Below, piece after piece: positions 1 through 64,000 of a stretch of DNA of 64,000 bases. Position numbers and translations under genes: made by a program. The notes below the pieces were generated by a model, which saw only the letters and a list, made by a program, of their open reading frames with translations, had not been told where the DNA came from and did no database searches. Where the stretch lies: assembly GCA_030148025.1 (NCBI GenBank), contig JASBUG010000043.1:1-64000 (forward strand), read 5' to 3'. Each line of letters starts with the position of its first letter. Position 1 is the stretch's first letter. Origin of the DNA: Flavobacteriaceae bacterium. GTDB lineage: Bacteria > Bacteroidota > Bacteroidia > Flavobacteriales > Flavobacteriaceae.

Positions 1-1002
1 ACGTTGTTTTGTTAGCGCAGAAATAAAAACGATTGGAACATCTGTAAATGGTTCTATTTGTTGTCTAATATACTTTTCAAATTCCTTGGTTGTTTTATTG
101 TCTTTTTCAACTAGATCCCATTTATTAACCAAAATAACAATGCCTTTTCTATTACGTTCTGCAAGCCAGAAAATATTTTGAACCTGACCATCGAATCCAC
201 GAGTTGCGTCAAGAACCAACAAACAAACATCGGCATGTTCAATAGCTCTTACACTTCGCATTACCGAATAGAATTCAAGATCTTCTTTTACTTTAGATTT
301 TTTTCTAATTCCAGCTGTGTCCACCAAATTAAATTCAAATCCAAAACGATTATATTTCGTATCGATTGAATCGCGAGTAGTTCCAGCAATATCTGTTACT
401 ATATATCTATCTTCACCTATTAAGGCATTAATAAAGGATGACTTTCCCGCATTTGGACGACCAACAACAGCAAACCTTGGTAGTTCTGTTTCCTCAACGT
501 CTTCTTTTTCTGGAAGTGCTTCTACTAAAGCATCTAAAAGGTCTCCTGTACCACTTCCATTAATACTTGCAATCGTAAAATAGCCTCCTAACCCTAGTGA
601 ATAGAATTCTACAGCATCTTCGGCTCGTTTTGCATTGTCTACTTTATTAACAGCTAAAAAAACAGGCTTATCTACCTTTCTTAAAAGATTGGCTACATCT
701 TCATCCATTCCTGTAACTCCAGATTCTACATCGACCATAAAAATAATAGCATCGGCCTCATCTATTGCTAACTCGACTTGCTTGTCTATTTCAGCTTCAA
801 AAATATCATCACTGCCAACTACATAACCTCCTGTATCGATAAGCGAAAACTCTTTCCCGTTCCAATCACTCTTTCCATAATGTCTATCTCTGGTAACACC
901 ACTAACGGCATCAACTATAGCTTCTCTACGTTGAATTAAACGATTGAAAAACGTTGATTTACCTACATTAGGACGACCTACTATGGCTACTATATTGCTC
1001 AT
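1..1002 (-). CDS. der: GTPase Der (EngA), C-terminus cut by window edge
   Basis: Essential double-GTPase that acts in 50S ribosomal subunit assembly. Translating the minus strand from the ATG at 1002 gives an open frame to base 1 (334 codons). The first G domain starts with GRPNVGKST at residues 9-17 and has NKVD at 119-122. The second G domain starts with GRPNAGKSS at 181-189. Two tandem G domains are diagnostic of Der. The family is usually about 435 residues, so roughly 100 residues, including the KH-like domain, lie beyond the left edge. A TACCTTTG box sits 18 bases upstream of the start. Identification is firm; only completeness is unknown. Confidence 0.96.
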
Positions 1003-1019
1003 ATTCTTTAAATTGGGCA

Positions 1020-1027
1020 CAAAGGTA
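1020..1027 (-). promoter_or_regulatory. Minus-7 promoter box for der
   Basis: The minus strand reads TACCTTTG, a perfect match to the Bacteroidota TAnnTTTG minus-7 element, 18 bases upstream of the der ATG. No clear minus-33 TTG is visible at the usual spacing. The same octamer precedes era at 2543-2550. Confidence 0.6.
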
Positions 1028-1125
1028 GAAAATATCCGCAATGAGACCGCTCTTTTATAAAGATTATTCCCGTTTCATTTTCAACTAAAAAAGCTGTATT
1101 TTACTCATCATTTAAATAAAAACTC

Positions 1126-1644
1126 ATGTCCTTAACTAATGAAATAATATTAAGACCTCGATTTAAATTTACTGTAGAACACGATAACGAAGAGATTTTA
1201 CAGTTGTTTGAAGACAGCAAAAAAACACAATCAGATTTTATTGTTTCTCGTGTTGACGATCATGTTTTTATTAAGATTCCCAAAGCAAAACAACACTTTT
1301 GGTCACCTCAACTTCATTTAGAAATAAATAAAAACGAAGAAGAGAACTCTAGCACACTTTATGGCTTATTCGGTCCTAACCCAACTGTTTGGACCATGTT
1401 TATGTTCTTCCATTTTATAGTAATAGGAATATTTTTTGGATTTGGGGTTTGGGCCTATTCTAATTGGTCTTTAGGTAACGACTATGCGATACAATTATTT
1501 GTTACCCTACTAATGATCGTTGTTTGGTTTGCACTCTACTTTGGAGGCCGCATTGGTAAAAGAACTGGGACTGATCAAATGTATGAATTACATCATTTCA
1601 TGAGAGACACTTTAAGAAGTAAAGATATTCACTCTGTTTATTAG
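1126..1644 (+). CDS. Small two-helix membrane protein of unknown function
   Basis: A 172-residue protein that I do not recognise by family name. It has an N-terminal soluble part (about residues 1-80) and two hydrophobic segments (about 90-112 and 120-140), the second followed by GGRIGKRTG. The C-terminal 30 residues are polar and rich in H, M and R (MYELHHFMRDTLRSKD). It has no signal peptide. It lies between der (divergent) and era (convergent). Its stop codon ends at 1644 and the era stop begins at 1645, so the two genes meet tail to tail with no spacer and neither can have a private terminator outside the other gene. No function can be assigned from sequence. Confidence 0.8.
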   Translation: MSLTNEIILRPRFKFTVEHDNEEILQLFEDSKKTQSDFIVSRVDDHVFIKIPKAKQHFWSPQLHLEINKNEEENSSTLYGLFGPNPTVWTMFMFFHFIVIGIFFGFGVWAYSNWSLGNDYAIQLFVTLLMIVVWFALYFGGRIGKRTGTDQMYELHHFMRDTLRSKDIHSVY

Positions 1645-2526
1645 CTATTTTTGATTATATCCAAAACGTTTTAATTGTCTTTGATTGCTGCGCCAATTCT
1701 TATTCACTTTCACATATAGTTCTAAGTGAATCTGTTTACCAAAAAACTTCTCAAGATCTTTTCTTGCCTCTGTACCAACACGTTTTAAGGCTGAACCTTT
1801 ATGACCTATAATAATACCTTTTTGGGTGTCTCGTTCTACCATAATAACAGAACGAATTCTAATAATTTTTTCCTCCTCAAAAAACTCTTCAGTATCAACC
1901 TCTACTGCATAAGGAATCTCCTTTTTATAATGCATTAATATTTTTTCGCGTATAGATTCATTAACAAAAAAACGTTCTGGTTTATCTGTTAACTGATCCT
2001 TTGGATAAAAAGGTGGTGACTCTGGAAGTAACTCAATAATTCTGTTAAATACTTCTGTCACATTAAATCCTTCTAAAGCTGATATTGGGAAGAATTCTGC
2101 ATTAGGCACTTTCTTTTGCCACAAAGCTGCTTGCTCTTCTAATTGTTCTTGATTTGAATTATCTATTTTATTTAGTAGTAATAATACTGGAATTTTAGAA
2201 TTGGTAATTTTATTAAAAAAGGCTTCATCTTTTAATTCTTTCTCACCAATTTCTACCATATAGATAAGTACATCTGCATCTTCAAAAGCAGATTTAACAA
2301 AATCCATCATCGATTCTTGAAGTTCATAAGCGGGTTTAATTATTCCAGGTGTATCTGACAATACTACTTGAAAATCTTCTCCATTTACAATTCCCAGAAT
2401 ACGATGCCTTGTAGTTTGCGCTTTTGAAGTAATTATAGATAATTTTTCACCTACAAAAGCATTCATTAGTGTCGATTTACCAACATTAGGGTTTCCAATA
2501 ATATTTACAAAGCCAGCTTTATGCAT
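1645..2526 (-). CDS. era: GTPase Era
   Basis: GTP-binding protein that binds the 3' end of 16S rRNA during 30S maturation. At 293 residues it has normal family length. The G1 motif GNPNVGKST is at residues 11-19, DTPG at 58-61 and NKID at 119-122. The C-terminal KH domain includes GHKGSALKRVG and ends with the VKVNKNWR segment typical of Era. A TACCTTTG promoter box lies 17 bases upstream of the ATG. It is transcribed away from the sigma-factor cassette and its 3' end abuts the small membrane-protein gene. Confidence 0.97.
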   Translation of the reverse strand: MHKAGFVNIIGNPNVGKSTLMNAFVGEKLSIITSKAQTTRHRILGIVNGEDFQVVLSDTPGIIKPAYELQESMMDFVKSAFEDADVLIYMVEIGEKELKDEAFFNKITNSKIPVLLLLNKIDNSNQEQLEEQAALWQKKVPNAEFFPISALEGFNVTEVFNRIIELLPESPPFYPKDQLTDKPERFFVNESIREKILMHYKKEIPYAVEVDTEEFFEEEKIIRIRSVIMVERDTQKGIIIGHKGSALKRVGTEARKDLEKFFGKQIHLELYVKVNKNWRSNQRQLKRFGYNQK

Positions 2527-2542
2527 ACATAATTATTTTGTG

Positions 2543-2550
2543 CAAAGGTA
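2543..2550 (-). promoter_or_regulatory. Minus-7 promoter box for era
   Basis: The minus strand reads TACCTTTG, a perfect TAnnTTTG element, 17 bases before the era start. It is the same octamer at nearly the same distance as for der. Confidence 0.6.
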
Positions 2551-2686
2551 GTGCTAAAAAAGTGGATGATTTATATTATAACATAATATTGTTCTAGTGT
2601 CTTGTTGCTTTTTAAGGCATTTAAAAAACATAATTAATTAGTTTCCAGTATTTTGATTTGAATACTAATTTCTTTCGCATATATTT

Positions 2687-3280
2687 ATGTGTCAAATGCG
2701 AAAGATTAATTTAAAGCCACAATCAACTACCAGCGACTCTATTGTTAAAGCTATTAAAGCTAATAACGAAGAGACTTTAGAACATTTATACAACATTAAC
2801 TACCCAAAAGTTGAATTGTTTATCCTTAAAAACAATGGTACTGTTGACCAAGCCAAAGACACTTTTCAAGAAGCATTTGTAGCCGCATGGAAAAATATTA
2901 AGAGCAATAAATTTCACCCACAAAGTGAAACTGCTATTAATGGCTACTTATATACTATAGCAAAAAATAAATGGATGGATTATTTGCGTTCAAACCTTTA
3001 TAAAAAAACATTATCTACATCCACTCATTTTCAAGAAAACAAAGACACTATTGAAACTCCAAATGATGACATTTTTAAAGAACAACGATTAACTAATGTA
3101 ATGCAAGCATTTAACGAGTTAGGAGCGGCATGTAAAACTCTATTAACAAAGTTTTATTTTGAAAAAAAATCGATGAAACAAATTGCTAAGGAGTTACAAC
3201 TGGATGCTGCTTCAACCAGAAATAAAAAATATAGATGCATGCAAAAACTTAGAGACAAAGCCCTAAAAATTGAAGAATAG
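2687..3280 (+). CDS. ECF-type RNA polymerase sigma factor
   Basis: A 197-residue sigma-70 family protein. Region 2 spans about residues 30-105, with the DTFQEAFVAAWKNI segment and the AKNKWMDYLRS end typical of ECF factors. Region 4 spans about 130-190, with MKQIAKELQL as the helix-turn-helix. It should direct RNA polymerase to a small regulon. A second in-frame ATG at 2696 is an equally possible start. The next gene begins two bases after its stop and that gene's product carries a transmembrane helix. The layout is sigma, membrane partner and CHAT protease, which suggests the partner holds the sigma factor at the membrane; that role is inferred. Confidence 0.9.
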   Translation: MCQMRKINLKPQSTTSDSIVKAIKANNEETLEHLYNINYPKVELFILKNNGTVDQAKDTFQEAFVAAWKNIKSNKFHPQSETAINGYLYTIAKNKWMDYLRSNLYKKTLSTSTHFQENKDTIETPNDDIFKEQRLTNVMQAFNELGAACKTLLTKFYFEKKSMKQIAKELQLDAASTRNKKYRCMQKLRDKALKIEE

Positions 3281-3282
3281 CC

Positions 3283-3999
3283 ATGGAAACTAATAACACC
3301 CATAAGCAGTTTGAAATAATAGATCGCTATTTAACCAATAGTATGTCTGTAAAAGAAAAAGTAGATTTTGAACTTAAACTCAAACACGACCTTAACCTAC
3401 AAAAAGCTGTAGAAGAACATCGACTATTAATAGATGGAATTGAAACACAGGCTTTAAGAGACAAACTAAATGTATTTCATAAAAACACAACCAAGAAAAA
3501 CACCGCAAAACATACAAACATGTTTATTAAGTATGCTGTGGCTGCGTCGTTAATTCTTTTCTTAGGTATTAGTAGTTTTTTATTATTAAACAACAATCCT
3601 AATAAAAAATTATACGCTAAATACTTCACTCCAGATCCAGGTTTACCAACCGTCATGAGTGCTACCAAAAACTACGAATTCTATAACGCTATGGTAAGTT
3701 ATAAACAAGGAAAGTATGAAGACGCAATAGAGCAATGGCAAAAACTCTATATAAACAAACCAAATAACGATACTTTAAACTACTTTTTGGGTATCGCTCA
3801 TTTAGCAAATAAAAATGCGCTATTGGCCGAAAAATTTCTTACAACAGCAACAAATAATCAGAATAGCGTGTTTATTGATGACGCTCAATTTTATTTAGGA
3901 CTGATCGCTTTAAAGAACAACGACAATACAAAGGCAAAATCGTATTTAAAACAAAGTAAGCTCGAAAAAAGTAAAGAGATTATTAACCAGCTTGAGTAA
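3283..3999 (+). CDS. Membrane-anchored TPR protein, probable partner of the upstream sigma factor
   Basis: A 238-residue protein. Residues 1-80 are charged and helical and would be cytoplasmic. One transmembrane helix (about 83-104, LFLGISSFLLL) follows. The C-terminal part (about 130-236) holds TPR-like helix pairs such as YKQGKYEDAIEQWQKLY. This single-pass design with a short cytoplasmic head and an extracytoplasmic sensor half resembles anti-sigma factors, but no zinc-finger anti-sigma motif is present. It starts two bases after the sigma gene and ends two bases before the CHAT gene, so the three are very likely co-transcribed and translationally coupled. The anti-sigma role is inferred from position and topology. 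Confidence 0.75.
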   Translation: METNNTHKQFEIIDRYLTNSMSVKEKVDFELKLKHDLNLQKAVEEHRLLIDGIETQALRDKLNVFHKNTTKKNTAKHTNMFIKYAVAASLILFLGISSFLLLNNNPNKKLYAKYFTPDPGLPTVMSATKNYEFYNAMVSYKQGKYEDAIEQWQKLYINKPNNDTLNYFLGIAHLANKNALLAEKFLTTATNNQNSVFIDDAQFYLGLIALKNNDNTKAKSYLKQSKLEKSKEIINQLE

Positions 4000-4001
4000 T
4001 T

Positions 4002-7000
4002 ATGAAGCTTAAAACAATTGTTTTATTTCTTTTTTTTCTTGGGCAAATTACTATCGCTCAAAACGATTCTATTAAAGGCATTTATTTAATCGATCATTAT
4101 CTAAGTAAAAAGAACATATCTAAGGCAGACTCTACTCTAAAGGCACAAATAAACAGTTTTAAAAGAAAATCTCAATTTGACTCTTTGCCTCCTTACACCT
4201 ATTACATAGGAAAAGTACAATTAGCCAAAGGTTTTTCAAACTCTCAAGCCGAAGCACAAGTCAAGGAATTCGTATCTGACTTAAAAAATAACACTAAAGA
4301 TGCGCGAACAATCTTCAAAGCATATTTAAAACTCTACGATTTTTATATCGATATTGGTGATGACAACAACTGTTTGCAAGCATCATTAAAAGCTCTAGAA
4401 TATGCCAATACAGTAACCAACATTACTCCTGATGAATTAGGAGAAATCAATTATATTATTGGTGGAAACTATTATGCCCTCTACAATTTAAACGATGCCG
4501 CTGTTTACTTTAAAGCATCAGCAAAAGCATACGAACAATCATCAAAAATTGAAAAGCACATCTTAGCAGATTCTTATAATGGAGTTGCCGTTTCTATGTG
4601 GACACTCAATAAACTTGATAGTGCGCGCGTGTATTTTGATAAAGCTATAAAAGCGACTAAGGAAAGTACGCTGGAGTCATTTAAACGAACATTTTATATG
4701 ACTGCCTTTAAATTTAATCTTGCCCTAGTAATAGACGATCAAGGAAAAGCAAGTGAAGCTATTACATTAACAGAAGATATAATTACCGATTTAGAAAATA
4801 TTATCAATAATTCTAACGATGAAGAACTTATTGAAAAAGCAAAAGGATTACAAGCATCATCAATTTCCAATTTAGCAGCGTTTTACCATGATATCGGCCA
4901 CCTAAACAAAGCTTATGATATGCTTCAGTATGCCTATAGGAAAAAAATTGAGGTATTTGAAAACACAAACCCTAGAATTGCAACTACACTTAACCAATTA
5001 GCCCTTTCAGAAATTGAACTGCAAGAGTTTGACAAAAGCATAGAAACCTCTAATAAAGCTTTAGAAGTATTAAAAAATGCCTCAAGCGATTACTTATCTG
5101 TTAAAGCCTCTGTTTTACATCTAAAAGCAAAATCATACGCTCATAAAAAAGACCTTAAAAGAGCATTAGAACTTTTTAAAGAGAGTTATTCTATTTATAA
5201 AAAAGCTTACCCAAAAGAATATAGCAGAGAATTTTTAAATATGCTAAGAGATTATACATCTTTACTTGCAAAAGGCAACGATTACAAAAAAGCTATTTCA
5301 CTTGCTACAAATGCTTATAACTACGTTCGAAAAAATTCTGGAAGCAATAATTTACTACTTCTAAAAGAAATTGAAAATTTATCTGAAATCCATTTTGAAA
5401 ATGATAATTACACCGAATCACTTTCATGGATTTATAACGGATATGATTTTTTAAATGAACAATTAAAAAATGCTAGCTCTAGTCTCGATTCTGTACAAAT
5501 AGAATTTAAAAGACCTCTCCTTATTTTACGAGAATGCAAATCACTTCATGCGCTAACCAATCAAAAAGAAGCCTCCTTTTTAATAGAATTAACAACCAAA
5601 TTAGATAATGCACTTGGTGTTTTAGAAAAAAGAAAAACTACAATTATTAACTCAAAAGACATCAATATTTTACTTTCTGAATACAACTTGATAACAGAAT
5701 TTTCAAAACAAATACATCTTGAACTATATAATATAACTCGTCAAAAAAAATATTTAAGTAAGCTTATAAATTTGAATGAATCGAGCATTTATTACCGAAT
5801 AAGAATGCGTTTAAATTCTAAACACAATATTACTTTTTCTAAAATTCCGAAGAACATTATAAAGAGAGAAAATGAACTAAAGAATAAGCTATCAACAACC
5901 ATAGCAAATTCAGAAAACATTCAATCTTATTTTGAGACAAACAAAAATTGGTTGCAGTTTATAGATTCGTTAAAAACAAATTACCCAACGTATTACAAAA
6001 TGCGTTATGCTACACTAAATGAATCTATAGAAAACCTTGAGAGCCTTATAGAAGAAACATCTACTTTAGTAAGGTATTTGCATATCAACAATTCTCTTTT
6101 CGCCATAGTTATATCAAATAGCTCATCAAGACTTTTCCCATTAGAAAAAACAGGCATTGCTAAGGACATAGCTTCATTACAAAATGAAAATGCACTATTT
6201 AACAGACAAATAGATACTACTTTACACAAATTGTATTTAAAGCTTTGGAAACCAATTGAAAATGCTATTACTACAAAAAAAGTAATTGTTATCCCCGACA
6301 AAGCGCTTTTTAATCTAAGTTTTGAAATGTTAATTGAGAAACCTAAAAGTAAAAGCTATTTACTTAACAAACATTCCTTTTCGTATAATTACAGTTTATT
6401 TTTAACCGCTAAGGAAAGTGAAACCATAGGCTACGACAACAACTTTATAGCTTTTGCTCCAGAATTTACTGACGACATGAAGCTTAATTATAAAATTGCA
6501 CTTCAGGATTCTTTAAATTACGACAAAACCTATCTTACTCTATTACCTCAACCTTTTGCAAAAGATTTGGCAAACTCAACTTCTCGCATGTTTAATGGTA
6601 CATCTTTTTTAAATGAGAACTCCACTGAACAAGTATTTATAAATAACGCTAAAGAGCACAAAATAATTCATATTGGAACTCATGCTGAGTCGAATAATGT
6701 TACCCCAGAATTATCACGTTTAATTTTTGCAAAACAAATTAAAAATGACAGTATACGTAATGACAATTCATTATATACCTACGAAATATACAACTGTAAC
6801 CTCGCTTCAAACTTAACGGTGCTCACGGCTTGCGATACAGGAAAACCTACTTATCAATCTGGTGAGGGCATGATATCTTTAGCCCATGCCTTTAACTATG
6901 CGGGAAGCGAAAGTATATTAACTAGTCTTTGGAAAGTAGATGAGCAATCAAGTAGTCAAATTGTTTCTTATTTTTATGAATTCTTATCAAATGGAGAAAC

Positions 7001-7247
7001 TAAAGATGATGCACTTCGCAAAGCTAAACTTTCATATTTAAAAAATGCTGAAGGCAGAACTAAAGCGCCTCAATATTGGGCTGGATTAGTGCTGATAGGT
7101 GACACATCTCCTATAGACATCAACATACAAGACAGTAATTATTTATTTTGGATTTTAGGTGTTGCCTTATTATCATTTGCAATTACAATCATTTTAATTT
7201 TAAAAAGAAGAAGCTATCAATTTAATGATAGCTTTTCCTCTAACTAA
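4002..7247 (+). CDS. TPR-CHAT protein, caspase-like putative protease with C-terminal membrane anchor
   Basis: A 1081-residue protein with a signal peptide (residues 1-19, ending ITIAQ). Many TPR-type helix pairs cover about 100-480, a helical linker about 480-720 and a CHAT domain about 740-1030. The catalytic dyad is visible as H894 in HIGTHAES and C944 in LTACDTG, followed by GEGMISLAHAF and SILTSLWKVDE, which are characteristic CHAT segments. A transmembrane helix at about 1047-1066 is followed by KRR. CHAT is a caspase/separase-related cysteine peptidase fold. With a signal peptide and a C-terminal anchor, the catalytic part should face the periplasm. It is the last gene of the sigma/TPR/CHAT cassette. 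The substrate is unknown; the preceding membrane protein is the obvious candidate. Confidence 0.88.
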   Translation: MKLKTIVLFLFFLGQITIAQNDSIKGIYLIDHYLSKKNISKADSTLKAQINSFKRKSQFDSLPPYTYYIGKVQLAKGFSNSQAEAQVKEFVSDLKNNTKDARTIFKAYLKLYDFYIDIGDDNNCLQASLKALEYANTVTNITPDELGEINYIIGGNYYALYNLNDAAVYFKASAKAYEQSSKIEKHILADSYNGVAVSMWTLNKLDSARVYFDKAIKATKESTLESFKRTFYMTAFKFNLALVIDDQGKASEAITLTEDIITDLENIINNSNDEELIEKAKGLQASSISNLAAFYHDIGHLNKAYDMLQYAYRKKIEVFENTNPRIATTLNQLALSEIELQEFDKSIETSNKALEVLKNASSDYLSVKASVLHLKAKSYAHKKDLKRALELFKESYSIYKKAYPKEYSREFLNMLRDYTSLLAKGNDYKKAISLATNAYNYVRKNSGSNNLLLLKEIENLSEIHFENDNYTESLSWIYNGYDFLNEQLKNASSSLDSVQIEFKRPLLILRECKSLHALTNQKEASFLIELTTKLDNALGVLEKRKTTIINSKDINILLSEYNLITEFSKQIHLELYNITRQKKYLSKLINLNESSIYYRIRMRLNSKHNITFSKIPKNIIKRENELKNKLSTTIANSENIQSYFETNKNWLQFIDSLKTNYPTYYKMRYATLNESIENLESLIEETSTLVRYLHINNSLFAIVISNSSSRLFPLEKTGIAKDIASLQNENALFNRQIDTTLHKLYLKLWKPIENAITTKKVIVIPDKALFNLSFEMLIEKPKSKSYLLNKHSFSYNYSLFLTAKESETIGYDNNFIAFAPEFTDDMKLNYKIALQDSLNYDKTYLTLLPQPFAKDLANSTSRMFNGTSFLNENSTEQVFINNAKEHKIIHIGTHAESNNVTPELSRLIFAKQIKNDSIRNDNSLYTYEIYNCNLASNLTVLTACDTGKPTYQSGEGMISLAHAFNYAGSESILTSLWKVDEQSSSQIVSYFYEFLSNGETKDDALRKAKLSYLKNAEGRTKAPQYWAGLVLIGDTSPIDINIQDSNYLFWILGVALLSFAITIILILKRRSYQFNDSFSSN
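7211..7238 (+). terminator. Possible weak terminator hairpin overlapping the end of the CHAT gene
   Basis: AAGCTATCA and TGATAGCTT form a perfect 9-bp stem around a six-base loop, followed by only TT then CC. It lies inside the last codons of the CHAT gene and before the convergent serine hydrolase. The short U-run makes it a weak candidate. Confidence 0.35.
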
Positions 7248-7279
7248 ATTTTCTTAACGAAAAATTACAAATACCCTAA

Positions 7280-9175
7280 TTACTGTTTAATTATTTGTTT
7301 AGTTATATGGCTACTCGAATCTTTTACCCTTATAAAATAGATTCCCTTTGAGTAGTTTTTTAATGATATCTTTTCAAAATTTTTATGTTTAGTTTTTAAA
7401 AGGCGTCCTGTAACGTCAAATATTTCAATAGTTTTAATATCAATATTACTTAAAACCTCAACTGTTACATCATCGGTTGTCGGGTTTGGGTATATTTTGA
7501 TATTCTTGCGTAGTTCGTCTTCCTTAATTCCTAGGGAGCTTGGAGATTCTTCAATTGTAACTGCATTTCCTAAAAGGTACAACGCATTATTACCGTTTGC
7601 TGCATTCTTTTTATAATCATATACACGTATGGCATAATTAGAATTTTCATTTAACCCTGATAATGTCATAGAATTCCCTGTGCCATTAAACACCACAAAG
7701 GTTCCGTCTCCCAAATCATCTCCTGAACCAAATTGATCATTGGCTGTATAATCTGTACCATCAATTGGATATGCCTGAAAAGCACTGCTCATTCTTGTAG
7801 TTCCTAAAATTTCTTTGGCAACAACTATTTGTTGCCCTCCATTCCCTGGCACCCAATGTAAATCCATAGAATTGGTTGTTCTTCCTGTAACTTGTAAAGC
7901 ACTTGCATTATTGGTTGGTGCTTCAAATAAATCGTGTGTTGGAAACGTTGTTGTGCCATTAACACAATTCCAGCCCAACCCATCTAATGCTGCCCAAAAA
8001 GCATTAGAAGTTCCATCTACAATACGTTTATTTAAAACAATAGCCCAAGTATATTCGCCACTGGTTCTTACCAAAATACTGGCTGTTCCATCTATAGCGC
8101 CAGTATGCCACCAATTATTAGCATTATTTACTTGCCATCCTTTAGCATAAAATTGGTTAGCACTAGATGCAGTTGCCATTTCTGTAATAGTACTAGGCTC
8201 TAAAATATCTGGACGACTTGAAAATCCATCTACAGCAGATAAAAGACGAACCAAATCCCTTGCCGTGGCAATCCACCCACCATGACCATCCATAGCATTA
8301 ACATTCATACCTCCATATTCCCAAGGTACATTTTGACCGTTACCATAAATATCTTTTGTAGTATATCCATTTCCAATATATTCCCCTTCACGCTCCATTT
8401 TATCTACCAGCTGGTTTTGACCAATATGCATATCGTAAACTCCAAGACCTAAAAATATTTGGTACTGCATCCAATCTTCATAATCTTGTCCACTAATTTC
8501 TTCTATAATCTCACTTAGTATTAAAAAGCCCATATTAGAATACGCATAGGTAGTTCCTGGTGCATTGTCTAATGTTTTTTCAAGAACAAAACGAATAAGG
8601 TGTTCTTCTTTCGCTGGATTTGCTTCTCCGAAAGTTTGAGTAACATGTAAGGGTGCTACAATAGGATCGCAACCAGAAAAGTGCCAAGGATAAGGTGTAG
8701 TTGGATTTGGAAAACAATTCACATTTCTATTCCATCCTGCAGTATGCTCTAACAGATGTTGAACTGTTATATCGTACACTCGATTATCTGTAATATTAGC
8801 TGTAGAAAAATACCAATGGTTTTCGAGCAGGCCTCCTACCCCAAAAACCTTATCAGATAAACTAATCATACCCTGTTCTACCAAATGCATGATCCCTATA
8901 GCTGTAATAGGTTTTGACACACTCGCCACTCTAAGCATATGATATGGTTGCATCGCTTCATTTCCATTAATATCTGCATTACCAAAAGCTCTTGAATAAA
9001 CAAGCTTTCCATTTTTGGTAAGCGCATAGGTCATTCCTGGAATATTGTATGTATTTAAAAAATTTATTGCTTGCGTATCGCAATGAGACATTTCAGGAAC
9101 TGCTATTCCTGTTTGCGAAAATGTTTTTGCAAAAAACAAAGAAAATAATAACGTTAATAGTAATAGTTGTTTCAT
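7280..9175 (-). CDS. Secreted serine hydrolase (beta-lactamase/penicillin-binding fold) with T9SS sorting domain
   Basis: A 631-residue exported hydrolase. It has a signal peptide (residues 1-20, ending KTFSQ). The class C beta-lactamase-like catalytic domain covers about 30-395, with the nucleophile motif S85-V-S-K88, a YSN motif in TTYAYSNMGF and an HTG motif in WWHTGAIDGT in place of KTG. A beta-rich linker region follows. The last 75 residues form a type A T9SS C-terminal domain that starts at IKIYPNPTTDD and contains IFDVTGRLL and KGIYFIRV. The protein should therefore be exported to the cell surface or medium through T9SS. Substrate cannot be told from sequence; the family includes esterases, DD-peptidases and D-aminopeptidases. 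The terminator at 9237-9264 separates it from the operon upstream. Confidence 0.9.
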   Translation of the reverse strand: MKQLLLLTLLFSLFFAKTFSQTGIAVPEMSHCDTQAINFLNTYNIPGMTYALTKNGKLVYSRAFGNADINGNEAMQPYHMLRVASVSKPITAIGIMHLVEQGMISLSDKVFGVGGLLENHWYFSTANITDNRVYDITVQHLLEHTAGWNRNVNCFPNPTTPYPWHFSGCDPIVAPLHVTQTFGEANPAKEEHLIRFVLEKTLDNAPGTTYAYSNMGFLILSEIIEEISGQDYEDWMQYQIFLGLGVYDMHIGQNQLVDKMEREGEYIGNGYTTKDIYGNGQNVPWEYGGMNVNAMDGHGGWIATARDLVRLLSAVDGFSSRPDILEPSTITEMATASSANQFYAKGWQVNNANNWWHTGAIDGTASILVRTSGEYTWAIVLNKRIVDGTSNAFWAALDGLGWNCVNGTTTFPTHDLFEAPTNNASALQVTGRTTNSMDLHWVPGNGGQQIVVAKEILGTTRMSSAFQAYPIDGTDYTANDQFGSGDDLGDGTFVVFNGTGNSMTLSGLNENSNYAIRVYDYKKNAANGNNALYLLGNAVTIEESPSSLGIKEDELRKNIKIYPNPTTDDVTVEVLSNIDIKTIEIFDVTGRLLKTKHKNFEKISLKNYSKGIYFIRVKDSSSHITKQIIKQ

Positions 9176-9236
9176 AGATAGTTGTTTTAATTATTATAAC
9201 ATCGAACAGCATAAAAAAAGTCATCAATAAAAAGCA

Positions 9237-9264
9237 AAAAGCCACTAAATTAATAGTGGCTTTT
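9237..9264 (-). terminator. Rho-independent terminator of the amidohydrolase/GH2 operon
   Basis: On the minus strand AAAAGCCACTA, a TTAATT loop and TAGTGGCTTTT form a perfect stem ending in a run of five T. It lies about 120 bases past the stop of the amidohydrolase at 9383-11104. The symmetric A/T flanks could also give weak plus-strand termination. The rest of the 207-base spacer (9176-9382) shows nothing convincing. Confidence 0.75.
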
Positions 9265-9382
9265 CCAGCAATGACTATTGAAAATATTATCCCAAAATTT
9301 ATTTCCTAATTAACAGCATAGCCATTGAACTATTCTCACCTTAATTTATCCTTATAAAAAATAGACATCGAATAGCAGCGCT

Positions 9383-11104
9383 TTAGTTTTCGTAAACAAT
9401 TGTTCCATTTACCATTGTTTTTAAAATGTTTCCATTCAGCAACTCAGATGGATTTGTAATTCCTTCATTTAAAACATCTATATCCATAAAGGTTAAATCG
9501 GCCCACTTTCCTACTTCAATAGACCCTGTTAGTTGTTCTTGTTTTGCTGAATAGGCTCCCCAAATAGTATAGGCTCGAAGTGATTCTTCTGGTGTAAGTG
9601 CTTGCTCAGGAAACCATGATTTTTCATCATTTCGTTTTTTTCTGGTTATTGCACAATGCATCCCGTAAAAAAAGTCTGGATCTGTTCCAGCTAGATCGGA
9701 ATTAAAAATAATGGCCGTACCTTGTTCTCTTAACGTTCTCCAAGCATAACCACCCTTTATACGTTCTTTTCCTACTCTATCAATTGCCCATGGCATATCT
9801 TCTACTGCATGAGCAGGTTCCATTGAGGCTATGACATTCAACTCAGAAAACCTTGAAAAATCATCTGGGTGTACAATTTGCACATGCTCTATACGGTGAC
9901 GTAATGCTTTTGACTTTGGATTTTTATCATAATATGCTTCATAAAAATCTAACACATCTCTATTAGCTTTATCTCCAATAGCGTGAATGGCTAATTGAAA
10001 TCCAGCATCCAATACTTTTTCAACCACATCGGGATGGAACCCATATTCTACACCACAAACACCAGTATGACCGTCCATATCTTCATAATCATCTAAAAAT
10101 TTTGCGCCACGAGATCCTAATGAACCATCATAATAAGCCTTAAAGGTTCTTACCTGAAAAAAGGAAGTATCTTGCTCAGTAGGTCCTTTTTCAATCCATT
10201 CATTTACCAGCTCTTTATTTGGCTCGGTAGTAGCAATAAATGCATGCACACGAATAGGAAGTTCATTTTTAGCATGTAAGCTTTCATAAGCTCCCATATA
10301 ATTTTTACGTACACCTGCATGATGGGTGGTTGTAAATCCTAGACTCGCTAACTCGTTTAACCCATATTTTAAAATACGTTCTTTTTGTTTACTTGTCCTT
10401 TCAGGAACTTTAGAATTCAATAGTCCTCTTGCATTATTAAGCAACACATACTTAAGGTTGCCTTCTTCATCTTTAAGTATCTCTCCACCATCTGGCACTT
10501 GGGTATTTACAGTAATGCCTGCTTTTTCAAAAGCAAGCTTATTGGCCATGGTCCCAAAACCTCTTAAGCCATAAAGTATTACAGGATGATCTGGCACTTT
10601 TTTACTTAGTTCAACCATATCAGGATAATTATTTGCAAATTTCCCTTCATCCCAACCAGACGAAACAATCCATTCGCCTTTTGGCACTTCCAGTGATCGT
10701 TTATATAATGTTTCTATAATGTCTTCTCCAGTAAGATCTCTTAAGTTTATATTTTCTTTTTGCTCTCCAATTTCTTGAATATGCCCATGAGACTCAATAA
10801 GCCCTGGAACAATCACAGCTTGGTTCGCATCAATATGAGTTGTACTTTCACCTATAAGCTTCTCTATGCTTTCATTAGAGCCAACTTCTAAAATCAAACC
10901 ATTTTTAATAGCAATCGCTTCGGCATCAAAACTCCATTTACCATCTTTATATGGTGCATTAATAGCTGGTACACCATTAATCGCTGGGTCGTCCCAATTT
11001 AGAGTGTAAACTCTTGCATTGGTTATAACCATATCTGCTTTCTCCACATTCTTTTGACAAGATGCTACTAGCAAAATAAATACGAGGTAAAAACTGTTTC
11101 GCAT
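9383..11104 (-). CDS. YtcJ-like amidohydrolase lipoprotein (amidohydrolase family 3), copy 2
   Basis: A 573-residue metal-dependent hydrolase. The N-terminus is a lipoprotein signal with lipobox LVASC (Cys about 16), so it is probably membrane-anchored. Metal-binding motifs typical of amidohydrolase family 3 follow: HGH in LIESHGHIQEIGE, HAIGDKANRD, and HRIEHVQIVHPDD, with GTDPD near the C-terminal end of the barrel. Family members cleave amide or C-N bonds, but substrate cannot be assigned. It is last in a four-gene operon and is a paralogue of the gene at 14238-15926, with the same domain order. It starts nine bases after the GH2 stop. Confidence 0.88.
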   Translation of the reverse strand: MRNSFYLVFILLVASCQKNVEKADMVITNARVYTLNWDDPAINGVPAINAPYKDGKWSFDAEAIAIKNGLILEVGSNESIEKLIGESTTHIDANQAVIVPGLIESHGHIQEIGEQKENINLRDLTGEDIIETLYKRSLEVPKGEWIVSSGWDEGKFANNYPDMVELSKKVPDHPVILYGLRGFGTMANKLAFEKAGITVNTQVPDGGEILKDEEGNLKYVLLNNARGLLNSKVPERTSKQKERILKYGLNELASLGFTTTHHAGVRKNYMGAYESLHAKNELPIRVHAFIATTEPNKELVNEWIEKGPTEQDTSFFQVRTFKAYYDGSLGSRGAKFLDDYEDMDGHTGVCGVEYGFHPDVVEKVLDAGFQLAIHAIGDKANRDVLDFYEAYYDKNPKSKALRHRIEHVQIVHPDDFSRFSELNVIASMEPAHAVEDMPWAIDRVGKERIKGGYAWRTLREQGTAIIFNSDLAGTDPDFFYGMHCAITRKKRNDEKSWFPEQALTPEESLRAYTIWGAYSAKQEQLTGSIEVGKWADLTFMDIDVLNEGITNPSELLNGNILKTMVNGTIVYEN

Positions 11105-11113
11105 ATCTTAAAT

Positions 11114-15922
<4,809 letters not shown>

Positions 15923-15926
<4 letters not shown>

Positions 15927-16687
15927 TCTTCTGTGCATTTTACACAACGAAATCCATCACTAGCATTATCATTATGATAAATAGAAGCATAACCATTATA
16001 ATCGACTCTAAGTTTTTTTGGATCGTCATTATACCAAGCTCCGCCTTTCATAATAATTAGATTTTTATCCTTGTCACCAAAAGTCGATGTCCATTCCCAA
16101 AGGTTTCCTGCCATATCTGTAACACCATCTCTGCTAATTGCAAATTGGCCAACTTCGCAAGTACCATTTCCTGTATCTGTTTTACCATCATATCTCATCC
16201 AGCATGTATTTTCTTTAGTAGGTAAAGTGTTCCCCCAAGGATATATTCTACCTTCTTCACGACCTCTTGCAACCCACTCCCATTCTAAGGCTGTTGGCAA
16301 ACGCTTATTTAGCCATTGGCAGTAGGTTTTAGCATTAAACCAGTTAATTTCATTAATTGGTCTATTTTTATTTCCTCTTCGGTTAAAAGTTGCGGCCCAA
16401 TTACCATTGTCTGGCAATGGTGGGCAAACTCCAGCTTTTACACAAGCTTCATATTGTTTAACAGTCACTAAGGTTTTGTCCATAACAAAGTCTTTAACAA
16501 CTTCTCCTTTGAACGTTCCTCCTTTAATGAATACCCCTTCAGAAAGAATTTTTAATTTTTCGTAATCTTTGGTGAATTTTACTTTGGCTGCCTTAGAATC
16601 AGGATCTAATTTTTGAGCGTCATCCTGAAAACTGTAAGAGAACTGACAAGACATTAGTAATACTAATATCACTAGTTTTAGTTGCAT
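15923..16687 (-). CDS. SUMF1/FGE-fold exported protein, probably not a formylglycine-generating enzyme
   Basis: A 254-residue exported protein with a signal peptide (residues 1-19, ending SYSFQ). The rest has FGE/SUMF1-fold hallmarks: MDKTLVTVKQYEACV, RPINEINWFNAKTYCQWLNKRLPTALEWEW, YPWGN, DMAGNLWEWT and GGAWYND, ending in DGFRC. True FGEs carry a pair of Cys in the RxxxxC-type segment after the GGSW box. Here that stretch (KKLRVDYNGYASIYHNDN) has no Cys, so copper-dependent oxidation of sulfatases is unlikely. The fold is also used as a ligand-binding or other catalytic module. It is the first gene of the operon and overlaps the next by four bases. Confidence 0.82.
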
Positions 16688-16830
16688 ATTGATTAATTTT
16701 TTAAAGAGAGTTTTTGTATGTCGCTTATAATTAAACGATTACGTTTTGAAAATTACTGTTTTAATAAGCTTTAAAACAATCTATTATTATCTGATAGTGA
16801 TACTAAATTATCCTATTTTTTAACAAAATT

Positions 16831-17289
16831 TTATGATCTAGGTTTATTTAAGCCTCTATCATATAAAACAATGCTTCCGGCTACTGATACATTGAGGCTC
16901 ATTTCGGATTTAAACTTTACTAAGAAATGTGATTTTTCAATAGCTTTTTTTGAAAGACCATGGTCTTCTGCCCCCAATAAATAGACACATCGTCTGGGAT
17001 GGTGAAAGGTTTCTAAATCGTCAGCATTATCTGTTAATTCAACTCCAACTATTCGTGCGCCTTTTGGTAAGTTTTTATAAAAATCTTCAAACGTATCATA
17101 ATGAAAATAAGGCATTGCTTTTACAGCATTATGTGTATCGCTAGCTTGTTTTGCATAACGATTTCCAATGGTAAAAATAAAACTTGCTCCAAGGTTTTGA
17201 GCTGAACGCCAAAGCACTCCTAAATTTTCAGGAGTTTTTCCATTTTGGATGCCTATTCCAAAATATTCGTTTTTGAAGTTATCTATCAT
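16831..17289 (-). CDS. TrmH/SpoU-family RNA 2'-O-methyltransferase
   Basis: A 152-residue single-domain SPOUT methyltransferase. The start is the ATG at 17289 (MIDNFKNEYF); a TTG nine bases earlier extends the frame but is less likely. Motifs typical of the family are NLGVLWRSAQNLGA (motif 1), YLLGAEDHGLS (motif 2) and LNVSVAGSIVLYD (motif 3), which form the knotted SAM-binding site. It lacks an RNA-binding extension, as in TrmL-size proteins. The target is probably a tRNA or rRNA ribose; the specific nucleotide cannot be told. It stands alone on the minus strand. The spacer 16688-16830 shows no clear signal. Confidence 0.9.
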   Translation of the reverse strand: MIDNFKNEYFGIGIQNGKTPENLGVLWRSAQNLGASFIFTIGNRYAKQASDTHNAVKAMPYFHYDTFEDFYKNLPKGARIVGVELTDNADDLETFHHPRRCVYLLGAEDHGLSKKAIEKSHFLVKFKSEMSLNVSVAGSIVLYDRGLNKPRS

Positions 17290-17362
17290 GAGAAACAAAA
17301 ATACATATTTGAAAGATTTACTTATCTTCGAAAGATAATCTAATTATCATTAAATCTCATAG

Positions 17363-18163
17363 ATGAACGATTGTAGAATTGTACTGCTCTTTATATGCAG
17401 TTTTTTTCTTTCAAATAATATGTTATCGCAATCTAAGTTGGATAACAGCAGAATTGTGAAAGTACTTACATTTAACATTCTTCATGGAGCTACTACTAAA
17501 GGAGATTTTAATCTAGATGTAATCGCAAAGGTTATTAATGACGTAAGCCCAGATTTTGTGGCACTACAGGAAGTAGACTATAAAACCAATCGCGCCAAAA
17601 AATATGATCTTGTAACTGAACTTGGGTGGCGAACTAAAATGGCTCCAATTTTTGGACGTGCTATGTATTATGATGGTGGCGAATATGGTGAAGGCATCCT
17701 ATCTAAACATACATTCATAAACAGTAGAAATATTGCCTTACCACATCTTCCAGGTGATGAACCTAGAGCCGCATTAGAAATAACTACTGTTTTACCATCA
17801 AAAGATACCATTTCATTTATTGGCACACATTTAGACCATTTAGATGAAGAAGCAAATCGCTTGCTTCAAGCTAATGCTGTCAATAAAGCATTTAGTGCTA
17901 ACCAATACCCAACTATTATTGCTGGAGACCTTAATGCTGAGCCAAATAGTGAAACTATAAACATTCTTAAACGTTTTTGGACACCTTCTTATTCTAAAAA
18001 TAATATTCATCCTACTTATCCATCAGACGACCCAAAGGTTAAAATAGACTATGTAATGTTTTATCCTAAACATAGATGGAAGGTTTTAAAAACTGAAGAG
18101 ATTTGTGATACCATTGCTTCAGATCATTGTGCATATTTAGTTACACTACAATTATTACAATAA
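17363..18163 (+). CDS. Exported endonuclease/exonuclease/phosphatase (EEP) family hydrolase
   Basis: A 266-residue protein with a signal peptide (about residues 1-22, ending NNMLSQ). EEP-fold motifs appear in order: TFNILHGAT, FVALQEVDYKTNR (metal-binding Glu), GTHLDHLDEEAN, IIAGDLNAEPNS (catalytic Asp/Asn), DYVMF and SDHCAYLVTL (catalytic Asp-His). The fold cleaves phosphodiesters or phosphate esters. Relatives in exported form include sphingomyelinase-like and inositol-phosphatase-like enzymes, so substrate is open. It sits alone before the AraC-type regulator with a 57-base spacer. Confidence 0.9.
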   Translation: MNDCRIVLLFICSFFLSNNMLSQSKLDNSRIVKVLTFNILHGATTKGDFNLDVIAKVINDVSPDFVALQEVDYKTNRAKKYDLVTELGWRTKMAPIFGRAMYYDGGEYGEGILSKHTFINSRNIALPHLPGDEPRAALEITTVLPSKDTISFIGTHLDHLDEEANRLLQANAVNKAFSANQYPTIIAGDLNAEPNSETINILKRFWTPSYSKNNIHPTYPSDDPKVKIDYVMFYPKHRWKVLKTEEICDTIASDHCAYLVTLQLLQ

Positions 18164-18220
18164 CTCATTATGATGATCTGTTTTCTAATTAATATTTTAA
18201 TCATTCATTATTAATCTTAG

Positions 18221-19372
18221 ATGCAAAACTTAGCTGATATTGTAACCTTATCTGGAATTGCTTTAGCCTTTTTCCTAGCCTTACTGGTACTAAATAAAAA
18301 AAGAAAAGTACAAGCAGATTTTATTTTAATAGGCTGGTTATTAGTCATGGGACTTCATTTTGCTTATTTCTATATCAGCTTTCATAAATTTTTTGATAAA
18401 AATGTATTTATTCAAACCGTTGGAAGTAGTCTGCCTATTTTTCATGCGCCTTTAATTTACTTATATATTGTTGCCTTATCTAAGAAAGTTGTAAGTCTAA
18501 AAGAGATATTTTTAAGTTCGCTTCCTATTACACTGTATTTAGGAGCGCATTTTTATTTGTTCCATTTTGGTTATTTTAGAGCAGATGGTTTCACAAAATT
18601 TATTAATGACGAAACACCAAAATGGATATTTGGTTTAGGTCCGATAATGATTCTGGTGAATCTATTTTTTGTTATTGTATTACTAAAAGTACTTAACGCT
18701 CACAGAAAACAGATTGATTCCAATTTTTCTTTTCAAAATAAGATCACTCTAAAATGGGTACAATATTGGGTGCTCTCATTTATTGTTAGCGCCATATTAA
18801 TTTCCTTGAGTATTATTTTTTCTGATCTAGGAAAAATAAGTGAAACTTTAGCCTTTACTATAACATCTATGTCGATGTTAATTCAGTTATTAATTATTGC
18901 GCAATTTGGGTTACAACAAACGACCGCCTTTATAAATCAAAATTACTATTCAATAATTGACGAATCTGAGAAATCTAAACAGCAAACTGAAAAAACCGTT
19001 TCTAAATATGCTAAATCTGGTCTTCACGATGAGCAAATAACAACTTTATCTAAAAAACTAAAGAACCTTATGGAAGCTGACAAGCCATTTTTAAACCCTG
19101 AGCTTACGCTTCCAGATCTTGCGAAACTGATCAATATTCCAACGTATCAATTGTCTCAAATAATTAATGATTCTTTGAGTATGAACTTCTTTGATTTTGT
19201 AAATCAATACAGAGTTGAGGAAGTAAAGAAACTACTAAAAGATGCTTCTAAAAACAACTTGACCATACTTGCCGTTGCTTTTGAATCTGGATTTAGCTCA
19301 AAATCTGCCTTTAATAAAGCTTTCAAAAAATTTACAGGAACAACTCCTTCTGCTTTTAAAAAAAGTCATTAA
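18221..19372 (+). CDS. Membrane-spanning AraC-family transcriptional regulator
   Basis: A 383-residue protein in two halves. Residues 1-235 have about seven hydrophobic helices in an even pattern. Residues 270-383 form the AraC DNA-binding domain: NPELTLPDLAKLINIPTYQL gives the first helix-turn-helix and ILAVAFESGFSSKSAFNKAF the second, the most conserved part of AraC proteins, with FTGTTPSAFKK at the end. This 7-TM plus AraC layout is common in Flavobacteriia and implies sensing at the membrane. It precedes a run of six co-oriented small exported or membrane genes, its likeliest targets (inferred from position). Confidence 0.9.
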   Translation: MQNLADIVTLSGIALAFFLALLVLNKKRKVQADFILIGWLLVMGLHFAYFYISFHKFFDKNVFIQTVGSSLPIFHAPLIYLYIVALSKKVVSLKEIFLSSLPITLYLGAHFYLFHFGYFRADGFTKFINDETPKWIFGLGPIMILVNLFFVIVLLKVLNAHRKQIDSNFSFQNKITLKWVQYWVLSFIVSAILISLSIIFSDLGKISETLAFTITSMSMLIQLLIIAQFGLQQTTAFINQNYYSIIDESEKSKQQTEKTVSKYAKSGLHDEQITTLSKKLKNLMEADKPFLNPELTLPDLAKLINIPTYQLSQIINDSLSMNFFDFVNQYRVEEVKKLLKDASKNNLTILAVAFESGFSSKSAFNKAFKKFTGTTPSAFKKSH

Positions 19373-19517
19373 TTACTCCATAATTTCTTTCTAAAAATAC
19401 GTGCGCCCCTATAGGGATAAGCGCAACACATTCTTTCAAGCCCTTTATTTGTTCAAAAAACATCAGGAACGTATTTCCCATCCAATACCTTCCTTTATAA
19501 TTAAAACTAATTAATAA

Positions 19518-20171
19518 ATGGCAACAAACATTAATACCAAACAAAAACTAGGACTGTTTATATTCTTCTTAACAATTATTGTCACTTTTATAATGGGAAG
19601 CATTTATAGTGTAGATGCACACAAAATTTTTAAATCGCATACATTTGAAGAATTGACCGCAAGCGCATGGAATCCTTCTGGTTTTCTCTTCATTATTTGG
19701 TCATTTTCAATACCGCTTTGTGCTCTATTTGCAATGTTAGGAGTTCTTATTTATAGCAAGGTTAAAACAAGAACTGTTATTTTAATGAGTTGCGGTTTGT
19801 TCTTAATATATCTTCTCGTAACTGCTACAATGTTTGGTAATCGCATCCCTATTCTATTTGGTATTGTAGGTACAATTATACTCATCATTTTTTTTGGGAT
19901 TCTTTGGAACTGGAGCAAAAAAAGACCTTTATTAATTGGAAAAGAACAACATGCCGCCGACTTACAATTGATTGGTTATGCATTATTACTAGCCGCCAGT
20001 TGGTTTAGCTGTGGTGAATTTAGTCGCACAGTTTTTAAAGCCCTTGACGGTATGCCTGGAAATCCTTTTTACGTGCAGTTATATATCGCATTATCTTGGT
20101 TATTCTTCTTTCTAAGTAGTTGTGTAAAAGCCAAATCTGTAAAGGAATCTAAATCTCTTACTCAAAATTAG
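19518..20171 (+). CDS. Polytopic membrane protein of unknown function
   Basis: A 217-residue protein with about six transmembrane helices (near residues 10-30, 55-78, 85-105, 108-128, 147-165, 183-200). There is a polar loop after helix 4 (NWSKKRPLLIGKEQH). I do not recognise the family. No catalytic motif stands out. It begins 145 bases after the AraC gene and ends five bases before the next membrane gene, so it probably opens the six-gene run. Confidence 0.72.
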   Translation: MATNINTKQKLGLFIFFLTIIVTFIMGSIYSVDAHKIFKSHTFEELTASAWNPSGFLFIIWSFSIPLCALFAMLGVLIYSKVKTRTVILMSCGLFLIYLLVTATMFGNRIPILFGIVGTIILIIFFGILWNWSKKRPLLIGKEQHAADLQLIGYALLLAASWFSCGEFSRTVFKALDGMPGNPFYVQLYIALSWLFFFLSSCVKAKSVKESKSLTQN

Positions 20172-20176
20172 TCACG

Positions 20177-20971
20177 ATGCATAAGTTTAATCTTTTTTCA
20201 GTTATTTGTTTAGCAGGATGTTCTTGGGCTCTGTTAATGGTAGGACACGAACTCATTGGTCATGGCGGAGCAGTATTTCTGTTTGGTGGAGATGTCGTTT
20301 CAGTTGATGCTATGTATTTAAGCTTTGATTTTGCAGAAGCTACCTTTTGGCAGGACAAAATAATTCGAGCTGCTGGTTCTATAATAAATATCCTGTTTGT
20401 AGTAATTGCCTACAGCCTCTTAACTAGACTGAAACAAAAATCAAGTGCATTAGGACTGTTTTACTGGTTCGTCATTTTAATGAACTGCTTTCAGGCTGGT
20501 AGTTATATTATTTTTGGAAGATTTATTGACTCCGGAATGGACTGGGCTATGTTTTTAAATGGAATGCATCCGCTTTGGTTATGGAAAGTTATGGAATTTG
20601 TTCTAGGAGCAACATTAATTGGATTTGGTATTTACATTGGGCTAAAATATCAATATGCTTTTCTCTCTAATGAAGCAACTATACTAAAACAAAAACTAAA
20701 GTTATTTCTAATACCATTTTTTACAGCCACAATTCTATCTATTTTGGCTTCAGCAGTTATGCCAACAGATGACCGTATACTAATGATTTGGGGGGGATTT
20801 GGAAATTCTTTTATGTTTTTATTTGGGATGTTCATCATGACCTTTATTCCAATTAATAAATCTCATTTAAAACAAGTATCTATATCCAAACCAAATACTT
20901 ATCTTTTATTTTTCTCACTATTAATTATTGGCTTTTACCTTATAGGCATGAGTCCTGGTATAAATTTTTAA
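20177..20971 (+). CDS. Multi-pass membrane protein with an HExxGH motif near its N-terminus
   Basis: A 264-residue protein with about six to seven transmembrane helices. Near the start of the chain, within or just after helix 1, it has H24-E-L-I-G-H29-G (VGHELIGHGG). This is a possible zinc site of HExxGH spacing rather than the usual HExxH; the same spacing occurs in dipeptidyl peptidase III, which is otherwise unrelated and soluble. A later NGMHPLWLWK segment lies between helices. The placement of a metal-like motif in a first membrane helix resembles integral-membrane metalloproteases of the M50 type, but the spacing differs, so protease activity is only a possibility. It lies five bases after the preceding gene. 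Confidence 0.72.
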   Translation: MHKFNLFSVICLAGCSWALLMVGHELIGHGGAVFLFGGDVVSVDAMYLSFDFAEATFWQDKIIRAAGSIINILFVVIAYSLLTRLKQKSSALGLFYWFVILMNCFQAGSYIIFGRFIDSGMDWAMFLNGMHPLWLWKVMEFVLGATLIGFGIYIGLKYQYAFLSNEATILKQKLKLFLIPFFTATILSILASAVMPTDDRILMIWGGFGNSFMFLFGMFIMTFIPINKSHLKQVSISKPNTYLLFFSLLIIGFYLIGMSPGINF

Positions 20972-20991
20972 ACACTTCACCAACATCAGAA

Positions 20992-21900
20992 ATGAAAATC
21001 CAATCCGTCATTTTTTTTATATTAATGATTTCAAGTAAACTATGCTTATCACAAGCAAATAAACACCTAACAGATAGTTTACTTAATTATGGACACTTAA
21101 AAGCACTCATAAAAGATCTTCAAATTAATTACAAAAATGACTCCTTAAACGAAGAAACCACTTACCAATTAGCATCTTCCTACGCACTGGACAAACAAAT
21201 TGACTCTGCCTTTTATTATTTAAACATAGCTACAAAAAATGATAGTTCGGTAAATACACTTAACGATCCAAATTTTTATTATCTGATAAAAGACAAACGC
21301 TGGTCAAACATTGAAAAAGAACTTATAGCAAAAACTGAAGCCAAATTTGGAATCTATAAAAATCTCGAATTCGCCAAAGCACTTTGGGATTTACGAATTA
21401 AAGATCAGGCTTTTTATTATCATATAAAAGTTGCCACCAAATATCACAATTGGGATTCACCTGTAAGTCATGCTCTTTGGGATTTAAAATATAAAATCAA
21501 TGAGGAAGCAGTTGCTGACTTAGAACTGCTTATTGCGCGATACGGATGGCCAAAAAAATCAGAAGTAAAAGGTTTAGCAGCCCAGGCTGCCTTTTTAGTT
21601 ATTCAACATGCCGACTTAGAAAAACAAAAAACATATTTACCTATGATTAAAGCAGCTGCAAACAAAAATGAAGCCAGCTGGTCATCATTGGCATTGATGA
21701 TAGATCGTGTAAATATCAGAGAAGGAAAGTCACAAATTTATGGCACCCAATTCCACAAAAACGAAAGCAATGAATGGGTTATTACTAATTTAAGAGAACC
21801 TGAATATGTAAATAAACGCCGAAAAAAAGTTGGTTTACCTCCAATTGAGGACATGGCAAAACAATACAATATTAAGTGGTCAGTAAAACAAAAAGATTAA
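20992..21900 (+). CDS. Exported DUF6624-like protein with helical repeats
   Basis: A 302-residue protein with a signal peptide (about residues 1-21, ending KLCLSQ). Residues 25-120 look like TPR-type helices, with the short repeat SAFYYLN. Residues 110-290 match my memory of the DUF6624 pattern, with the hallmark AAFLVIQHAD about residue 205 and SQIYGTQFH near 260. Function of that domain is unknown to me. It lies in the AraC-linked run, 20 bases after the HExxGH membrane protein and eight bases before the serine hydrolase start. Confidence 0.7.
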   Translation: MKIQSVIFFILMISSKLCLSQANKHLTDSLLNYGHLKALIKDLQINYKNDSLNEETTYQLASSYALDKQIDSAFYYLNIATKNDSSVNTLNDPNFYYLIKDKRWSNIEKELIAKTEAKFGIYKNLEFAKALWDLRIKDQAFYYHIKVATKYHNWDSPVSHALWDLKYKINEEAVADLELLIARYGWPKKSEVKGLAAQAAFLVIQHADLEKQKTYLPMIKAAANKNEASWSSLALMIDRVNIREGKSQIYGTQFHKNESNEWVITNLREPEYVNKRRKKVGLPPIEDMAKQYNIKWSVKQKD

Positions 21901-21907
21901 AATGTAG

Positions 21908-23380
21908 ATGAAAAATTTTCTTTTATTCACAATCATTATATCGATAGTTGCTTGTAACAAACCCATAACAATTACTGCTAAAAAGAAACAACTAATTGAA
22001 AAGAGAATTGACAGTATTTATAGCAAATACAACCTTAAAGGAGATTTTATTTTTGCTATTATCGATAAAGATGGATTGCAATTCTCGCATGGAATTTCAA
22101 CAACTAGAAATTGGTCTAACAACGAAGATGTAAACAACCAGCCCTTCTATATTGCCTCTCACACCAAAGCACTAACAGGAACACTTTTAAAACTATTGGA
22201 AAATGATAAAGTAATCGATCTCAATAAATCGATAAACGATTATTTACCCGAACTCCATTTTCAAGAACAAGTCGATAACAGGAACATCTCCATCAAAAAT
22301 CTACTTAGCCATAACAATGGAATTCATGGAGGTTTATCTACATGGAAAACTGCACATTTAGGTTTTAAAGACAATAACGAACTTATCTCCATTTATAATA
22401 CTTATAGTGAAGTGGATTCTGTTCCCGAGTTTAGTTACACTAATCACGGACCTATAATTGCTACTATTATTTCAGAAAAACTAACTGGGAAAAGTTGGAA
22501 GAATCAAATGAAAGAACGCTTATTTTCACCATTGGGAATGCACCAAACCAGTGGTTATTTAGAAGATTTCGATTCTGTTCAAATCTTACCTTCAATTATG
22601 AGTAATGGCGCTAAAATTATTCATCAGGGATTCTTTAAATCTAATAACACTTTGCATTCCTCTGGTGGACTAATAAGTACGGTTAATGATCTTTCAAAAT
22701 GGTTACAATACAACATCAATAAAGGAAAACTAAACGAACAACAAATTTCGCCTGAAGAGACCTTTAACGAACTTCACGAAGTAATAAGCAAACAAAAACG
22801 TAAATACTTTACTTATGATCGCTACGGATATAGTTTAGGATGGGATCTAGCTACTTATAACAAAGACACGCTACTCACAAGGTTTGGAGGTTATGGAGGC
22901 ATAAGTTTCCACCTATCATTTATGCCTTCTAAAAATATAGGAATCATTGCTTTTTCTAATGAAGACCGAGCAATTAGACTTCCTCACCTCATAGCAAACT
23001 ACGCATACAACCTTATACAAGAAAAAGAAAACACTAATAGCTTGTTTACCAAAGAAACTAAAGAGTTATTTAGAATTTTAGAAATTATAGAAACCAAAAA
23101 CAACAACTTTACTAACACTTATAGCACCCTCAATTACAATAACAATCTACCACTTTCAGGAATTTATAAAAACACAGTTGGTTGGCCAGATGTAGAAATA
23201 GTACAAGAAAAAAACAAGTATAAAATGAAATGGGGCAAACTAACAGGAACTATTTATAAATTAGACAGTTTAAAAAATAACTATAATGCTATATTGGGAG
23301 TAAAAAGCAGAACATTTAAGATCTCTAAAAAAGGAGATAGCCTTTTCTCAGGAAACTTGATCTTTTTAAAACAATACTAA
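21908..23380 (+). CDS. Serine hydrolase lipoprotein, beta-lactamase/penicillin-binding fold
   Basis: A 490-residue protein with a lipoprotein signal (lipobox SIVAC, Cys about 16). The catalytic domain covers about 30-350: nucleophile motif SHTK in IASHTKALTG, a Y-x-N motif in FSYTNHGP, and a GGYGG segment where other members have HTG. A small C-terminal beta domain (about 400-490) follows. The family acts as D-Ala-D-Ala peptidases, esterases or amidases. It is a different subtype from the T9SS serine hydrolase at 7280-9175. It belongs to the AraC-linked run. Substrate unknown. Confidence 0.88.
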   Translation: MKNFLLFTIIISIVACNKPITITAKKKQLIEKRIDSIYSKYNLKGDFIFAIIDKDGLQFSHGISTTRNWSNNEDVNNQPFYIASHTKALTGTLLKLLENDKVIDLNKSINDYLPELHFQEQVDNRNISIKNLLSHNNGIHGGLSTWKTAHLGFKDNNELISIYNTYSEVDSVPEFSYTNHGPIIATIISEKLTGKSWKNQMKERLFSPLGMHQTSGYLEDFDSVQILPSIMSNGAKIIHQGFFKSNNTLHSSGGLISTVNDLSKWLQYNINKGKLNEQQISPEETFNELHEVISKQKRKYFTYDRYGYSLGWDLATYNKDTLLTRFGGYGGISFHLSFMPSKNIGIIAFSNEDRAIRLPHLIANYAYNLIQEKENTNSLFTKETKELFRILEIIETKNNNFTNTYSTLNYNNNLPLSGIYKNTVGWPDVEIVQEKNKYKMKWGKLTGTIYKLDSLKNNYNAILGVKSRTFKISKKGDSLFSGNLIFLKQY

Positions 23381-23401
23381 CTTTCAGTAAAATTCAAACT
23401 T

Positions 23402-23953
23402 ATGACAACAGAAGAGCTCAATATTGCTAAACAAAATTATTTTATACAAACAAACGGAGGTATCGCTTTACCTGCAGCTGGTTTTATCTATTGGTTTGCG
23501 CTTGGTATATGCGGCTTTTTTGTTTCACAAAACACCTGGGCTTTAATAGGATTTTTCACAAGCGGAATGATTTTCCCACTAGGGCTATTACTTTCTAAAC
23601 TACTGAAGTCAAACATCATGGCAAAAGGTCCATTAACTTCTTTAGTAATGCCTGCAATGACAGCAATGTTCTTAAGCTGGGGAATGATAATTCCTGGATA
23701 CCTTGCAGATGTTTCTTTAACTCCACTGTTTATAGCAATTGGCATGAGTTTACATTGGCCTGTTATTGGATGGATGTATGGCAGTAAAACTTGTTTGGCG
23801 CATGCAATTTCAAGAGTAGTTTTAGTTACTCTCATCTGGTTTGCACTTCCAGAATATAGATTTACACTTATTCCATTACTGGTTTCACTTATATATCTAA
23901 TTACAATTTTCGGATTAAAAAAAGAAGTTTTAAAAATCAAATCTAATACTTAA
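23402..23953 (+). CDS. DUF7010-like small integral membrane protein
   Basis: A 183-residue protein with about five to six hydrophobic helices covering residues 18-172. The N-terminal segment NYFIQTNGGIALPAAG and the central SLHWPVIGWMYGS motif resemble the DUF7010 family as I remember it. There is no signal peptide and no catalytic signature. A 150-codon open frame on the opposite strand (23488-23940) is a shadow. It is in the AraC-linked run, 21 bases after the serine hydrolase. Confidence 0.72.
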   Translation: MTTEELNIAKQNYFIQTNGGIALPAAGFIYWFALGICGFFVSQNTWALIGFFTSGMIFPLGLLLSKLLKSNIMAKGPLTSLVMPAMTAMFLSWGMIIPGYLADVSLTPLFIAIGMSLHWPVIGWMYGSKTCLAHAISRVVLVTLIWFALPEYRFTLIPLLVSLIYLITIFGLKKEVLKIKSNT

Positions 23954-23957
23954 AAAC

Positions 23958-24689
23958 ATGATCAAAAACATTCAAATCGTTATCGCTATATTCATTTGTC
24001 AAATTAGCTTTGCTTTTCAAGTAAACGACACTATAAATATTGATTCGAATCATTTGCAAATTGATAAGCTAAGTTTAGAACAAGCCAACTACCTCGTTTA
24101 TATAGAACTTCCTAACGGAACAATGAAAGATATTTCTATTTGGCAACGAGAAACTGCTATTGCTAATAACCAAATAGTAATAAAACAAAAATGGAGAAAT
24201 CAAGACATTAAAAAAACAAGAGAACTTTTTTCTTCGAATAGCCTAACAAATTTCGAACCTATTCATCACTTCGTAAAAAACGGTAATGGCGACATAGAAG
24301 CTTTTGATTTTGATGGTTTAAACATTAAAGGATCTGACTCCATTCAAAACAATTTGAAAAAAGATTTCAATTTAGATCTAGGCACCAAAACACTTAATTG
24401 GGAACTAGATATTGGAGTTTTTCAAACCTTACCTTTTCAGCTAAACAAAACCTTTGTTATAAATTTTTATCATCCAGGAAGTAAAAGAAGTCCGGCCTAT
24501 TATCAATACAAAGTACTTAATAAAGAAAACTTAACTAATGCTAATGGTACAACCTCGGAATGCTGGGTACTTCAAATAGATTATGGAAAAAATAATACAG
24601 CTACTTTTTGGATAGATGTACAAACAAGACACCTTTTAAAAATGGAGGAGTCTTTTGGTACGATAAAACGATATAAAATTAAATTCTAA
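23958..24689 (+). CDS. Exported beta-rich protein of unknown function (DUF3108-like ending)
   Basis: A 243-residue protein with a signal peptide (residues 1-20, ending SFAFQ). The mature part has alternating hydrophobic beta-strand patterns and ends with ATFWIDVQTRHLLKMEESFG, reminiscent of the DUF3108/LolA-like beta fold in which a lipid or cell-wall ligand may be held. I cannot place it firmly in a family. It is the last gene of the AraC-linked run, five bases after the previous stop. The spacer to fdhD (24690-24801) holds only the fdhD promoter box. Confidence 0.68.
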   Translation: MIKNIQIVIAIFICQISFAFQVNDTINIDSNHLQIDKLSLEQANYLVYIELPNGTMKDISIWQRETAIANNQIVIKQKWRNQDIKKTRELFSSNSLTNFEPIHHFVKNGNGDIEAFDFDGLNIKGSDSIQNNLKKDFNLDLGTKTLNWELDIGVFQTLPFQLNKTFVINFYHPGSKRSPAYYQYKVLNKENLTNANGTTSECWVLQIDYGKNNTATFWIDVQTRHLLKMEESFGTIKRYKIKF

Positions 24690-24760
24690 TTATTATGCTT
24701 TTAATTCAATTATAACATAACATCTATTCGTTAAAAAAACGCCTATTTCATAAATTCTTA

Positions 24761-24768
24761 TAACTTTG
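24761..24768 (+). promoter_or_regulatory. Minus-7 promoter box for the formate dehydrogenase operon
   Basis: TAACTTTG, a perfect TAnnTTTG element, lies 33 bases before the fdhD ATG. No clear TTG is seen at minus 33. Confidence 0.55.
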
Positions 24769-24801
24769 TTATATCTCGTTTTTAATATGAGATAAACAGG
24801 T

Positions 24802-25626
24802 ATGGCAACGCGTAATTACGAGGGTAAAAAATTCGACTCAAAAGAGGTCAACAAAATTGTTGATGCGCTTACTGTTGAAGAAGCTCTACAGATTAATATC
24901 AACAAAAAACCATTCACTGTTTCTATGAGAACTCCTGGAAACGATGTAAGTTTGGTTAGAGGATTATTGCATTCTGAAGGCATTCTTAAAAATACAAGCT
25001 ATAATCCTGAGGTTTCTATAAAAAAAGAAAACAATGATGGTATTGTAACTGTTGTTAACCTCAACATTCCAAAAGAAGAACTTGGTGAAGGATATTCTAA
25101 TAGTAGAAGTTTACTGTCTGTTTCTTCATGTGGTATTTGTGGAAAAACAGAATTAAGCGACTTATCATTTATTGGAAAAACTATTGATGACCATCAAAAA
25201 ATTGACATCAGTCTCATCAATGAATTGTTTGAAAAAATGAATGCTTTTCAACACAGTTTTAAAGAATCGGGAGGTACACATGCGGCAGCAGCTTTTTCAA
25301 TTGATGGAAAACTTCTAAATTCTATGGAAGATATTGGTCGTCATAATGCAGTCGATAAAGTTATTGGTAAACTCATATTATCAAAACAACTTAAAGACGC
25401 ACAAATCATGACCGTTAGTGGTCGTATTTCTTACGAAATCGTTATCAAATGTTTTAAAGCTCAAATTCCTTTTTTAGCAGCTGTGTCGGCACCTTCATCT
25501 TTAGCGGTGGATTATGCTAAGGAACTAGGAATTACTTTATTTGCTTTTTGTAGAGATCAAAGAGCCACTTGTTACGCTCACCCAGAACGAACTAAAAATA
25601 ATACAAACGAAACTAAAGCTAGTTAA
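24802..25626 (+). CDS. fdhD: Formate dehydrogenase accessory sulfurtransferase FdhD
   Basis: Sulfurtransferase that passes sulfur from cysteine desulfurase to the molybdenum cofactor of formate dehydrogenase. At 274 residues it has normal length. The sulfur-relay cysteines are C110 and C113 in SSCGICGK. The conserved SGGTHAAAAF and EDIGRHNAVDKVIG segments follow, then SGRISYEIVIKC and AVSAPSSLAVDYA. It is the first gene of the operon, six bases before the NuoE/F-like subunit, as expected for an enzyme that needs a sulfurated cofactor. Confidence 0.96.
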   Translation: MATRNYEGKKFDSKEVNKIVDALTVEEALQININKKPFTVSMRTPGNDVSLVRGLLHSEGILKNTSYNPEVSIKKENNDGIVTVVNLNIPKEELGEGYSNSRSLLSVSSCGICGKTELSDLSFIGKTIDDHQKIDISLINELFEKMNAFQHSFKESGGTHAAAAFSIDGKLLNSMEDIGRHNAVDKVIGKLILSKQLKDAQIMTVSGRISYEIVIKCFKAQIPFLAAVSAPSSLAVDYAKELGITLFAFCRDQRATCYAHPERTKNNTNETKAS

Positions 25627-25632
25627 AAATAT

Positions 25633-27285
25633 ATGTCAGATAATTTAAGTGAATTATTAGGTAGAAAAGGTGTCCACGACAACCTGTTTGATCATTTAGG
25701 TCAATTAGCAAAACCCAAAGGAACGCCGAGTGAAGAAGAATTAGCAGCACTTGCTGATGATTTTTTGGTTGGAAAAGCAAATACTTTTGGAACAGCTAGT
25801 TTTTACGATTTTCTAAAACCAGAAAACAAAGGTAAAAAAGCCTATGTATGTAATGGAACAGCATGTGTTTGCGCAGGAACTCAAGAAAATGTCATTACTG
25901 CACTTCAAACCAAATTTGAAGCTGATGAAATTGGACACATGACCTGTTTAGGACGTTGCCATGAGAACAGTGCTTTTCATTATAACGGACAAAACTATTC
26001 AGGTGATGCTTTAGAAAACTTGAATAATATTATTGATTCTGACAATAATTTCAATCAAGACACTTACAATATAAAAGCTCAGGATAAAGCAATTTTAACT
26101 GCACCTTTTACAAATGTTGATGAATACTATAAACCATTTATAGAAGCGCTTCAAAAAGATTCAGCTGATGTTTTAGAAGAAATTAAAACGTCTAATGTGA
26201 GAGGTCGTGGTGGTGCTGGTTTTCCTATGGGACTTAAATTAGAGTTTTGCAGAAATGTAGAAAACGACACAAAATTCATTATTTGTAATGCAGATGAAGG
26301 AGATCCAGGAGCTTATTCAGATAGATATTTATTAGAACATCAACCGCATTCTGTACTATTCGGAATGCTGATTTCAGGTTATGTAACACATGCCAAATAT
26401 GGAATTCTATACATACGTGCTGAATATCCTGAAGCTGTAAATATTGTTCAAGACGCTATTAATGCTTTAAAAGAAAAAGGATTAATTGGAGATAACATAA
26501 ATGGTAGTGGTTTTAGCTTTGATTTTAAAATCATTCAAGCACAAGGTTCATATATCTGTGGTGAAGAAACTGCACTTATTAACTCTATTGAAGGACAGCG
26601 TCCAGAAGTACGTGTACGTCCGCCTTTTCCAGCACAAAAAGGATTATTCAACAAACCAACAACGGTAAATAACGTAGAAACGCTTGCAGCTTTACATTAC
26701 ATTATAAAAAATGGAGGTCAAGCATGGAAAGACATAGGAACAGAACGTTCCTCTGGAACAAAACTAGTGTCTTTAGATAGCTTCTTCAATAATCCAGGAA
26801 TGTATGAGGTAGAAATGGGAACACCAATGAAAGAAGTGATTTACGATCTTGGAGGTGGATTTAAATCAGATGTAAAAGCGCTTCAAATTGGAGGTCCTTT
26901 AGGTGGTTTAGTACCTGTGTCAAAAATAGAAGATTTAACTTTAGATTTTGAATCATTTTCTCAAAATGGATTTTTGTTAGGACATGCTTCAATAGTAAGT
27001 ATTCCTTCAGATTTTCCTATGATGAAATTTATAGAACACTTATTTGATTTTGCAGCTTATGAGAGTTGCGGGAAATGTTTCCCTTGTCGTTTAGGAACAA
27101 AACGTGGTCATGAGCTTTCAGAAAAAGCATTGAATTCAGATTATAAAATAGATCGCAAACTATTTGCAGATCTATTATCAACACTTGAAGAAGGTTCTTT
27201 ATGTGCTCATGGAGGCGGAATTCCGTTACCAGTACGTAATGCAATGCAATATTTTGATGATGAATTAAAAACTTACTTCAACTAA
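25633..27285 (+). CDS. NAD-dependent formate dehydrogenase, NuoE/NuoF-like fused diaphorase subunit
   Basis: A 550-residue NADH-oxidoreductase subunit that moves electrons from the catalytic subunit to NAD+. Residues about 70-130 are a thioredoxin-like [2Fe-2S] domain with CNGTACVC and CLGRC. Residues about 160-550 are NuoF-like: GRGGAGFPMGLK (FMN/NADH binding), CNADEGDPGAYSDR, CGEETALI, and the [4Fe-4S] motif ESCGKCFPCRLGT with the last Cys in GSLCAHGGGIP. NuoE and NuoF parts in one chain resemble FdsB/HoxF-type subunits. It is cytoplasmic, with no signal. It lies between fdhD and the catalytic subunit, spaced by six and twelve bases. Confidence 0.93.
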   Translation: MSDNLSELLGRKGVHDNLFDHLGQLAKPKGTPSEEELAALADDFLVGKANTFGTASFYDFLKPENKGKKAYVCNGTACVCAGTQENVITALQTKFEADEIGHMTCLGRCHENSAFHYNGQNYSGDALENLNNIIDSDNNFNQDTYNIKAQDKAILTAPFTNVDEYYKPFIEALQKDSADVLEEIKTSNVRGRGGAGFPMGLKLEFCRNVENDTKFIICNADEGDPGAYSDRYLLEHQPHSVLFGMLISGYVTHAKYGILYIRAEYPEAVNIVQDAINALKEKGLIGDNINGSGFSFDFKIIQAQGSYICGEETALINSIEGQRPEVRVRPPFPAQKGLFNKPTTVNNVETLAALHYIIKNGGQAWKDIGTERSSGTKLVSLDSFFNNPGMYEVEMGTPMKEVIYDLGGGFKSDVKALQIGGPLGGLVPVSKIEDLTLDFESFSQNGFLLGHASIVSIPSDFPMMKFIEHLFDFAAYESCGKCFPCRLGTKRGHELSEKALNSDYKIDRKLFADLLSTLEEGSLCAHGGGIPLPVRNAMQYFDDELKTYFN

Positions 27286-27297
27286 AACGAAAAGACT

Positions 27298-30024
27298 ATG
27301 AAAACTGCTTATATAGACCATCAGGAATTTGAAATAGTTGAAGGTGAAACTATGTTATCCTTCATCAGACGTTATAAAGAAAAAGGATTGGTACCTACGC
27401 TATGTGATGCACCAAACTTAGATCCCTTTGGATCTTGTCGTGTTTGTAGTGTTGAAGTCGCCTTGCAAGAAGATGGCCCTACAAAAACAATGGCATCATG
27501 TCATACGCCAGTTGCTGCTGGACAACATATTTACACAAGTACAGAAAGTGTAAAAGCACTTCGTAAAAATATTGTGGAGTTGGTACTTACTGATCATCCT
27601 TTAGATTGTTTAACCTGTGAGGTAAACGGAAATTGCGAGTTACAAACCGTTGCTGCGCAAGTTGGGATTAGAGAAGTACGCTATCCAGAAGGTGATAATC
27701 ACTTAGACAGAGAAAAAGATTTGACACATCCTTATATGACGTCGGATTTATCAAAATGTATTAATTGCTATCGTTGTGTGCGTGCTTGTGATGAAGTACA
27801 AGGACAATTTGTGTTGAGTATGTCTGGACGTGGTTTTGATTCTAAAATTATCAAAGGGTTGGATACCTCATTTATGGATTCTGATTGTGTGAGTTGTGGA
27901 GCTTGTTCGCAAGCGTGTCCTACATCAGCTATTTCAGATGTATTCCAATCTAAAATGATCAAACCAACCGAAACAACGCGTACTATTTGTACCTATTGTG
28001 GTGTGGGGTGTAATCTAGAAGTGGCAACAAGTAATGGCGAAATTGTGAGTATTCAAGCGCCTTATGATGCTGAAGTAAATCAAGGGCACACCTGTTTAAA
28101 AGGACGCTATGCCTTTAAGTTCTACGATCATCCAGATCGTTTAGACGCTCCTATGATCAAGCGTAATGGTGAATTTGAAAAAGTGACATGGGATGAAGTT
28201 TATGATTATATTGCTACTAAACTAAATGGTTATAAAGAAGAATTTGGCCCAGATTCTATGGCTGGAATTTCTTCTTCTCGTTGTACTAACGAAGAGAATT
28301 ACTTAATGCAGAAATTCTTTAGAGCTGTATTAAGCACAAATAATATTGATGGTTGTGCTCGTGTTTGTCACTCTCCTACAGCCTTAGGTATGCAACGTAC
28401 TTTTGGAACTGGAGCTGCTACTAACTCTATTGATGATTTAAAAGATACTAACTGTATTATGGTTATTGGTGCTAATCCTACAGATGCTCATCCTGTAACT
28501 GGAGCAAAGCTGAAGCAGTTTGCAATGAAAGCAGATAATGTTTCAATCGTTATAGATCCGCGTCGTACTGAGTTAGCAAAATACGCAACACACCATTTGG
28601 CTTTACGCCCTGGAACTAATGTAGCTGTTCTAAACATGATGATGTATTACATTATTACTGAAGGATTAGCTGATGAAGCTTTTATTGACAGTAGAACAGA
28701 AGGTTTTGAAGATTACAAGAAGGAAATTCTAAATCTTGATATCGATAAAATGGAATCAGTTTCTGGAGTTGATAGAAACGATGTTAAGGCTGCTGCAATT
28801 GCTTATGCATCTGCGCCTAATGCCATGTCTTTCCATGGACTTGGTGTAACTGAGCACTCACAAGGAACCTTTACTGTAATGCAAATTGCAGACTTAGCCT
28901 TATTAACAGGAAACATTGGTCGTCGTGGTGTTGGTGTAAATCCGTTACGTGGTCAAAACAACGTACAAGGATCTGCAGATATGGGTGTTCAACCGCATCA
29001 AGGTGCAGGTTATCTGGATGTTACCAATGACGAAGTCAATAAAAAGTATAATGAATTCTACGGCGTAGATGTACCATCACATATTGGATACAAAATCCCT
29101 GAAATGTTTGATGCTGCTTTAGATGGAAAACTAAAAGCTATTTGGATTATTGGTGAGGATGTTGTGCAAACTGATCCAAATACGCAAAAAGTAATAAAAG
29201 CTCTTAATTCGACTGATTTAGTAATCGTTCAGGAACTATTTATGACTGAAACTGCGAAGCAAGCAGATGTTATTCTACCAGGAGCTTCGTTCTTAGAAAA
29301 ATCTGGAACATTTACTAATGGAGAACGTCGTGTACAAGCAGTTCACCAAGTTGTAAATCCAATAGAAGGTTGTAAACCAGATGGACAAATCATTGTAGAT
29401 ATTATGAACCGAATGGGTTATAATCAACCTGATTACACACCAGATGGAATGCTTGAAGAAATTTCTCAAATTGTACCATTCTTTGCAGGCATTAAATGGG
29501 ATCGATTAGGAATAAACGGACTTCAATGGCCTGTTGCTCCAGATGGAACAGACACACAAATTCTACATACTACAGAATTTAAACGTGGTAAAGGATATTT
29601 CGAATTTAATCCTTGGAGAGAAACAGAAGAGCTTGTAGAACACGCCAAAGATTATCCGTACATATTAACTACTAATCGTGAACTCGAGCATTATAACTGT
29701 GGGGCTATGACGCGAAGAACTGCCAATGAGCAAATTCTTCAGGATGATTATTTAATGATTCATCCAGATGATGCTAAAACGCACTTAATTAATGACGGTG
29801 ATTATGTATGTTTAGAATCTCCAAGAGGGAAAGTAGACGTGAGAGCTAGAATTACTGATGAAGTAAAACAGGGTATTTTAAGTACCACATTCCACTTCCC
29901 AGAAATTATGATTAATAATATCACTGGTGACGTTCACGATAGTGAAGCTATGTGCCCAGAATATAAAGTGGTCGCTGTTAGAATTAGAAAAAGTAAAGGA
30001 AAATTTAAACAGCAATTAGTATAA
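27298..30024 (+). CDS. Formate dehydrogenase catalytic subunit with NuoG-like N-terminus
   Basis: A 908-residue molybdenum (or tungsten) enzyme oxidising formate to CO2. N-terminal [2Fe-2S] ligands are in FGSCRVCSVEV and ASCHTP. The His/Cys cluster is HPLDCLTCEVNGNC. Two [4Fe-4S] ferredoxin motifs are CINCYRCVRAC and CVSCGACSQACP. The catalytic domain opens with CTYCGVGCNLEV. The active-site residue in CARVCHSP is C357 (codon TGT at 28366-28368), so this is the cysteine, not the selenocysteine, form. Bis-MGD binding segments include GANPTDAHPVTGAK and a C-terminal molydopterin dinucleotide domain (about 790-900). No Tat signal, so cytoplasmic, as in FdsA-type enzymes. Confidence 0.95.
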   Translation: MKTAYIDHQEFEIVEGETMLSFIRRYKEKGLVPTLCDAPNLDPFGSCRVCSVEVALQEDGPTKTMASCHTPVAAGQHIYTSTESVKALRKNIVELVLTDHPLDCLTCEVNGNCELQTVAAQVGIREVRYPEGDNHLDREKDLTHPYMTSDLSKCINCYRCVRACDEVQGQFVLSMSGRGFDSKIIKGLDTSFMDSDCVSCGACSQACPTSAISDVFQSKMIKPTETTRTICTYCGVGCNLEVATSNGEIVSIQAPYDAEVNQGHTCLKGRYAFKFYDHPDRLDAPMIKRNGEFEKVTWDEVYDYIATKLNGYKEEFGPDSMAGISSSRCTNEENYLMQKFFRAVLSTNNIDGCARVCHSPTALGMQRTFGTGAATNSIDDLKDTNCIMVIGANPTDAHPVTGAKLKQFAMKADNVSIVIDPRRTELAKYATHHLALRPGTNVAVLNMMMYYIITEGLADEAFIDSRTEGFEDYKKEILNLDIDKMESVSGVDRNDVKAAAIAYASAPNAMSFHGLGVTEHSQGTFTVMQIADLALLTGNIGRRGVGVNPLRGQNNVQGSADMGVQPHQGAGYLDVTNDEVNKKYNEFYGVDVPSHIGYKIPEMFDAALDGKLKAIWIIGEDVVQTDPNTQKVIKALNSTDLVIVQELFMTETAKQADVILPGASFLEKSGTFTNGERRVQAVHQVVNPIEGCKPDGQIIVDIMNRMGYNQPDYTPDGMLEEISQIVPFFAGIKWDRLGINGLQWPVAPDGTDTQILHTTEFKRGKGYFEFNPWRETEELVEHAKDYPYILTTNRELEHYNCGAMTRRTANEQILQDDYLMIHPDDAKTHLINDGDYVCLESPRGKVDVRARITDEVKQGILSTTFHFPEIMINNITGDVHDSEAMCPEYKVVAVRIRKSKGKFKQQLV

Positions 30025-30028
30025 AATT

Positions 30029-30058
30029 AAAGCCTCATCAAATTGATGAGGCTTTTTT
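30029..30058 (+). terminator. Rho-independent terminator of the formate dehydrogenase operon
   Basis: AAGCCTCATCA, loop AAT, TGATGAGGCTT form a perfect 11-bp stem followed by TTTTT, five bases after the catalytic subunit stop. It touches the stop codon of the convergent TlpA-like gene; the reverse direction has a shorter U-run. Confidence 0.93.
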
Positions 30059-31269
30059 TATCGAATATACTTCTCTATAATTTTCACGAAATCTTCCTTT
30101 GCACCTTCACGTTTTCCCTTTTCTCTATAGATCACTTTTCCTTCTGAATCTATCAAGAAAATTGTAGGGTACATATCTAATTTCAATATTCTGGCTAAGT
30201 CATCTCCTGATTCTAAAAATTGGTAGGTGTAGCCTTTTTGCTCCACATACGCTTTAGGTTTATTAGGTTTATCGTTTACCGAAATGCCAATGAGGTTTAA
30301 ACCATCGTCATGGTATTCATTATATAACTCCTGTAATTGAGGCATTGCTATTAAACACGGTCCACACCAAGTTCCCCAAAAATCTACAATAGTAATTTTA
30401 TACTTCTTAAAAACACCTTTATTAAACGTTTTACCATTTAGATCTTTTAGTATAAAATCTGGGAAGCTCTTTCCAATCTCTAACAACCCATCTGTTTTAG
30501 CTTCTTTTCCGGTAATCTTTTTTTCTACTAAACTATTGTTGTTTATATCAAACTTAACTCCTAAGTCTTTATTTACACTTAAAATTTCAACTTCGTGGAT
30601 ACTTTTACCATCACCTGCAACAAACTTAATTGGCAAATACGTTTCTTTATCAAAATACCAATTAGTTTCAGATTTTATTTCCTTATCACTTCCAGGAGCT
30701 TTGTAACTATTAATGATTTTGATATGAAAAGCATCTTTTTCATTCACTTTTACCATACCTACATATGATGACTTTACACGATCTCTTAAAAGAAAATCAA
30801 TTCCTTTATCAGATCCAAATTGCCCTCTTACTACCATATAATAATCCAGCCCAAGAGTACGGCCTATAGCTCTGCCTTCAGCATTTTCTATGAGCAAAAG
30901 CTCCTTATTACTTTCTAAAAACTTAAAATCCTTACCATCGTATGAATACTTAAAAGCGATAGTCTTTCCTTTTATTCGTTTTTCACCCATAACCAATACC
31001 TTAGAGCTTCCAAAAACAGGATCTTGTACATTTCCTTTTTCTTGAAAAACATCTGCCTGTACTTTAACTTCAGGTTGCTGATATTGCACTCTGTATTTAA
31101 TTGACGCTACCGATTTACATGCTGAATCAACCTTTTTTAATATATTTTTTGTAGCATCATCAAATACAATCGAAATATTAGTATTTGAAACTATCTCAAA
31201 ACTATAACTTTCATAAGCTGAAAACAGAGCAAGTAAACAAAGCAGTAAATATGAACTTTTACATTTCAT
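30058..31269 (-). CDS. TlpA-like thioredoxin-fold protein with LolA-like N-terminal domain
   Basis: An exported protein of 403 residues from the ATG at 31269 (MKCKSSYLLL), which starts a better signal peptide than the alternative ATG at 31281. Residues about 25-260 resemble the beta-rich lipid-binding fold of LolA-type periplasmic proteins (WYFDKETYLPIKF). Residues about 265-400 form a TlpA/ResA-type thioredoxin domain with the active site WCGPC in WGTWCGPCLIAMPQL. It probably handles thiol-disulfide exchange in the periplasm; the partner is unknown. It is a single gene whose promoter lies inside a perfect inverted repeat at 31291-31330. Confidence 0.87.
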   Translation of the reverse strand: MKCKSSYLLLCLLALFSAYESYSFEIVSNTNISIVFDDATKNILKKVDSACKSVASIKYRVQYQQPEVKVQADVFQEKGNVQDPVFGSSKVLVMGEKRIKGKTIAFKYSYDGKDFKFLESNKELLLIENAEGRAIGRTLGLDYYMVVRGQFGSDKGIDFLLRDRVKSSYVGMVKVNEKDAFHIKIINSYKAPGSDKEIKSETNWYFDKETYLPIKFVAGDGKSIHEVEILSVNKDLGVKFDINNNSLVEKKITGKEAKTDGLLEIGKSFPDFILKDLNGKTFNKGVFKKYKITIVDFWGTWCGPCLIAMPQLQELYNEYHDDGLNLIGISVNDKPNKPKAYVEQKGYTYQFLESGDDLARILKLDMYPTIFLIDSEGKVIYREKGKREGAKEDFVKIIEKYIR

Positions 31270-31290
31270 CTGATATGACATTAAAATTAA

Positions 31291-31330
31291 ACCTCTACAA
31301 ATATAGAATTAACTCTATATTTGTAGAGGT
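31291..31330. repeat. Perfect 17-bp inverted repeat with a minus-7 box in each arm
   Basis: ACCTCTACAAATATAGA (31291-31307) and its exact reverse complement (31314-31330) flank the six-base centre ATTAAC. Each arm contains TATATTTG, a perfect TAnnTTTG element: minus strand 31298-31305 (toward the TlpA-like gene) and plus strand 31316-31323. No U-run follows on either strand, so it is not a typical terminator. It may be an operator, a divergent promoter or an mRNA leader hairpin. Confidence 0.8.
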
Positions 31331-31402
31331 AAAAATTGCTAAAAGTCAATACAAGGCACTCTCTATTTCTTATAAATAACGAAAAACGTCTTTGAGATTA
31401 AA

Positions 31403-32380
31403 TTATTTTTTTCGGTCAATGACGTAATTGACCATAAGTTCTAGTGAACTCTTATATTCAGATTCAGGATAATTTTTGAGTATTTCTAAAGCTTCTTTTT
31501 GAAAAGTTTTCATTTTGGTAATGGCATAATCCAAACCCCCTTTCTCTTTTACAAAAGCGATAACTTCTTTGACGCGTTTTTTATCCTTATTATGGTTTTT
31601 TATAGAATTGATCAACCATTTCTTCTCTCTTTTATCACAATTATTAAGTGCATAAATTAATGGTAAGGTCATTTTTTGCTCCTTAATATCAATCCCTGTA
31701 GGTTTCCCAATCTTTTCTTCTCCATAATCAAATAAATCATCCTTTATTTGGAAAGCCATCCCTATAAGCTCACCAAATTTACGCATGGTTTCAACATCGG
31801 TTGATTCAGGTTTTACAGAAGCTGCACCTAGACTACAACAAGCAGCAATAAGGGTTGCCGTTTTTTGACGAATAATTTCATAATATACCTCTTCAGTAAT
31901 ATCGAGTTTACGAGCTTTTTCAATTTGAAGTAATTCACCTTCACTCATTTCTCGTACTGCAACCGAAATAATCTTTAAAAGGTCAAAGTCATTATTATCG
32001 ATTGAAAGTAATAAGCCCTTTGATAAAAGAAAATCTCCAATAAGTACAGCAATTTTGTTCTTCCATAATGCATTAATAGAGAAAAAGCCACGTCGTCTAT
32101 TACTATCGTCTACCACATCATCATGTACCAAGGTAGCCGTGTGTATTAATTCAATAACAGAAGCGCCTCTATAAGTCCTGTCTCCTACCTCACCATTGTT
32201 TAACATTTTAGCCGTAAGGAACACAAACATTGGTCGCATTTGTTTCCCTTTTCGATTAACTATATAATGGGTAATACGGTTAAGAAGAGCTACTTTACTA
32301 GACATAGATAAACGAAACTTTTGTTCGAAAAGCTCCATTTCATAGCCAATTGGCTCCTTTATTTGTTCAACTATTTTCAT
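31403..32380 (-). CDS. Polyprenyl diphosphate synthase (long-chain trans type)
   Basis: A 325-residue E-isoprenyl diphosphate synthase that makes the side chain of the respiratory quinone. The first Asp-rich motif is DDVVD in LVHDDVVDDSNRRRG and the second DDLFD in QIKDDLFDYGEEKIGKP, both complete. The chain-length region just before the first motif reads ELIHTATLVHD with small residues, consistent with long products such as hepta- or octaprenyl. A TATATTTG promoter box lies nine bases upstream of the ATG, which would give a very short or leaderless transcript. Product length is inferred. Confidence 0.93.
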   Translation of the reverse strand: MKIVEQIKEPIGYEMELFEQKFRLSMSSKVALLNRITHYIVNRKGKQMRPMFVFLTAKMLNNGEVGDRTYRGASVIELIHTATLVHDDVVDDSNRRRGFFSINALWKNKIAVLIGDFLLSKGLLLSIDNNDFDLLKIISVAVREMSEGELLQIEKARKLDITEEVYYEIIRQKTATLIAACCSLGAASVKPESTDVETMRKFGELIGMAFQIKDDLFDYGEEKIGKPTGIDIKEQKMTLPLIYALNNCDKREKKWLINSIKNHNKDKKRVKEVIAFVKEKGGLDYAITKMKTFQKEALEILKNYPESEYKSSLELMVNYVIDRKK

Positions 32381-32388
32381 TTGAAACC

Positions 32389-32396
32389 CAAATATA
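32389..32396 (-). promoter_or_regulatory. Minus-7 promoter box for the polyprenyl synthase gene
   Basis: The minus strand reads TATATTTG, a perfect TAnnTTTG match, nine bases before the start codon. Confidence 0.55.
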
Positions 32397-32498
32397 CTAC
32401 TTCACAAAGAAATGCTGTAAAAAAGGAATATTGATTTTTTTAATAGTTCCAGATGAATATTAAAACTCTATAAACATAATATAGATGTTATATGAAGA

Positions 32499-32525
32499 GA
32501 TCCTGAATCAAGTTCAGGATGACAA
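32499..32525. repeat. Intergenic hairpin repeat ending in GATGACA
   Basis: ATCCTGAA (32500-32507) and TTCAGGAT (32513-32520) form a perfect 8-bp stem, followed by GACAAA. It lies just past the rlmN stop. From memory, palindromes of this pattern occur dispersed between genes in Flavobacteriaceae. It has no U-run. Confidence 0.6.
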
Positions 32526-32526
32526 A

Positions 32527-33567
32527 TTAACTTTTATTTGCTAATTGACCACAAGCAGCATCAATATCTTTGCCTCGACTACGACGTACATTTACAACTA
32601 TTTTATGTTTTTCTAATGTATTAATATAATTATCTAGTGCCTCAGAACTCGCTTGTTGGTAATCACCATCATCAATTGGGTTGTATTCTATAATATTCAC
32701 CTTAGACGGCACATATTTACAAAACTTCACCAATGCATCAATATCTTTTTTAGTATCGTTTACACCTTTCCAAACCACATATTCATAACTGATTTTACGT
32801 TTGGTTTTAGCATACCAATATTCTAATGATTCTTTTAAATCAGCTAAAGGGAAGGTTTCATTAAAAGGCATGATAGATGTTCGCACGTCATCAATAGCAG
32901 AATGTAAGGATACGGCGAGATTGAATTTCACCTCATCATCAGCCATTTTTTTTATCATTTTAGGGATTCCAGAAGTAGACAGCGTAATACGTTTAGGAGA
33001 CATCCCTAAACCTTCAGGAGAGGTGATTTTATCAATGGCCTTTATAACATTATTATAGTTCATTAATGGCTCTCCCATTCCCATAAATACAATATTTGAT
33101 AACGGACGATTATGATATAATCTACTTTCTTTATCAATAGCTACTACCTGATCGTAAATTTCATCAGGGTTTAAATTACGCATACGTTTTAAGCGTGCCG
33201 TTGCACAAAACTTGCAATCTAAGCTACAACCAACTTGCGAAGACACACATGCCGTTGTTCTTGTTTCGGTTGGAATTAATACTGACTCAACAATTAAACC
33301 ATCATGTAATCTTACAGCATTTTTTACAGTACCATCATTGCTGCGCTGCATATTATCAACCTCAATATGATTAATAACAAAATTATCTTCCAGCATTTGA
33401 CGAGTTTGCTTTGACACATTGGTCATGTCATCAAAAGTATGAACTGCCTTTTGCCACAGCCATTCGTATACTTGATTTCCTCTAAAGGCTTTATCACCCT
33501 GAGATACAAAAAAGTCACGAAGCTGCTCTTTGGTCAAAGCACGTATATCTTTCTTTTTAACTGTCAT
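32527..33567 (-). CDS. rlmN: Dual-specificity RNA methyltransferase RlmN
   Basis: Radical SAM enzyme that methylates C2 of A2503 in 23S rRNA and A37 in some tRNAs. At 346 residues it has normal length. The cluster motif is CSLDCKFCATARL (CxxxCxxC), preceded by TTACVSSQVGC. The conserved FMGMGEPLMNY and TLSTSGIPKMI segments follow, and the second catalytic Cys lies in the C-terminal DAACGQLA. A near-consensus box TACCTTTA (33583-33590) precedes the gene. It sits downstream of queA. Confidence 0.97.
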   Translation of the reverse strand: MTVKKKDIRALTKEQLRDFFVSQGDKAFRGNQVYEWLWQKAVHTFDDMTNVSKQTRQMLEDNFVINHIEVDNMQRSNDGTVKNAVRLHDGLIVESVLIPTETRTTACVSSQVGCSLDCKFCATARLKRMRNLNPDEIYDQVVAIDKESRLYHNRPLSNIVFMGMGEPLMNYNNVIKAIDKITSPEGLGMSPKRITLSTSGIPKMIKKMADDEVKFNLAVSLHSAIDDVRTSIMPFNETFPLADLKESLEYWYAKTKRKISYEYVVWKGVNDTKKDIDALVKFCKYVPSKVNIIEYNPIDDGDYQQASSEALDNYINTLEKHKIVVNVRRSRGKDIDAACGQLANKS

Positions 33568-33593
33568 TATTTACTAAAGAAATAAAGGTAGTA

Positions 33594-33619
33594 TAAAAAA
33601 GCCTCGTTAAACGAGGCTC
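33594..33619 (-). terminator. Rho-independent terminator after queA
   Basis: On the minus strand AGCCTCGT, loop TTA or similar, and ACGAGGCT form a stem followed by a run of six T. It lies seven bases past the queA stop, before rlmN. Confidence 0.85.
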
Positions 33620-33625
33620 AGTATA

Positions 33626-34675
33626 TTATATAATTAACATGGCATCACCATAGCTATAAAACTTATAGCCTTCTTTTATAGCTTCTTCATAGGCACGTTT
33701 AATAAAATCGTGACCAGCAAAGGCAGATACCATCATTAATAGTGTTGATTTTGGTGTATGGAAATTAGTTACCATACAATTGGCAATACTAAAATCGTAA
33801 GGAGGAAAAATAAATTTATTTGTCCATCCAGAATATTCATTAAGTGTCCCACTAGAAGATACCGAACTCTCTACAGCTCTCATAACTGTTGTTCCAACAG
33901 CACAAATACGTTTTTTATTCTTTAAAGCTGAATTAATTGTATCTGTAGCAATCTTATTTATAGAAATCTCTTCACTATCCATTTTATGTTTAGAAAGATC
34001 TTCAACCTCAACTGGGTTAAACGTTCCTAAACCAACGTGTAATGTAATTTCTGCAAAGTCGACACCTTTAATTTCCAGACGCTTTAATAGGTGCTTAGAA
34101 AAATGTAATCCAGCTGTTGGTGCAGCTACCGCTCCTTCATTTTTTGCATAAATTGTTTGGTATCGCTCTTCATCTTCTGGTTCTACCTCTCTCTTAATAT
34201 ATTTAGGAAGTGGTGTTTGTCCAAGTTCTGTTAACTTATTTCTAAACTCACCATAAGATCCATCATATAAAAAACGAAGAGTTCGTCCTCTTGAAGTTGT
34301 ATTATCGATCACTTCAGCAACTAAAGTATCGTCATCTCCAAAATACAGCTTATTTCCAATTCTTATTTTTCTTGCTGGATCTACTAATACATCCCATAAA
34401 CGCTGTTCAGCATTCAATTCTCTTAATAGAAATACTTCAATTCTAGCTCCTGTTTTTTCTTTATTCCCAAATAATCTCGCAGGAAATACTTTGGTATTAT
34501 TCAAAATCATCACATCATCTTCATCAAAATAATCGATCAAATCTTTAAATTGTTTATGTTCAATTGTTTGATCTTTTCTATTAAGAACCATTAATCTGGC
34601 TTCATCACGATGTTCTGAAGGGTATTCTGCTAAAAGCTCGTTTGGAAGCTCGAAGTTAAAATGCGATAATTTCAT
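33626..34675 (-). CDS. queA: tRNA preQ1(34) S-adenosylmethionine ribosyltransferase-isomerase QueA
   Basis: Transfers the ribosyl part of SAM to preQ1 in tRNA to give epoxyqueuosine. At 349 residues it has normal length. Family segments are [19 protein letters not shown] at the N-terminus, [79 protein letters not shown] and the terminal [11 protein letters not shown]. It has its own TATATTTG promoter box and a strong terminator. Confidence 0.97.
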
Positions 34676-34699
34676 GTATAGTTATTTTTTTGAAAGTGG

Positions 34700-34707
34700 C
34701 AAATATA
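34700..34707 (-). promoter_or_regulatory. Minus-7 promoter box for queA
   Basis: The minus strand reads TATATTTG, a perfect TAnnTTTG match, 25 bases before the queA start. Confidence 0.6.
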
Positions 34708-34748
34708 CAATCTGAGAATAGGGGTTGTCAAGTATTTGCGCTTTTATT

Positions 34749-35981
34749 TTAATCTACTCGTATTGAAAACCCTATTTTTTTTAGATCGTTCCAGAAATCT
34801 GGATACGATTTAGACACAACATCTGCTTCATTAATTTTAAAAGCAATCTTCAAGGCAAGTGGCGCAAATGCCATAGCCATTCTATGATCGTGATAAGTAT
34901 CGACAGCCACATTACTTTTTAAGTCAAAAACATCTGAAATTGTTAGTGAATCTTCAGTAATATGAACTCTTGTGCCAAATTTTTCAATTTCGTTTTTTAA
35001 GGCTACTAATCTGTCTGTTTCTTTAATTTTTAATGTATGAAGTCCTGTTAAGTGACACTGAACTCCTAATCCTAAACAAGTAACAGCAATAGTTTGCGCT
35101 ATATCTGGAGCATTAGACAAATCAAAATCAATAACTGATTCCAGATTGGTATCTGACGTTTTTTTAATGATAATATTATGTTCTCCAAAAATTGTAGTAA
35201 CACCAAAGCTATTATAAAGCTTAGCCAATACAGAATCTCCTTGAAGGCTATGTTCTTTATACGCACTTAATGTAATTTGAGTTCCAACCTCACTTAATGC
35301 CACTATACTGTAAAAATAGGAAGCAGATGACCAATCTGACTCTACTACCAGTTGTTTTGTTTTCAAGCTCCCAGAAAATGGTTTAACAGTAATGGTATTA
35401 TTTATAAAGCTTGTTTCTACACCAATCTCGTTTAACAAACTCAAGGTCATTTTAATATATGGTACTGAAGTGATTTTCCCTTCTAAAGTAATTTCGATAC
35501 CATTTTCTAATCGCGCACCTATTAATAAAAGTGCTGATATATACTGACTGCTTACATTAGCAGCCAATATAACCTTATTTTCAGATAGATTTCCACCTTT
35601 AATTCTCAAAGGAGGAAATCCTTCATTTTCATCATATTTAATATCCGCTCCTAGATCTCTTAATGCATTTACCAATATACTTATTGGTCGCTCTTTCATT
35701 CTATGTGATCCTGTTAATAAAACCTCACTTCCTTCTTTCAAAGAAAAATACGCTGTTAAAAAACGCATTGCGGTTCCAGCATGGTGAATATCAACAATCT
35801 TAGATTGCTTATTTAACGCTTTTTGCATCAAATTAGAATCGTCTGAATTTGACACATTTTCTATTTGCAATTCAGGATATAGAGCCTGGAGTAACAATAA
35901 TCTATTAGACTCACTCTTAGAGCCAGTAATCTTTACCGAAGACTCCTTTGCAACTTGCGATTTTTCAAGGATAGCATTCAT
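34749..35981 (-). CDS. aroA: 3-phosphoshikimate 1-carboxyvinyltransferase (EPSP synthase)
   Basis: Sixth step of the shikimate pathway, joining shikimate-3-phosphate and PEP. At 410 residues it has normal length. Conserved segments are ITGSKSESNRLLLLQAL (substrate-binding Lys-Ser), HHAGTAMRFLTAYF, GSHRMKERPI, VESDWSSASYFYS, IKETDRLVALKNEIEKFG and DHRMAMAFAPLAL. It feeds chorismate to the aromatic operon at 44.4-48.4 kb but is not part of it. A short hairpin before its start is better read as the terminator of the upstream mazG operon. Confidence 0.96.
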   Translation of the reverse strand: MNAILEKSQVAKESSVKITGSKSESNRLLLLQALYPELQIENVSNSDDSNLMQKALNKQSKIVDIHHAGTAMRFLTAYFSLKEGSEVLLTGSHRMKERPISILVNALRDLGADIKYDENEGFPPLRIKGGNLSENKVILAANVSSQYISALLLIGARLENGIEITLEGKITSVPYIKMTLSLLNEIGVETSFINNTITVKPFSGSLKTKQLVVESDWSSASYFYSIVALSEVGTQITLSAYKEHSLQGDSVLAKLYNSFGVTTIFGEHNIIIKKTSDTNLESVIDFDLSNAPDIAQTIAVTCLGLGVQCHLTGLHTLKIKETDRLVALKNEIEKFGTRVHITEDSLTISDVFDLKSNVAVDTYHDHRMAMAFAPLALKIAFKINEADVVSKSYPDFWNDLKKIGFSIRVD

Positions 35982-35984
35982 AAC

Positions 35985-36006
35985 AAAAAACGCTCTTTTT
36001 TAGAGC
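35985..36006 (-). terminator. Short terminator-like hairpin between mazG-like gene and aroA
   Basis: On the minus strand GCTCT, loop AAAAA and AGAGC form a 5-bp stem followed by G and six T. It lies ten bases past the mazG-like stop and just before aroA. Small stem, so modest support. No leader ORF is seen, so aroA attenuation is not proposed. Confidence 0.45.
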
Positions 36007-36015
36007 TTCGCAAAG

Positions 36016-36342
36016 TTACTTTAACTTTTTATTATTATGGTGTCTATCGTGATCTCTTTTTGCTTTTAGGTCAAGTTTTTTATCGAACGCCTCCTGAAGA
36101 TCAACGCCTGTTTGATTAGCCAAACAAAGGACTACAAATAGCACATCGGCAAGTTCTTCACCAAGATCTTTATTCTTATCACTTTCCTTTTCACTTTGCT
36201 CACCATAACGGCGCGCAATAATTCGCGCTACTTCCCCAACTTCTTCAGTAAGTTGTGCCATATTTGTAAGTTCGTTAAAATAACGAACACCATGTGTTTT
36301 TATCCAGCTATCTACAGCTTCTTGTGCGTTCTGTATGTTCAT
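36016..36342 (-). CDS. MazG-like nucleoside triphosphate pyrophosphohydrolase
   Basis: A 108-residue single-domain all-alpha NTP pyrophosphatase. The metal-binding motif is present as EEVGEVARIIARR (ExxE) followed by GEELADVLFVVL (ExxD). Proteins of this size remove non-canonical nucleotides (house-cleaning). The C-terminus is basic and His-rich (KRDHDRHHNNKK). It is the last gene of the operon with the three DUF3857 genes, four bases after the preceding stop. No toxin-antitoxin partner is nearby. Confidence 0.9.
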   Translation of the reverse strand: MNIQNAQEAVDSWIKTHGVRYFNELTNMAQLTEEVGEVARIIARRYGEQSEKESDKNKDLGEELADVLFVVLCLANQTGVDLQEAFDKKLDLKAKRDHDRHHNNKKLK

Positions 36343-36346
36343 TTTA

Positions 36347-38293
36347 TTATTTTCTCGAAAGTACTACTTTTTCAGCTTCTTTTGCTACTCTTTGATTATA
36401 GAATTCTTTTATTTCAAAGTATTTATGTGCTGGTATAATGGCTGTATTGATTTTAAACGTTGACATTACATTAAAACCTTCAGGAGTTTTACTTACATTA
36501 AACAAAAAAGAACCCATATTATCTGGAAGTGCAATCTTTAGCGATTCTGGCATTGAACTAACCTGATATCCTTCAGGAATTTTAATATTGATCATTTTCT
36601 TTCTGCTAAAAGGATATCCAAAATCAATCGGGTACTTTCTTTTATTTAGCTTGAACGGATTTGCTTCTTTTTGAAGAAAAAACAAGGGAGATATATAAAT
36701 ATTATCTCCAATAACATCAAATCCTTCATCTATTTCAAAACTTACTGTTTCAATTATGGGTTTTTCAAGATCAACAATATTTTTCACATCAAAATCTAAT
36801 ATTTCATCAAAGGAAAATCTATTCATTAAGACTTCTTCATATTCTTCTTTACTATAATTTTTATATTCTCTTCTATATCTTAACGCATCTGTTTTAGTAT
36901 AATGAGTTCTTTGTTTTCCTTTAATACTACCATCATCATTTAGGACTAAACTCAACATCACATTTGCTTGACTAAATGTTTCAGGATATAAGTTAATTTT
37001 CCTAAAACCTCCATCTTTTAATACCAAGATTCCCTCCCAGTTAATTGCTCGTAATGGTAATAATCCAGGAATTCCATATTTTTCACTAGCATCAAGAAGT
37101 ATATTCTTTCCATTCAATTCTACACAAGCAATTACATAATTAAATCCATCTATTGTTGGTATTAAAGGGATGCCTTTGTTTTTCGTGCTAATTAAAACTG
37201 GATTTGCCTTTAGCCCAACAGCTTTTAACATAGCTACTAACATTAGATTAATTTCTGGCACACTACCTTTTTTTTCTTTATGCGCTTTTTTTATATTTCT
37301 AGCATATTTACCATATAACCCATTCCAAACCATTCTATCTCTTACGTAATCATAAACCAATTTCATTAAGAGTGACTTATCACTAACACTAGATTTTAAA
37401 ATATTTACTTCTTCCTTAAATGCATCAATCTTATTTATTTGATGACCGAAATAACTGGATTCATTAATATCTTTCACAACATCCTCCCAGCTAGTTGCAT
37501 AGTTCTTCAAAGTATGACCTGAAGATTTTATGGAAATTAGTTCGAATATTAGCTTAGAACGATAATTATAAATATTGTTTACATATGGTTCTTCTATTAA
37601 AGGCGGAACATTAATAACTGTTGATGTTAATACATTCTCATTAAAATCAAATCCTGCTTTGTTTCTAGTTGTATTAGATATTCTTGGGATAATATCTGAC
37701 CTAGGATTAAACATCCTACTATAAACGTATCTATCTGAAGTTACCACCTCCAAATCAAATCTTTTTATTGGAATCGTGTATTGAAAATGTACATCATCAA
37801 TCTCTCTATAGGGTGACCCAATTTTATAAGTATATTCAATAACACTCCCTTCTTTTACATTAGGCATTGTAAAAGTCTTTGTTTTATACCTATCACTTTC
37901 AGTATTATTAAAAATTCCGTTCTTAGATAATTTTTCTTTAATAATTTTTCCATTATCCAAATTGTAAGTATACCCTTTTAAACCTTGAACTAATTCTCTA
38001 TTGGATCCCGTAACATAATACAATCTGAGTTTTTTAGTCGCCCAATTGAATCCATTTTTATTATATATCTTTATCCTCTCATGAATTTCATTTATCTGTC
38101 TAAAACCATAGGTTTTAGCACGATCAACATAAACTTTTTGCCTTTTATATATAACTTCTGCTCCAATACTTGAGTCTATTTTGCAATACGACTCTTCTAA
38201 TTCTTCCTTACTGACTTTACCAAATTTATATACTTGTGAATTAACTGAGAAAAAAACAAAAAAAATCGCTATTCTTATGATCAAAGTTCTCAT
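36347..38293 (-). CDS. DUF3857/transglutaminase-fold exported protein, copy A (catalytic residues lost)
   Basis: A 648-residue protein with a signal peptide (about residues 1-19, ending FSVNSQ). A DUF3857 domain covers about 60-220 (MPNVKEGSVIEYTYKIGSPY), a transglutaminase-like domain about 290-440 and a beta domain at the C-terminus. In the transglutaminase part the position of the catalytic Cys reads GSVPEINLML and the catalytic His position reads GFNYVI, so both are lost while the Asp region (LLDAS) remains. It is therefore probably non-enzymatic. The last 89 residues are nearly identical to copy B, two bases upstream in the same operon. Confidence 0.85.
   Translation of the reverse strand: MRTLIIRIAIFFVFFSVNSQVYKFGKVSKEELEESYCKIDSSIGAEVIYKRQKVYVDRAKTYGFRQINEIHERIKIYNKNGFNWATKKLRLYYVTGSNRELVQGLKGYTYNLDNGKIIKEKLSKNGIFNNTESDRYKTKTFTMPNVKEGSVIEYTYKIGSPYREIDDVHFQYTIPIKRFDLEVVTSDRYVYSRMFNPRSDIIPRISNTTRNKAGFDFNENVLTSTVINVPPLIEEPYVNNIYNYRSKLIFELISIKSSGHTLKNYATSWEDVVKDINESSYFGHQINKIDAFKEEVNILKSSVSDKSLLMKLVYDYVRDRMVWNGLYGKYARNIKKAHKEKKGSVPEINLMLVAMLKAVGLKANPVLISTKNKGIPLIPTIDGFNYVIACVELNGKNILLDASEKYGIPGLLPLRAINWEGILVLKDGGFRKINLYPETFSQANVMLSLVLNDDGSIKGKQRTHYTKTDALRYRREYKNYSKEEYEEVLMNRFSFDEILDFDVKNIVDLEKPIIETVSFEIDEGFDVIGDNIYISPLFFLQKEANPFKLNKRKYPIDFGYPFSRKKMINIKIPEGYQVSSMPESLKIALPDNMGSFLFNVSKTPEGFNVMSTFKINTAIIPAHKYFEIKEFYNQRVAKEAEKVVLSRK
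36357..36624. repeat. Gene-conversion tract, copy in DUF3857 protein A
   Basis: These 268 bases align without gaps to 38306-38573 (offset 1949) with only two substitutions that I can count. Similarity falls sharply just beyond both ends, while the rest of the two genes is clearly diverged. This indicates recent homogenisation of the 3' ends. Confidence 0.88.
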
Positions 38294-38295
38294 TT

Positions 38296-40302
38296 TTAAC
38301 TTCTAGAAAGTACTACTTTTTCAGCTTCTTTTGCTACTCTTTGATTATAGAATTCTTTTATTTCAAAGTATTTATGTGCTGGTATAATGGCTGTATTGAT
38401 CTTAAACGTTGACATTACATTAAAACCTTCAGGAGTTTTACTTACATTAAACAAAAAAGAACCCATATTATCTGGAAGTGCAATCTTTAGTGATTCTGGC
38501 ATTGAACTAACCTGATATCCTTCAGGAATTTTAATATTGATCATTTTCTTTCTGCTAAAAGGATATCCAAAATTCATTGGATAGTTTCTTTCATCCAGCT
38601 TAAACGGGTTTGATGCTAATTTGAAAAACAATAATGGAGAAATATACATTTCACTTCCTACTATATCGACACCTTCATCAAATTCAAAACTCAGCGATTC
38701 GATAATAGGTTTTTCCAGTTCAGATACGTTTTTTACATCCAAATCCAACATTTCATCAAAAGCAAACCTATTCATTAATGCTTCTTCATATTCTTCTTTG
38801 CTATACTTTTCATATTCATTTCGATATCTTAGAGCTTCGGCTTTTGTATAGTTAGTTCGTTGTTTTCCTTCGATACTCCCATCTTCATTAACCGTTACGC
38901 TCATCATTACATTTCCTTGGCTAAATGTTTTTGGGTATAATCTCACTTTTCTAGTTCTACCATCTGAAGCTACCAAGGTTCCTTCCCAATTCATTGCTCT
39001 TTGAGGAAGAATCCCAGGAGTTGTATTTTTTTCGGTAGCATCTAATAGCACATCTTTACCATTAACCTCTGCACATACAACTACATAATTAAATCCATCA
39101 ATAGTAGGAAATGCTGGCAACCCATGATCGCGTGTACTTACCAAAACTGGATTCGCCTTAATACCACATTCTCTTAAAAGGATTGTGAGCATTAAATTTA
39201 TTTGAGATGAATTACCAATATTATCTTTATAGGCCTTATTGACTCCTTCTCTAGTACTAAATCGTTTCTTTCCATTCCAGGTCATTTTATTTTTTATAAA
39301 ATCGAAAGCATTATTTACTATTTGCATAGGAGCTGTCCCCATAGCTTTTATCTTGGCGACATCATCTTTTAAAAGTCTTGCTTTCTTTAACTGTCCCCCA
39401 AAATTTTCAGATTCATTAATAGTTTTAACAACTTCTTCCCAAGTAGTAGAGTATCTTTTTATGTTTCTCCCAGGGAACTGAGTTGACATAAGCTCATATG
39501 TTATTAAAAACCTATAATTATCAATATTATCTACATAAGGTTCTTCTTTTAACGCGGGCACATGTCTTAACTCATATTCAGACACATACTCTTTTGTTGA
39601 AATAGTACTACTTCTTGTAGCTTGTGTTAATGCGCTGTTGGTATCTTGCTCGTATTGCACATTAACATTTCTTGGTTCTGAGTATTCTTTTGGTGTTACA
39701 GTAAACCCACCTTTTACAACTCTTTGAAAGTTGAAGTACGAAATGGTTTCAATTTTTCCATGATAATGAGCTGTAGGGATATCTTCTTGAATTATAAGGT
39801 CATCAATTTTCCAAAACGGTGATGTTATTTTATAGGTCCATTCAACTACAGACCCTACTTTTACATTAGGCATAGTAAAAGAGGTCTGATCCCAATTATC
39901 TGAAATCTTATTCTTAAAAATTCCATTTTTCTTTAGTTTTTCAGATTTAAGCTTTCCATTTTCAATATTATAAGTATAGGCTTTAATACTATTTACTCGT
40001 TCATTTTCGGTAGGAGATCTGTATAAATTTATTTCTTTAGTACCATAATCTAAGCCATCTTTAGTAAGTATTTTAATGCGCTCGTGCATTTCTGTAACAA
40101 ACACCCATCCATCTGGATGATCATAATCAATATAACTTCTTCTAAACTTATATAACTTCACAGCACTTGCAGAAGAGTCTTGCTGATAAGTATTATTTTC
40201 TACATCAGATTTTGATACTTTCCCAAATTTATAATCTTGCGCAGATAGTGATAATGTAGATGTAATGATAACAACTACGAGCATTAAAATTGTTTTTTTC
40301 AT
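38296..40302 (-). CDS. DUF3857/transglutaminase-fold exported protein, copy B (catalytic residues lost)
   Basis: A 668-residue paralogue of copy A with the same order: signal peptide (about 1-22, ending LSLSAQ), DUF3857 (about 60-240, with MPNVKVGSVVEWTYKI), a transglutaminase-like core and a C-terminal beta domain. The catalytic Cys position reads GNSSQINLML and the His position GFNYVV, so the enzyme site is lost here too. It starts 15 bases after the stop of the third paralogue, and its 3' 268 bases match copy A with two mismatches. Such proteins are common in Bacteroidota envelopes; function is not established. Confidence 0.85.
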   Translation of the reverse strand: MKKTILMLVVVIITSTLSLSAQDYKFGKVSKSDVENNTYQQDSSASAVKLYKFRRSYIDYDHPDGWVFVTEMHERIKILTKDGLDYGTKEINLYRSPTENERVNSIKAYTYNIENGKLKSEKLKKNGIFKNKISDNWDQTSFTMPNVKVGSVVEWTYKITSPFWKIDDLIIQEDIPTAHYHGKIETISYFNFQRVVKGGFTVTPKEYSEPRNVNVQYEQDTNSALTQATRSSTISTKEYVSEYELRHVPALKEEPYVDNIDNYRFLITYELMSTQFPGRNIKRYSTTWEEVVKTINESENFGGQLKKARLLKDDVAKIKAMGTAPMQIVNNAFDFIKNKMTWNGKKRFSTREGVNKAYKDNIGNSSQINLMLTILLRECGIKANPVLVSTRDHGLPAFPTIDGFNYVVVCAEVNGKDVLLDATEKNTTPGILPQRAMNWEGTLVASDGRTRKVRLYPKTFSQGNVMMSVTVNEDGSIEGKQRTNYTKAEALRYRNEYEKYSKEEYEEALMNRFAFDEMLDLDVKNVSELEKPIIESLSFEFDEGVDIVGSEMYISPLLFFKLASNPFKLDERNYPMNFGYPFSRKKMINIKIPEGYQVSSMPESLKIALPDNMGSFLFNVSKTPEGFNVMSTFKINTAIIPAHKYFEIKEFYNQRVAKEAEKVVLSRS
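38306..38573. repeat. Gene-conversion tract, copy in DUF3857 protein B
   Basis: Partner of the tract at 36357-36624. The two differences are C for T in the codon before LNV and T for C in a Ser codon, both apparently silent. Encodes the C-terminal 89 residues from about KKMINIKIPEG onward. Confidence 0.88.
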
Positions 40303-40317
40303 TGTATGTTAGTTTGG

Positions 40318-42234
40318 TTAGTTTGCTTTATTTATTACAAAAGATGACTTGTCGGCCTTAGCAATTTTTCTCCTAAAACTTCTATAAGAGCTATACTCTT
40401 CTTTGGGATAATCACCCTTAAATATTTCTAAATACCGTTGATATTTTACTTTTGTTTCTTCAGCTTTTGTAAGAGACATTTTATAGACTCCAAATTTTGT
40501 TTTTATTTCTTTGCTTTCAGGTAGCGCTTCAATGGCAAACCCTTCTGGAATAGCTATTTCAAAAGTGTCTTCATTTACATAACCTCGCTGAATGACAAAT
40601 GGTAATTTTCGTTCGGAGTATCTTGGAGGAACATAGGTAGACCTTTTAAACACATTTGGCTTAATCAACATTTTTTCACCAGCCATAACAGCATATTTAG
40701 GTACCGTTACTTCTATGTGTTCTGTTACCTCTATATTATCGCGATCGTTTTTTAGTTCTATTTTTTCAAGAGTAAGATCATTTAAATAATCCCAATTTTC
40801 TTTATAGTGTTCACTTTTATCTTTGGTGTCACTCTCAAAAACATTAAACTTTGCATTATACCTTGTCCCGCCTGCAGCAGATTTATATACAGCTTTAAAT
40901 CCTCCATTAATATCTAAGGTTATATCTGCATCGCTTTTGAGGTAATTTTCTTTACTGGAATAAATTTTAGTATGCTCTATTTTCCCTCCTTCCGGAGTAA
41001 TCACCAATACATCTCTATCATCTGTAAATCCAGCTATATGACCAAAAGGCACTTTTTGGTTTGTACACTCTAACCAAATATTGTCATCACCATTAGGAAT
41101 ATTTAAAATAACATGATTTGTTTGACCTAAAAATGAAACAAAATCTCTACTAACACTAGTTAAGTTTGGAGAAGCATATAGTCTTGTATAATATGAATTA
41201 ACTCCAACAACATCTAAAAGCGCCTTTGTATAATTTGTTAGTGCTTTGCAATCTCCATATTTTAAATTATCAACATCGGAAGCCAACATAGGTTGCATTC
41301 CGCCAACACCTTCCTGAATACTTATATACCTAGTATTATTCTGAACATAATTATAAATCACCTTAGCTTTTTCAATATCACTCTCTTTTTCTTTTACAAG
41401 TTCCTTAATTTTATTTTTAGTGTTTTCAGACAACTGCATTCTGTTCTTTAATAAATCTTGATACATCCATTTCCCATGATTTATCCAACTTTTGGCAGAC
41501 CCCAAATACCCTTCGTAATTAAATTGCTCAAGGCTCATTAGTAAGCTTGGTATAATTTTTTTAAGTGACGGTTTTAATGCCTCATACTTTATAGCCTTTA
41601 AATTCTTAGCTATATAAATATTATATCCATCTTTAATGTTCTTTTCTATATCAAAACCATTAAAATTATTCTCTTTAACATTAAGCCGTGATAATTGATT
41701 ATAGGTTATTTCATAAATACTTTTTTCAGTACTTATATGGAAGCTTTCTAAAGGATGCCATTTAGGAATAGATGCCGTATTTTTAGTGCTTTTTTCATAA
41801 TAAAACTCAACTGTATATGGATAACTAGTAGGAATATATTTTATATATTTTACTCGACTGTCTTCAAAAAGTGAAATATCACTAACCGCAGCAACATCAT
41901 TAAAATCAGATTTCTTATATTTCTTAATCACTTTTCCAGTTGCATCATAAACAATTGCCCCTAACTTTTTAACAGAAATCCCCTCATCATAGTAGACATT
42001 TGCTAAAACATCGACATTTCCATTTTCATTTAAAACTGTAATCACTCTTCTATAGGAGTGTTCAAGATTATCAACCTTAGGAATGTTTATCCTTGTTTCG
42101 GCTAACCTAATTACTGAGCTAGCATTCTCCCTTAATTCGACAGGAATAGTACTTGCTTTAAATAAATTATCTTGCGAAAAAGCGTGTAGTGTAGTGAGCA
42201 AGTAACATATACTCACCAAATACTTAAGTTTCAT
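40318..42234 (-). CDS. DUF3857/transglutaminase-like exported protein with intact catalytic Cys
   Basis: A 638-residue protein with a signal peptide (residues 1-20, ending LHAFSQ). A DUF3857 domain (about 50-220) is followed by a transglutaminase-like core (about 270-420) and a C-terminal beta domain. Unlike its two neighbours it retains the catalytic triad: C329 in KYGDCKALTNYT, His in QTNHVILNI and an acidic residue in WLECTN. It heads the operon. The intact copy followed by two decayed copies suggests duplication then specialisation. Substrate unknown; in this superfamily the active members are peptidases, deamidases or cross-linkers. Confidence 0.87.
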   Translation of the reverse strand: MKLKYLVSICYLLTTLHAFSQDNLFKASTIPVELRENASSVIRLAETRINIPKVDNLEHSYRRVITVLNENGNVDVLANVYYDEGISVKKLGAIVYDATGKVIKKYKKSDFNDVAAVSDISLFEDSRVKYIKYIPTSYPYTVEFYYEKSTKNTASIPKWHPLESFHISTEKSIYEITYNQLSRLNVKENNFNGFDIEKNIKDGYNIYIAKNLKAIKYEALKPSLKKIIPSLLMSLEQFNYEGYLGSAKSWINHGKWMYQDLLKNRMQLSENTKNKIKELVKEKESDIEKAKVIYNYVQNNTRYISIQEGVGGMQPMLASDVDNLKYGDCKALTNYTKALLDVVGVNSYYTRLYASPNLTSVSRDFVSFLGQTNHVILNIPNGDDNIWLECTNQKVPFGHIAGFTDDRDVLVITPEGGKIEHTKIYSSKENYLKSDADITLDINGGFKAVYKSAAGGTRYNAKFNVFESDTKDKSEHYKENWDYLNDLTLEKIELKNDRDNIEVTEHIEVTVPKYAVMAGEKMLIKPNVFKRSTYVPPRYSERKLPFVIQRGYVNEDTFEIAIPEGFAIEALPESKEIKTKFGVYKMSLTKAEETKVKYQRYLEIFKGDYPKEEYSSYRSFRRKIAKADKSSFVINKAN

Positions 42235-42388
42235 ATAAGTAGGTTTTATATAAATACAATTAACTTTTAAGCCTTAGGGAGCTATGTAATTGATATTTAA
42301 TCTGTTAATTTTTAAATACAGAATAAATAAAAACCTTACCTCAAATATAAGAAATCATTAGTTAAAATCACTGCTATTTTAACTTAAC

Positions 42389-42841
42389 CTAATCTCTTTG
42401 TTTGGTATCTATTATTATAGTTACAGGACCATCATTTAACAACTCTACTTTCATATCTGCACCAAACTCTCCCGTTTGTATAGGTTTCCCTATTTCTATT
42501 TCAAGTTGTTTTACAAAACTTTCATACAATGGAATAGCAACATCTGGTTTTGCTGCTTTAATATAACTTGGGCGGTTACCCTTTTTGGTATTAGCATGTA
42601 AAGTAAACTGACTTACTACAATAACATCGCCATCTATATCTAAAACAGATTTGTTCATAATACCATTATCATCTCCAAAAATTCTAAGATTGGCTATTTT
42701 TTTAGACAGCCAATTTATATCTTCTTGCCCATCTTCATTAATAACACCTAATAACACTAACAAACCAGTTTCTATATCTGCAACTTTGTTACCTTCAATA
42801 GTAACCGAGCTATGTTTTACACGTTGAATGACTGCTTTCAT
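42389..42841 (-). CDS. dtd: D-aminoacyl-tRNA deacylase
   Basis: Hydrolyses D-aminoacyl-tRNAs and mischarged glycyl-tRNA(Ala). At 150 residues it has normal length. Signature motifs are SQFTLHANTKKGNRPSY (catalytic Thr and the SQ pair) and NDGPVTIIID (the Gly-cisPro-type motif, here GPVT). Its ATG overlaps the rsgA stop by four bases (ATGA), so the pair is translationally coupled. Confidence 0.96.
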   Translation of the reverse strand: MKAVIQRVKHSSVTIEGNKVADIETGLLVLLGVINEDGQEDINWLSKKIANLRIFGDDNGIMNKSVLDIDGDVIVVSQFTLHANTKKGNRPSYIKAAKPDVAIPLYESFVKQLEIEIGKPIQTGEFGADMKVELLNDGPVTIIIDTKQRD

Positions 42842-43788
42842 TCTTTTTCAAAATTATCAGTTCTGTAATGTTCGTCTTCGCCTTCTAAAATTTGCAAATA
42901 ACTTCTATATCTAGAATAGGCTATTTCATCATTTTCCAATGCTTTTTTAACAGCGCATTTAGGCTCCTTTAAATGTAAACAATTGTTAAACTTACACTCT
43001 TGCTTTAATGCAAAAAACTCAGGAAAATAATCGCCTACTTCTTCTTTTTCCATATCTACAATACCAAAACCTTTTATACCTGGCGTATCAATAATTTTTG
43101 CACCAAAGCTCAAATCGAACATTTCTGCAAAAGTAGTTGTGTGTTGCCCTTGCTGGTGTTGCTCTGATATTTCTTTTGTCTTTAAATCTAAATCGGGCTC
43201 AATAGCATTTACCAAAGTAGATTTACCAACTCCTGAATGTCCAGAAAACATACTTACTTTTCCTTTCATTAAAGCTTTTACTTTATCGACATTCTTTCCT
43301 GTTATAGCCGAAACACCAATACACTCATAACCAATCTTTCTATATAAAGCTGCCAGATATTTCACTTCTAACAGAGTTTCCTCGTCGTAGGTGTCAACTT
43401 TATTAAACAGCAACACTGTGTTTACTGAATAGGCTTCAGCGGTAGCTAAAAACCGGTCAATAAAACTGGTAAATGTAGGTGGATTATTAATTGTTATCAG
43501 CAAAAACACCTGATCTACATTACTTGCAATTATGTGGGTTTGCTTAGATAGGTTGACCGATTTGCGAACTATATAATTTTTTCGATCCTGAATTCTGTTA
43601 ATTATTCCAGTTTCTTGGTTGTTCTTGGTTTCAAGTTCAAAATCTACATAATCGCCAACAGCAATAGGATTGGTACTCTTTATCCCTTTAAGCCTAAATT
43701 TTCCTTTTATTCGACACTCGTATATTTTCCCGTTACTTGTTTTAACGGTATACCAACTGCCTGTAGATTTATAAACGATGCCTGTCAT
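42838..43788 (-). CDS. rsgA: Ribosome small subunit-dependent GTPase RsgA
   Basis: Circularly permuted GTPase that matures the 30S subunit. At 316 residues it has normal length. An N-terminal OB fold (about 1-75) precedes the permuted G motifs: NKVD in LLFNKVDTYD, then GHSGVGKSTLVN, then DTPGIKGFG. The C-terminal zinc site is CKFNNCLHLKEPKCAV. A TATTTTTG box (43796-43803) is only eight bases from the ATG, which would imply a leaderless mRNA, so the true promoter is uncertain. It is followed by dtd with a four-base overlap. Confidence 0.96.
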   Translation of the reverse strand: MTGIVYKSTGSWYTVKTSNGKIYECRIKGKFRLKGIKSTNPIAVGDYVDFELETKNNQETGIINRIQDRKNYIVRKSVNLSKQTHIIASNVDQVFLLITINNPPTFTSFIDRFLATAEAYSVNTVLLFNKVDTYDEETLLEVKYLAALYRKIGYECIGVSAITGKNVDKVKALMKGKVSMFSGHSGVGKSTLVNAIEPDLDLKTKEISEQHQQGQHTTTFAEMFDLSFGAKIIDTPGIKGFGIVDMEKEEVGDYFPEFFALKQECKFNNCLHLKEPKCAVKKALENDEIAYSRYRSYLQILEGEDEHYRTDNFEKE

Positions 43789-43875
43789 AAAAAATCAAAA
43801 ATAATCTAAAAAAAATATTCTTTGGTATAGATGTTGTTTTATCTTGGCATTATCAATAAAAAACTTAAACATATT

Positions 43876-44334
43876 ATGAAAAAACCACTCATTATTTTAG
43901 CCCTAACTCTATTTTCTTTTTTAGACCTAAGTGCTCAAGTTGAATACAAGGTTATAACTAGTGTAGAATCTATTGTTCCTGCTGGACTTGGAAGATCTCG
44001 TTTAATATCTACAGATGAAGAACGTAATTATCAAGATTTCTCTTCTGATAGGTCAAGTGATAAAAAAGAAGACAAGCGCAATAAGTCTAAAAGAGGCGAT
44101 ATTAGAGTAAAAGATTTTGAAGAAACCAAACTTTTGAATTTTTATAACTTGGGTGGTATACGTTTTCAAAACATTGCAGCAAATGATGCTTTAATCACAT
44201 CTAAAATGAACACTATGGCTAAAGAAGGCTGGGAGTTGGCATTTGTAACAAGTGCTGTTGAAAGTGATTCTGGGAAAGGTGATGGAAATGGTATTTTTAT
44301 TACCAGATATGTTTTTAAAAGAAACAAACAATAA
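43876..44334 (+). CDS. Small exported protein with a DUF4177-like ending
   Basis: A 152-residue protein from the ATG at 43876 (MKKPLIILAL), which begins a clear signal peptide ending DLSAQ; an upstream in-frame ATG at 43831 would add 15 residues and spoil the signal. A middle section is very polar (DRSSDKKEDKRNKSKRG). The C-terminal part has MAKEGWELAFVTS and ITRYVFKR, the pattern of small DUF4177-like domains. Function is unknown. It faces the aromatic operon across a bidirectional terminator. Confidence 0.78.
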   Translation: MKKPLIILALTLFSFLDLSAQVEYKVITSVESIVPAGLGRSRLISTDEERNYQDFSSDRSSDKKEDKRNKSKRGDIRVKDFEETKLLNFYNLGGIRFQNIAANDALITSKMNTMAKEGWELAFVTSAVESDSGKGDGNGIFITRYVFKRNKQ

Positions 44335-44338
44335 CAAT

Positions 44339-44367
44339 AAAAAGGCTCGCCAATGGCGAGCCTTTTT
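44339..44367. terminator. Bidirectional rho-independent terminator
   Basis: AAAAAGGCTCGCC, loop AAT, GGCGAGCCTTTTT form a perfect stem with A/T tracts on both sides. It sits between the small exported gene on the plus strand and the convergent DAHP synthase/chorismate mutase gene, so it can end both transcripts. Confidence 0.93.
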
Positions 44368-44371
44368 ATAT

Positions 44372-45457
44372 TTAATCTGCTTTAAAGATTTTTTCTTGAT
44401 GGTTAATTGATTCCTGGTGAATCGCTTTAAACATTCTAAGAACAAATTCCTCACTTAAATTATTTTGTTCTCCTTCTAAAATCATTTTGCCTAAAATTTC
44501 ATTCCAGCGTTTAGACTGAAGTACTGCAACATTATTTGCTTTTTTAAGTTTCCCTATACTGTCTGACACCTTCATACGCTTACCTAAAACCTCTATTAAC
44601 TGATGATCGATCACATCAATTTGGGTACGTAACGTATTTATTTTATTATTAAACTCTGCCGCAGCCGAAGTCTCTTTTCTAATCTTTAAATCTTCCATAT
44701 ACTGAACAAGGTCAGAAGGTAAAATTTGCTGCTTTGCATCACTCCATGCATTATCTGGGTCATGATGAGTTTCAACCATCAATCCATCAAAATTAAGATC
44801 TAATGCCGTTTGACATAGATCGAAAATAATATCACGTCTGCCTGCAATATGAGAAGGATCCAAAATTAGTGGTAAATCTGGAAATCTATTTTGAAGATCG
44901 ATTGGTAATTGCCATTCTGGATTGTTACGATATCTAGTTTTTTCGTAAGTAGAAAACCCTCTATGAATTACTCCAAGGTTTTTAACATCAGCTTTATAGA
45001 AACGCTCCACAGCACCTAACCACAATGCTAGATCTGGGTTTACTGGATTCTTAATTAAAACAGGTTTATCTGTTCCTTTTAAAGCTTCAGCAATTTCTTG
45101 TACAATAAACGGACTTACTGTACTTCTAGCGCCTATCCACAACACATCGATATCGTGCTCTAAAGCTAGATCGACGTGGTTAGCATTGGCAACTTCTGTA
45201 GAAATTAACATTCCTGTTTCTTCCTTTGCTTTTTGAAGCCATTTTAACCCTAAAGCACCAACACCTTCAAAATTTCCTGGTCTGGTTCTAGGTTTCCAAA
45301 TACCTGCACGTAGAACGGTTGCGTCAGTATCTTTTAATTGATGCGCAATATTTAAAACCTGATCTTCAGTTTCTGCGCTGCATGGTCCAGCAATTACTAA
45401 CGGATGTTCTAATCCGAAATTATCTAACCATGTTCTAAGTTCTTTTTTGTTTTCCAT
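44372..45457 (-). CDS. Bifunctional DAHP synthase / chorismate mutase (type II)
   Basis: A 361-residue fusion. Residues about 10-260 are a DAHP synthase of the KDO8P-synthase-like type Ibeta: VIAGPCSAET, RAGIWKPRTRPGNFEG, LIKNPVN and LILDPSHIAGRRD, which make the first committed compound of the shikimate pathway. Residues about 270-361 are an AroQ-type chorismate mutase (LRTQIDVIDHQLIEVLGKRM) that makes prephenate. The CM part may also act as a feedback sensor. It is the last gene of the aromatic operon, ten bases after tyrA, and is under the attenuator at 48290-48421. Confidence 0.95.
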   Translation of the reverse strand: MENKKELRTWLDNFGLEHPLVIAGPCSAETEDQVLNIAHQLKDTDATVLRAGIWKPRTRPGNFEGVGALGLKWLQKAKEETGMLISTEVANANHVDLALEHDIDVLWIGARSTVSPFIVQEIAEALKGTDKPVLIKNPVNPDLALWLGAVERFYKADVKNLGVIHRGFSTYEKTRYRNNPEWQLPIDLQNRFPDLPLILDPSHIAGRRDIIFDLCQTALDLNFDGLMVETHHDPDNAWSDAKQQILPSDLVQYMEDLKIRKETSAAAEFNNKINTLRTQIDVIDHQLIEVLGKRMKVSDSIGKLKKANNVAVLQSKRWNEILGKMILEGEQNNLSEEFVLRMFKAIHQESINHQEKIFKAD

Positions 45458-45467
45458 AGCATTTACT

Positions 45468-46319
45468 TTAAGCTATTCCTTTTAATATTTGTTTTATATA
45501 ATTAGTGTCTTTCATTTCCTGATTTATAGATTCAAAATCTTGTTTTTCCATTAGTTCTTTAAAATGGGTAAGATTTTGTATATACTCCTCAAGAGTTTTT
45601 ATAACGTTTGTTTTGTTTTGTTCAAAAATTGGTGTCCACATTTCTGGTGAACTTTTAGCCAATCGTACTGTTGACTCAAAACCACTTCCTGCCATATCAA
45701 AAATATCGCGCTCATTCTTTTCTTGTTCTATTACTGTTTTTCCCAGCATAAACGAACTGATATGCGATAAATGCGACATATAGGCAATGTGTTTGTCGTG
45801 TGACTTTGGTTTCATATAACGAATACGCATCCCAATATCTGTAAACATTTTTAATGCTTTCTCTTGAAGTTTAAATGTGGTTTCTTCTACCTCGCAAATG
45901 ATATTGGTTTTTCCATTAAACAAACCATAAATTGCAGCAGTTGGACCAGAAAATTCGGTTCCGGCAATTGGATGTGTCGCTAGAAAATTTCTGCGTTTAG
46001 GATGCTCTTCAACAGCTAAACATATATCTTCTTTTGTTGAACCAACATCTATCACTAAAGCATCATCAGATACTAAATCTAAAATTGTCGGCAATAGTTT
46101 TACCGTTGCATCAACAGGTATTGATACAATTACTAAATCTGCTTCTTTTATATCTTCTAGTGTGGCTTTTTTGTCTATAACATTTTCAGCTAAGGCTAAA
46201 TCTAAATGCTCATCGCTTTTATCAACACCATAAATAGTCACAGAGTTATCTAACTTTTTAATATCTAAAGCTAAACTTCCACCTATTAGCCCTACACCTA
46301 TTACATATATCTTTTTCAT
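45468..46319 (-). CDS. tyrA: Prephenate dehydrogenase
   Basis: NAD(P)-dependent oxidative decarboxylation of prephenate to 4-hydroxyphenylpyruvate on the way to Tyr. At 283 residues it contains the dehydrogenase core only, with no ACT domain. The Rossmann motif is GVGLIGGSLALDIK at residues 7-20. The active-site segments ATHPIAGTEFSG and HDKHIAYMSHLSH follow, then AGSGFESTVRLAKSSPEMW. It overlaps the aminotransferase gene by four bases. Confidence 0.95.
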   Translation of the reverse strand: MKKIYVIGVGLIGGSLALDIKKLDNSVTIYGVDKSDEHLDLALAENVIDKKATLEDIKEADLVIVSIPVDATVKLLPTILDLVSDDALVIDVGSTKEDICLAVEEHPKRRNFLATHPIAGTEFSGPTAAIYGLFNGKTNIICEVEETTFKLQEKALKMFTDIGMRIRYMKPKSHDKHIAYMSHLSHISSFMLGKTVIEQEKNERDIFDMAGSGFESTVRLAKSSPEMWTPIFEQNKTNVIKTLEEYIQNLTHFKELMEKQDFESINQEMKDTNYIKQILKGIA

Positions 46320-47461
46320 AATACTCTTTGTATTGCTTCTTCTATATCTTCATTTGAAGCACATAAAGAAAATCTTATATAACCTTCACCTTTACTACCA
46401 AAAATGGTTCCTGGTGTTATAAACACGTGATTGTTTTTAAGTACCACATCTATAAATTCTTCGGCTTTTGTAAATGGTGGTAATTTTGCCCATACAAACA
46501 ACCCTGATGTATTTTTATCGTATGTACAGTTTAAAGCATCGGCTAACTTCCAAATAAGTTCACGACGTCTTTCGTAAACACTATTTAAACTTAAATACCA
46601 AAGCTTAGAACATCTTAAAGCTTCAATTGCTCCTTTCTGTATACCATAGAACATTCCAGAATCCATATTACTTTTTACCTTCAAAATATTAGCAATATGC
46701 TCGCCATCACCAAGTACCATTCCTACACGCCAACCAGCCATATTAAAGGTTTTACTCAGAGAATTTAATTCTAAGCAAACATCTTTTGCTCCAGTTACTT
46801 TTAGAATACTCTTAGGTGCATCGTTAAGTATAAAGCTATACGGATTATCATTAACAATTAGTATTTTATTACGTCGTGCAAAATCAACTAACTCCTGATA
46901 CATTTTATATGTAGCCTGAGCTCCAGTAGGCATGTGCGGATAGCTAATCCACATCAGTTTTACTTTGGTTAGATCTTGCTTTTCTAACGCAGTTATATTT
47001 GGCATCCAATTATTCGATTCATCCAATTCATAAAAAATTGGTTTTGCTCCTAATAATCTTGTAACCGATTGATATGTTGGATAACCAGGATTAGGTATAA
47101 GCACTTCATCGTCTTCATTTAAGTAAGTCATTGAGATATGCATAATGCCTTCCTTACTACCAATTAATGGCAGAATCTCGGTCATAGGACTTAAATGCAC
47201 TTGAAACTGTTCTCTATAGAATTCAGCCATCGCTTCTCTAAGCTCAGGAAGCCCTTGATAACTTTGATATTTATGAGCTGAGGCGTCTTCCATACCCTCG
47301 ATCATAGCGCTCACTACTTTTTGTGGAGGCTGCAAATCTGGACTTCCAATTCCAAGATTAATTATAGGTTTTCCCGCTGCTTTTAGTAAGTTAACTTCTC
47401 GCAGTTTTTTAGAAAAATAGTATTCTTCAACTGTATGTAACCTGTTAGCTACTTCAATCAT
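46316..47461 (-). CDS. PLP-dependent class I aminotransferase of the aromatic operon
   Basis: A 381-residue fold-type I aminotransferase. The PLP lysine lies in LNSLSKTFNMAGWRVGM, and NLGIGSPDLQPP, NPGYPTYQS and VNDNPYSF are family segments. Its location between pheA and tyrA, with four-base overlaps on both sides, implies that it makes Phe and Tyr from phenylpyruvate and hydroxyphenylpyruvate, or transaminates prephenate to arogenate. Which of these it does cannot be told from sequence. Confidence 0.92.
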   Translation of the reverse strand: MIEVANRLHTVEEYYFSKKLREVNLLKAAGKPIINLGIGSPDLQPPQKVVSAMIEGMEDASAHKYQSYQGLPELREAMAEFYREQFQVHLSPMTEILPLIGSKEGIMHISMTYLNEDDEVLIPNPGYPTYQSVTRLLGAKPIFYELDESNNWMPNITALEKQDLTKVKLMWISYPHMPTGAQATYKMYQELVDFARRNKILIVNDNPYSFILNDAPKSILKVTGAKDVCLELNSLSKTFNMAGWRVGMVLGDGEHIANILKVKSNMDSGMFYGIQKGAIEALRCSKLWYLSLNSVYERRRELIWKLADALNCTYDKNTSGLFVWAKLPPFTKAEEFIDVVLKNNHVFITPGTIFGSKGEGYIRFSLCASNEDIEEAIQRVL

Positions 47462-48285
47462 AACTTTGCATTTATATATTCGCCCAATACCTTAAAGTCT
47501 TCTGCCATAATATTTATGATAGATTTTGCTTTCACATAATCTTCGTAAGTGTCGAAAGTCACATCAACAAAAAATGCATACTTCCAAGGTGTTTCAATTT
47601 TAGGTAAGGACTGAATTTTAGTTAAGTTCAATTTACAATCACTCATTACATTAAGTATAGTCGCTAAACTTCCACGTTTATGATCTAATTCAAATTTTAG
47701 TGATGCCTTATTTATTTTATTCTCTGGAATTTCAGAGTTGGTTCGTTTTACAATTACAAATCGCGTTTCATTGTGCTTAATGGTTTGAATGCTTTTTGCC
47801 AGTATCTCAACTTCAAATATCTGGGCAGCCATTTCGCTAGCAATCGCACCAATATTACTCAACTGTTGTTCATGAATTCGCTGTGCAACCTCTGCTGTAT
47901 CTCTGTCTTCTACTAATTTAATATGAGGATATTTTTTAAAGAACTCCTTACATTGTAATAATGCCATAGGATGCGAATACACCTCTTGAATGTCTTCTAT
48001 ACTTTGCCCTGGCAATACCATTAGGTTATGCTGAATATCTAAATACTTTTCACCAACAATGTGCAAATGGTGATTATCTATTAAAGCATAATTAGGTATG
48101 ATCGATCCAGCAATTGAGTTTTCTATCGCCATAATTGCAGCATCACATTCGGTACTAGTTAAAGCATTTACTACAGCGTCAAAAGTCAGGCATTCCTTTA
48201 TATGAACACCATTATCGAAATATTGCTGAGAAACAATATGATGATTTGATCCTTTAACACCCTGTATTGCAACTGATTTAATCAT
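47458..48285 (-). CDS. pheA: Prephenate dehydratase
   Basis: Converts prephenate to phenylpyruvate, the Phe branch. The start is the ATG at 48285 (MIKSVAIQGVKG), giving 275 residues; a longer frame exists but reads through the terminator hairpin. The catalytic domain ends with the conserved HNETRFVIVKR (T-R-F motif). An ACT domain at about 195-275 (SLKFELDHKRGSLATILNVM) contains the Phe-binding region, so feedback inhibition is likely as well as attenuation. It is the first structural gene after the aromatic leader peptide and is separated from the terminator U-run by only four bases. Confidence 0.95.
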   Translation of the reverse strand: MIKSVAIQGVKGSNHHIVSQQYFDNGVHIKECLTFDAVVNALTSTECDAAIMAIENSIAGSIIPNYALIDNHHLHIVGEKYLDIQHNLMVLPGQSIEDIQEVYSHPMALLQCKEFFKKYPHIKLVEDRDTAEVAQRIHEQQLSNIGAIASEMAAQIFEVEILAKSIQTIKHNETRFVIVKRTNSEIPENKINKASLKFELDHKRGSLATILNVMSDCKLNLTKIQSLPKIETPWKYAFFVDVTFDTYEDYVKAKSIINIMAEDFKVLGEYINAKL

Positions 48286-48289
48286 AAGC

Positions 48290-48320
48290 AAAAAAAAAGT
48301 CTCGATTTTCATCGAGACTT
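48290..48320 (-). terminator. Attenuator terminator of the aromatic amino-acid operon
   Basis: On the minus strand AAGTCTCGAT (48320-48311), loop GAAA and ATCGAGACTT form a perfect 10-bp stem leading into nine consecutive T (48298-48290). It ends five bases before the pheA ATG at 48285, so any RNA stopping here contains only the leader peptide. Its 5' arm core GTCTCG can instead pair with CGAGAC in the leader ORF at 48362-48357. Confidence 0.93.
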
Positions 48321-48343
48321 ACATTTAAATTTATATCTATAAA

Positions 48344-48421
48344 TTACACATATAACGTCTCGTTCCTTTTGCTAAAAAAGAAATAAAACCAGTTATAATA
48401 TGTAAAGTTGTTTGTGTTCAT
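48344..48421 (-). CDS. Aromatic leader peptide of the pheA operon (attenuation control)
   Basis: A 25-codon ORF (ATG 48421-48419, TAA 48346-48344) upstream of pheA. Residues 6-16 read FTYYNWFYFFF: nine of eleven are aromatic (five Phe, three Tyr, one Trp). Including Y24, ten of the 25 residues are aromatic. The AT-rich base content favours TTT and TAT, but TGG and TTC in the same run make chance unlikely. Ribosome stalling here when charged aromatic tRNAs are scarce would leave the last codons (N20-E21-T22, bases CGAGAC) free to pair with the terminator's 5' arm. Completing translation to the TAA would mask them and allow termination. It is too short for normal gene callers. Confidence is high as a leader, from pattern alone. 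Confidence 0.9.
   Translation of the reverse strand: MNTNNFTYYNWFYFFFSKRNETLYV
48357..48362 (-). promoter_or_regulatory. Antiterminator segment inside the leader ORF
   Basis: The minus strand reads CGAGAC within codons 20-22 of the leader peptide. It is exactly complementary to GTCTCG in the terminator's 5' arm (48318-48313). Between them AATTTAT and ATAAATT form a 7-bp AT hairpin that would bring the partners together. The pairing core is only six bases, so stability should be computed. Confidence 0.65.
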
Positions 48422-48437
48422 TGTTTTAATGATGAGG

Positions 48438-48467
48438 CTAAAGTAATTAATATTTTCACAAATCAAA
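48438..48467 (-). promoter_or_regulatory. Candidate promoter of the aromatic operon
   Basis: On the minus strand TTTG (48467-48464) and, after 18 bases, TACTTTAG (48445-48438) resemble the Bacteroidota TTTG / TAnnTTTG pair with one mismatch in the minus-7 box. The start point would fall about ten bases before the leader ATG. Confidence 0.5.
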
Positions 48468-48547
48468 ATACTAAGGCATTTTTTTTGATGTTTTGCACAA
48501 AATCATAGAGATTGTGAAATAATAAACGTTAGTTTTTACAGAATGTT

Positions 48548-48555
48548 TATTTTTG
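48548..48555 (+). promoter_or_regulatory. Minus-7 promoter box for gldA
   Basis: TATTTTTG, a perfect TAnnTTTG match, 16 bases before the gldA start. With the aromatic-operon promoter it makes a divergent promoter region in the 259-base spacer. Confidence 0.55.
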
Positions 48556-48571
48556 GTCAAACCTTTATTAC

Positions 48572-49468
48572 ATGTCAATAAAAGTAGCGCAACTTACAAA
48601 AGTGTACGGAACACAAAAAGCTTTGAACAACGTAAGTTTTGAAGTAAATAAACCTGAAGTAGTTGGTTTTCTTGGACCTAATGGAGCAGGAAAATCGACC
48701 ATGATGAAAATTTTAACTACCTATTTAAAAGCTACAGAAGGTGACGCAAAAGTAAATGGCTTTGATGTATCGCTTAATTCAAAACAGGTTCAGCAAAGTG
48801 TTGGTTATCTACCAGAGCATAACCCCTTATATTTAGACATGTATGTAAAAGAGTATCTGCATTTTAACGCACAGGTATACGGTGTGAAAAAAGATCGGAT
48901 AAATGAAGTAATAACCCTTACCGGACTAACGCCAGAAGCTCATAAAACCATAGGACAACTTTCTAAAGGGTATCGACAACGGGTTGGTTTAGCAAACGCC
49001 TTATTACATGATCCGGAAGTGTTAATTCTGGATGAACCAACTACAGGATTAGATCCTAATCAATTAGTTGATATCAGAAATTTAATAACATCTATAGGCA
49101 ACAAAAAAACAGTGTTCTTGTCTACACATATCATGCAAGAAGTTGAAGCCATGTGTGACCGTGTTATTATTATTAATAAAGGAGAAATTGTTGCTGATAA
49201 AACACTTAAAGAACTTCGTGAAGGCTCTGAACAAGTTGTGGTAGTTGAATTTGATTACCGCGTAGAAGATGCCTTTTTAAAAAAACTACCAAAAGTAACT
49301 AAGGTTGAAAATACACACGATTTTGCTTACGAAATTACCTTTAATTCTACAGAAGATATGCGCTCGCACGTATTTGATTTTGCACATGACAACGACCTGA
49401 AAATTCTTCAATTAAATCAAAAAAATGCAAGCTTAGAGAGTTTGTTTAGAGAATTGACTAATTCTTAA
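48572..49468 (+). CDS. gldA: Gliding-motility ABC transporter ATP-binding protein GldA
   Basis: A 298-residue ABC ATPase. Walker A is GPNGAGKST (residues about 34-42), the signature is LSKGYRQRVGLANAL, and Walker B is VLILDEPTTGLDPNQ followed by the H-loop STHIMQEVEAM. The Q-loop region reads VGYLPEHNPLYLDM. The sequence closely matches GldA from memory; GldA works with GldF and GldG, which are not in this window. It is required for gliding in some Flavobacteriia though not in all. Its stop overlaps the convergent GIN-domain gene by four bases. Confidence 0.88.
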   Translation: MSIKVAQLTKVYGTQKALNNVSFEVNKPEVVGFLGPNGAGKSTMMKILTTYLKATEGDAKVNGFDVSLNSKQVQQSVGYLPEHNPLYLDMYVKEYLHFNAQVYGVKKDRINEVITLTGLTPEAHKTIGQLSKGYRQRVGLANALLHDPEVLILDEPTTGLDPNQLVDIRNLITSIGNKKTVFLSTHIMQEVEAMCDRVIIINKGEIVADKTLKELREGSEQVVVVEFDYRVEDAFLKKLPKVTKVENTHDFAYEITFNSTEDMRSHVFDFAHDNDLKILQLNQKNASLESLFRELTNS

Positions 49469-50214
49469 TTCTGAAAAACGAGCTGTCCTGTATAGTATTG
49501 CTGCACATCAACAGTTGGTGGTTCATTAACCGAAATTATATTTCCTGTGCTGCGTAATTCTCCAGACAAAGATTCCTGCGGATTTACAACTATATCATTA
49601 CTTCCTCTATGAAAAATGTTTACATTTTGAGCTATAAGATCTGCTCCTTCAAAACGCCCTGCTCCGGCAGCAAAAGTGATATTTAAGTTTTCAAGTTCAC
49701 CAGATATATAAAAAGATGAAATTTTGTTTGAAACAATATAGAGGTTATCTCCAATGAAATTTATCCTGAAGTCTCCAACTGCAAACAAATCGTCGTCTTG
49801 AAAATCGTCTGATAAAAGAGTTAAATTAGAAAAATTGAGTGTTCCATTTGAAGTAATATCAAATTGAGATGAGCTCCTAATTTTTGTAATATTAGGTGCT
49901 GTTACATACACCTTAGTAATGCCATAGTCTCTAATTAAATTACAAGAATTCTTATCGGTTAACTGTAATTGCTCACCCACTACCTTTACTTCTACTTCAT
50001 TTAAAAGGTTCTCTCCTGTTTCTACAATAACCTTATAATCATCGGATTGTTCAATAGTTAAGTTTATATCTTTATTGACCAAAATTTCACTAAAATCAAG
50101 AACAGAAATTTCTTTTAAAATGCGCTTACCCGATGTTTGAAAGCAATCGGTCGCATTCTCACTTGAACACGCAGTAAGTAACACCAATATTATTATATAA
50201 ATGTATTGCTTCAT
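49465..50214 (-). CDS. GIN-domain (DUF2807) lipoprotein
   Basis: A 249-residue protein with a lipoprotein signal (lipobox LLTAC, Cys about 16). The mature chain is a beta-helix-type repeat protein: DFSEILVNKDINLTIEQSDDYKVIVETGENLL is typical of the DUF2807/GIN head domain, followed by repeated strands up to the end. Such proteins are common surface or periplasmic lipoproteins of Bacteroidota without an established function. It overlaps the upstream PagL-like gene by four bases, so the two are co-transcribed. Confidence 0.85.
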   Translation of the reverse strand: MKQYIYIIILVLLTACSSENATDCFQTSGKRILKEISVLDFSEILVNKDINLTIEQSDDYKVIVETGENLLNEVEVKVVGEQLQLTDKNSCNLIRDYGITKVYVTAPNITKIRSSSQFDITSNGTLNFSNLTLLSDDFQDDDLFAVGDFRINFIGDNLYIVSNKISSFYISGELENLNITFAAGAGRFEGADLIAQNVNIFHRGSNDIVVNPQESLSGELRSTGNIISVNEPPTVDVQQYYTGQLVFQN

Positions 50215-51302
50215 AATCTTATTCCAACTCCAAATTCTACTGCTTCAGCAGCTGTTCCATGGGATTTTACAGATGCTGTACCAAACCATTTTTTTCCAAA
50301 ATATCGTTTTAATCCAACTCTAAAATATACTCGATCTTCAAAATCATACGGATAATATACATAGTATCCAGCCTGAGTTTCTACAGACATTTTATTAATA
50401 AATAATTCATGACCTGCAAACAAACCTACTCGTTTATAATCTGTATTTTCATCAATATTTCTATCAGGAAACGCAACACTTTCATACTTTATAAATTCTT
50501 TTAAAAATTTAGAAAAAAACACATCTGTACCAAACTGTATGCTACTTTTATAACTCAATCTTTTATCTGCATATCCTGAAAAAACATAAAAAGGAAACTG
50601 GCCACTTCCTATAATATCGCTTTCATTAATACCAGTTCTAAACACTACATTATACTTTATGGGCTCGGTAAAATTTTCAGAGTTATCAGTGCTTTGGTAT
50701 ACATTATCAACTTCCTCTAAATTGTAAGTAACTCCCGCATTTAATGTAACCACATTAATACTTGTATTTGGTGCCTTGACATTTGCATTTGAATAGTGTA
50801 TTAAAGATACGCCAGCTTGCAAACCAAAATTTCCAAATATTCGTTCTTTTTTAAAATTGAACATCAAATACGTACTACTTAACAACTTCGATCCAAAAGC
50901 GATATTTTTATGATTATCTATCTTATGGTATGGGTTAGTCGTTAACGCAATACCTTGTCCTACCCGAAACATAAACATTCGTTTTAGGAAATAGAAATTA
51001 TAATGTGCATAAACTCCATAGTTATTTCCTAAAGTCTCATTTTTTAAATTCTGGTAAATGAATGATGCACCGTAATCGGGAAAGCCATATCGTTCCTGCC
51101 AAGATTCTTCTCCAAAGGTTTTCTTGTTCCATCCAATAATTACGCCTTCAGGGTGCCCTTTTATTAAATGTAATATCCCATTATTATGAAGGCTAATATT
51201 TCCTCTAAAATAATTAACATCTATAACAGATTGTTCTTTTGATTCTTGAGCTAATCCAACAACCCATACATTAAAAAAAATAAGGAATACTAATTTCTTC
51301 AT
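50211..51302 (-). CDS. PagL-like acyloxyacyl hydrolase / lipid A deacylase, outer-membrane barrel
   Basis: A 363-residue protein from the ATG at 51302 (MKKLVFLIFF); a TTG 12 bases earlier is rejected because it precedes the signal peptide. The signal ends VVGLAQ. The mature chain has amphipathic beta strands of an outer-membrane barrel. AFGSKLLSSTYLMF and VSLIHYSNANVKAPNTSINV match the PagL/acyloxyacyl hydrolase family, with His-Ser in HYSNA as the expected catalytic pair. It probably trims an acyl chain from lipid A. The C-terminal half extends beyond the usual PagL length with further strands. Confidence 0.82.
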   Translation of the reverse strand: MKKLVFLIFFNVWVVGLAQESKEQSVIDVNYFRGNISLHNNGILHLIKGHPEGVIIGWNKKTFGEESWQERYGFPDYGASFIYQNLKNETLGNNYGVYAHYNFYFLKRMFMFRVGQGIALTTNPYHKIDNHKNIAFGSKLLSSTYLMFNFKKERIFGNFGLQAGVSLIHYSNANVKAPNTSINVVTLNAGVTYNLEEVDNVYQSTDNSENFTEPIKYNVVFRTGINESDIIGSGQFPFYVFSGYADKRLSYKSSIQFGTDVFFSKFLKEFIKYESVAFPDRNIDENTDYKRVGLFAGHELFINKMSVETQAGYYVYYPYDFEDRVYFRVGLKRYFGKKWFGTASVKSHGTAAEAVEFGVGIRL

Positions 51303-51416
51303 ATTAAGCGCCAAATATAACTAAATATCATATTAACAAACATTATAAATCGAACACTAAGTAGCTGTTTTTTTGAATCTTTAATGTATATTTACTTCGT
51401 ATTCGAGTATCTTTTC

Positions 51417-51827
51417 ATGAAGTTTATTAAGCTTTTCTTTTTCGGAATCCTTTTAGCAGTTAACCTTAATGCGTTAGCTCAGTCTACACAAAGTGACATT
51501 AAATTAGTAGTTTTTGAAGGCTCAGACTGGTGTACAAATTGTATTAGGTTTGAAAAAAACATTCTCTCTAAAAAAGCATTTTCCAATTTTTTAGAACAGG
51601 AGCATATTAAAATTGATCGTTTGGATTTCCCTCAAAAAAAAGCACAAAGCAATGCGCAAAAACAACGCAATTCAACGATGGCAGAAACGCTAAAATTTGA
51701 TGGTGCTTTTCCTGGAATCAAACTTGTTTTTGGGAATAAAAGAATTATTTCTAATATAAATTACTCCAATGAAAATGTTGAAGAGTTCATTAAAATAATA
51801 CAATCGAAAATTGCTTCCTTAAAATGA
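51417..51827 (+). CDS. Periplasmic thioredoxin-fold protein of the DUF4266/DUF3570 module
   Basis: A 136-residue exported protein from the ATG at 51417 (MKFIKLFFFG), which begins a signal peptide ending NALAQ; a longer frame from 51384 adds 11 residues before it. The active site is C-T-N-C in GSDWCTNCIRFEK, and FPGIKLVFGN supplies the cis-Pro loop equivalent. It overlaps the next gene by four bases and forms a three-gene operon with DUF4266 and DUF3570 proteins. A role in reducing or loading the Cys-rich lipoprotein next door is plausible but inferred. Confidence 0.87.
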   Translation: MKFIKLFFFGILLAVNLNALAQSTQSDIKLVVFEGSDWCTNCIRFEKNILSKKAFSNFLEQEHIKIDRLDFPQKKAQSNAQKQRNSTMAETLKFDGAFPGIKLVFGNKRIISNINYSNENVEEFIKIIQSKIASLK

Positions 51828-52054
51828 TTTCTTTAAAAAAACATATTAAACTACTTTTAATTGTTTTAGGACTTATAATTACGTCCTCATGCAAAACCGC
51901 CCTAAAACCATATGAACGTATTTACGTAAACGATCCTGAAATGCAAATGGGCACTACTATTTGCAATAATTTTGAGCATTATGTACAATCTATCAGAGAA
52001 GGTGCAACTTCTATTGGTGGCACTAAAGGTAGTGGCGGCTGCGGCTGTAATTAA
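51824..52054 (+). CDS. DUF4266 small lipoprotein with Cys-rich tail
   Basis: A 76-residue lipoprotein (lipobox ITSSC, Cys about 23). The core KPYERIYVNDPEMQM is the DUF4266 signature. The chain ends GGTKGSGGCGCN, a short Gly-Cys tail with two cysteines close to the C-terminus. Its start overlaps the thioredoxin-fold gene by four bases and its stop is 12 bases before the DUF3570 gene. Function is unknown; the small size, Cys-tail and thioredoxin neighbour suggest metal or cofactor binding or a maturation step (inference). Confidence 0.87.
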   Translation: MISLKKHIKLLLIVLGLIITSSCKTALKPYERIYVNDPEMQMGTTICNNFEHYVQSIREGATSIGGTKGSGGCGCN

Positions 52055-52066
52055 TTTGAACAATCA

Positions 52067-53269
52067 ATGAAATACTTAACTCTATCTGTTTTTTTTCTTT
52101 TTGTTTTAAATAGCACTGCTCAAGATAGTGATAGAGAAAAAATAAACGTGAATCAATTAGAGGTTGAGTTTGTATACAACCATTATATGCAAGATGGAGA
52201 TAATTCTGCTATTACTGGTGGTGCTGGAACAGAAAGGCTTATTGTTTATGGCCCTTCTATGCAAGTTAAACGTAGTTTTGGAAAGAATATCATTGACTTT
52301 CAATTAGGCGCAGATATTATTTCTTCGGCATCTACCGATAAAATTGATTTTGTGGTGTCTTCGGCTTCTCGACTAGATGCACGAACCTATACAAATATGC
52401 ATTACTCAAGATTGCTTAATAATGCATTTACATTAAATGGAGGCATAGGTTTTTCTATTGAATCTGATTATTTTTCCTTTGCTAAATATTTAGGTGTTTC
52501 TAAAGTTTCTAAAAATAAAATGCAGACTTTTTCTGGTCAAATACAAGTATTTAATGATGATTTAAGATGGGGGCGACTTAACGAAAAAACTAATTTCGGA
52601 CCATCTAATCTAGTGTATCCCATCGAACTGCGTTTTCAAGAATGGTATGATGTACATGAAAGAAATACTTATAATTTAAATTTGAGTTTTACTCAGGTGC
52701 TAGACAAAAGAAATGTTGTAGGCATCTTTGGTTTATTGAGCTATCAAGAAGGCTTATTAGCAACACCTTTTCATAGAATATATTTCTCTGATGACACATT
52801 AGCTGTGGAACAACTTCCTAAAAAACGTAAAAAGGGTTCTTTAGGATTTAGGTGGAACAGATTTATTAAAGGAAACCTTATCACAAGAAACAGTATTAGT
52901 GGATATGCTGACAACTTTGATATTACTGGTTTTTCTATAGAGAATGAAACAGCACTAAAAATAGATCCGAAATGGACCGTCTATGGGAATATAAGATACT
53001 ATACGCAATCGGCATCTAAATATTTTGCACCTTATAAGATGCATGATAGTGCTTCGCAATATTATACTTCAGATTTTGATCTTTCTAAGTTCAACTCCTA
53101 TAAAATAGGGTTTGGATTTAAATTTAGTCCCTACCATTTTAAAACTAAATTTAGACGTTTTGACACGTTCACTTTAAACTATAACTATTATAGACGATCA
53201 AATAATTTGAGTGCTCACATGTTTTCGCTAACAGTAAAAAACACGCGTTTCTACAAGACTAAAAAATAG
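52067..53269 (+). CDS. DUF3570 outer-membrane-like protein
   Basis: A 400-residue exported protein with a signal peptide (residues 1-18, ending NSTAQ). DUF3570 features include FVYNHYMQDGDNSAITGG near the N-terminus, DFQLGADIISSASTDKIDFV and long alternating beta strands with aromatic ends up to the terminal SLTVKNTRFYK, as in outer-membrane beta barrels. It is the last gene of the thioredoxin/DUF4266/DUF3570 operon and its 3' end overlaps the convergent metF by 11 bases. It may be the outer-membrane partner of the small lipoprotein (inference). Confidence 0.86.
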   Translation: MKYLTLSVFFLFVLNSTAQDSDREKINVNQLEVEFVYNHYMQDGDNSAITGGAGTERLIVYGPSMQVKRSFGKNIIDFQLGADIISSASTDKIDFVVSSASRLDARTYTNMHYSRLLNNAFTLNGGIGFSIESDYFSFAKYLGVSKVSKNKMQTFSGQIQVFNDDLRWGRLNEKTNFGPSNLVYPIELRFQEWYDVHERNTYNLNLSFTQVLDKRNVVGIFGLLSYQEGLLATPFHRIYFSDDTLAVEQLPKKRKKGSLGFRWNRFIKGNLITRNSISGYADNFDITGFSIENETALKIDPKWTVYGNIRYYTQSASKYFAPYKMHDSASQYYTSDFDLSKFNSYKIGFGFKFSPYHFKTKFRRFDTFTLNYNYYRRSNNLSAHMFSLTVKNTRFYKTKK

Positions 53270-54212
53270 CTGAAGCTATCGCTTTAATATTATCACTTTT
53301 ACCCATAGAATAATAATGCAACACAGGAACTCCTGCAGCTTGTAACTCTTTAGATTGTTGTATACACCATTCTACTCCAACTTGCCTTACTTCTTTATTA
53401 TTTTTACAAGATTCAACAGCTTGAATTAAATCTTCCGGTAAATCAATCTTAAAAACTTGTGGTAATAGTTGCAAATGACGCTTTACAGCAATAGGCTTTA
53501 TTCCTGGAATAATTGGCACTGTTATACCAGCTTTTTTAGCAGCTTCAACAAATGCAAAATACTTATCATTATCAAAGAACATTTGAGTTACCACATAATC
53601 TGCCCCTCTATCTACTTTTTCTTTTAAACGTTTTAAGTCTGTTTGTAATGAAGGTGCTTCAATATGTTTTTCAGGATATCCAGCAACACCAATACAGAAA
53701 TCGGCTTTATGATTCGTTTCAATTACATCATGGAGGTATTTTCCTTTGTTCAAATTCTGAATTTGATCTACTAGTTGAGATGCATATAAATGACCTCCAT
53801 TAGAAGCTTCAAAATACTTTTGATGACTCATAGCATCACCACGTAATGCCATCACATTCTCAATACCTAAATAATGGCAATCTACCAGTAAGTATTCTGT
53901 TTCTTCTTTTGTAAAACCGCCACAAAGCACATGTGGTACTGTATCTACATCATATTTATGTTTTATCGCCGCACAAATACCAACAGTACCAGGACGCATT
54001 CTGGTAATTTTTCGATCTAGCAACCCTTCCTTTTCTATATATACATACTCCTCCCTCGATGTTGTTACATCAATAAAAGGCGGTTTAAACTCCATTAAAG
54101 GATCGATGTTATTATATAATTCCTGGATACTATTTCCTTTTTTTGGTGGAATGATTTCGAAAGAGAATAATGTTTCTCCTTTGGCCTTCTTTATATGATC
54201 TGTTACCTTCAT
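53259..54212 (-). CDS. metF: Methylenetetrahydrofolate reductase
   Basis: Flavoprotein that makes 5-methyl-tetrahydrofolate for MetH. At 317 residues it has the bacterial length. Signature segments are LFSFEIIPPKKGN (catalytic Glu), DVTTSREEYV, NVMALRGDAM, ADYVVTQMFFDN and VPIIPGIKPI. It is the last gene of the methionine operon, one base after the small unknown gene, and so is probably under the SAM-I riboswitch. Confidence 0.96.
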   Translation of the reverse strand: MKVTDHIKKAKGETLFSFEIIPPKKGNSIQELYNNIDPLMEFKPPFIDVTTSREEYVYIEKEGLLDRKITRMRPGTVGICAAIKHKYDVDTVPHVLCGGFTKEETEYLLVDCHYLGIENVMALRGDAMSHQKYFEASNGGHLYASQLVDQIQNLNKGKYLHDVIETNHKADFCIGVAGYPEKHIEAPSLQTDLKRLKEKVDRGADYVVTQMFFDNDKYFAFVEAAKKAGITVPIIPGIKPIAVKRHLQLLPQVFKIDLPEDLIQAVESCKNNKEVRQVGVEWCIQQSKELQAAGVPVLHYYSMGKSDNIKAIASAIF

Positions 54213-54213
54213 T

Positions 54214-54444
54214 TTAAATTAATGCTTTTTTTAATTGTTCGTAATCTCCTTCATACTCCCAATAAATCCATCTCCCTTCTGCGTAATCGGTTAATATGAA
54301 TGACTCACTGATAGATTTTATTCTAGAGATGGCTACAATTTTTTTTGAAAATCCATCTACTTTTACTTTTTCTATAATTTCTTTATTAGCTTCGTCAAAA
54401 CCATGCACAATAGTATGACTACCCAATTTTAATTCTATAAACAT
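54214..54444 (-). CDS. Small protein of unknown function in the methionine operon
   Basis: A 76-residue soluble protein with no signal peptide and no family I recognise. It has a beta-strand pattern at the N-terminus (MFIELKLGSHTIVHGF) and an acidic aromatic C-terminal half (GRWIYWEYEGDYEQLKK). It is placed seven bases after metH-C and one base before metF. The tight spacing supports it as real. Its role is unknown. Confidence 0.7.
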   Translation of the reverse strand: MFIELKLGSHTIVHGFDEANKEIIEKVKVDGFSKKIVAISRIKSISESFILTDYAEGRWIYWEYEGDYEQLKKALI

Positions 54445-54450
54445 ATATTG

Positions 54451-57159
54451 TTAATTAACAGCTATACTTGGGTGTAACCATTTTCTAGCTTTATCTTTTG
54501 TAATTTCTTTTCTCTTTGCAAAGTCTTCAACTTGATCGTCTGTGATTTTTCCTAATCCAAAATATTTTGATTCTTGGTTAGCAAAATAATACCCACTCAC
54601 ACTCGCAGCTGGCCACATTGCTAAACTTTCGGTAAGTTTAACTCCAATAGACTCTTCTACATTTAGCAAATCCCAAATTGTTTCTTTTTCTAAATGATCT
54701 GGGCAAGCAGGATATCCTGGAGCAGGACGAATACCTTTATAACTTTCTTTAATCAATTCTTCGTTAGAAAGATCTTCATTTGGTGCATAACCCCAATGTT
54801 TTGTTCTTACTTCTTTATGTAAATACTCTGCAAAGGCCTCTGCAAAACGATCTGCTAATGCTTGAACCATAATAGCACTATAGTCATCTTCTCTGTCCTT
54901 ATAACTCTGAGCTAATTCATCTGCTCCGAAAACAGATACACAAAAAGTTCCCATATAATCAGTAAGATTACTAGACTTAGGAGCAACAAAATCGGCTAAA
55001 GCAAAACTTGGTTTACCTTCTCGTTTTTGTAATTGCTGACGCAGTGTTCTAAACACTGCGATTTCTTCTCCTTTTTTAGAAATAGAAATATCATCGTCAT
55101 TAATTGTATTCGCTTCAAACAGCCCAAAAATTGCCTTTGGTGTTAATTGTTGTTTCGCAATTATTGTTGCTAACATTTTTTGAGCATCTTCATATAAATG
55201 TGTAGCCTGTTCACCTACAACGTCGTCTTCTAAAATGTTTGGGTATTTACCATGTAAATCCCAGCTTCTAAAAAAAGGACTCCAATCTATAAAAGGCACT
55301 AGCTCTTTTAAACTAATTTGCTTTAATTCTTGAATACCTAATGCTTTTGGCTTTACAATTTCAGTGTTATTCCAATCTATTAGAAACTTTCTTTTACGAG
55401 CCTCTTCAATAGATATATAAGATTTTGTTTTTCCACGTTTTAAGAATTTTTCACGAAACTCTTCATATTCCTTTTTCAATTTAGCGACATATAAGTTGCT
55501 CTTTTCTTTATTAAGAAGATCACCAACTACAGTTACTGCTCTTGAAGCATCATTTACATGAACAACTGCATTTTTATACTCAGGATCTATCTTAACAGCT
55601 GTATGTGCTTTTGATGTTGTAGCTCCTCCAATTAATAATGGCACAGAAAAATCTTGTCGTTCCATTTCTTTAGCGAGATACACCATTTCATCTAAAGACG
55701 GAGTTATCAATCCAGATAATCCAATAGCATCTACATTTTCTTTTTTAGCAGTTTCTATAATCTTTTCTGGAGGCACCATTACACCTAGATCGACTATTTC
55801 ATAGTTATTACAACCTAAAACAACACTTACAATATTTTTACCTATATCATGAACATCACCTTTTACTGTTGCCATTAACACTTTCCCAAGTGCTTTTTGT
55901 TCCTCACTTTTTTCAGCCTCTATAAACGGATTTAAGTATGCCACAGCTTTTTTCATTACTCTAGCCGATTTTACTACTTGCGGTAAAAACATTTTTCCAT
56001 CACCAAACAAATCACCAACAACATTCATCCCTGTCATTAAATGTCCTTCAATAACTTGTAATGGTCGTTCAACACTCAATCTAGCTTCTTCAGCATCTTC
56101 TACAATAAAAGTATCAATCCCTTTAACCAACGCATGAGTTATACGTTCTTGTAACGGTTGGTTACGCCATTCTAGGGCTGTAGTATTATCTTCTTTCTTT
56201 TGTCCTTTAACTGTTTCTGCAAATTCTAACAAGCGTTCTGTAGCATCATCTCGCCTATCTAAAACAACATCTTCTACATGTTCTAAAAGGTCTTTTGGAA
56301 TATCATCATAAACTTCCAACATAGTTGGGTTTACAATTCCCATATTCATTCCTGCTTTTATAGCATGGTATAAAAACACCGAATGCATTGCTTCTCTTAC
56401 TACATTATTTCCTCTAAAGGAAAATGACACGTTGCTGACTCCACCACTTACACTTACATGTGGTAGATTTTCTCTAACCCATCGTGTAGATTCTATAAAA
56501 TCGATAGCATTCTTTCGATGTTCTTCCATTCCAGTTGCTACTGGAAAAATGTTTAAATCGAAAATAATATCTTCAGGAGGAAAGTGGACAATGTCCACTA
56601 ATATTTTATAAGAACGCTCGGCTATTTCTATACGTCGTTCATAAGTATCTGCTTGACCAACTTCGTCAAAAGCCATAACAATTACAGCAGCTCCATAACG
56701 TTTTATTTGTGTTGCTTCCCAAATAAATTTCTCTTCTCCTTCTTTTAAACTAATTGAGTTAACAACACACTTTCCTTGTACTACTTGTAAACCAGCTTCA
56801 ATGATTTCCCATTTTGAGCTATCTATCATAATAGGAACGCGACTAATATCTGGTTCAGCAGCGATAAGATTTAAAAACCGAACCATGGCTTGCTTTCCAT
56901 CAATCAAACCATCATCCATATTGATATCGATAATTTGCGCACCTCCATCTACTTGATGACGAGCTATATCTAAGGCCTCATCAAACTTCTCTTCTTTTAC
57001 TAATCGAAGAAACTTACGCGAACCTGCAACATTAGTACGCTCACCAACATTAATAAAATTACTTTCGGGTGTTATAATTAGTGGTTCCAGACCAGAAAGC
57101 ATCATATGCTTTTGGTGTTTGGTGTTTGATATTTCGTATTTCGTATTATTTGAACCCAT
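54451..57159 (-). CDS. metH: Methionine synthase MetH, folate/cobalamin/activation half
   Basis: The large part of cobalamin-dependent methionine synthase, 902 residues here. It carries the pterin-binding domain ([15 protein letters not shown] about residue 35), the B12-binding module with [15 protein letters not shown] (cobalt-ligand His), and the SAM-binding activation domain with [12 protein letters not shown]. The Hcy-binding part is a separate gene at 57555-58553. The first 18 residues ([17 protein letters not shown]) look like translated low-complexity sequence; the ATG at 57105 (MMLSGLEPL) may be the real start. Bacteroidota often carry metH split at this point. Confidence 0.94.
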
Positions 57160-57161
57160 AA

Positions 57162-57521
57162 TTATTCCTTGTTTTTAAAATAGTTAATGAAACCATTTAG
57201 TAATTTTTTGCAAGTAGTAATATTTTTTAAAACCCCAGCGAACTGATTTTCTGAAACATACCTCAAATCGAACGCTAAAAACAACTGTGTTTCTAATTCA
57301 AAAAGCGATCCTTTTGCTATATACAAAAACTGAATAGTTTCTTTATCTGATTGTCTCCCAATTCCTTCGGCTATATTTGAAGGAATTGAAATAACACTTC
57401 TATTTATTTGACTGGTAAGAGTATAAACTTCTGCTTTTGGGAAATTCCTTGTTAAATCATAAACAGATTTCACCAAACTTCTTGCAGCTTTCCACACTTC
57501 CAATTCTGTATAATTCTTCAT
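57162..57521 (-). CDS. Four-helix-bundle protein (S23 / rRNA-intervening-sequence type)
   Basis: A 119-residue helical protein from the ATG at 57521 ([17 protein letters not shown]); a TTG 30 bases earlier is rejected. Segments [43 protein letters not shown] and [16 protein letters not shown] are the hallmark of the four-helix-bundle family first seen in 23S rRNA intervening sequences. Function is unknown; some act as possible nucleic-acid binders. It lies between the two halves of metH, three bases from one and 33 from the other, and is flanked by low-complexity AT/GT-rich sequence, suggesting insertion. Confidence 0.9.
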
Positions 57522-57554
57522 ATTAGATATACTTTTTATTCTAACAACCAACAG

Positions 57555-58553
57555 CTAAACACCAACAACTGACCGAGGTTCGTACTTTGCTGCAACCTCA
57601 GCAATTGCCTTAATATGTGCGGGACTGGTTCCACAACAACCTCCTATAATGTTTATTAAATCCTTTTTTAAATATTCTTCTATTTGAGCAGCCATTTCCT
57701 CAGGTGTTTCATCATATTCACCAAAAGCATTTGGTAAACCAGCATTAGGGTGTGCAGAAATAGCAAAATCTGTTTTCGACGCAATAGCTTCTAAATGTGG
57801 TTGCAATAAATTTGCTCCAAGAGCACAGTTAAATCCAACTGATAATAATGGAATATGTGATACTGAAATTAAAAACGCCTCTGCTGTTTGCCCTGATAAA
57901 GTTCTACCTGAAGCATCAGTAATAGTTCCTGAAACCATTATTGGCACATCTATATTACGTTCAGCTTTTACTTCTTCAATAGCAAATAATGCTGCTTTTG
58001 CATTTAGCGTATCAAAGATGGTTTCTACCAACAAAATATCTGAACCACCATCAAGTAAACCCTCTACCTGCTCTTTATAAGCTATTCGTAATTCATCAAA
58101 AGTAACAGCTCTATAACCAGGATCATTGACATCTGGCGACATACTAGCTGTTCTATTTGTAGGTCCAATTGACCCAGCTACAAAACGTGGTTTATGAGGC
58201 TCTTTAGCTGTAAATTCATCAGCTACTTGTTTGGCTATTTTTGCAGATTCATAATTAAGTTCATATGCCAAATGTTCCATATTATAATCTGCCATACCAA
58301 TAGTAGTTCCTGAAAATGTATTTGTTTCTACAATATCTGCTCCAGCTTCAAAATATTTTGCATGTACTTCAGCAATAGCTTTGGGTTGCGTTAAGGATAA
58401 TAAATCATTATTCCCTTTTAGAGGCGATGGAAAATCTTTAAAACGCTCACCACGAAAATCTTCTTCAGTAAAATTATATTGCTGAAGCATTGTTCCCATA
58501 GCACCATCGAGTACTAAAATGCGTTTTTCTAAAATTTGACGTATGTCTGACAT
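57555..58553 (-). CDS. Methionine synthase homocysteine-binding subunit (MetH N-terminal half)
   Basis: A 332-residue homocysteine S-methyltransferase domain. The start [26 protein letters not shown] and [15 protein letters not shown] are typical of MetH. The zinc ligands are Cys in VGFNCALGA and the pair in [11 protein letters not shown]. The C-terminal 10 residues (EPRSVVGV) run into repeat-like sequence. It pairs with the folate/cobalamin half at 54451-57159 to make a complete MetH. It is the first gene behind the SAM-I riboswitch. Confidence 0.95.
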
Positions 58554-58608
58554 TTATGATAAATTATATATCAATATGTCATCAGGAAAGTAAGAGGAAT
58601 TGCTCTTG

Positions 58609-58710
58609 GTTATCTGTCTGTTTTTATTACAGTAGAATTTAGCACCTTCTTTAAAGTTAAAGGGTTGCTAAGGCTTCACAGGGTCTATTCCCTCTGCCTT
58701 TCGTGATAAC
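58609..58710 (-). ncRNA. SAM-I (S-box) riboswitch controlling the split metH-metF operon
   Basis: The minus strand shows the SAM-I aptamer in full. The P1 helix is GTTATC (58710-58705) with GATAAC (58614-58609). After P1 come CGAAAGGCAGAGGGAATAGA, CCCTGTGAAGCC, then the conserved AGCAACC, AAGGTGCTAAATTCTAC, and a short P4 helix (CTGT/ACAG). Spacing and order match the family as I know it. It lies 55 bases before the MetH N-half ATG. The expression platform is unclear; a small AAGAG/CTCTT hairpin follows, without a U-run, so translational control is possible. The remainder of the spacer (58711-58780) shows no clear promoter. Confidence 0.92.
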
Positions 58711-58780
58711 TATCAATAATATTAATGAACGGCACAAAGTAACGTAATTAATTTTTAATTATCACATAGTTTTTTAGTTT

Positions 58781-59662
58781 TTATTGAAATAGACTAGAAG
58801 ACAAATAACGATCACCTCTATCGCAGACAATACTCACTATAGTTCCTTTATTTATCTGTTCTGCTACTTTTAGAGCTACAGCTAATGCGCCTCCACTACT
58901 CATGCCAGCAAATACACCTTCTTCTTTTGCTAAACGTTGCGTCATAGCTTTTGCTTCGTCTTCACTTACTTCAATAATATTATCAACTAAACTTTTGTTA
59001 AAAATCCCAGGTACATAAGCAGGTGACCATTTTCTAATTCCTGGGATACGTGATCCTTCACTTGGTTGCGCTCCTATAATTGAAACTGAATCACTTTGTT
59101 CTTTTAAGTATGTGGCTGTTCCTGTTATTGTACCAGTGGTTCCCATTGCAGACACAAAATGCGTTATTTGTCCATTAGTAGCTTCCCAAATCTCAGGACC
59201 AGTAGTTTTATAATGCGCTTTCCAGTTATCATCATTTTCAAATTGATTAAGCAACGTATAGCCTTTTTCTTTTTTTAATTGAATGGCTAAGTCACGAGAG
59301 CCTTCAATACCAATATCACTAGATGTTAAAATTACTTCTGCTCCATGAGCTCTCATCGTATCAACACGTTCTTTAGTGGAATTCTCAGGCATAATTAACA
59401 CCATATTTAACCCTAAAACTCTAGAAATATACGCTAATGCGATTCCTGTATTACCGCTAGTTGCTTCAACCAAAGTATCTCCAGGGTTAATATCTCCTCG
59501 CTTTAAAGCTTCAGAAATCATATTATAAACCGGACGATCTTTAACACTTCCTCCTGGATTATTCCCTTCTAATTTTAATAATAAACGCACACCATCTTTT
59601 TTAATGAGATTTTTAGTTTCAATTAGCGGTGTATTACCTATAAAATCTAGGATAGTTGACAT
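58781..59662 (-). CDS. cysM: O-acetylserine sulfhydrylase, cysteine synthase B type
   Basis: PLP enzyme that makes cysteine from O-acetylserine and sulfide. At 293 residues it matches CysM length. The PLP lysine is in NPGGSVKDRPVYNMI, the phosphate-binding loop SGNTGIALA, and the Gly-rich loop AMGTTGTITGTATYL. CysM may also use thiosulfate. It is the last gene in the sulfur operon, with the SAM riboswitch lying after its stop; a few bases separate it from the serine acetyltransferase gene. Confidence 0.93.
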   Translation of the reverse strand: MSTILDFIGNTPLIETKNLIKKDGVRLLLKLEGNNPGGSVKDRPVYNMISEALKRGDINPGDTLVEATSGNTGIALAYISRVLGLNMVLIMPENSTKERVDTMRAHGAEVILTSSDIGIEGSRDLAIQLKKEKGYTLLNQFENDDNWKAHYKTTGPEIWEATNGQITHFVSAMGTTGTITGTATYLKEQSDSVSIIGAQPSEGSRIPGIRKWSPAYVPGIFNKSLVDNIIEVSEDEAKAMTQRLAKEEGVFAGMSSGGALAVALKVAEQINKGTIVSIVCDRGDRYLSSSLFQ

Positions 59663-59664
59663 AC

Positions 59665-60423
59665 TTATTGTTGTTTTCGGGTACCTATTTTATTTTCTAA
59701 CTGGTTTGTTACAATAGAATTCTCGGGAATAGAATTGGTGATCCATACATTGGCGCCAATAATGGAGTTTGCTCCTATAACAATATCGCCTCCTAAAATG
59801 GTGGCGTTTGCATAAATAACTACATTATCTTCAATTGTAGGATGGCGCTTTGTAGAAGCTAGATTCTTTTTCACCTGAATACCTCCTAAAGTCACACCTT
59901 GGTATATTTTGACATTGTCCTTGATTACCGACGTTTCTCCTATAACAATTCCAGTGGCGTGATCTATAAAAAACGATTCACCAATGGTTGCACCAGGATG
60001 AATATCGGTTCCGGTTAGTCCATGTGCATATTCGCTCATCATTCTAGGAATTATAGGCAATTCTAATTTAAAAAGCTCATGACTTAGTCTGTAAATTGCA
60101 ATGGCATGAAATCCAGGGTACGCCAAATATATTTCCTCTAAACTTCTAGCTGCTGGATCATTTTTTTCAAAAGCTATTGCATCTTTATCTAAGCTTTCAC
60201 GAATAACTGGAAGCTGTGCCTTAAAAGAAGTCCAGGTGTTTTCTCCTTCATTAATGTTAAGTTCTGATGTTATTTTCAGAAACTGTTCTTTAAGCCATTT
60301 CAATTCATTTAACTGATCTTCAACACCTAAAAACAAAGCGTAAAATAATCGCTTAGTGAATTGTTCGATAGTATCTTTTAAGGCTAAATTATATGATGAT
60401 CGTTTGCTTATTTCTGACTTCAT
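59665..60423 (-). CDS. Serine O-acetyltransferase
   Basis: Makes O-acetylserine for CysM. A 252-residue protein with a helical N-terminal domain (about 1-130) and a left-handed beta-helix of hexapeptide repeats ([51 protein letters not shown]). The catalytic Asp/His region is [18 protein letters not shown]. It is close to the EpsC/plant-type serine acetyltransferases by N-terminal length. It precedes cysM by two bases. Confidence 0.93.
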
Positions 60424-60427
60424 GTAT

Positions 60428-60751
60428 TTAATATTCAGGTGCCAAAGTTACTTCTAATTCGTTTAAATTTGAAGTAATTGGAATTTGACAACCCAATCTA
60501 CTATTCGATTTTACATAGAACGCTTCACTTAACATCGCTTCTTCTTCATCTTGCATTTCATTAAGTTGGTGATCCGATTCAATATAACACTGACAAGAAG
60601 CACACATTGCCATTCCTCCACAAGTACCTTCAACCGGAAGTTCGTAAGCTTTAAAAACTTCCATCAGGTTCATTGCCATATCTGTCGGAGCTATGAGCTG
60701 ATGCATTACACCTTCTCTATCTGTAACTTTTATGTTGATATTATGTTCCAT
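60428..60751 (-). CDS. [2Fe-2S] ferredoxin, adrenodoxin-like
   Basis: A 107-residue soluble ferredoxin. Cluster ligands are Cys in [11 protein letters not shown] (C-x5-C-x2-C) and a fourth in LGCQIP. The [10 protein letters not shown] context is of the adrenodoxin/ISC type. It lies next to a ferredoxin-NADP reductase and the sulfite reductase, so it is probably the electron carrier for sulfite reduction. It is four bases upstream of the serine acetyltransferase gene. Confidence 0.93.
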
Positions 60752-60764
60752 AGAAAATATTAAG

Positions 60765-60817
60765 ACCTTTCGATGCTTCGACTGCGCTCAGCACAGCGCA
60801 AGCTCAAGGTGACAAAA
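60765..60817. repeat. Intergenic palindromic repeat with GTGACA end
   Basis: Contains CTTCGACTGCGCTCAGC and AGCGCAAGCTCAAGGTGACA. TGCGCT and AGCGCA form a central stem, and CCTTT/AAAGG flank it. From memory this matches a widespread dispersed repeat of Flavobacteriaceae. It lies between the ferredoxin and ferredoxin-NADP reductase genes, and with the one at 32499-32525 is one of two repeats of this style seen here. The two share the (G/A)TGACA ending. Confidence 0.75.
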
Positions 60818-60819
60818 GG

Positions 60820-61869
60820 TTATTGAATAGCTTGTACTACAGCTTTTGGTGCTTCCTTACGAGTACCGTCAAAGCCATCAATTCCACTTACTGTAGTATA
60901 TTTAAGTACATTTCTTTTTCCAGGGTTGATAATTTGAAACGCAGATTGACACATTAATGTTGCTTCGTGAAAACCGCAAAGAATTAGCTTTAACTTTCCA
61001 GGATAAGTATTGACATCGCCAATGGCAAAAATTCCAGGAACATTTGTTTGATAATCGAACGTATCAACTTTAATAGCATTCTTTTCAATTTCTAATCCCC
61101 AATTTGCAATAGGTCCTAATTTTGGAGATAACCCAAAAAGTGGAATGAAGTGATCTGTTTCAATTACTTCTTCTTCACCTTCTCTTGTAACTGTTATGCC
61201 TTGAAGCGTATCATCACCATGTAACGCAGTAACTTCAGCAGGAGTGATTAAATTAATTTTATTAAGCAACTTCAATTCTCTTACTTTTTCCACTGAATCT
61301 AACGCTCCTCTAAATTCATTTCTTCTATGAATTAAAGTCACTTCTGAAGCAACATCAGCTAAAAAGATACTCCAGTCTAACGCTGAGTCTCCTCCTCCTG
61401 CAATAACAACTTTTTTATCCCTGTATACTTCTGGATCTTTTATCATATAAGCTACACCATTATCTTCAAACTTTTCAAGATTTTCAAGTTGTGGCTTACG
61501 TGGTTCAAAACTTCCTAGTCCACCAGCTATAGCAACTACATGCGCTTGATGCTTGGTACCTTTATTTGTAGTAACTATAAAAGTTCCGTCCTCTTGCTTT
61601 TCAATTGTATCTGCACGCTCCCCTAAAGTAAATCCAGGTTCGAATTGCTTAGACTGTTCTAATAAATTTTTGGTAAGATCTCCTGCTAAAATTTCGGGAA
61701 ACCCTGGAATATCGTAAATGGGTTTTTTAGGGTAAATCTCACTACACTGACCTCCTGGTTGTGCTAAAGCATCAATTAAATGACACTTCAACTTTAACAA
61801 TCCAGCTTCAAAAACAGTAAACAAACCTGTAGGTCCTGCTCCAATTATTAATATATCTGTTTTAATCAT
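60820..61869 (-). CDS. Ferredoxin-NADP reductase (thioredoxin-reductase-like)
   Basis: A 349-residue FAD/NAD(P)-dependent oxidoreductase. The FAD site is GAGPTGLFTVFEAG at residues 9-22, the NADPH site AGGGDSALDWSIFLA, and FAIGDVNTYPG is the last FAD motif. It lacks the CxxC redox pair of thioredoxin reductase and therefore belongs to the bacterial FNR group (YumC-like). It should reduce the nearby ferredoxin, supplying electrons to sulfite reductase. It overlaps the siroheme gene by four bases. Confidence 0.93.
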   Translation of the reverse strand: MIKTDILIIGAGPTGLFTVFEAGLLKLKCHLIDALAQPGGQCSEIYPKKPIYDIPGFPEILAGDLTKNLLEQSKQFEPGFTLGERADTIEKQEDGTFIVTTNKGTKHQAHVVAIAGGLGSFEPRKPQLENLEKFEDNGVAYMIKDPEVYRDKKVVIAGGGDSALDWSIFLADVASEVTLIHRRNEFRGALDSVEKVRELKLLNKINLITPAEVTALHGDDTLQGITVTREGEEEVIETDHFIPLFGLSPKLGPIANWGLEIEKNAIKVDTFDYQTNVPGIFAIGDVNTYPGKLKLILCGFHEATLMCQSAFQIINPGKRNVLKYTTVSGIDGFDGTRKEAPKAVVQAIQ

Positions 61870-62459
61870 TTTGGTAATTTTTCTTTTGCAATTATTAACT
61901 CTTCTGTTAAGGCATTTAGCTGGCTTACTTTAGCAGCAAAATCACCTTGAATATTTTTTCTAAATCGGTTTAAATTAACAGCTAGTTTGTCTATATCATC
62001 AGGAATGATCTGCTCAAACAATTGACGTAAACGTTTTGCCATAGTTGGCGATTTTCCGTTGGTAGAAATAGCTATCTTCACGTTACCTTTGGTTACGATT
62101 CCTCCTAAATAGAAATCGCATATATCTGGTGTATCAGCAACATTTACAAGTAAATATCTTTTCTTAGCATCTTTATAAATTTGCCTGTTTACATCGATAT
62201 TGTTTGTCGCTGCTATTACTAAATTCTTATCTATCAAAAAAGAACTATCATAACTCATCTCTATCAAATCAACATGGTATCTTTCGGCTAAATCTTTAAC
62301 TTCTTGCTTAAAACTACTAGCAACCATAGTTACATTTGCATGAGGGCTAGATTTTAATAAAAAACTTAATTTTTCTAATGCTACATTACCACCACCCACT
62401 ATTAGTGTTTGAAGCTCATGCATTTTAAGGAATATAGGGTATAAATTATTGCGCTCCAT
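61866..62459 (-). CDS. Precorrin-2 dehydrogenase / sirohydrochlorin ferrochelatase
   Basis: Last steps of siroheme synthesis, the N-terminal CysG module as a stand-alone gene of 197 residues. The NAD motif is IVGGGNVALEKLSFLL (Rossmann) about residue 20. STNGKSPTMAKRLR holds the catalytic-type segment. It overlaps cobA by 14 bases, and together the two genes do the work of CysG. Siroheme is needed by the sulfite reductase upstream in the operon. Confidence 0.92.
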   Translation of the reverse strand: MERNNLYPIFLKMHELQTLIVGGGNVALEKLSFLLKSSPHANVTMVASSFKQEVKDLAERYHVDLIEMSYDSSFLIDKNLVIAATNNIDVNRQIYKDAKKRYLLVNVADTPDICDFYLGGIVTKGNVKIAISTNGKSPTMAKRLRQLFEQIIPDDIDKLAVNLNRFRKNIQGDFAAKVSQLNALTEELIIAKEKLPK

Positions 62460-63231
62460 GACTTGTATAATTCACTTTAACTTCAGTATAAAACTGCTTA
62501 AGTTTATGACTATGCTTTACCACATCACCTATTACAATAATTGCAGGATTGCTTAGTTTTTTAGTTTCTACAACTTCTAAAATGGAATCTATTGTTCCCA
62601 CTCCAACATTTTCATTTGGAAGTGTTCCATTTTGAATTATAGCTACAGCATCATTACCTCTGTGATACTTTTTAAATAAACTCACTATTTCAGGGAGTTT
62701 ACTCATTCCCATTAAAATAGCTATAGTTGCTGTAGATTGCGCAGCTAACGCTACGTCGTTAGACAATTTTCGTTGAGACGTTGTTCCTGTTATTACCCAA
62801 AAACTTTCGGAAACATTACGCTTAGTTAACGATATTCCTTGAGATGCAGGAACAGCTATAGATGATGAAATTCCAGGAACCACATGGCATTCAATTCCAA
62901 AAGCGTCAGCATAAGCAATTTCTTCACTTCCACGTCCAAAAACAAAGGGATCTCCTCCTTTTAATCGTACCACATGACCGTTAGTAAGTGCGTGTTCTAC
63001 AATTAAATTATTAATCTCGTCTTGCGAGTATCTGTGAAAATCTTTTCGTTTACCCACAAATATTTTGATAGCAGCCTTTGGTGCGTACTCCAACAACTCG
63101 GTATTAACCAACGCATCATACAATACTACATTGGCTTCAGCTAATGCTTTAACTCCTTTTACAGTAATTAAATCTGCATCACCTGGTCCTGCTCCTACCA
63201 AGGATAATCTAGGTTTTTTATTGACTAACAT
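62446..63231 (-). CDS. cobA: Uroporphyrinogen-III C-methyltransferase
   Basis: SAM-dependent methylation of uroporphyrinogen III to precorrin-2. At 261 residues it is the single-domain form. LSLVGAGPGDADLITVKG at the N-terminus, RLKGGDPFVFGRGSEEI and VVPGISSSIAVPAS are hallmark segments. It overlaps the sulfite reductase gene by 14 bases and the dehydrogenase gene by 14. Confidence 0.95.
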   Translation of the reverse strand: MLVNKKPRLSLVGAGPGDADLITVKGVKALAEANVVLYDALVNTELLEYAPKAAIKIFVGKRKDFHRYSQDEINNLIVEHALTNGHVVRLKGGDPFVFGRGSEEIAYADAFGIECHVVPGISSSIAVPASQGISLTKRNVSESFWVITGTTSQRKLSNDVALAAQSTATIAILMGMSKLPEIVSLFKKYHRGNDAVAIIQNGTLPNENVGVGTIDSILEVVETKKLSNPAIIVIGDVVKHSHKLKQFYTEVKVNYTSHGAQ

Positions 63232-64000
63232 TTTCTAATTCTTTTTCTCTGTAAGCTTCAATCAATTTGAAAAACTCTTGTGCGTCATGTAAATATGAAC
63301 TAGCAAAAGATTCTGATGGTTCATTCTCCTTAAGTTGATACACTAATTCAGCAAAGCTTGTTTTTAAGGTTAGCTTATTAGTTTCAATAAATATTTCATC
63401 AAATTGTTTTATGATTCCAGCTTGTGTATTTGTTTTTTTATTTTCTGCTAGTAATAGTGCTTTTGCTCCATTTACGAAAGCCGCATACGTATGATAAATA
63501 GCATCAGACCATTTTTCATTTTTAAACGATTCAATCGCTAAATCTAATTTTTCTCTTGCTTCTAAAATTAATGTAGCCACAAGATCAATAACAACACCAG
63601 CACATTCTCCAATTCCAACGGCTTGAATATATTTATCGCTATTTCCCCAATCTATAAAATCACTTTCCTGAAGATTTTCGGTAGACGACAACGGAACGAG
63701 TAGTTCATAAAAATACTTTTCTCCTAATCTATCGTAATAGTCTAGAAAGGATTCATTAGCTTCTTGATTCAACTGATAATCATCTAATAAAAATCTTAAG
63801 GCTTGCGGACCGCGTTTTGAAGGTAGTTTAATCACTTTATCAGCAAAACGTCCTTCTCCATTTCCAAGTACGCCTCCTCCTAGTAACACCTGAACAGCAG
63901 GAGCAACTAATTTTTCTTTAGTTCTAATAGACATTCCTTGAAAGCCTATGTGCGCCATGTTGTGTTGTCCACAAGCATTCATGCAACCACTAATTTTTAT
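63218..64000 (-). CDS. Siroheme sulfite/nitrite reductase with C-terminal HEPN domain (N-terminus cut by right edge)
   Basis: Only the C-terminal 260 residues are in the window; the frame is open to base 64000 and the first ATG seen (63982) is internal. The first visible residues read ISGCMNACGQHNMAHIGF, the second half of the siroheme-[4Fe-4S] motif (GCxNxC). LLGGGVLGNGEGRFADKVIKLP and KRGPQALRFLLDDY follow. The last 125 residues are helical (WSDAIYHTYAAFVNGAKALLLAENK), of the HEPN fold, an uncommon extension. Genes of siroheme and ferredoxin supply follow, which favours a ferredoxin-dependent sulfite reductase over nitrite reductase. Confidence 0.9.
   Translation of the reverse strand: MKISGCMNACGQHNMAHIGFQGMSIRTKEKLVAPAVQVLLGGGVLGNGEGRFADKVIKLPSKRGPQALRFLLDDYQLNQEANESFLDYYDRLGEKYFYELLVPLSSTENLQESDFIDWGNSDKYIQAVGIGECAGVVIDLVATLILEAREKLDLAIESFKNEKWSDAIYHTYAAFVNGAKALLLAENKKTNTQAGIIKQFDEIFIETNKLTLKTSFAELVYQLKENEPSESFASSYLHDAQEFFKLIEAYREKELENVSQ

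Follow-up and report, generated by a model that had tools for sequence, protein, structure and literature searches.

The four-gene operon pheA–aminotransferase–tyrA–DAHP synthase in the DNA analyzed here, a 64,000-nt stretch from Flavobacteriaceae bacterium (the window), is very probably controlled by a ribosome-mediated transcription attenuator, a conclusion that follows from an aromatic leader peptide, an intrinsic terminator, covariation of an alternative pairing, the spacing of codons and pairing arm, and recoding of the sensor codons with gene content, all read from the sequences compared. The genes lie on the minus strand: pheA, prephenate dehydratase (47458..48285); an aminotransferase like LL-diaminopimelate aminotransferase (46316..47461); tyrA, prephenate dehydrogenase (45468..46319); and a DAHP synthase–chorismate mutase fusion (DAHPS; 44372..45457). 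The tyrA assignment is an NCBIfam match over the cut-off, and the other three are best NCBIfam matches below it. The assembly of the window's genome (88% complete) yielded no second DAHP synthase and no PF01474 match; of its two PF00793 matches, one among the matches listed is KdsA and the other is taken to be the operon's own fusion.

The leader ORF comprises 25 codons, MNTNNFTYYNWFYFFFSKRNETLYV followed by a stop (48421-48344, minus strand), and sequence and translation confirm the stretch FTYYNWFYFFF that an earlier note on this DNA had placed at residues 6–16 (the sensor codons, 48374..48406). The antiterminator arm CGAGAC, leader nucleotides 60–65 (48362-48357), lies 14 nt past the start (first base) of the last aromatic codon, and the complementary GTCTCG is present as claimed at 48318-48313, where, as judged from sequence and covariation, it is common to the antiterminator and the 5′ arm of the terminator. 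The intrinsic terminator, AAGTCTCGAT-GAAA-ATCGAGACTT, has a 10-bp stem and a GAAA loop (48320-48297, or to 48290 with the U-run) and starts 23 nt past the leader stop codon; the U-run spans 48298-48290, and the ATG of pheA is at 48285. The hairpin is perfect, as had been stated, but the stem already takes two of the nine U, so that seven follow it rather than nine. Both the minimum-free-energy and the centroid fold predict a leader (1:2) hairpin (48344..48405, minus strand), in which GUUUU of the Trp-Phe-Tyr codons would pair with GAGAC of the arm.

Upstream of the leader, a putative promoter assigned by sequence resemblance (48438..48467, minus strand) consists of TTTG (48467-48464), an 18-nt spacer, and TACTTTAG (48445-48438); the TTTG element is presumably Bacteroidota promoter-like. 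The best −7-box score is at least 5 in 122/124 of the family leaders described below and also in 88/124 shuffled leaders, which makes the support for the putative box weak. The consensus given for such promoters is TAnnTTTG (PMC9723704). None of the 124 leaders has a Shine-Dalgarno-like motif within 20 nt.

In the proposed mechanism, RNA polymerase would transcribe the 25-codon leader with a ribosome behind it. With charged Phe-, Tyr-, and Trp-tRNA plentiful, the ribosome would cross the aromatic codons and cover CGAGAC on reaching the stop codon, and with CGAGAC covered, the terminator GTCTCG-ATCGAGAC would form before pheA. With the aromatic tRNAs uncharged, the ribosome would stall in the run and leave CGAGAC free for GTCTCG; this pairing would block the terminator, and the operon would be transcribed. 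The comparative predictions of ribosome-mediated attenuation (the run, the terminator, covariation, and drifting spacers) support the interpretation offered in the earlier note, and we infer regulation in vivo, with transcription and translation of the leader in Flavobacteriaceae bacterium, ribosome stalling, and read-through upon starvation.

Among 149 genomes of the family, one per genus, pheA was found in 130, and all 130 upstream regions were fetched and oriented. An aromatic leader and a terminator stand in order before pheA in 124 of the 130 (raw count), with a gap between stop codon and terminator of 20–53 nt (median 24). Absence of the leader ORF from relatives, which the earlier note had named as grounds for abandoning the proposal, is thus not what was found, and the family alignment agrees with its expectation that the aromatic run and the terminator be conserved while the spacers drift. 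At one of the remaining loci a contig end cuts the element, the remainder being present (L017), and at another the leader is displaced to ~510 nt upstream of pheA (L022); four of the 130 (L080, L098, L109, and L120) show no leader of this type over the 330 nt that precede pheA, the contig of L109 having given 382 nt. At L022/L258 (G013), the ~510 nt that separate the leader terminator from pheA look repeat-like by eye.

The arrangement is also carried by 77/80 named genomes, a set that partly overlaps the 130 family genomes and includes Gaetbulibacter, Pontimicrobium, Tamlana, Algibacter, Maribacter, Zobellia, Tenacibaculum, Polaribacter, and Kordia. The three exceptions have only 150 nt upstream (L138), a terminator without a passing ORF (L179), and neither (L152). 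The four genes occur in the same order in 76/80 named genomes, and contig ends truncate the remaining four loci. From a phylum sample with 128 matching genomes, 20 upstream regions were taken (one from the same family, one of two from the same order, all 16 from the same class, and the two best same-phylum rows). Outside the family, an aromatic leader with terminator precedes pheA in 16/19 of these regions (raw count; in one of these the terminator is weak) and is absent before pheA in L211, L212, and L228.

The alternative pairing was examined in an alignment (A1) of the 124 leaders, from which L017, L022, L080, L098, L109, and L120 were left out. Antiterminator arms pair better with their own terminator than with those of others (17.5 vs 14.6; sd 0.21, 2000 permutations, kinship being ignored), and 82.2% of 743 antiterminator cells are paired, compared with at most 55.3% when slid. 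At the central pair 85/154, 66 of the 124 rows have A-U and 52 have G-C; some columns pair poorly, the outermost in 45 of 123. The covariation between CGAGAC and GTCTCG anticipated in the earlier note is seen across the family, with three of five measures exceeding all 500 shuffles and two lying within them (both-side-change pairs, 208/500; further pair types, 157/500). For the terminator, 94.0% of 1232 cells are paired, both-side changes occur at nine of the ten stem pairs, and all five measures are above every shuffle. Tree-corrected covariation used the named-genome tree and 103 of 105 rows: the central pair has two changes, both compensated, and three other positions have one or two compensatory events each and none opposite, with no test significant, the phylogenetically independent events being too few to test on the named genomes.

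A 7-bp A/T hairpin that had been described between the two arms is present in the window (48345-48328, overlapping the stop codon) but was rejected as a conserved part of the element, as it is paired in only 65.9% of 596 cells across the family. What is conserved is the ORF, its arm, and the terminator, with no aptamer. These parts bear on the notion that the leader is a riboswitch, a T-box, or a protein-binding element that senses aromatics directly. The leader RNA of the window is structured (fold z = −4.19), as such an element would be; the set of conserved parts, however, includes no aptamer, and no Rfam family matches at the leader at curated thresholds in the window, including Phe_leader (which we take to be the name of a described Rfam leader family) and T-box, neither of which gives a covariance-model match there at its family threshold. 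We consider direct sensing exceedingly improbable and attenuation by a translating ribosome the better account; Rfam at its thresholds misses this switch. The sole Rfam match at threshold in the window is a SAM riboswitch (RF00162, 83.9 bits) at 58607-58712 on the minus strand.

Measured from the first base of the final aromatic codon, the arm lies 12–15 nt away in 106/124 leaders, close to a ribosome footprint. Stalling was modeled in 121 of the 124 leaders (those with an arm score <12.9 were left out) by making the RNA unavailable for pairing as far as 12 nt beyond the first A-site base. The modeled antiterminator probability has a median of ~0.98 with the ribosome on aromatic codons and is <0.1 at the stop codon in 121/121; for the window the values are 0.993 (codon 16), 0.65 (codon 17), 0.01 (codon 18), and zero (stop). 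In the model, then, a stalled ribosome frees the arm and a terminating ribosome covers it. In 112/119 leaders the last permissive codon either coincides with the last aromatic one or comes one codon later, a fit that depends on the assumed ribosome edge, because an edge of 15 nt leaves the last aromatic codon permissive in 75/121 only. Without a ribosome, the modeled antiterminator probability is 0.51 in the window and has a median of 0.85 over the 121; a strong protecting 1:2 hairpin is therefore no general feature, although the fold of the window shows one. Before other genes, leaders with Trp or Tyr codons do not keep the 12–15-nt spacing.

The run ends in four codons that are aromatic in about 99% or more of the 124 leaders. 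Phe and Tyr codons occur in all 124 and Trp codons in 84, being absent from 40. Comparison of single-base leader differences that involve an aromatic codon within the last eight codons gave 8820 pairs with Phe/Tyr/Trp second-position swaps, 8018 with synonymous third-position changes, and 784 with change to another amino acid; being pair counts, these figures count related rows many times. When both strands of the window were scanned, one ORF of 12–40 residues with at least 8 of 12 residues aromatic came up, the pheA leader, with its terminator and arm; in 60 dinucleotide shuffles of the 64 kb, each on one strand, 11 ORFs of this kind arose, all lacking a terminator. The arrangement is far beyond chance. 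Were the hairpin a plain intrinsic terminator, making a short RNA or insulating the operon, the aromatic ORF would be a by-product of U-rich RNA, and Phe and Tyr codons are indeed U-rich and the region A/T-rich. This explanation is extremely unlikely, as the shuffles yielded no aromatic ORF with terminator, the synonymous third-position changes keep aromatic identity, and the Trp recoding set out next is tied to trpE.

The recoding of sensor codons with gene content is the most informative new part of the analysis. pheA is missing in 19/149 family genomes, and PF00800 is absent in 19/19; no PF02153 (tyrA) match at the cut-off was found in these 19, with weak matches in G079 and G088, whereas both families were detected in 14/14 control genomes. 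An apparent tyrA end sits at a contig break in G062, whose operon may therefore be whole. The DAHPS fusion is present in 16/19 of the pheA-less genomes and has its upstream region in view in 14 (G062 and G115 are cut). With trpE called from matches at E 1e-100 or better (all trpE matches in the family are below the model's curated cut-off), eight of the 14 have a trpE match and six do not. Before DAHPS, seven of the eight trpE-positive genomes carry a short leader that contains Trp codons, together with a terminator (L292-L297 and L304), and no such leader was found within 230 nt before DAHPS in any of the six trpE-less ones (Fisher p 0.005, kinship ignored). The leaders carry WW in G027, G033, G054, G073, G074, and G078 and one W in G100, and WW occurs in 0/124 pheA leaders. 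The eighth trpE-positive genome, G042, has no Trp leader and has an extra DAHP-synthase-family gene ~5 kb from trpE on the same contig.

In these DAHPS leaders the arm sits just past the stop codon, 26–28 nt from the last Trp codon in 6/7 and 35 nt in G033, and the arms are complementary (CGGGATT/AGTCCCG, AGGGATT/AGTCCCT, and TGGGATT/AGTCCCA among them; only 5 bp in G073 and G074). On the best DAHPS tree, of 68 rows chosen from the loci, the Trp-leader group needs at least two changes; a single origin is possible. Judged from sequence and with kinship ignored, the identity of the sensor (Phe/Tyr/Trp, Trp, or none) follows pheA, tyrA, and trpE content. The suggestion in the earlier note that a mix of Phe, Tyr, and Trp codons suits an operon feeding all three pathways agrees with the failure to find a second DAHP synthase in the 88%-complete assembly and with leaders that turn to Trp codons where the Trp branch alone remains; Trp codons are not essential to it, given the 40 leaders that have none. 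Two explanations of those W-less leaders were rejected. For a second DAHP synthase behind them there is little to correlate, since class II (PF01474) is absent in 149/149 and the PF00793 count is nearly constant (two in 132/149, one in 11, three in 6; KdsA identity of the second match was established in the window's genome only). Nor is there a link to trpE loss, as the five trpE-negative genomes with a leader are split, two being without W (L005 and L094) and three with it (L050, L058, and L128).

The same data weigh on whether the leader could be a nascent arrest peptide, TnaC-like, that itself detects free aromatic amino acids and halts the ribosome. Close relatives do have similar leader peptides, but outside the aromatic run the sequence drifts across the family; within it Phe and Tyr interchange, and codon identity tracks the part of the pathway that is left (WW), the pattern that sensing of tRNA charging predicts. 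By reasoning, a peptide that arrests when amino acids are in excess would, moreover, control a biosynthetic operon with the wrong sign. An arrest peptide is very unlikely on these grounds, and sensing through tRNA charging in a ribosome-mediated attenuator is preferred.

The kind of attenuator is already known (pheL and trpL). In enterics, pheL encodes a Phe-rich leader peptide and stands with alternative hairpins and a terminator before pheA, a layout that the flavobacterial element resembles; unlike pheL, the flavobacterial leader combines Phe, Tyr, and mostly Trp codons, precedes four genes, among them the sole DAHP synthase detected, and has neither a Shine-Dalgarno-like motif nor an Rfam match. 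The trp, his, thr, and ilv leaders share the same logic, and thr and ilv leaders mix several amino acids; the flavobacterial run differs from them in that Phe and Tyr are interchangeable and in ending 12–15 nt before the arm in most leaders. Attenuation of pheA is named in PMC1183508.

The earlier note knew of no description of this control in the group, a statement in need of correction: in a 2021 study of Flavobacterium psychrophilum, pheA and hisG are each reported to have a structured 5′ region that is conserved in other genera and has no Rfam match, and the study speaks in general terms of “strong clues” that attenuation by leader peptides operates ahead of amino-acid operons (PMC9723704). 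The F. psychrophilum pheA element belongs to the same gene in the same family, is a transcribed 5′ region, and is likewise conserved in other genera without an Rfam match; in the main-text passages on it, no leader peptide, antiterminator, covariation, or distribution is given (PMC9723704). Flavo-1 RNA, widespread in Flavobacteriaceae according to the same source, is family-wide like the pheA leader but unmatched at the leader at Rfam's threshold. Leader-like small ORFs are reported in Bacteroides thetaiotaomicron (PMC7366714), Bacteroidetes leader genes have been counted in a study whose relevant passages do not name pheA (PMC4833913), and in 2010 the authors of a Firmicutes case stated that they knew of no leader-peptide system shown outside Proteobacteria and Actinobacteria before theirs (PMC2965389). 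Searches of open-licence full texts turned up no account of this anatomy, and relative to that literature the anatomy, the spacing, the spread beyond the family, the recoding, and Tyr-rich leaders before phenylalanine hydroxylase are new as far as the papers show.

Related leaders precede other genes. Among 19 of 25 trpE loci surveyed (among L321-L338), 17 have a WWW leader, including the window genome's own trpE (L329, G000:C19), where a terminator accompanies it; one has WW and one none. In two pheA-less genomes (L263 and L265, also L242) a Tyr-rich leader with a terminator and complementary arm precedes a lone gene of the phenylalanine 4-hydroxylase family (PF00351): MKNLNNTYYYYPILTRRIGQ (L263, G042) and MKTNRIYTIYMYTFYHRWRAR (L265, G088, its hydroxylase gene probably cut by the contig end), with the last Tyr codon 18 nt and 11 nt, respectively, from the arm. 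No Tyr-rich leader occurs at L261, L262, or L264, where a short PF00351 gene and pheA are both present; the count covers the five short PF00351 genes, most of the PF00351 matches listed being aromatic amino acid hydroxylase homologues of ~600 residues. L254 (G053) has an HHHHFH leader and terminator before a gene that looks HisG-like by eye.

With confidence evenly divided, we suggest that Bacteroidota hold an old class of leader-peptide attenuators without Shine-Dalgarno motifs, in which evolution would have preserved the sensor codons, a class-specific spacing (12–15 nt for pheA, 26–28 nt for most Trp/DAHPS leaders), and the complementarity of the arms but let everything else drift. The sensors would be rewritten as need changes: Phe/Tyr/Trp for the whole operon, Trp-Trp for the Trp branch alone, Tyr-rich before a lone phenylalanine hydroxylase without pheA, and none once the need has disappeared. 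In many members, read-through may be what happens by default if the leader is untranslated, the reverse of the enteric trp attenuator. The class would offer a natural experiment on attenuator evolution, with codon identity, spacing, and pairing traceable through the loss of pathway branches. The amino-acid needs of uncultured flavobacteria could be predicted from ~150 bases, and the class raises the question of how attenuation operates in a phylum whose translation mostly begins without Shine-Dalgarno pairing.

A covariance model (R1) built from the pheA leaders was run on the 80 named genomes; its pheA matches are no independent evidence, because it was built from those leaders. Among its listed matches, 18 loci other than pheA leaders were examined; several are only terminators behind genes, and the useful ones are the leaders of DAHPS, trpE, HisG-like, and phenylalanine hydroxylase genes. 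A second strong pheA-leader copy was seen in G048 (G048:C240:8622-8755) and is possibly foreign, since the contamination of that genome is estimated at 6%. At L244, L249, and L259, in three genomes, a terminator and a short ORF lie directly before homologous MFS-transporter-like genes, and these elements are possible further attenuators.
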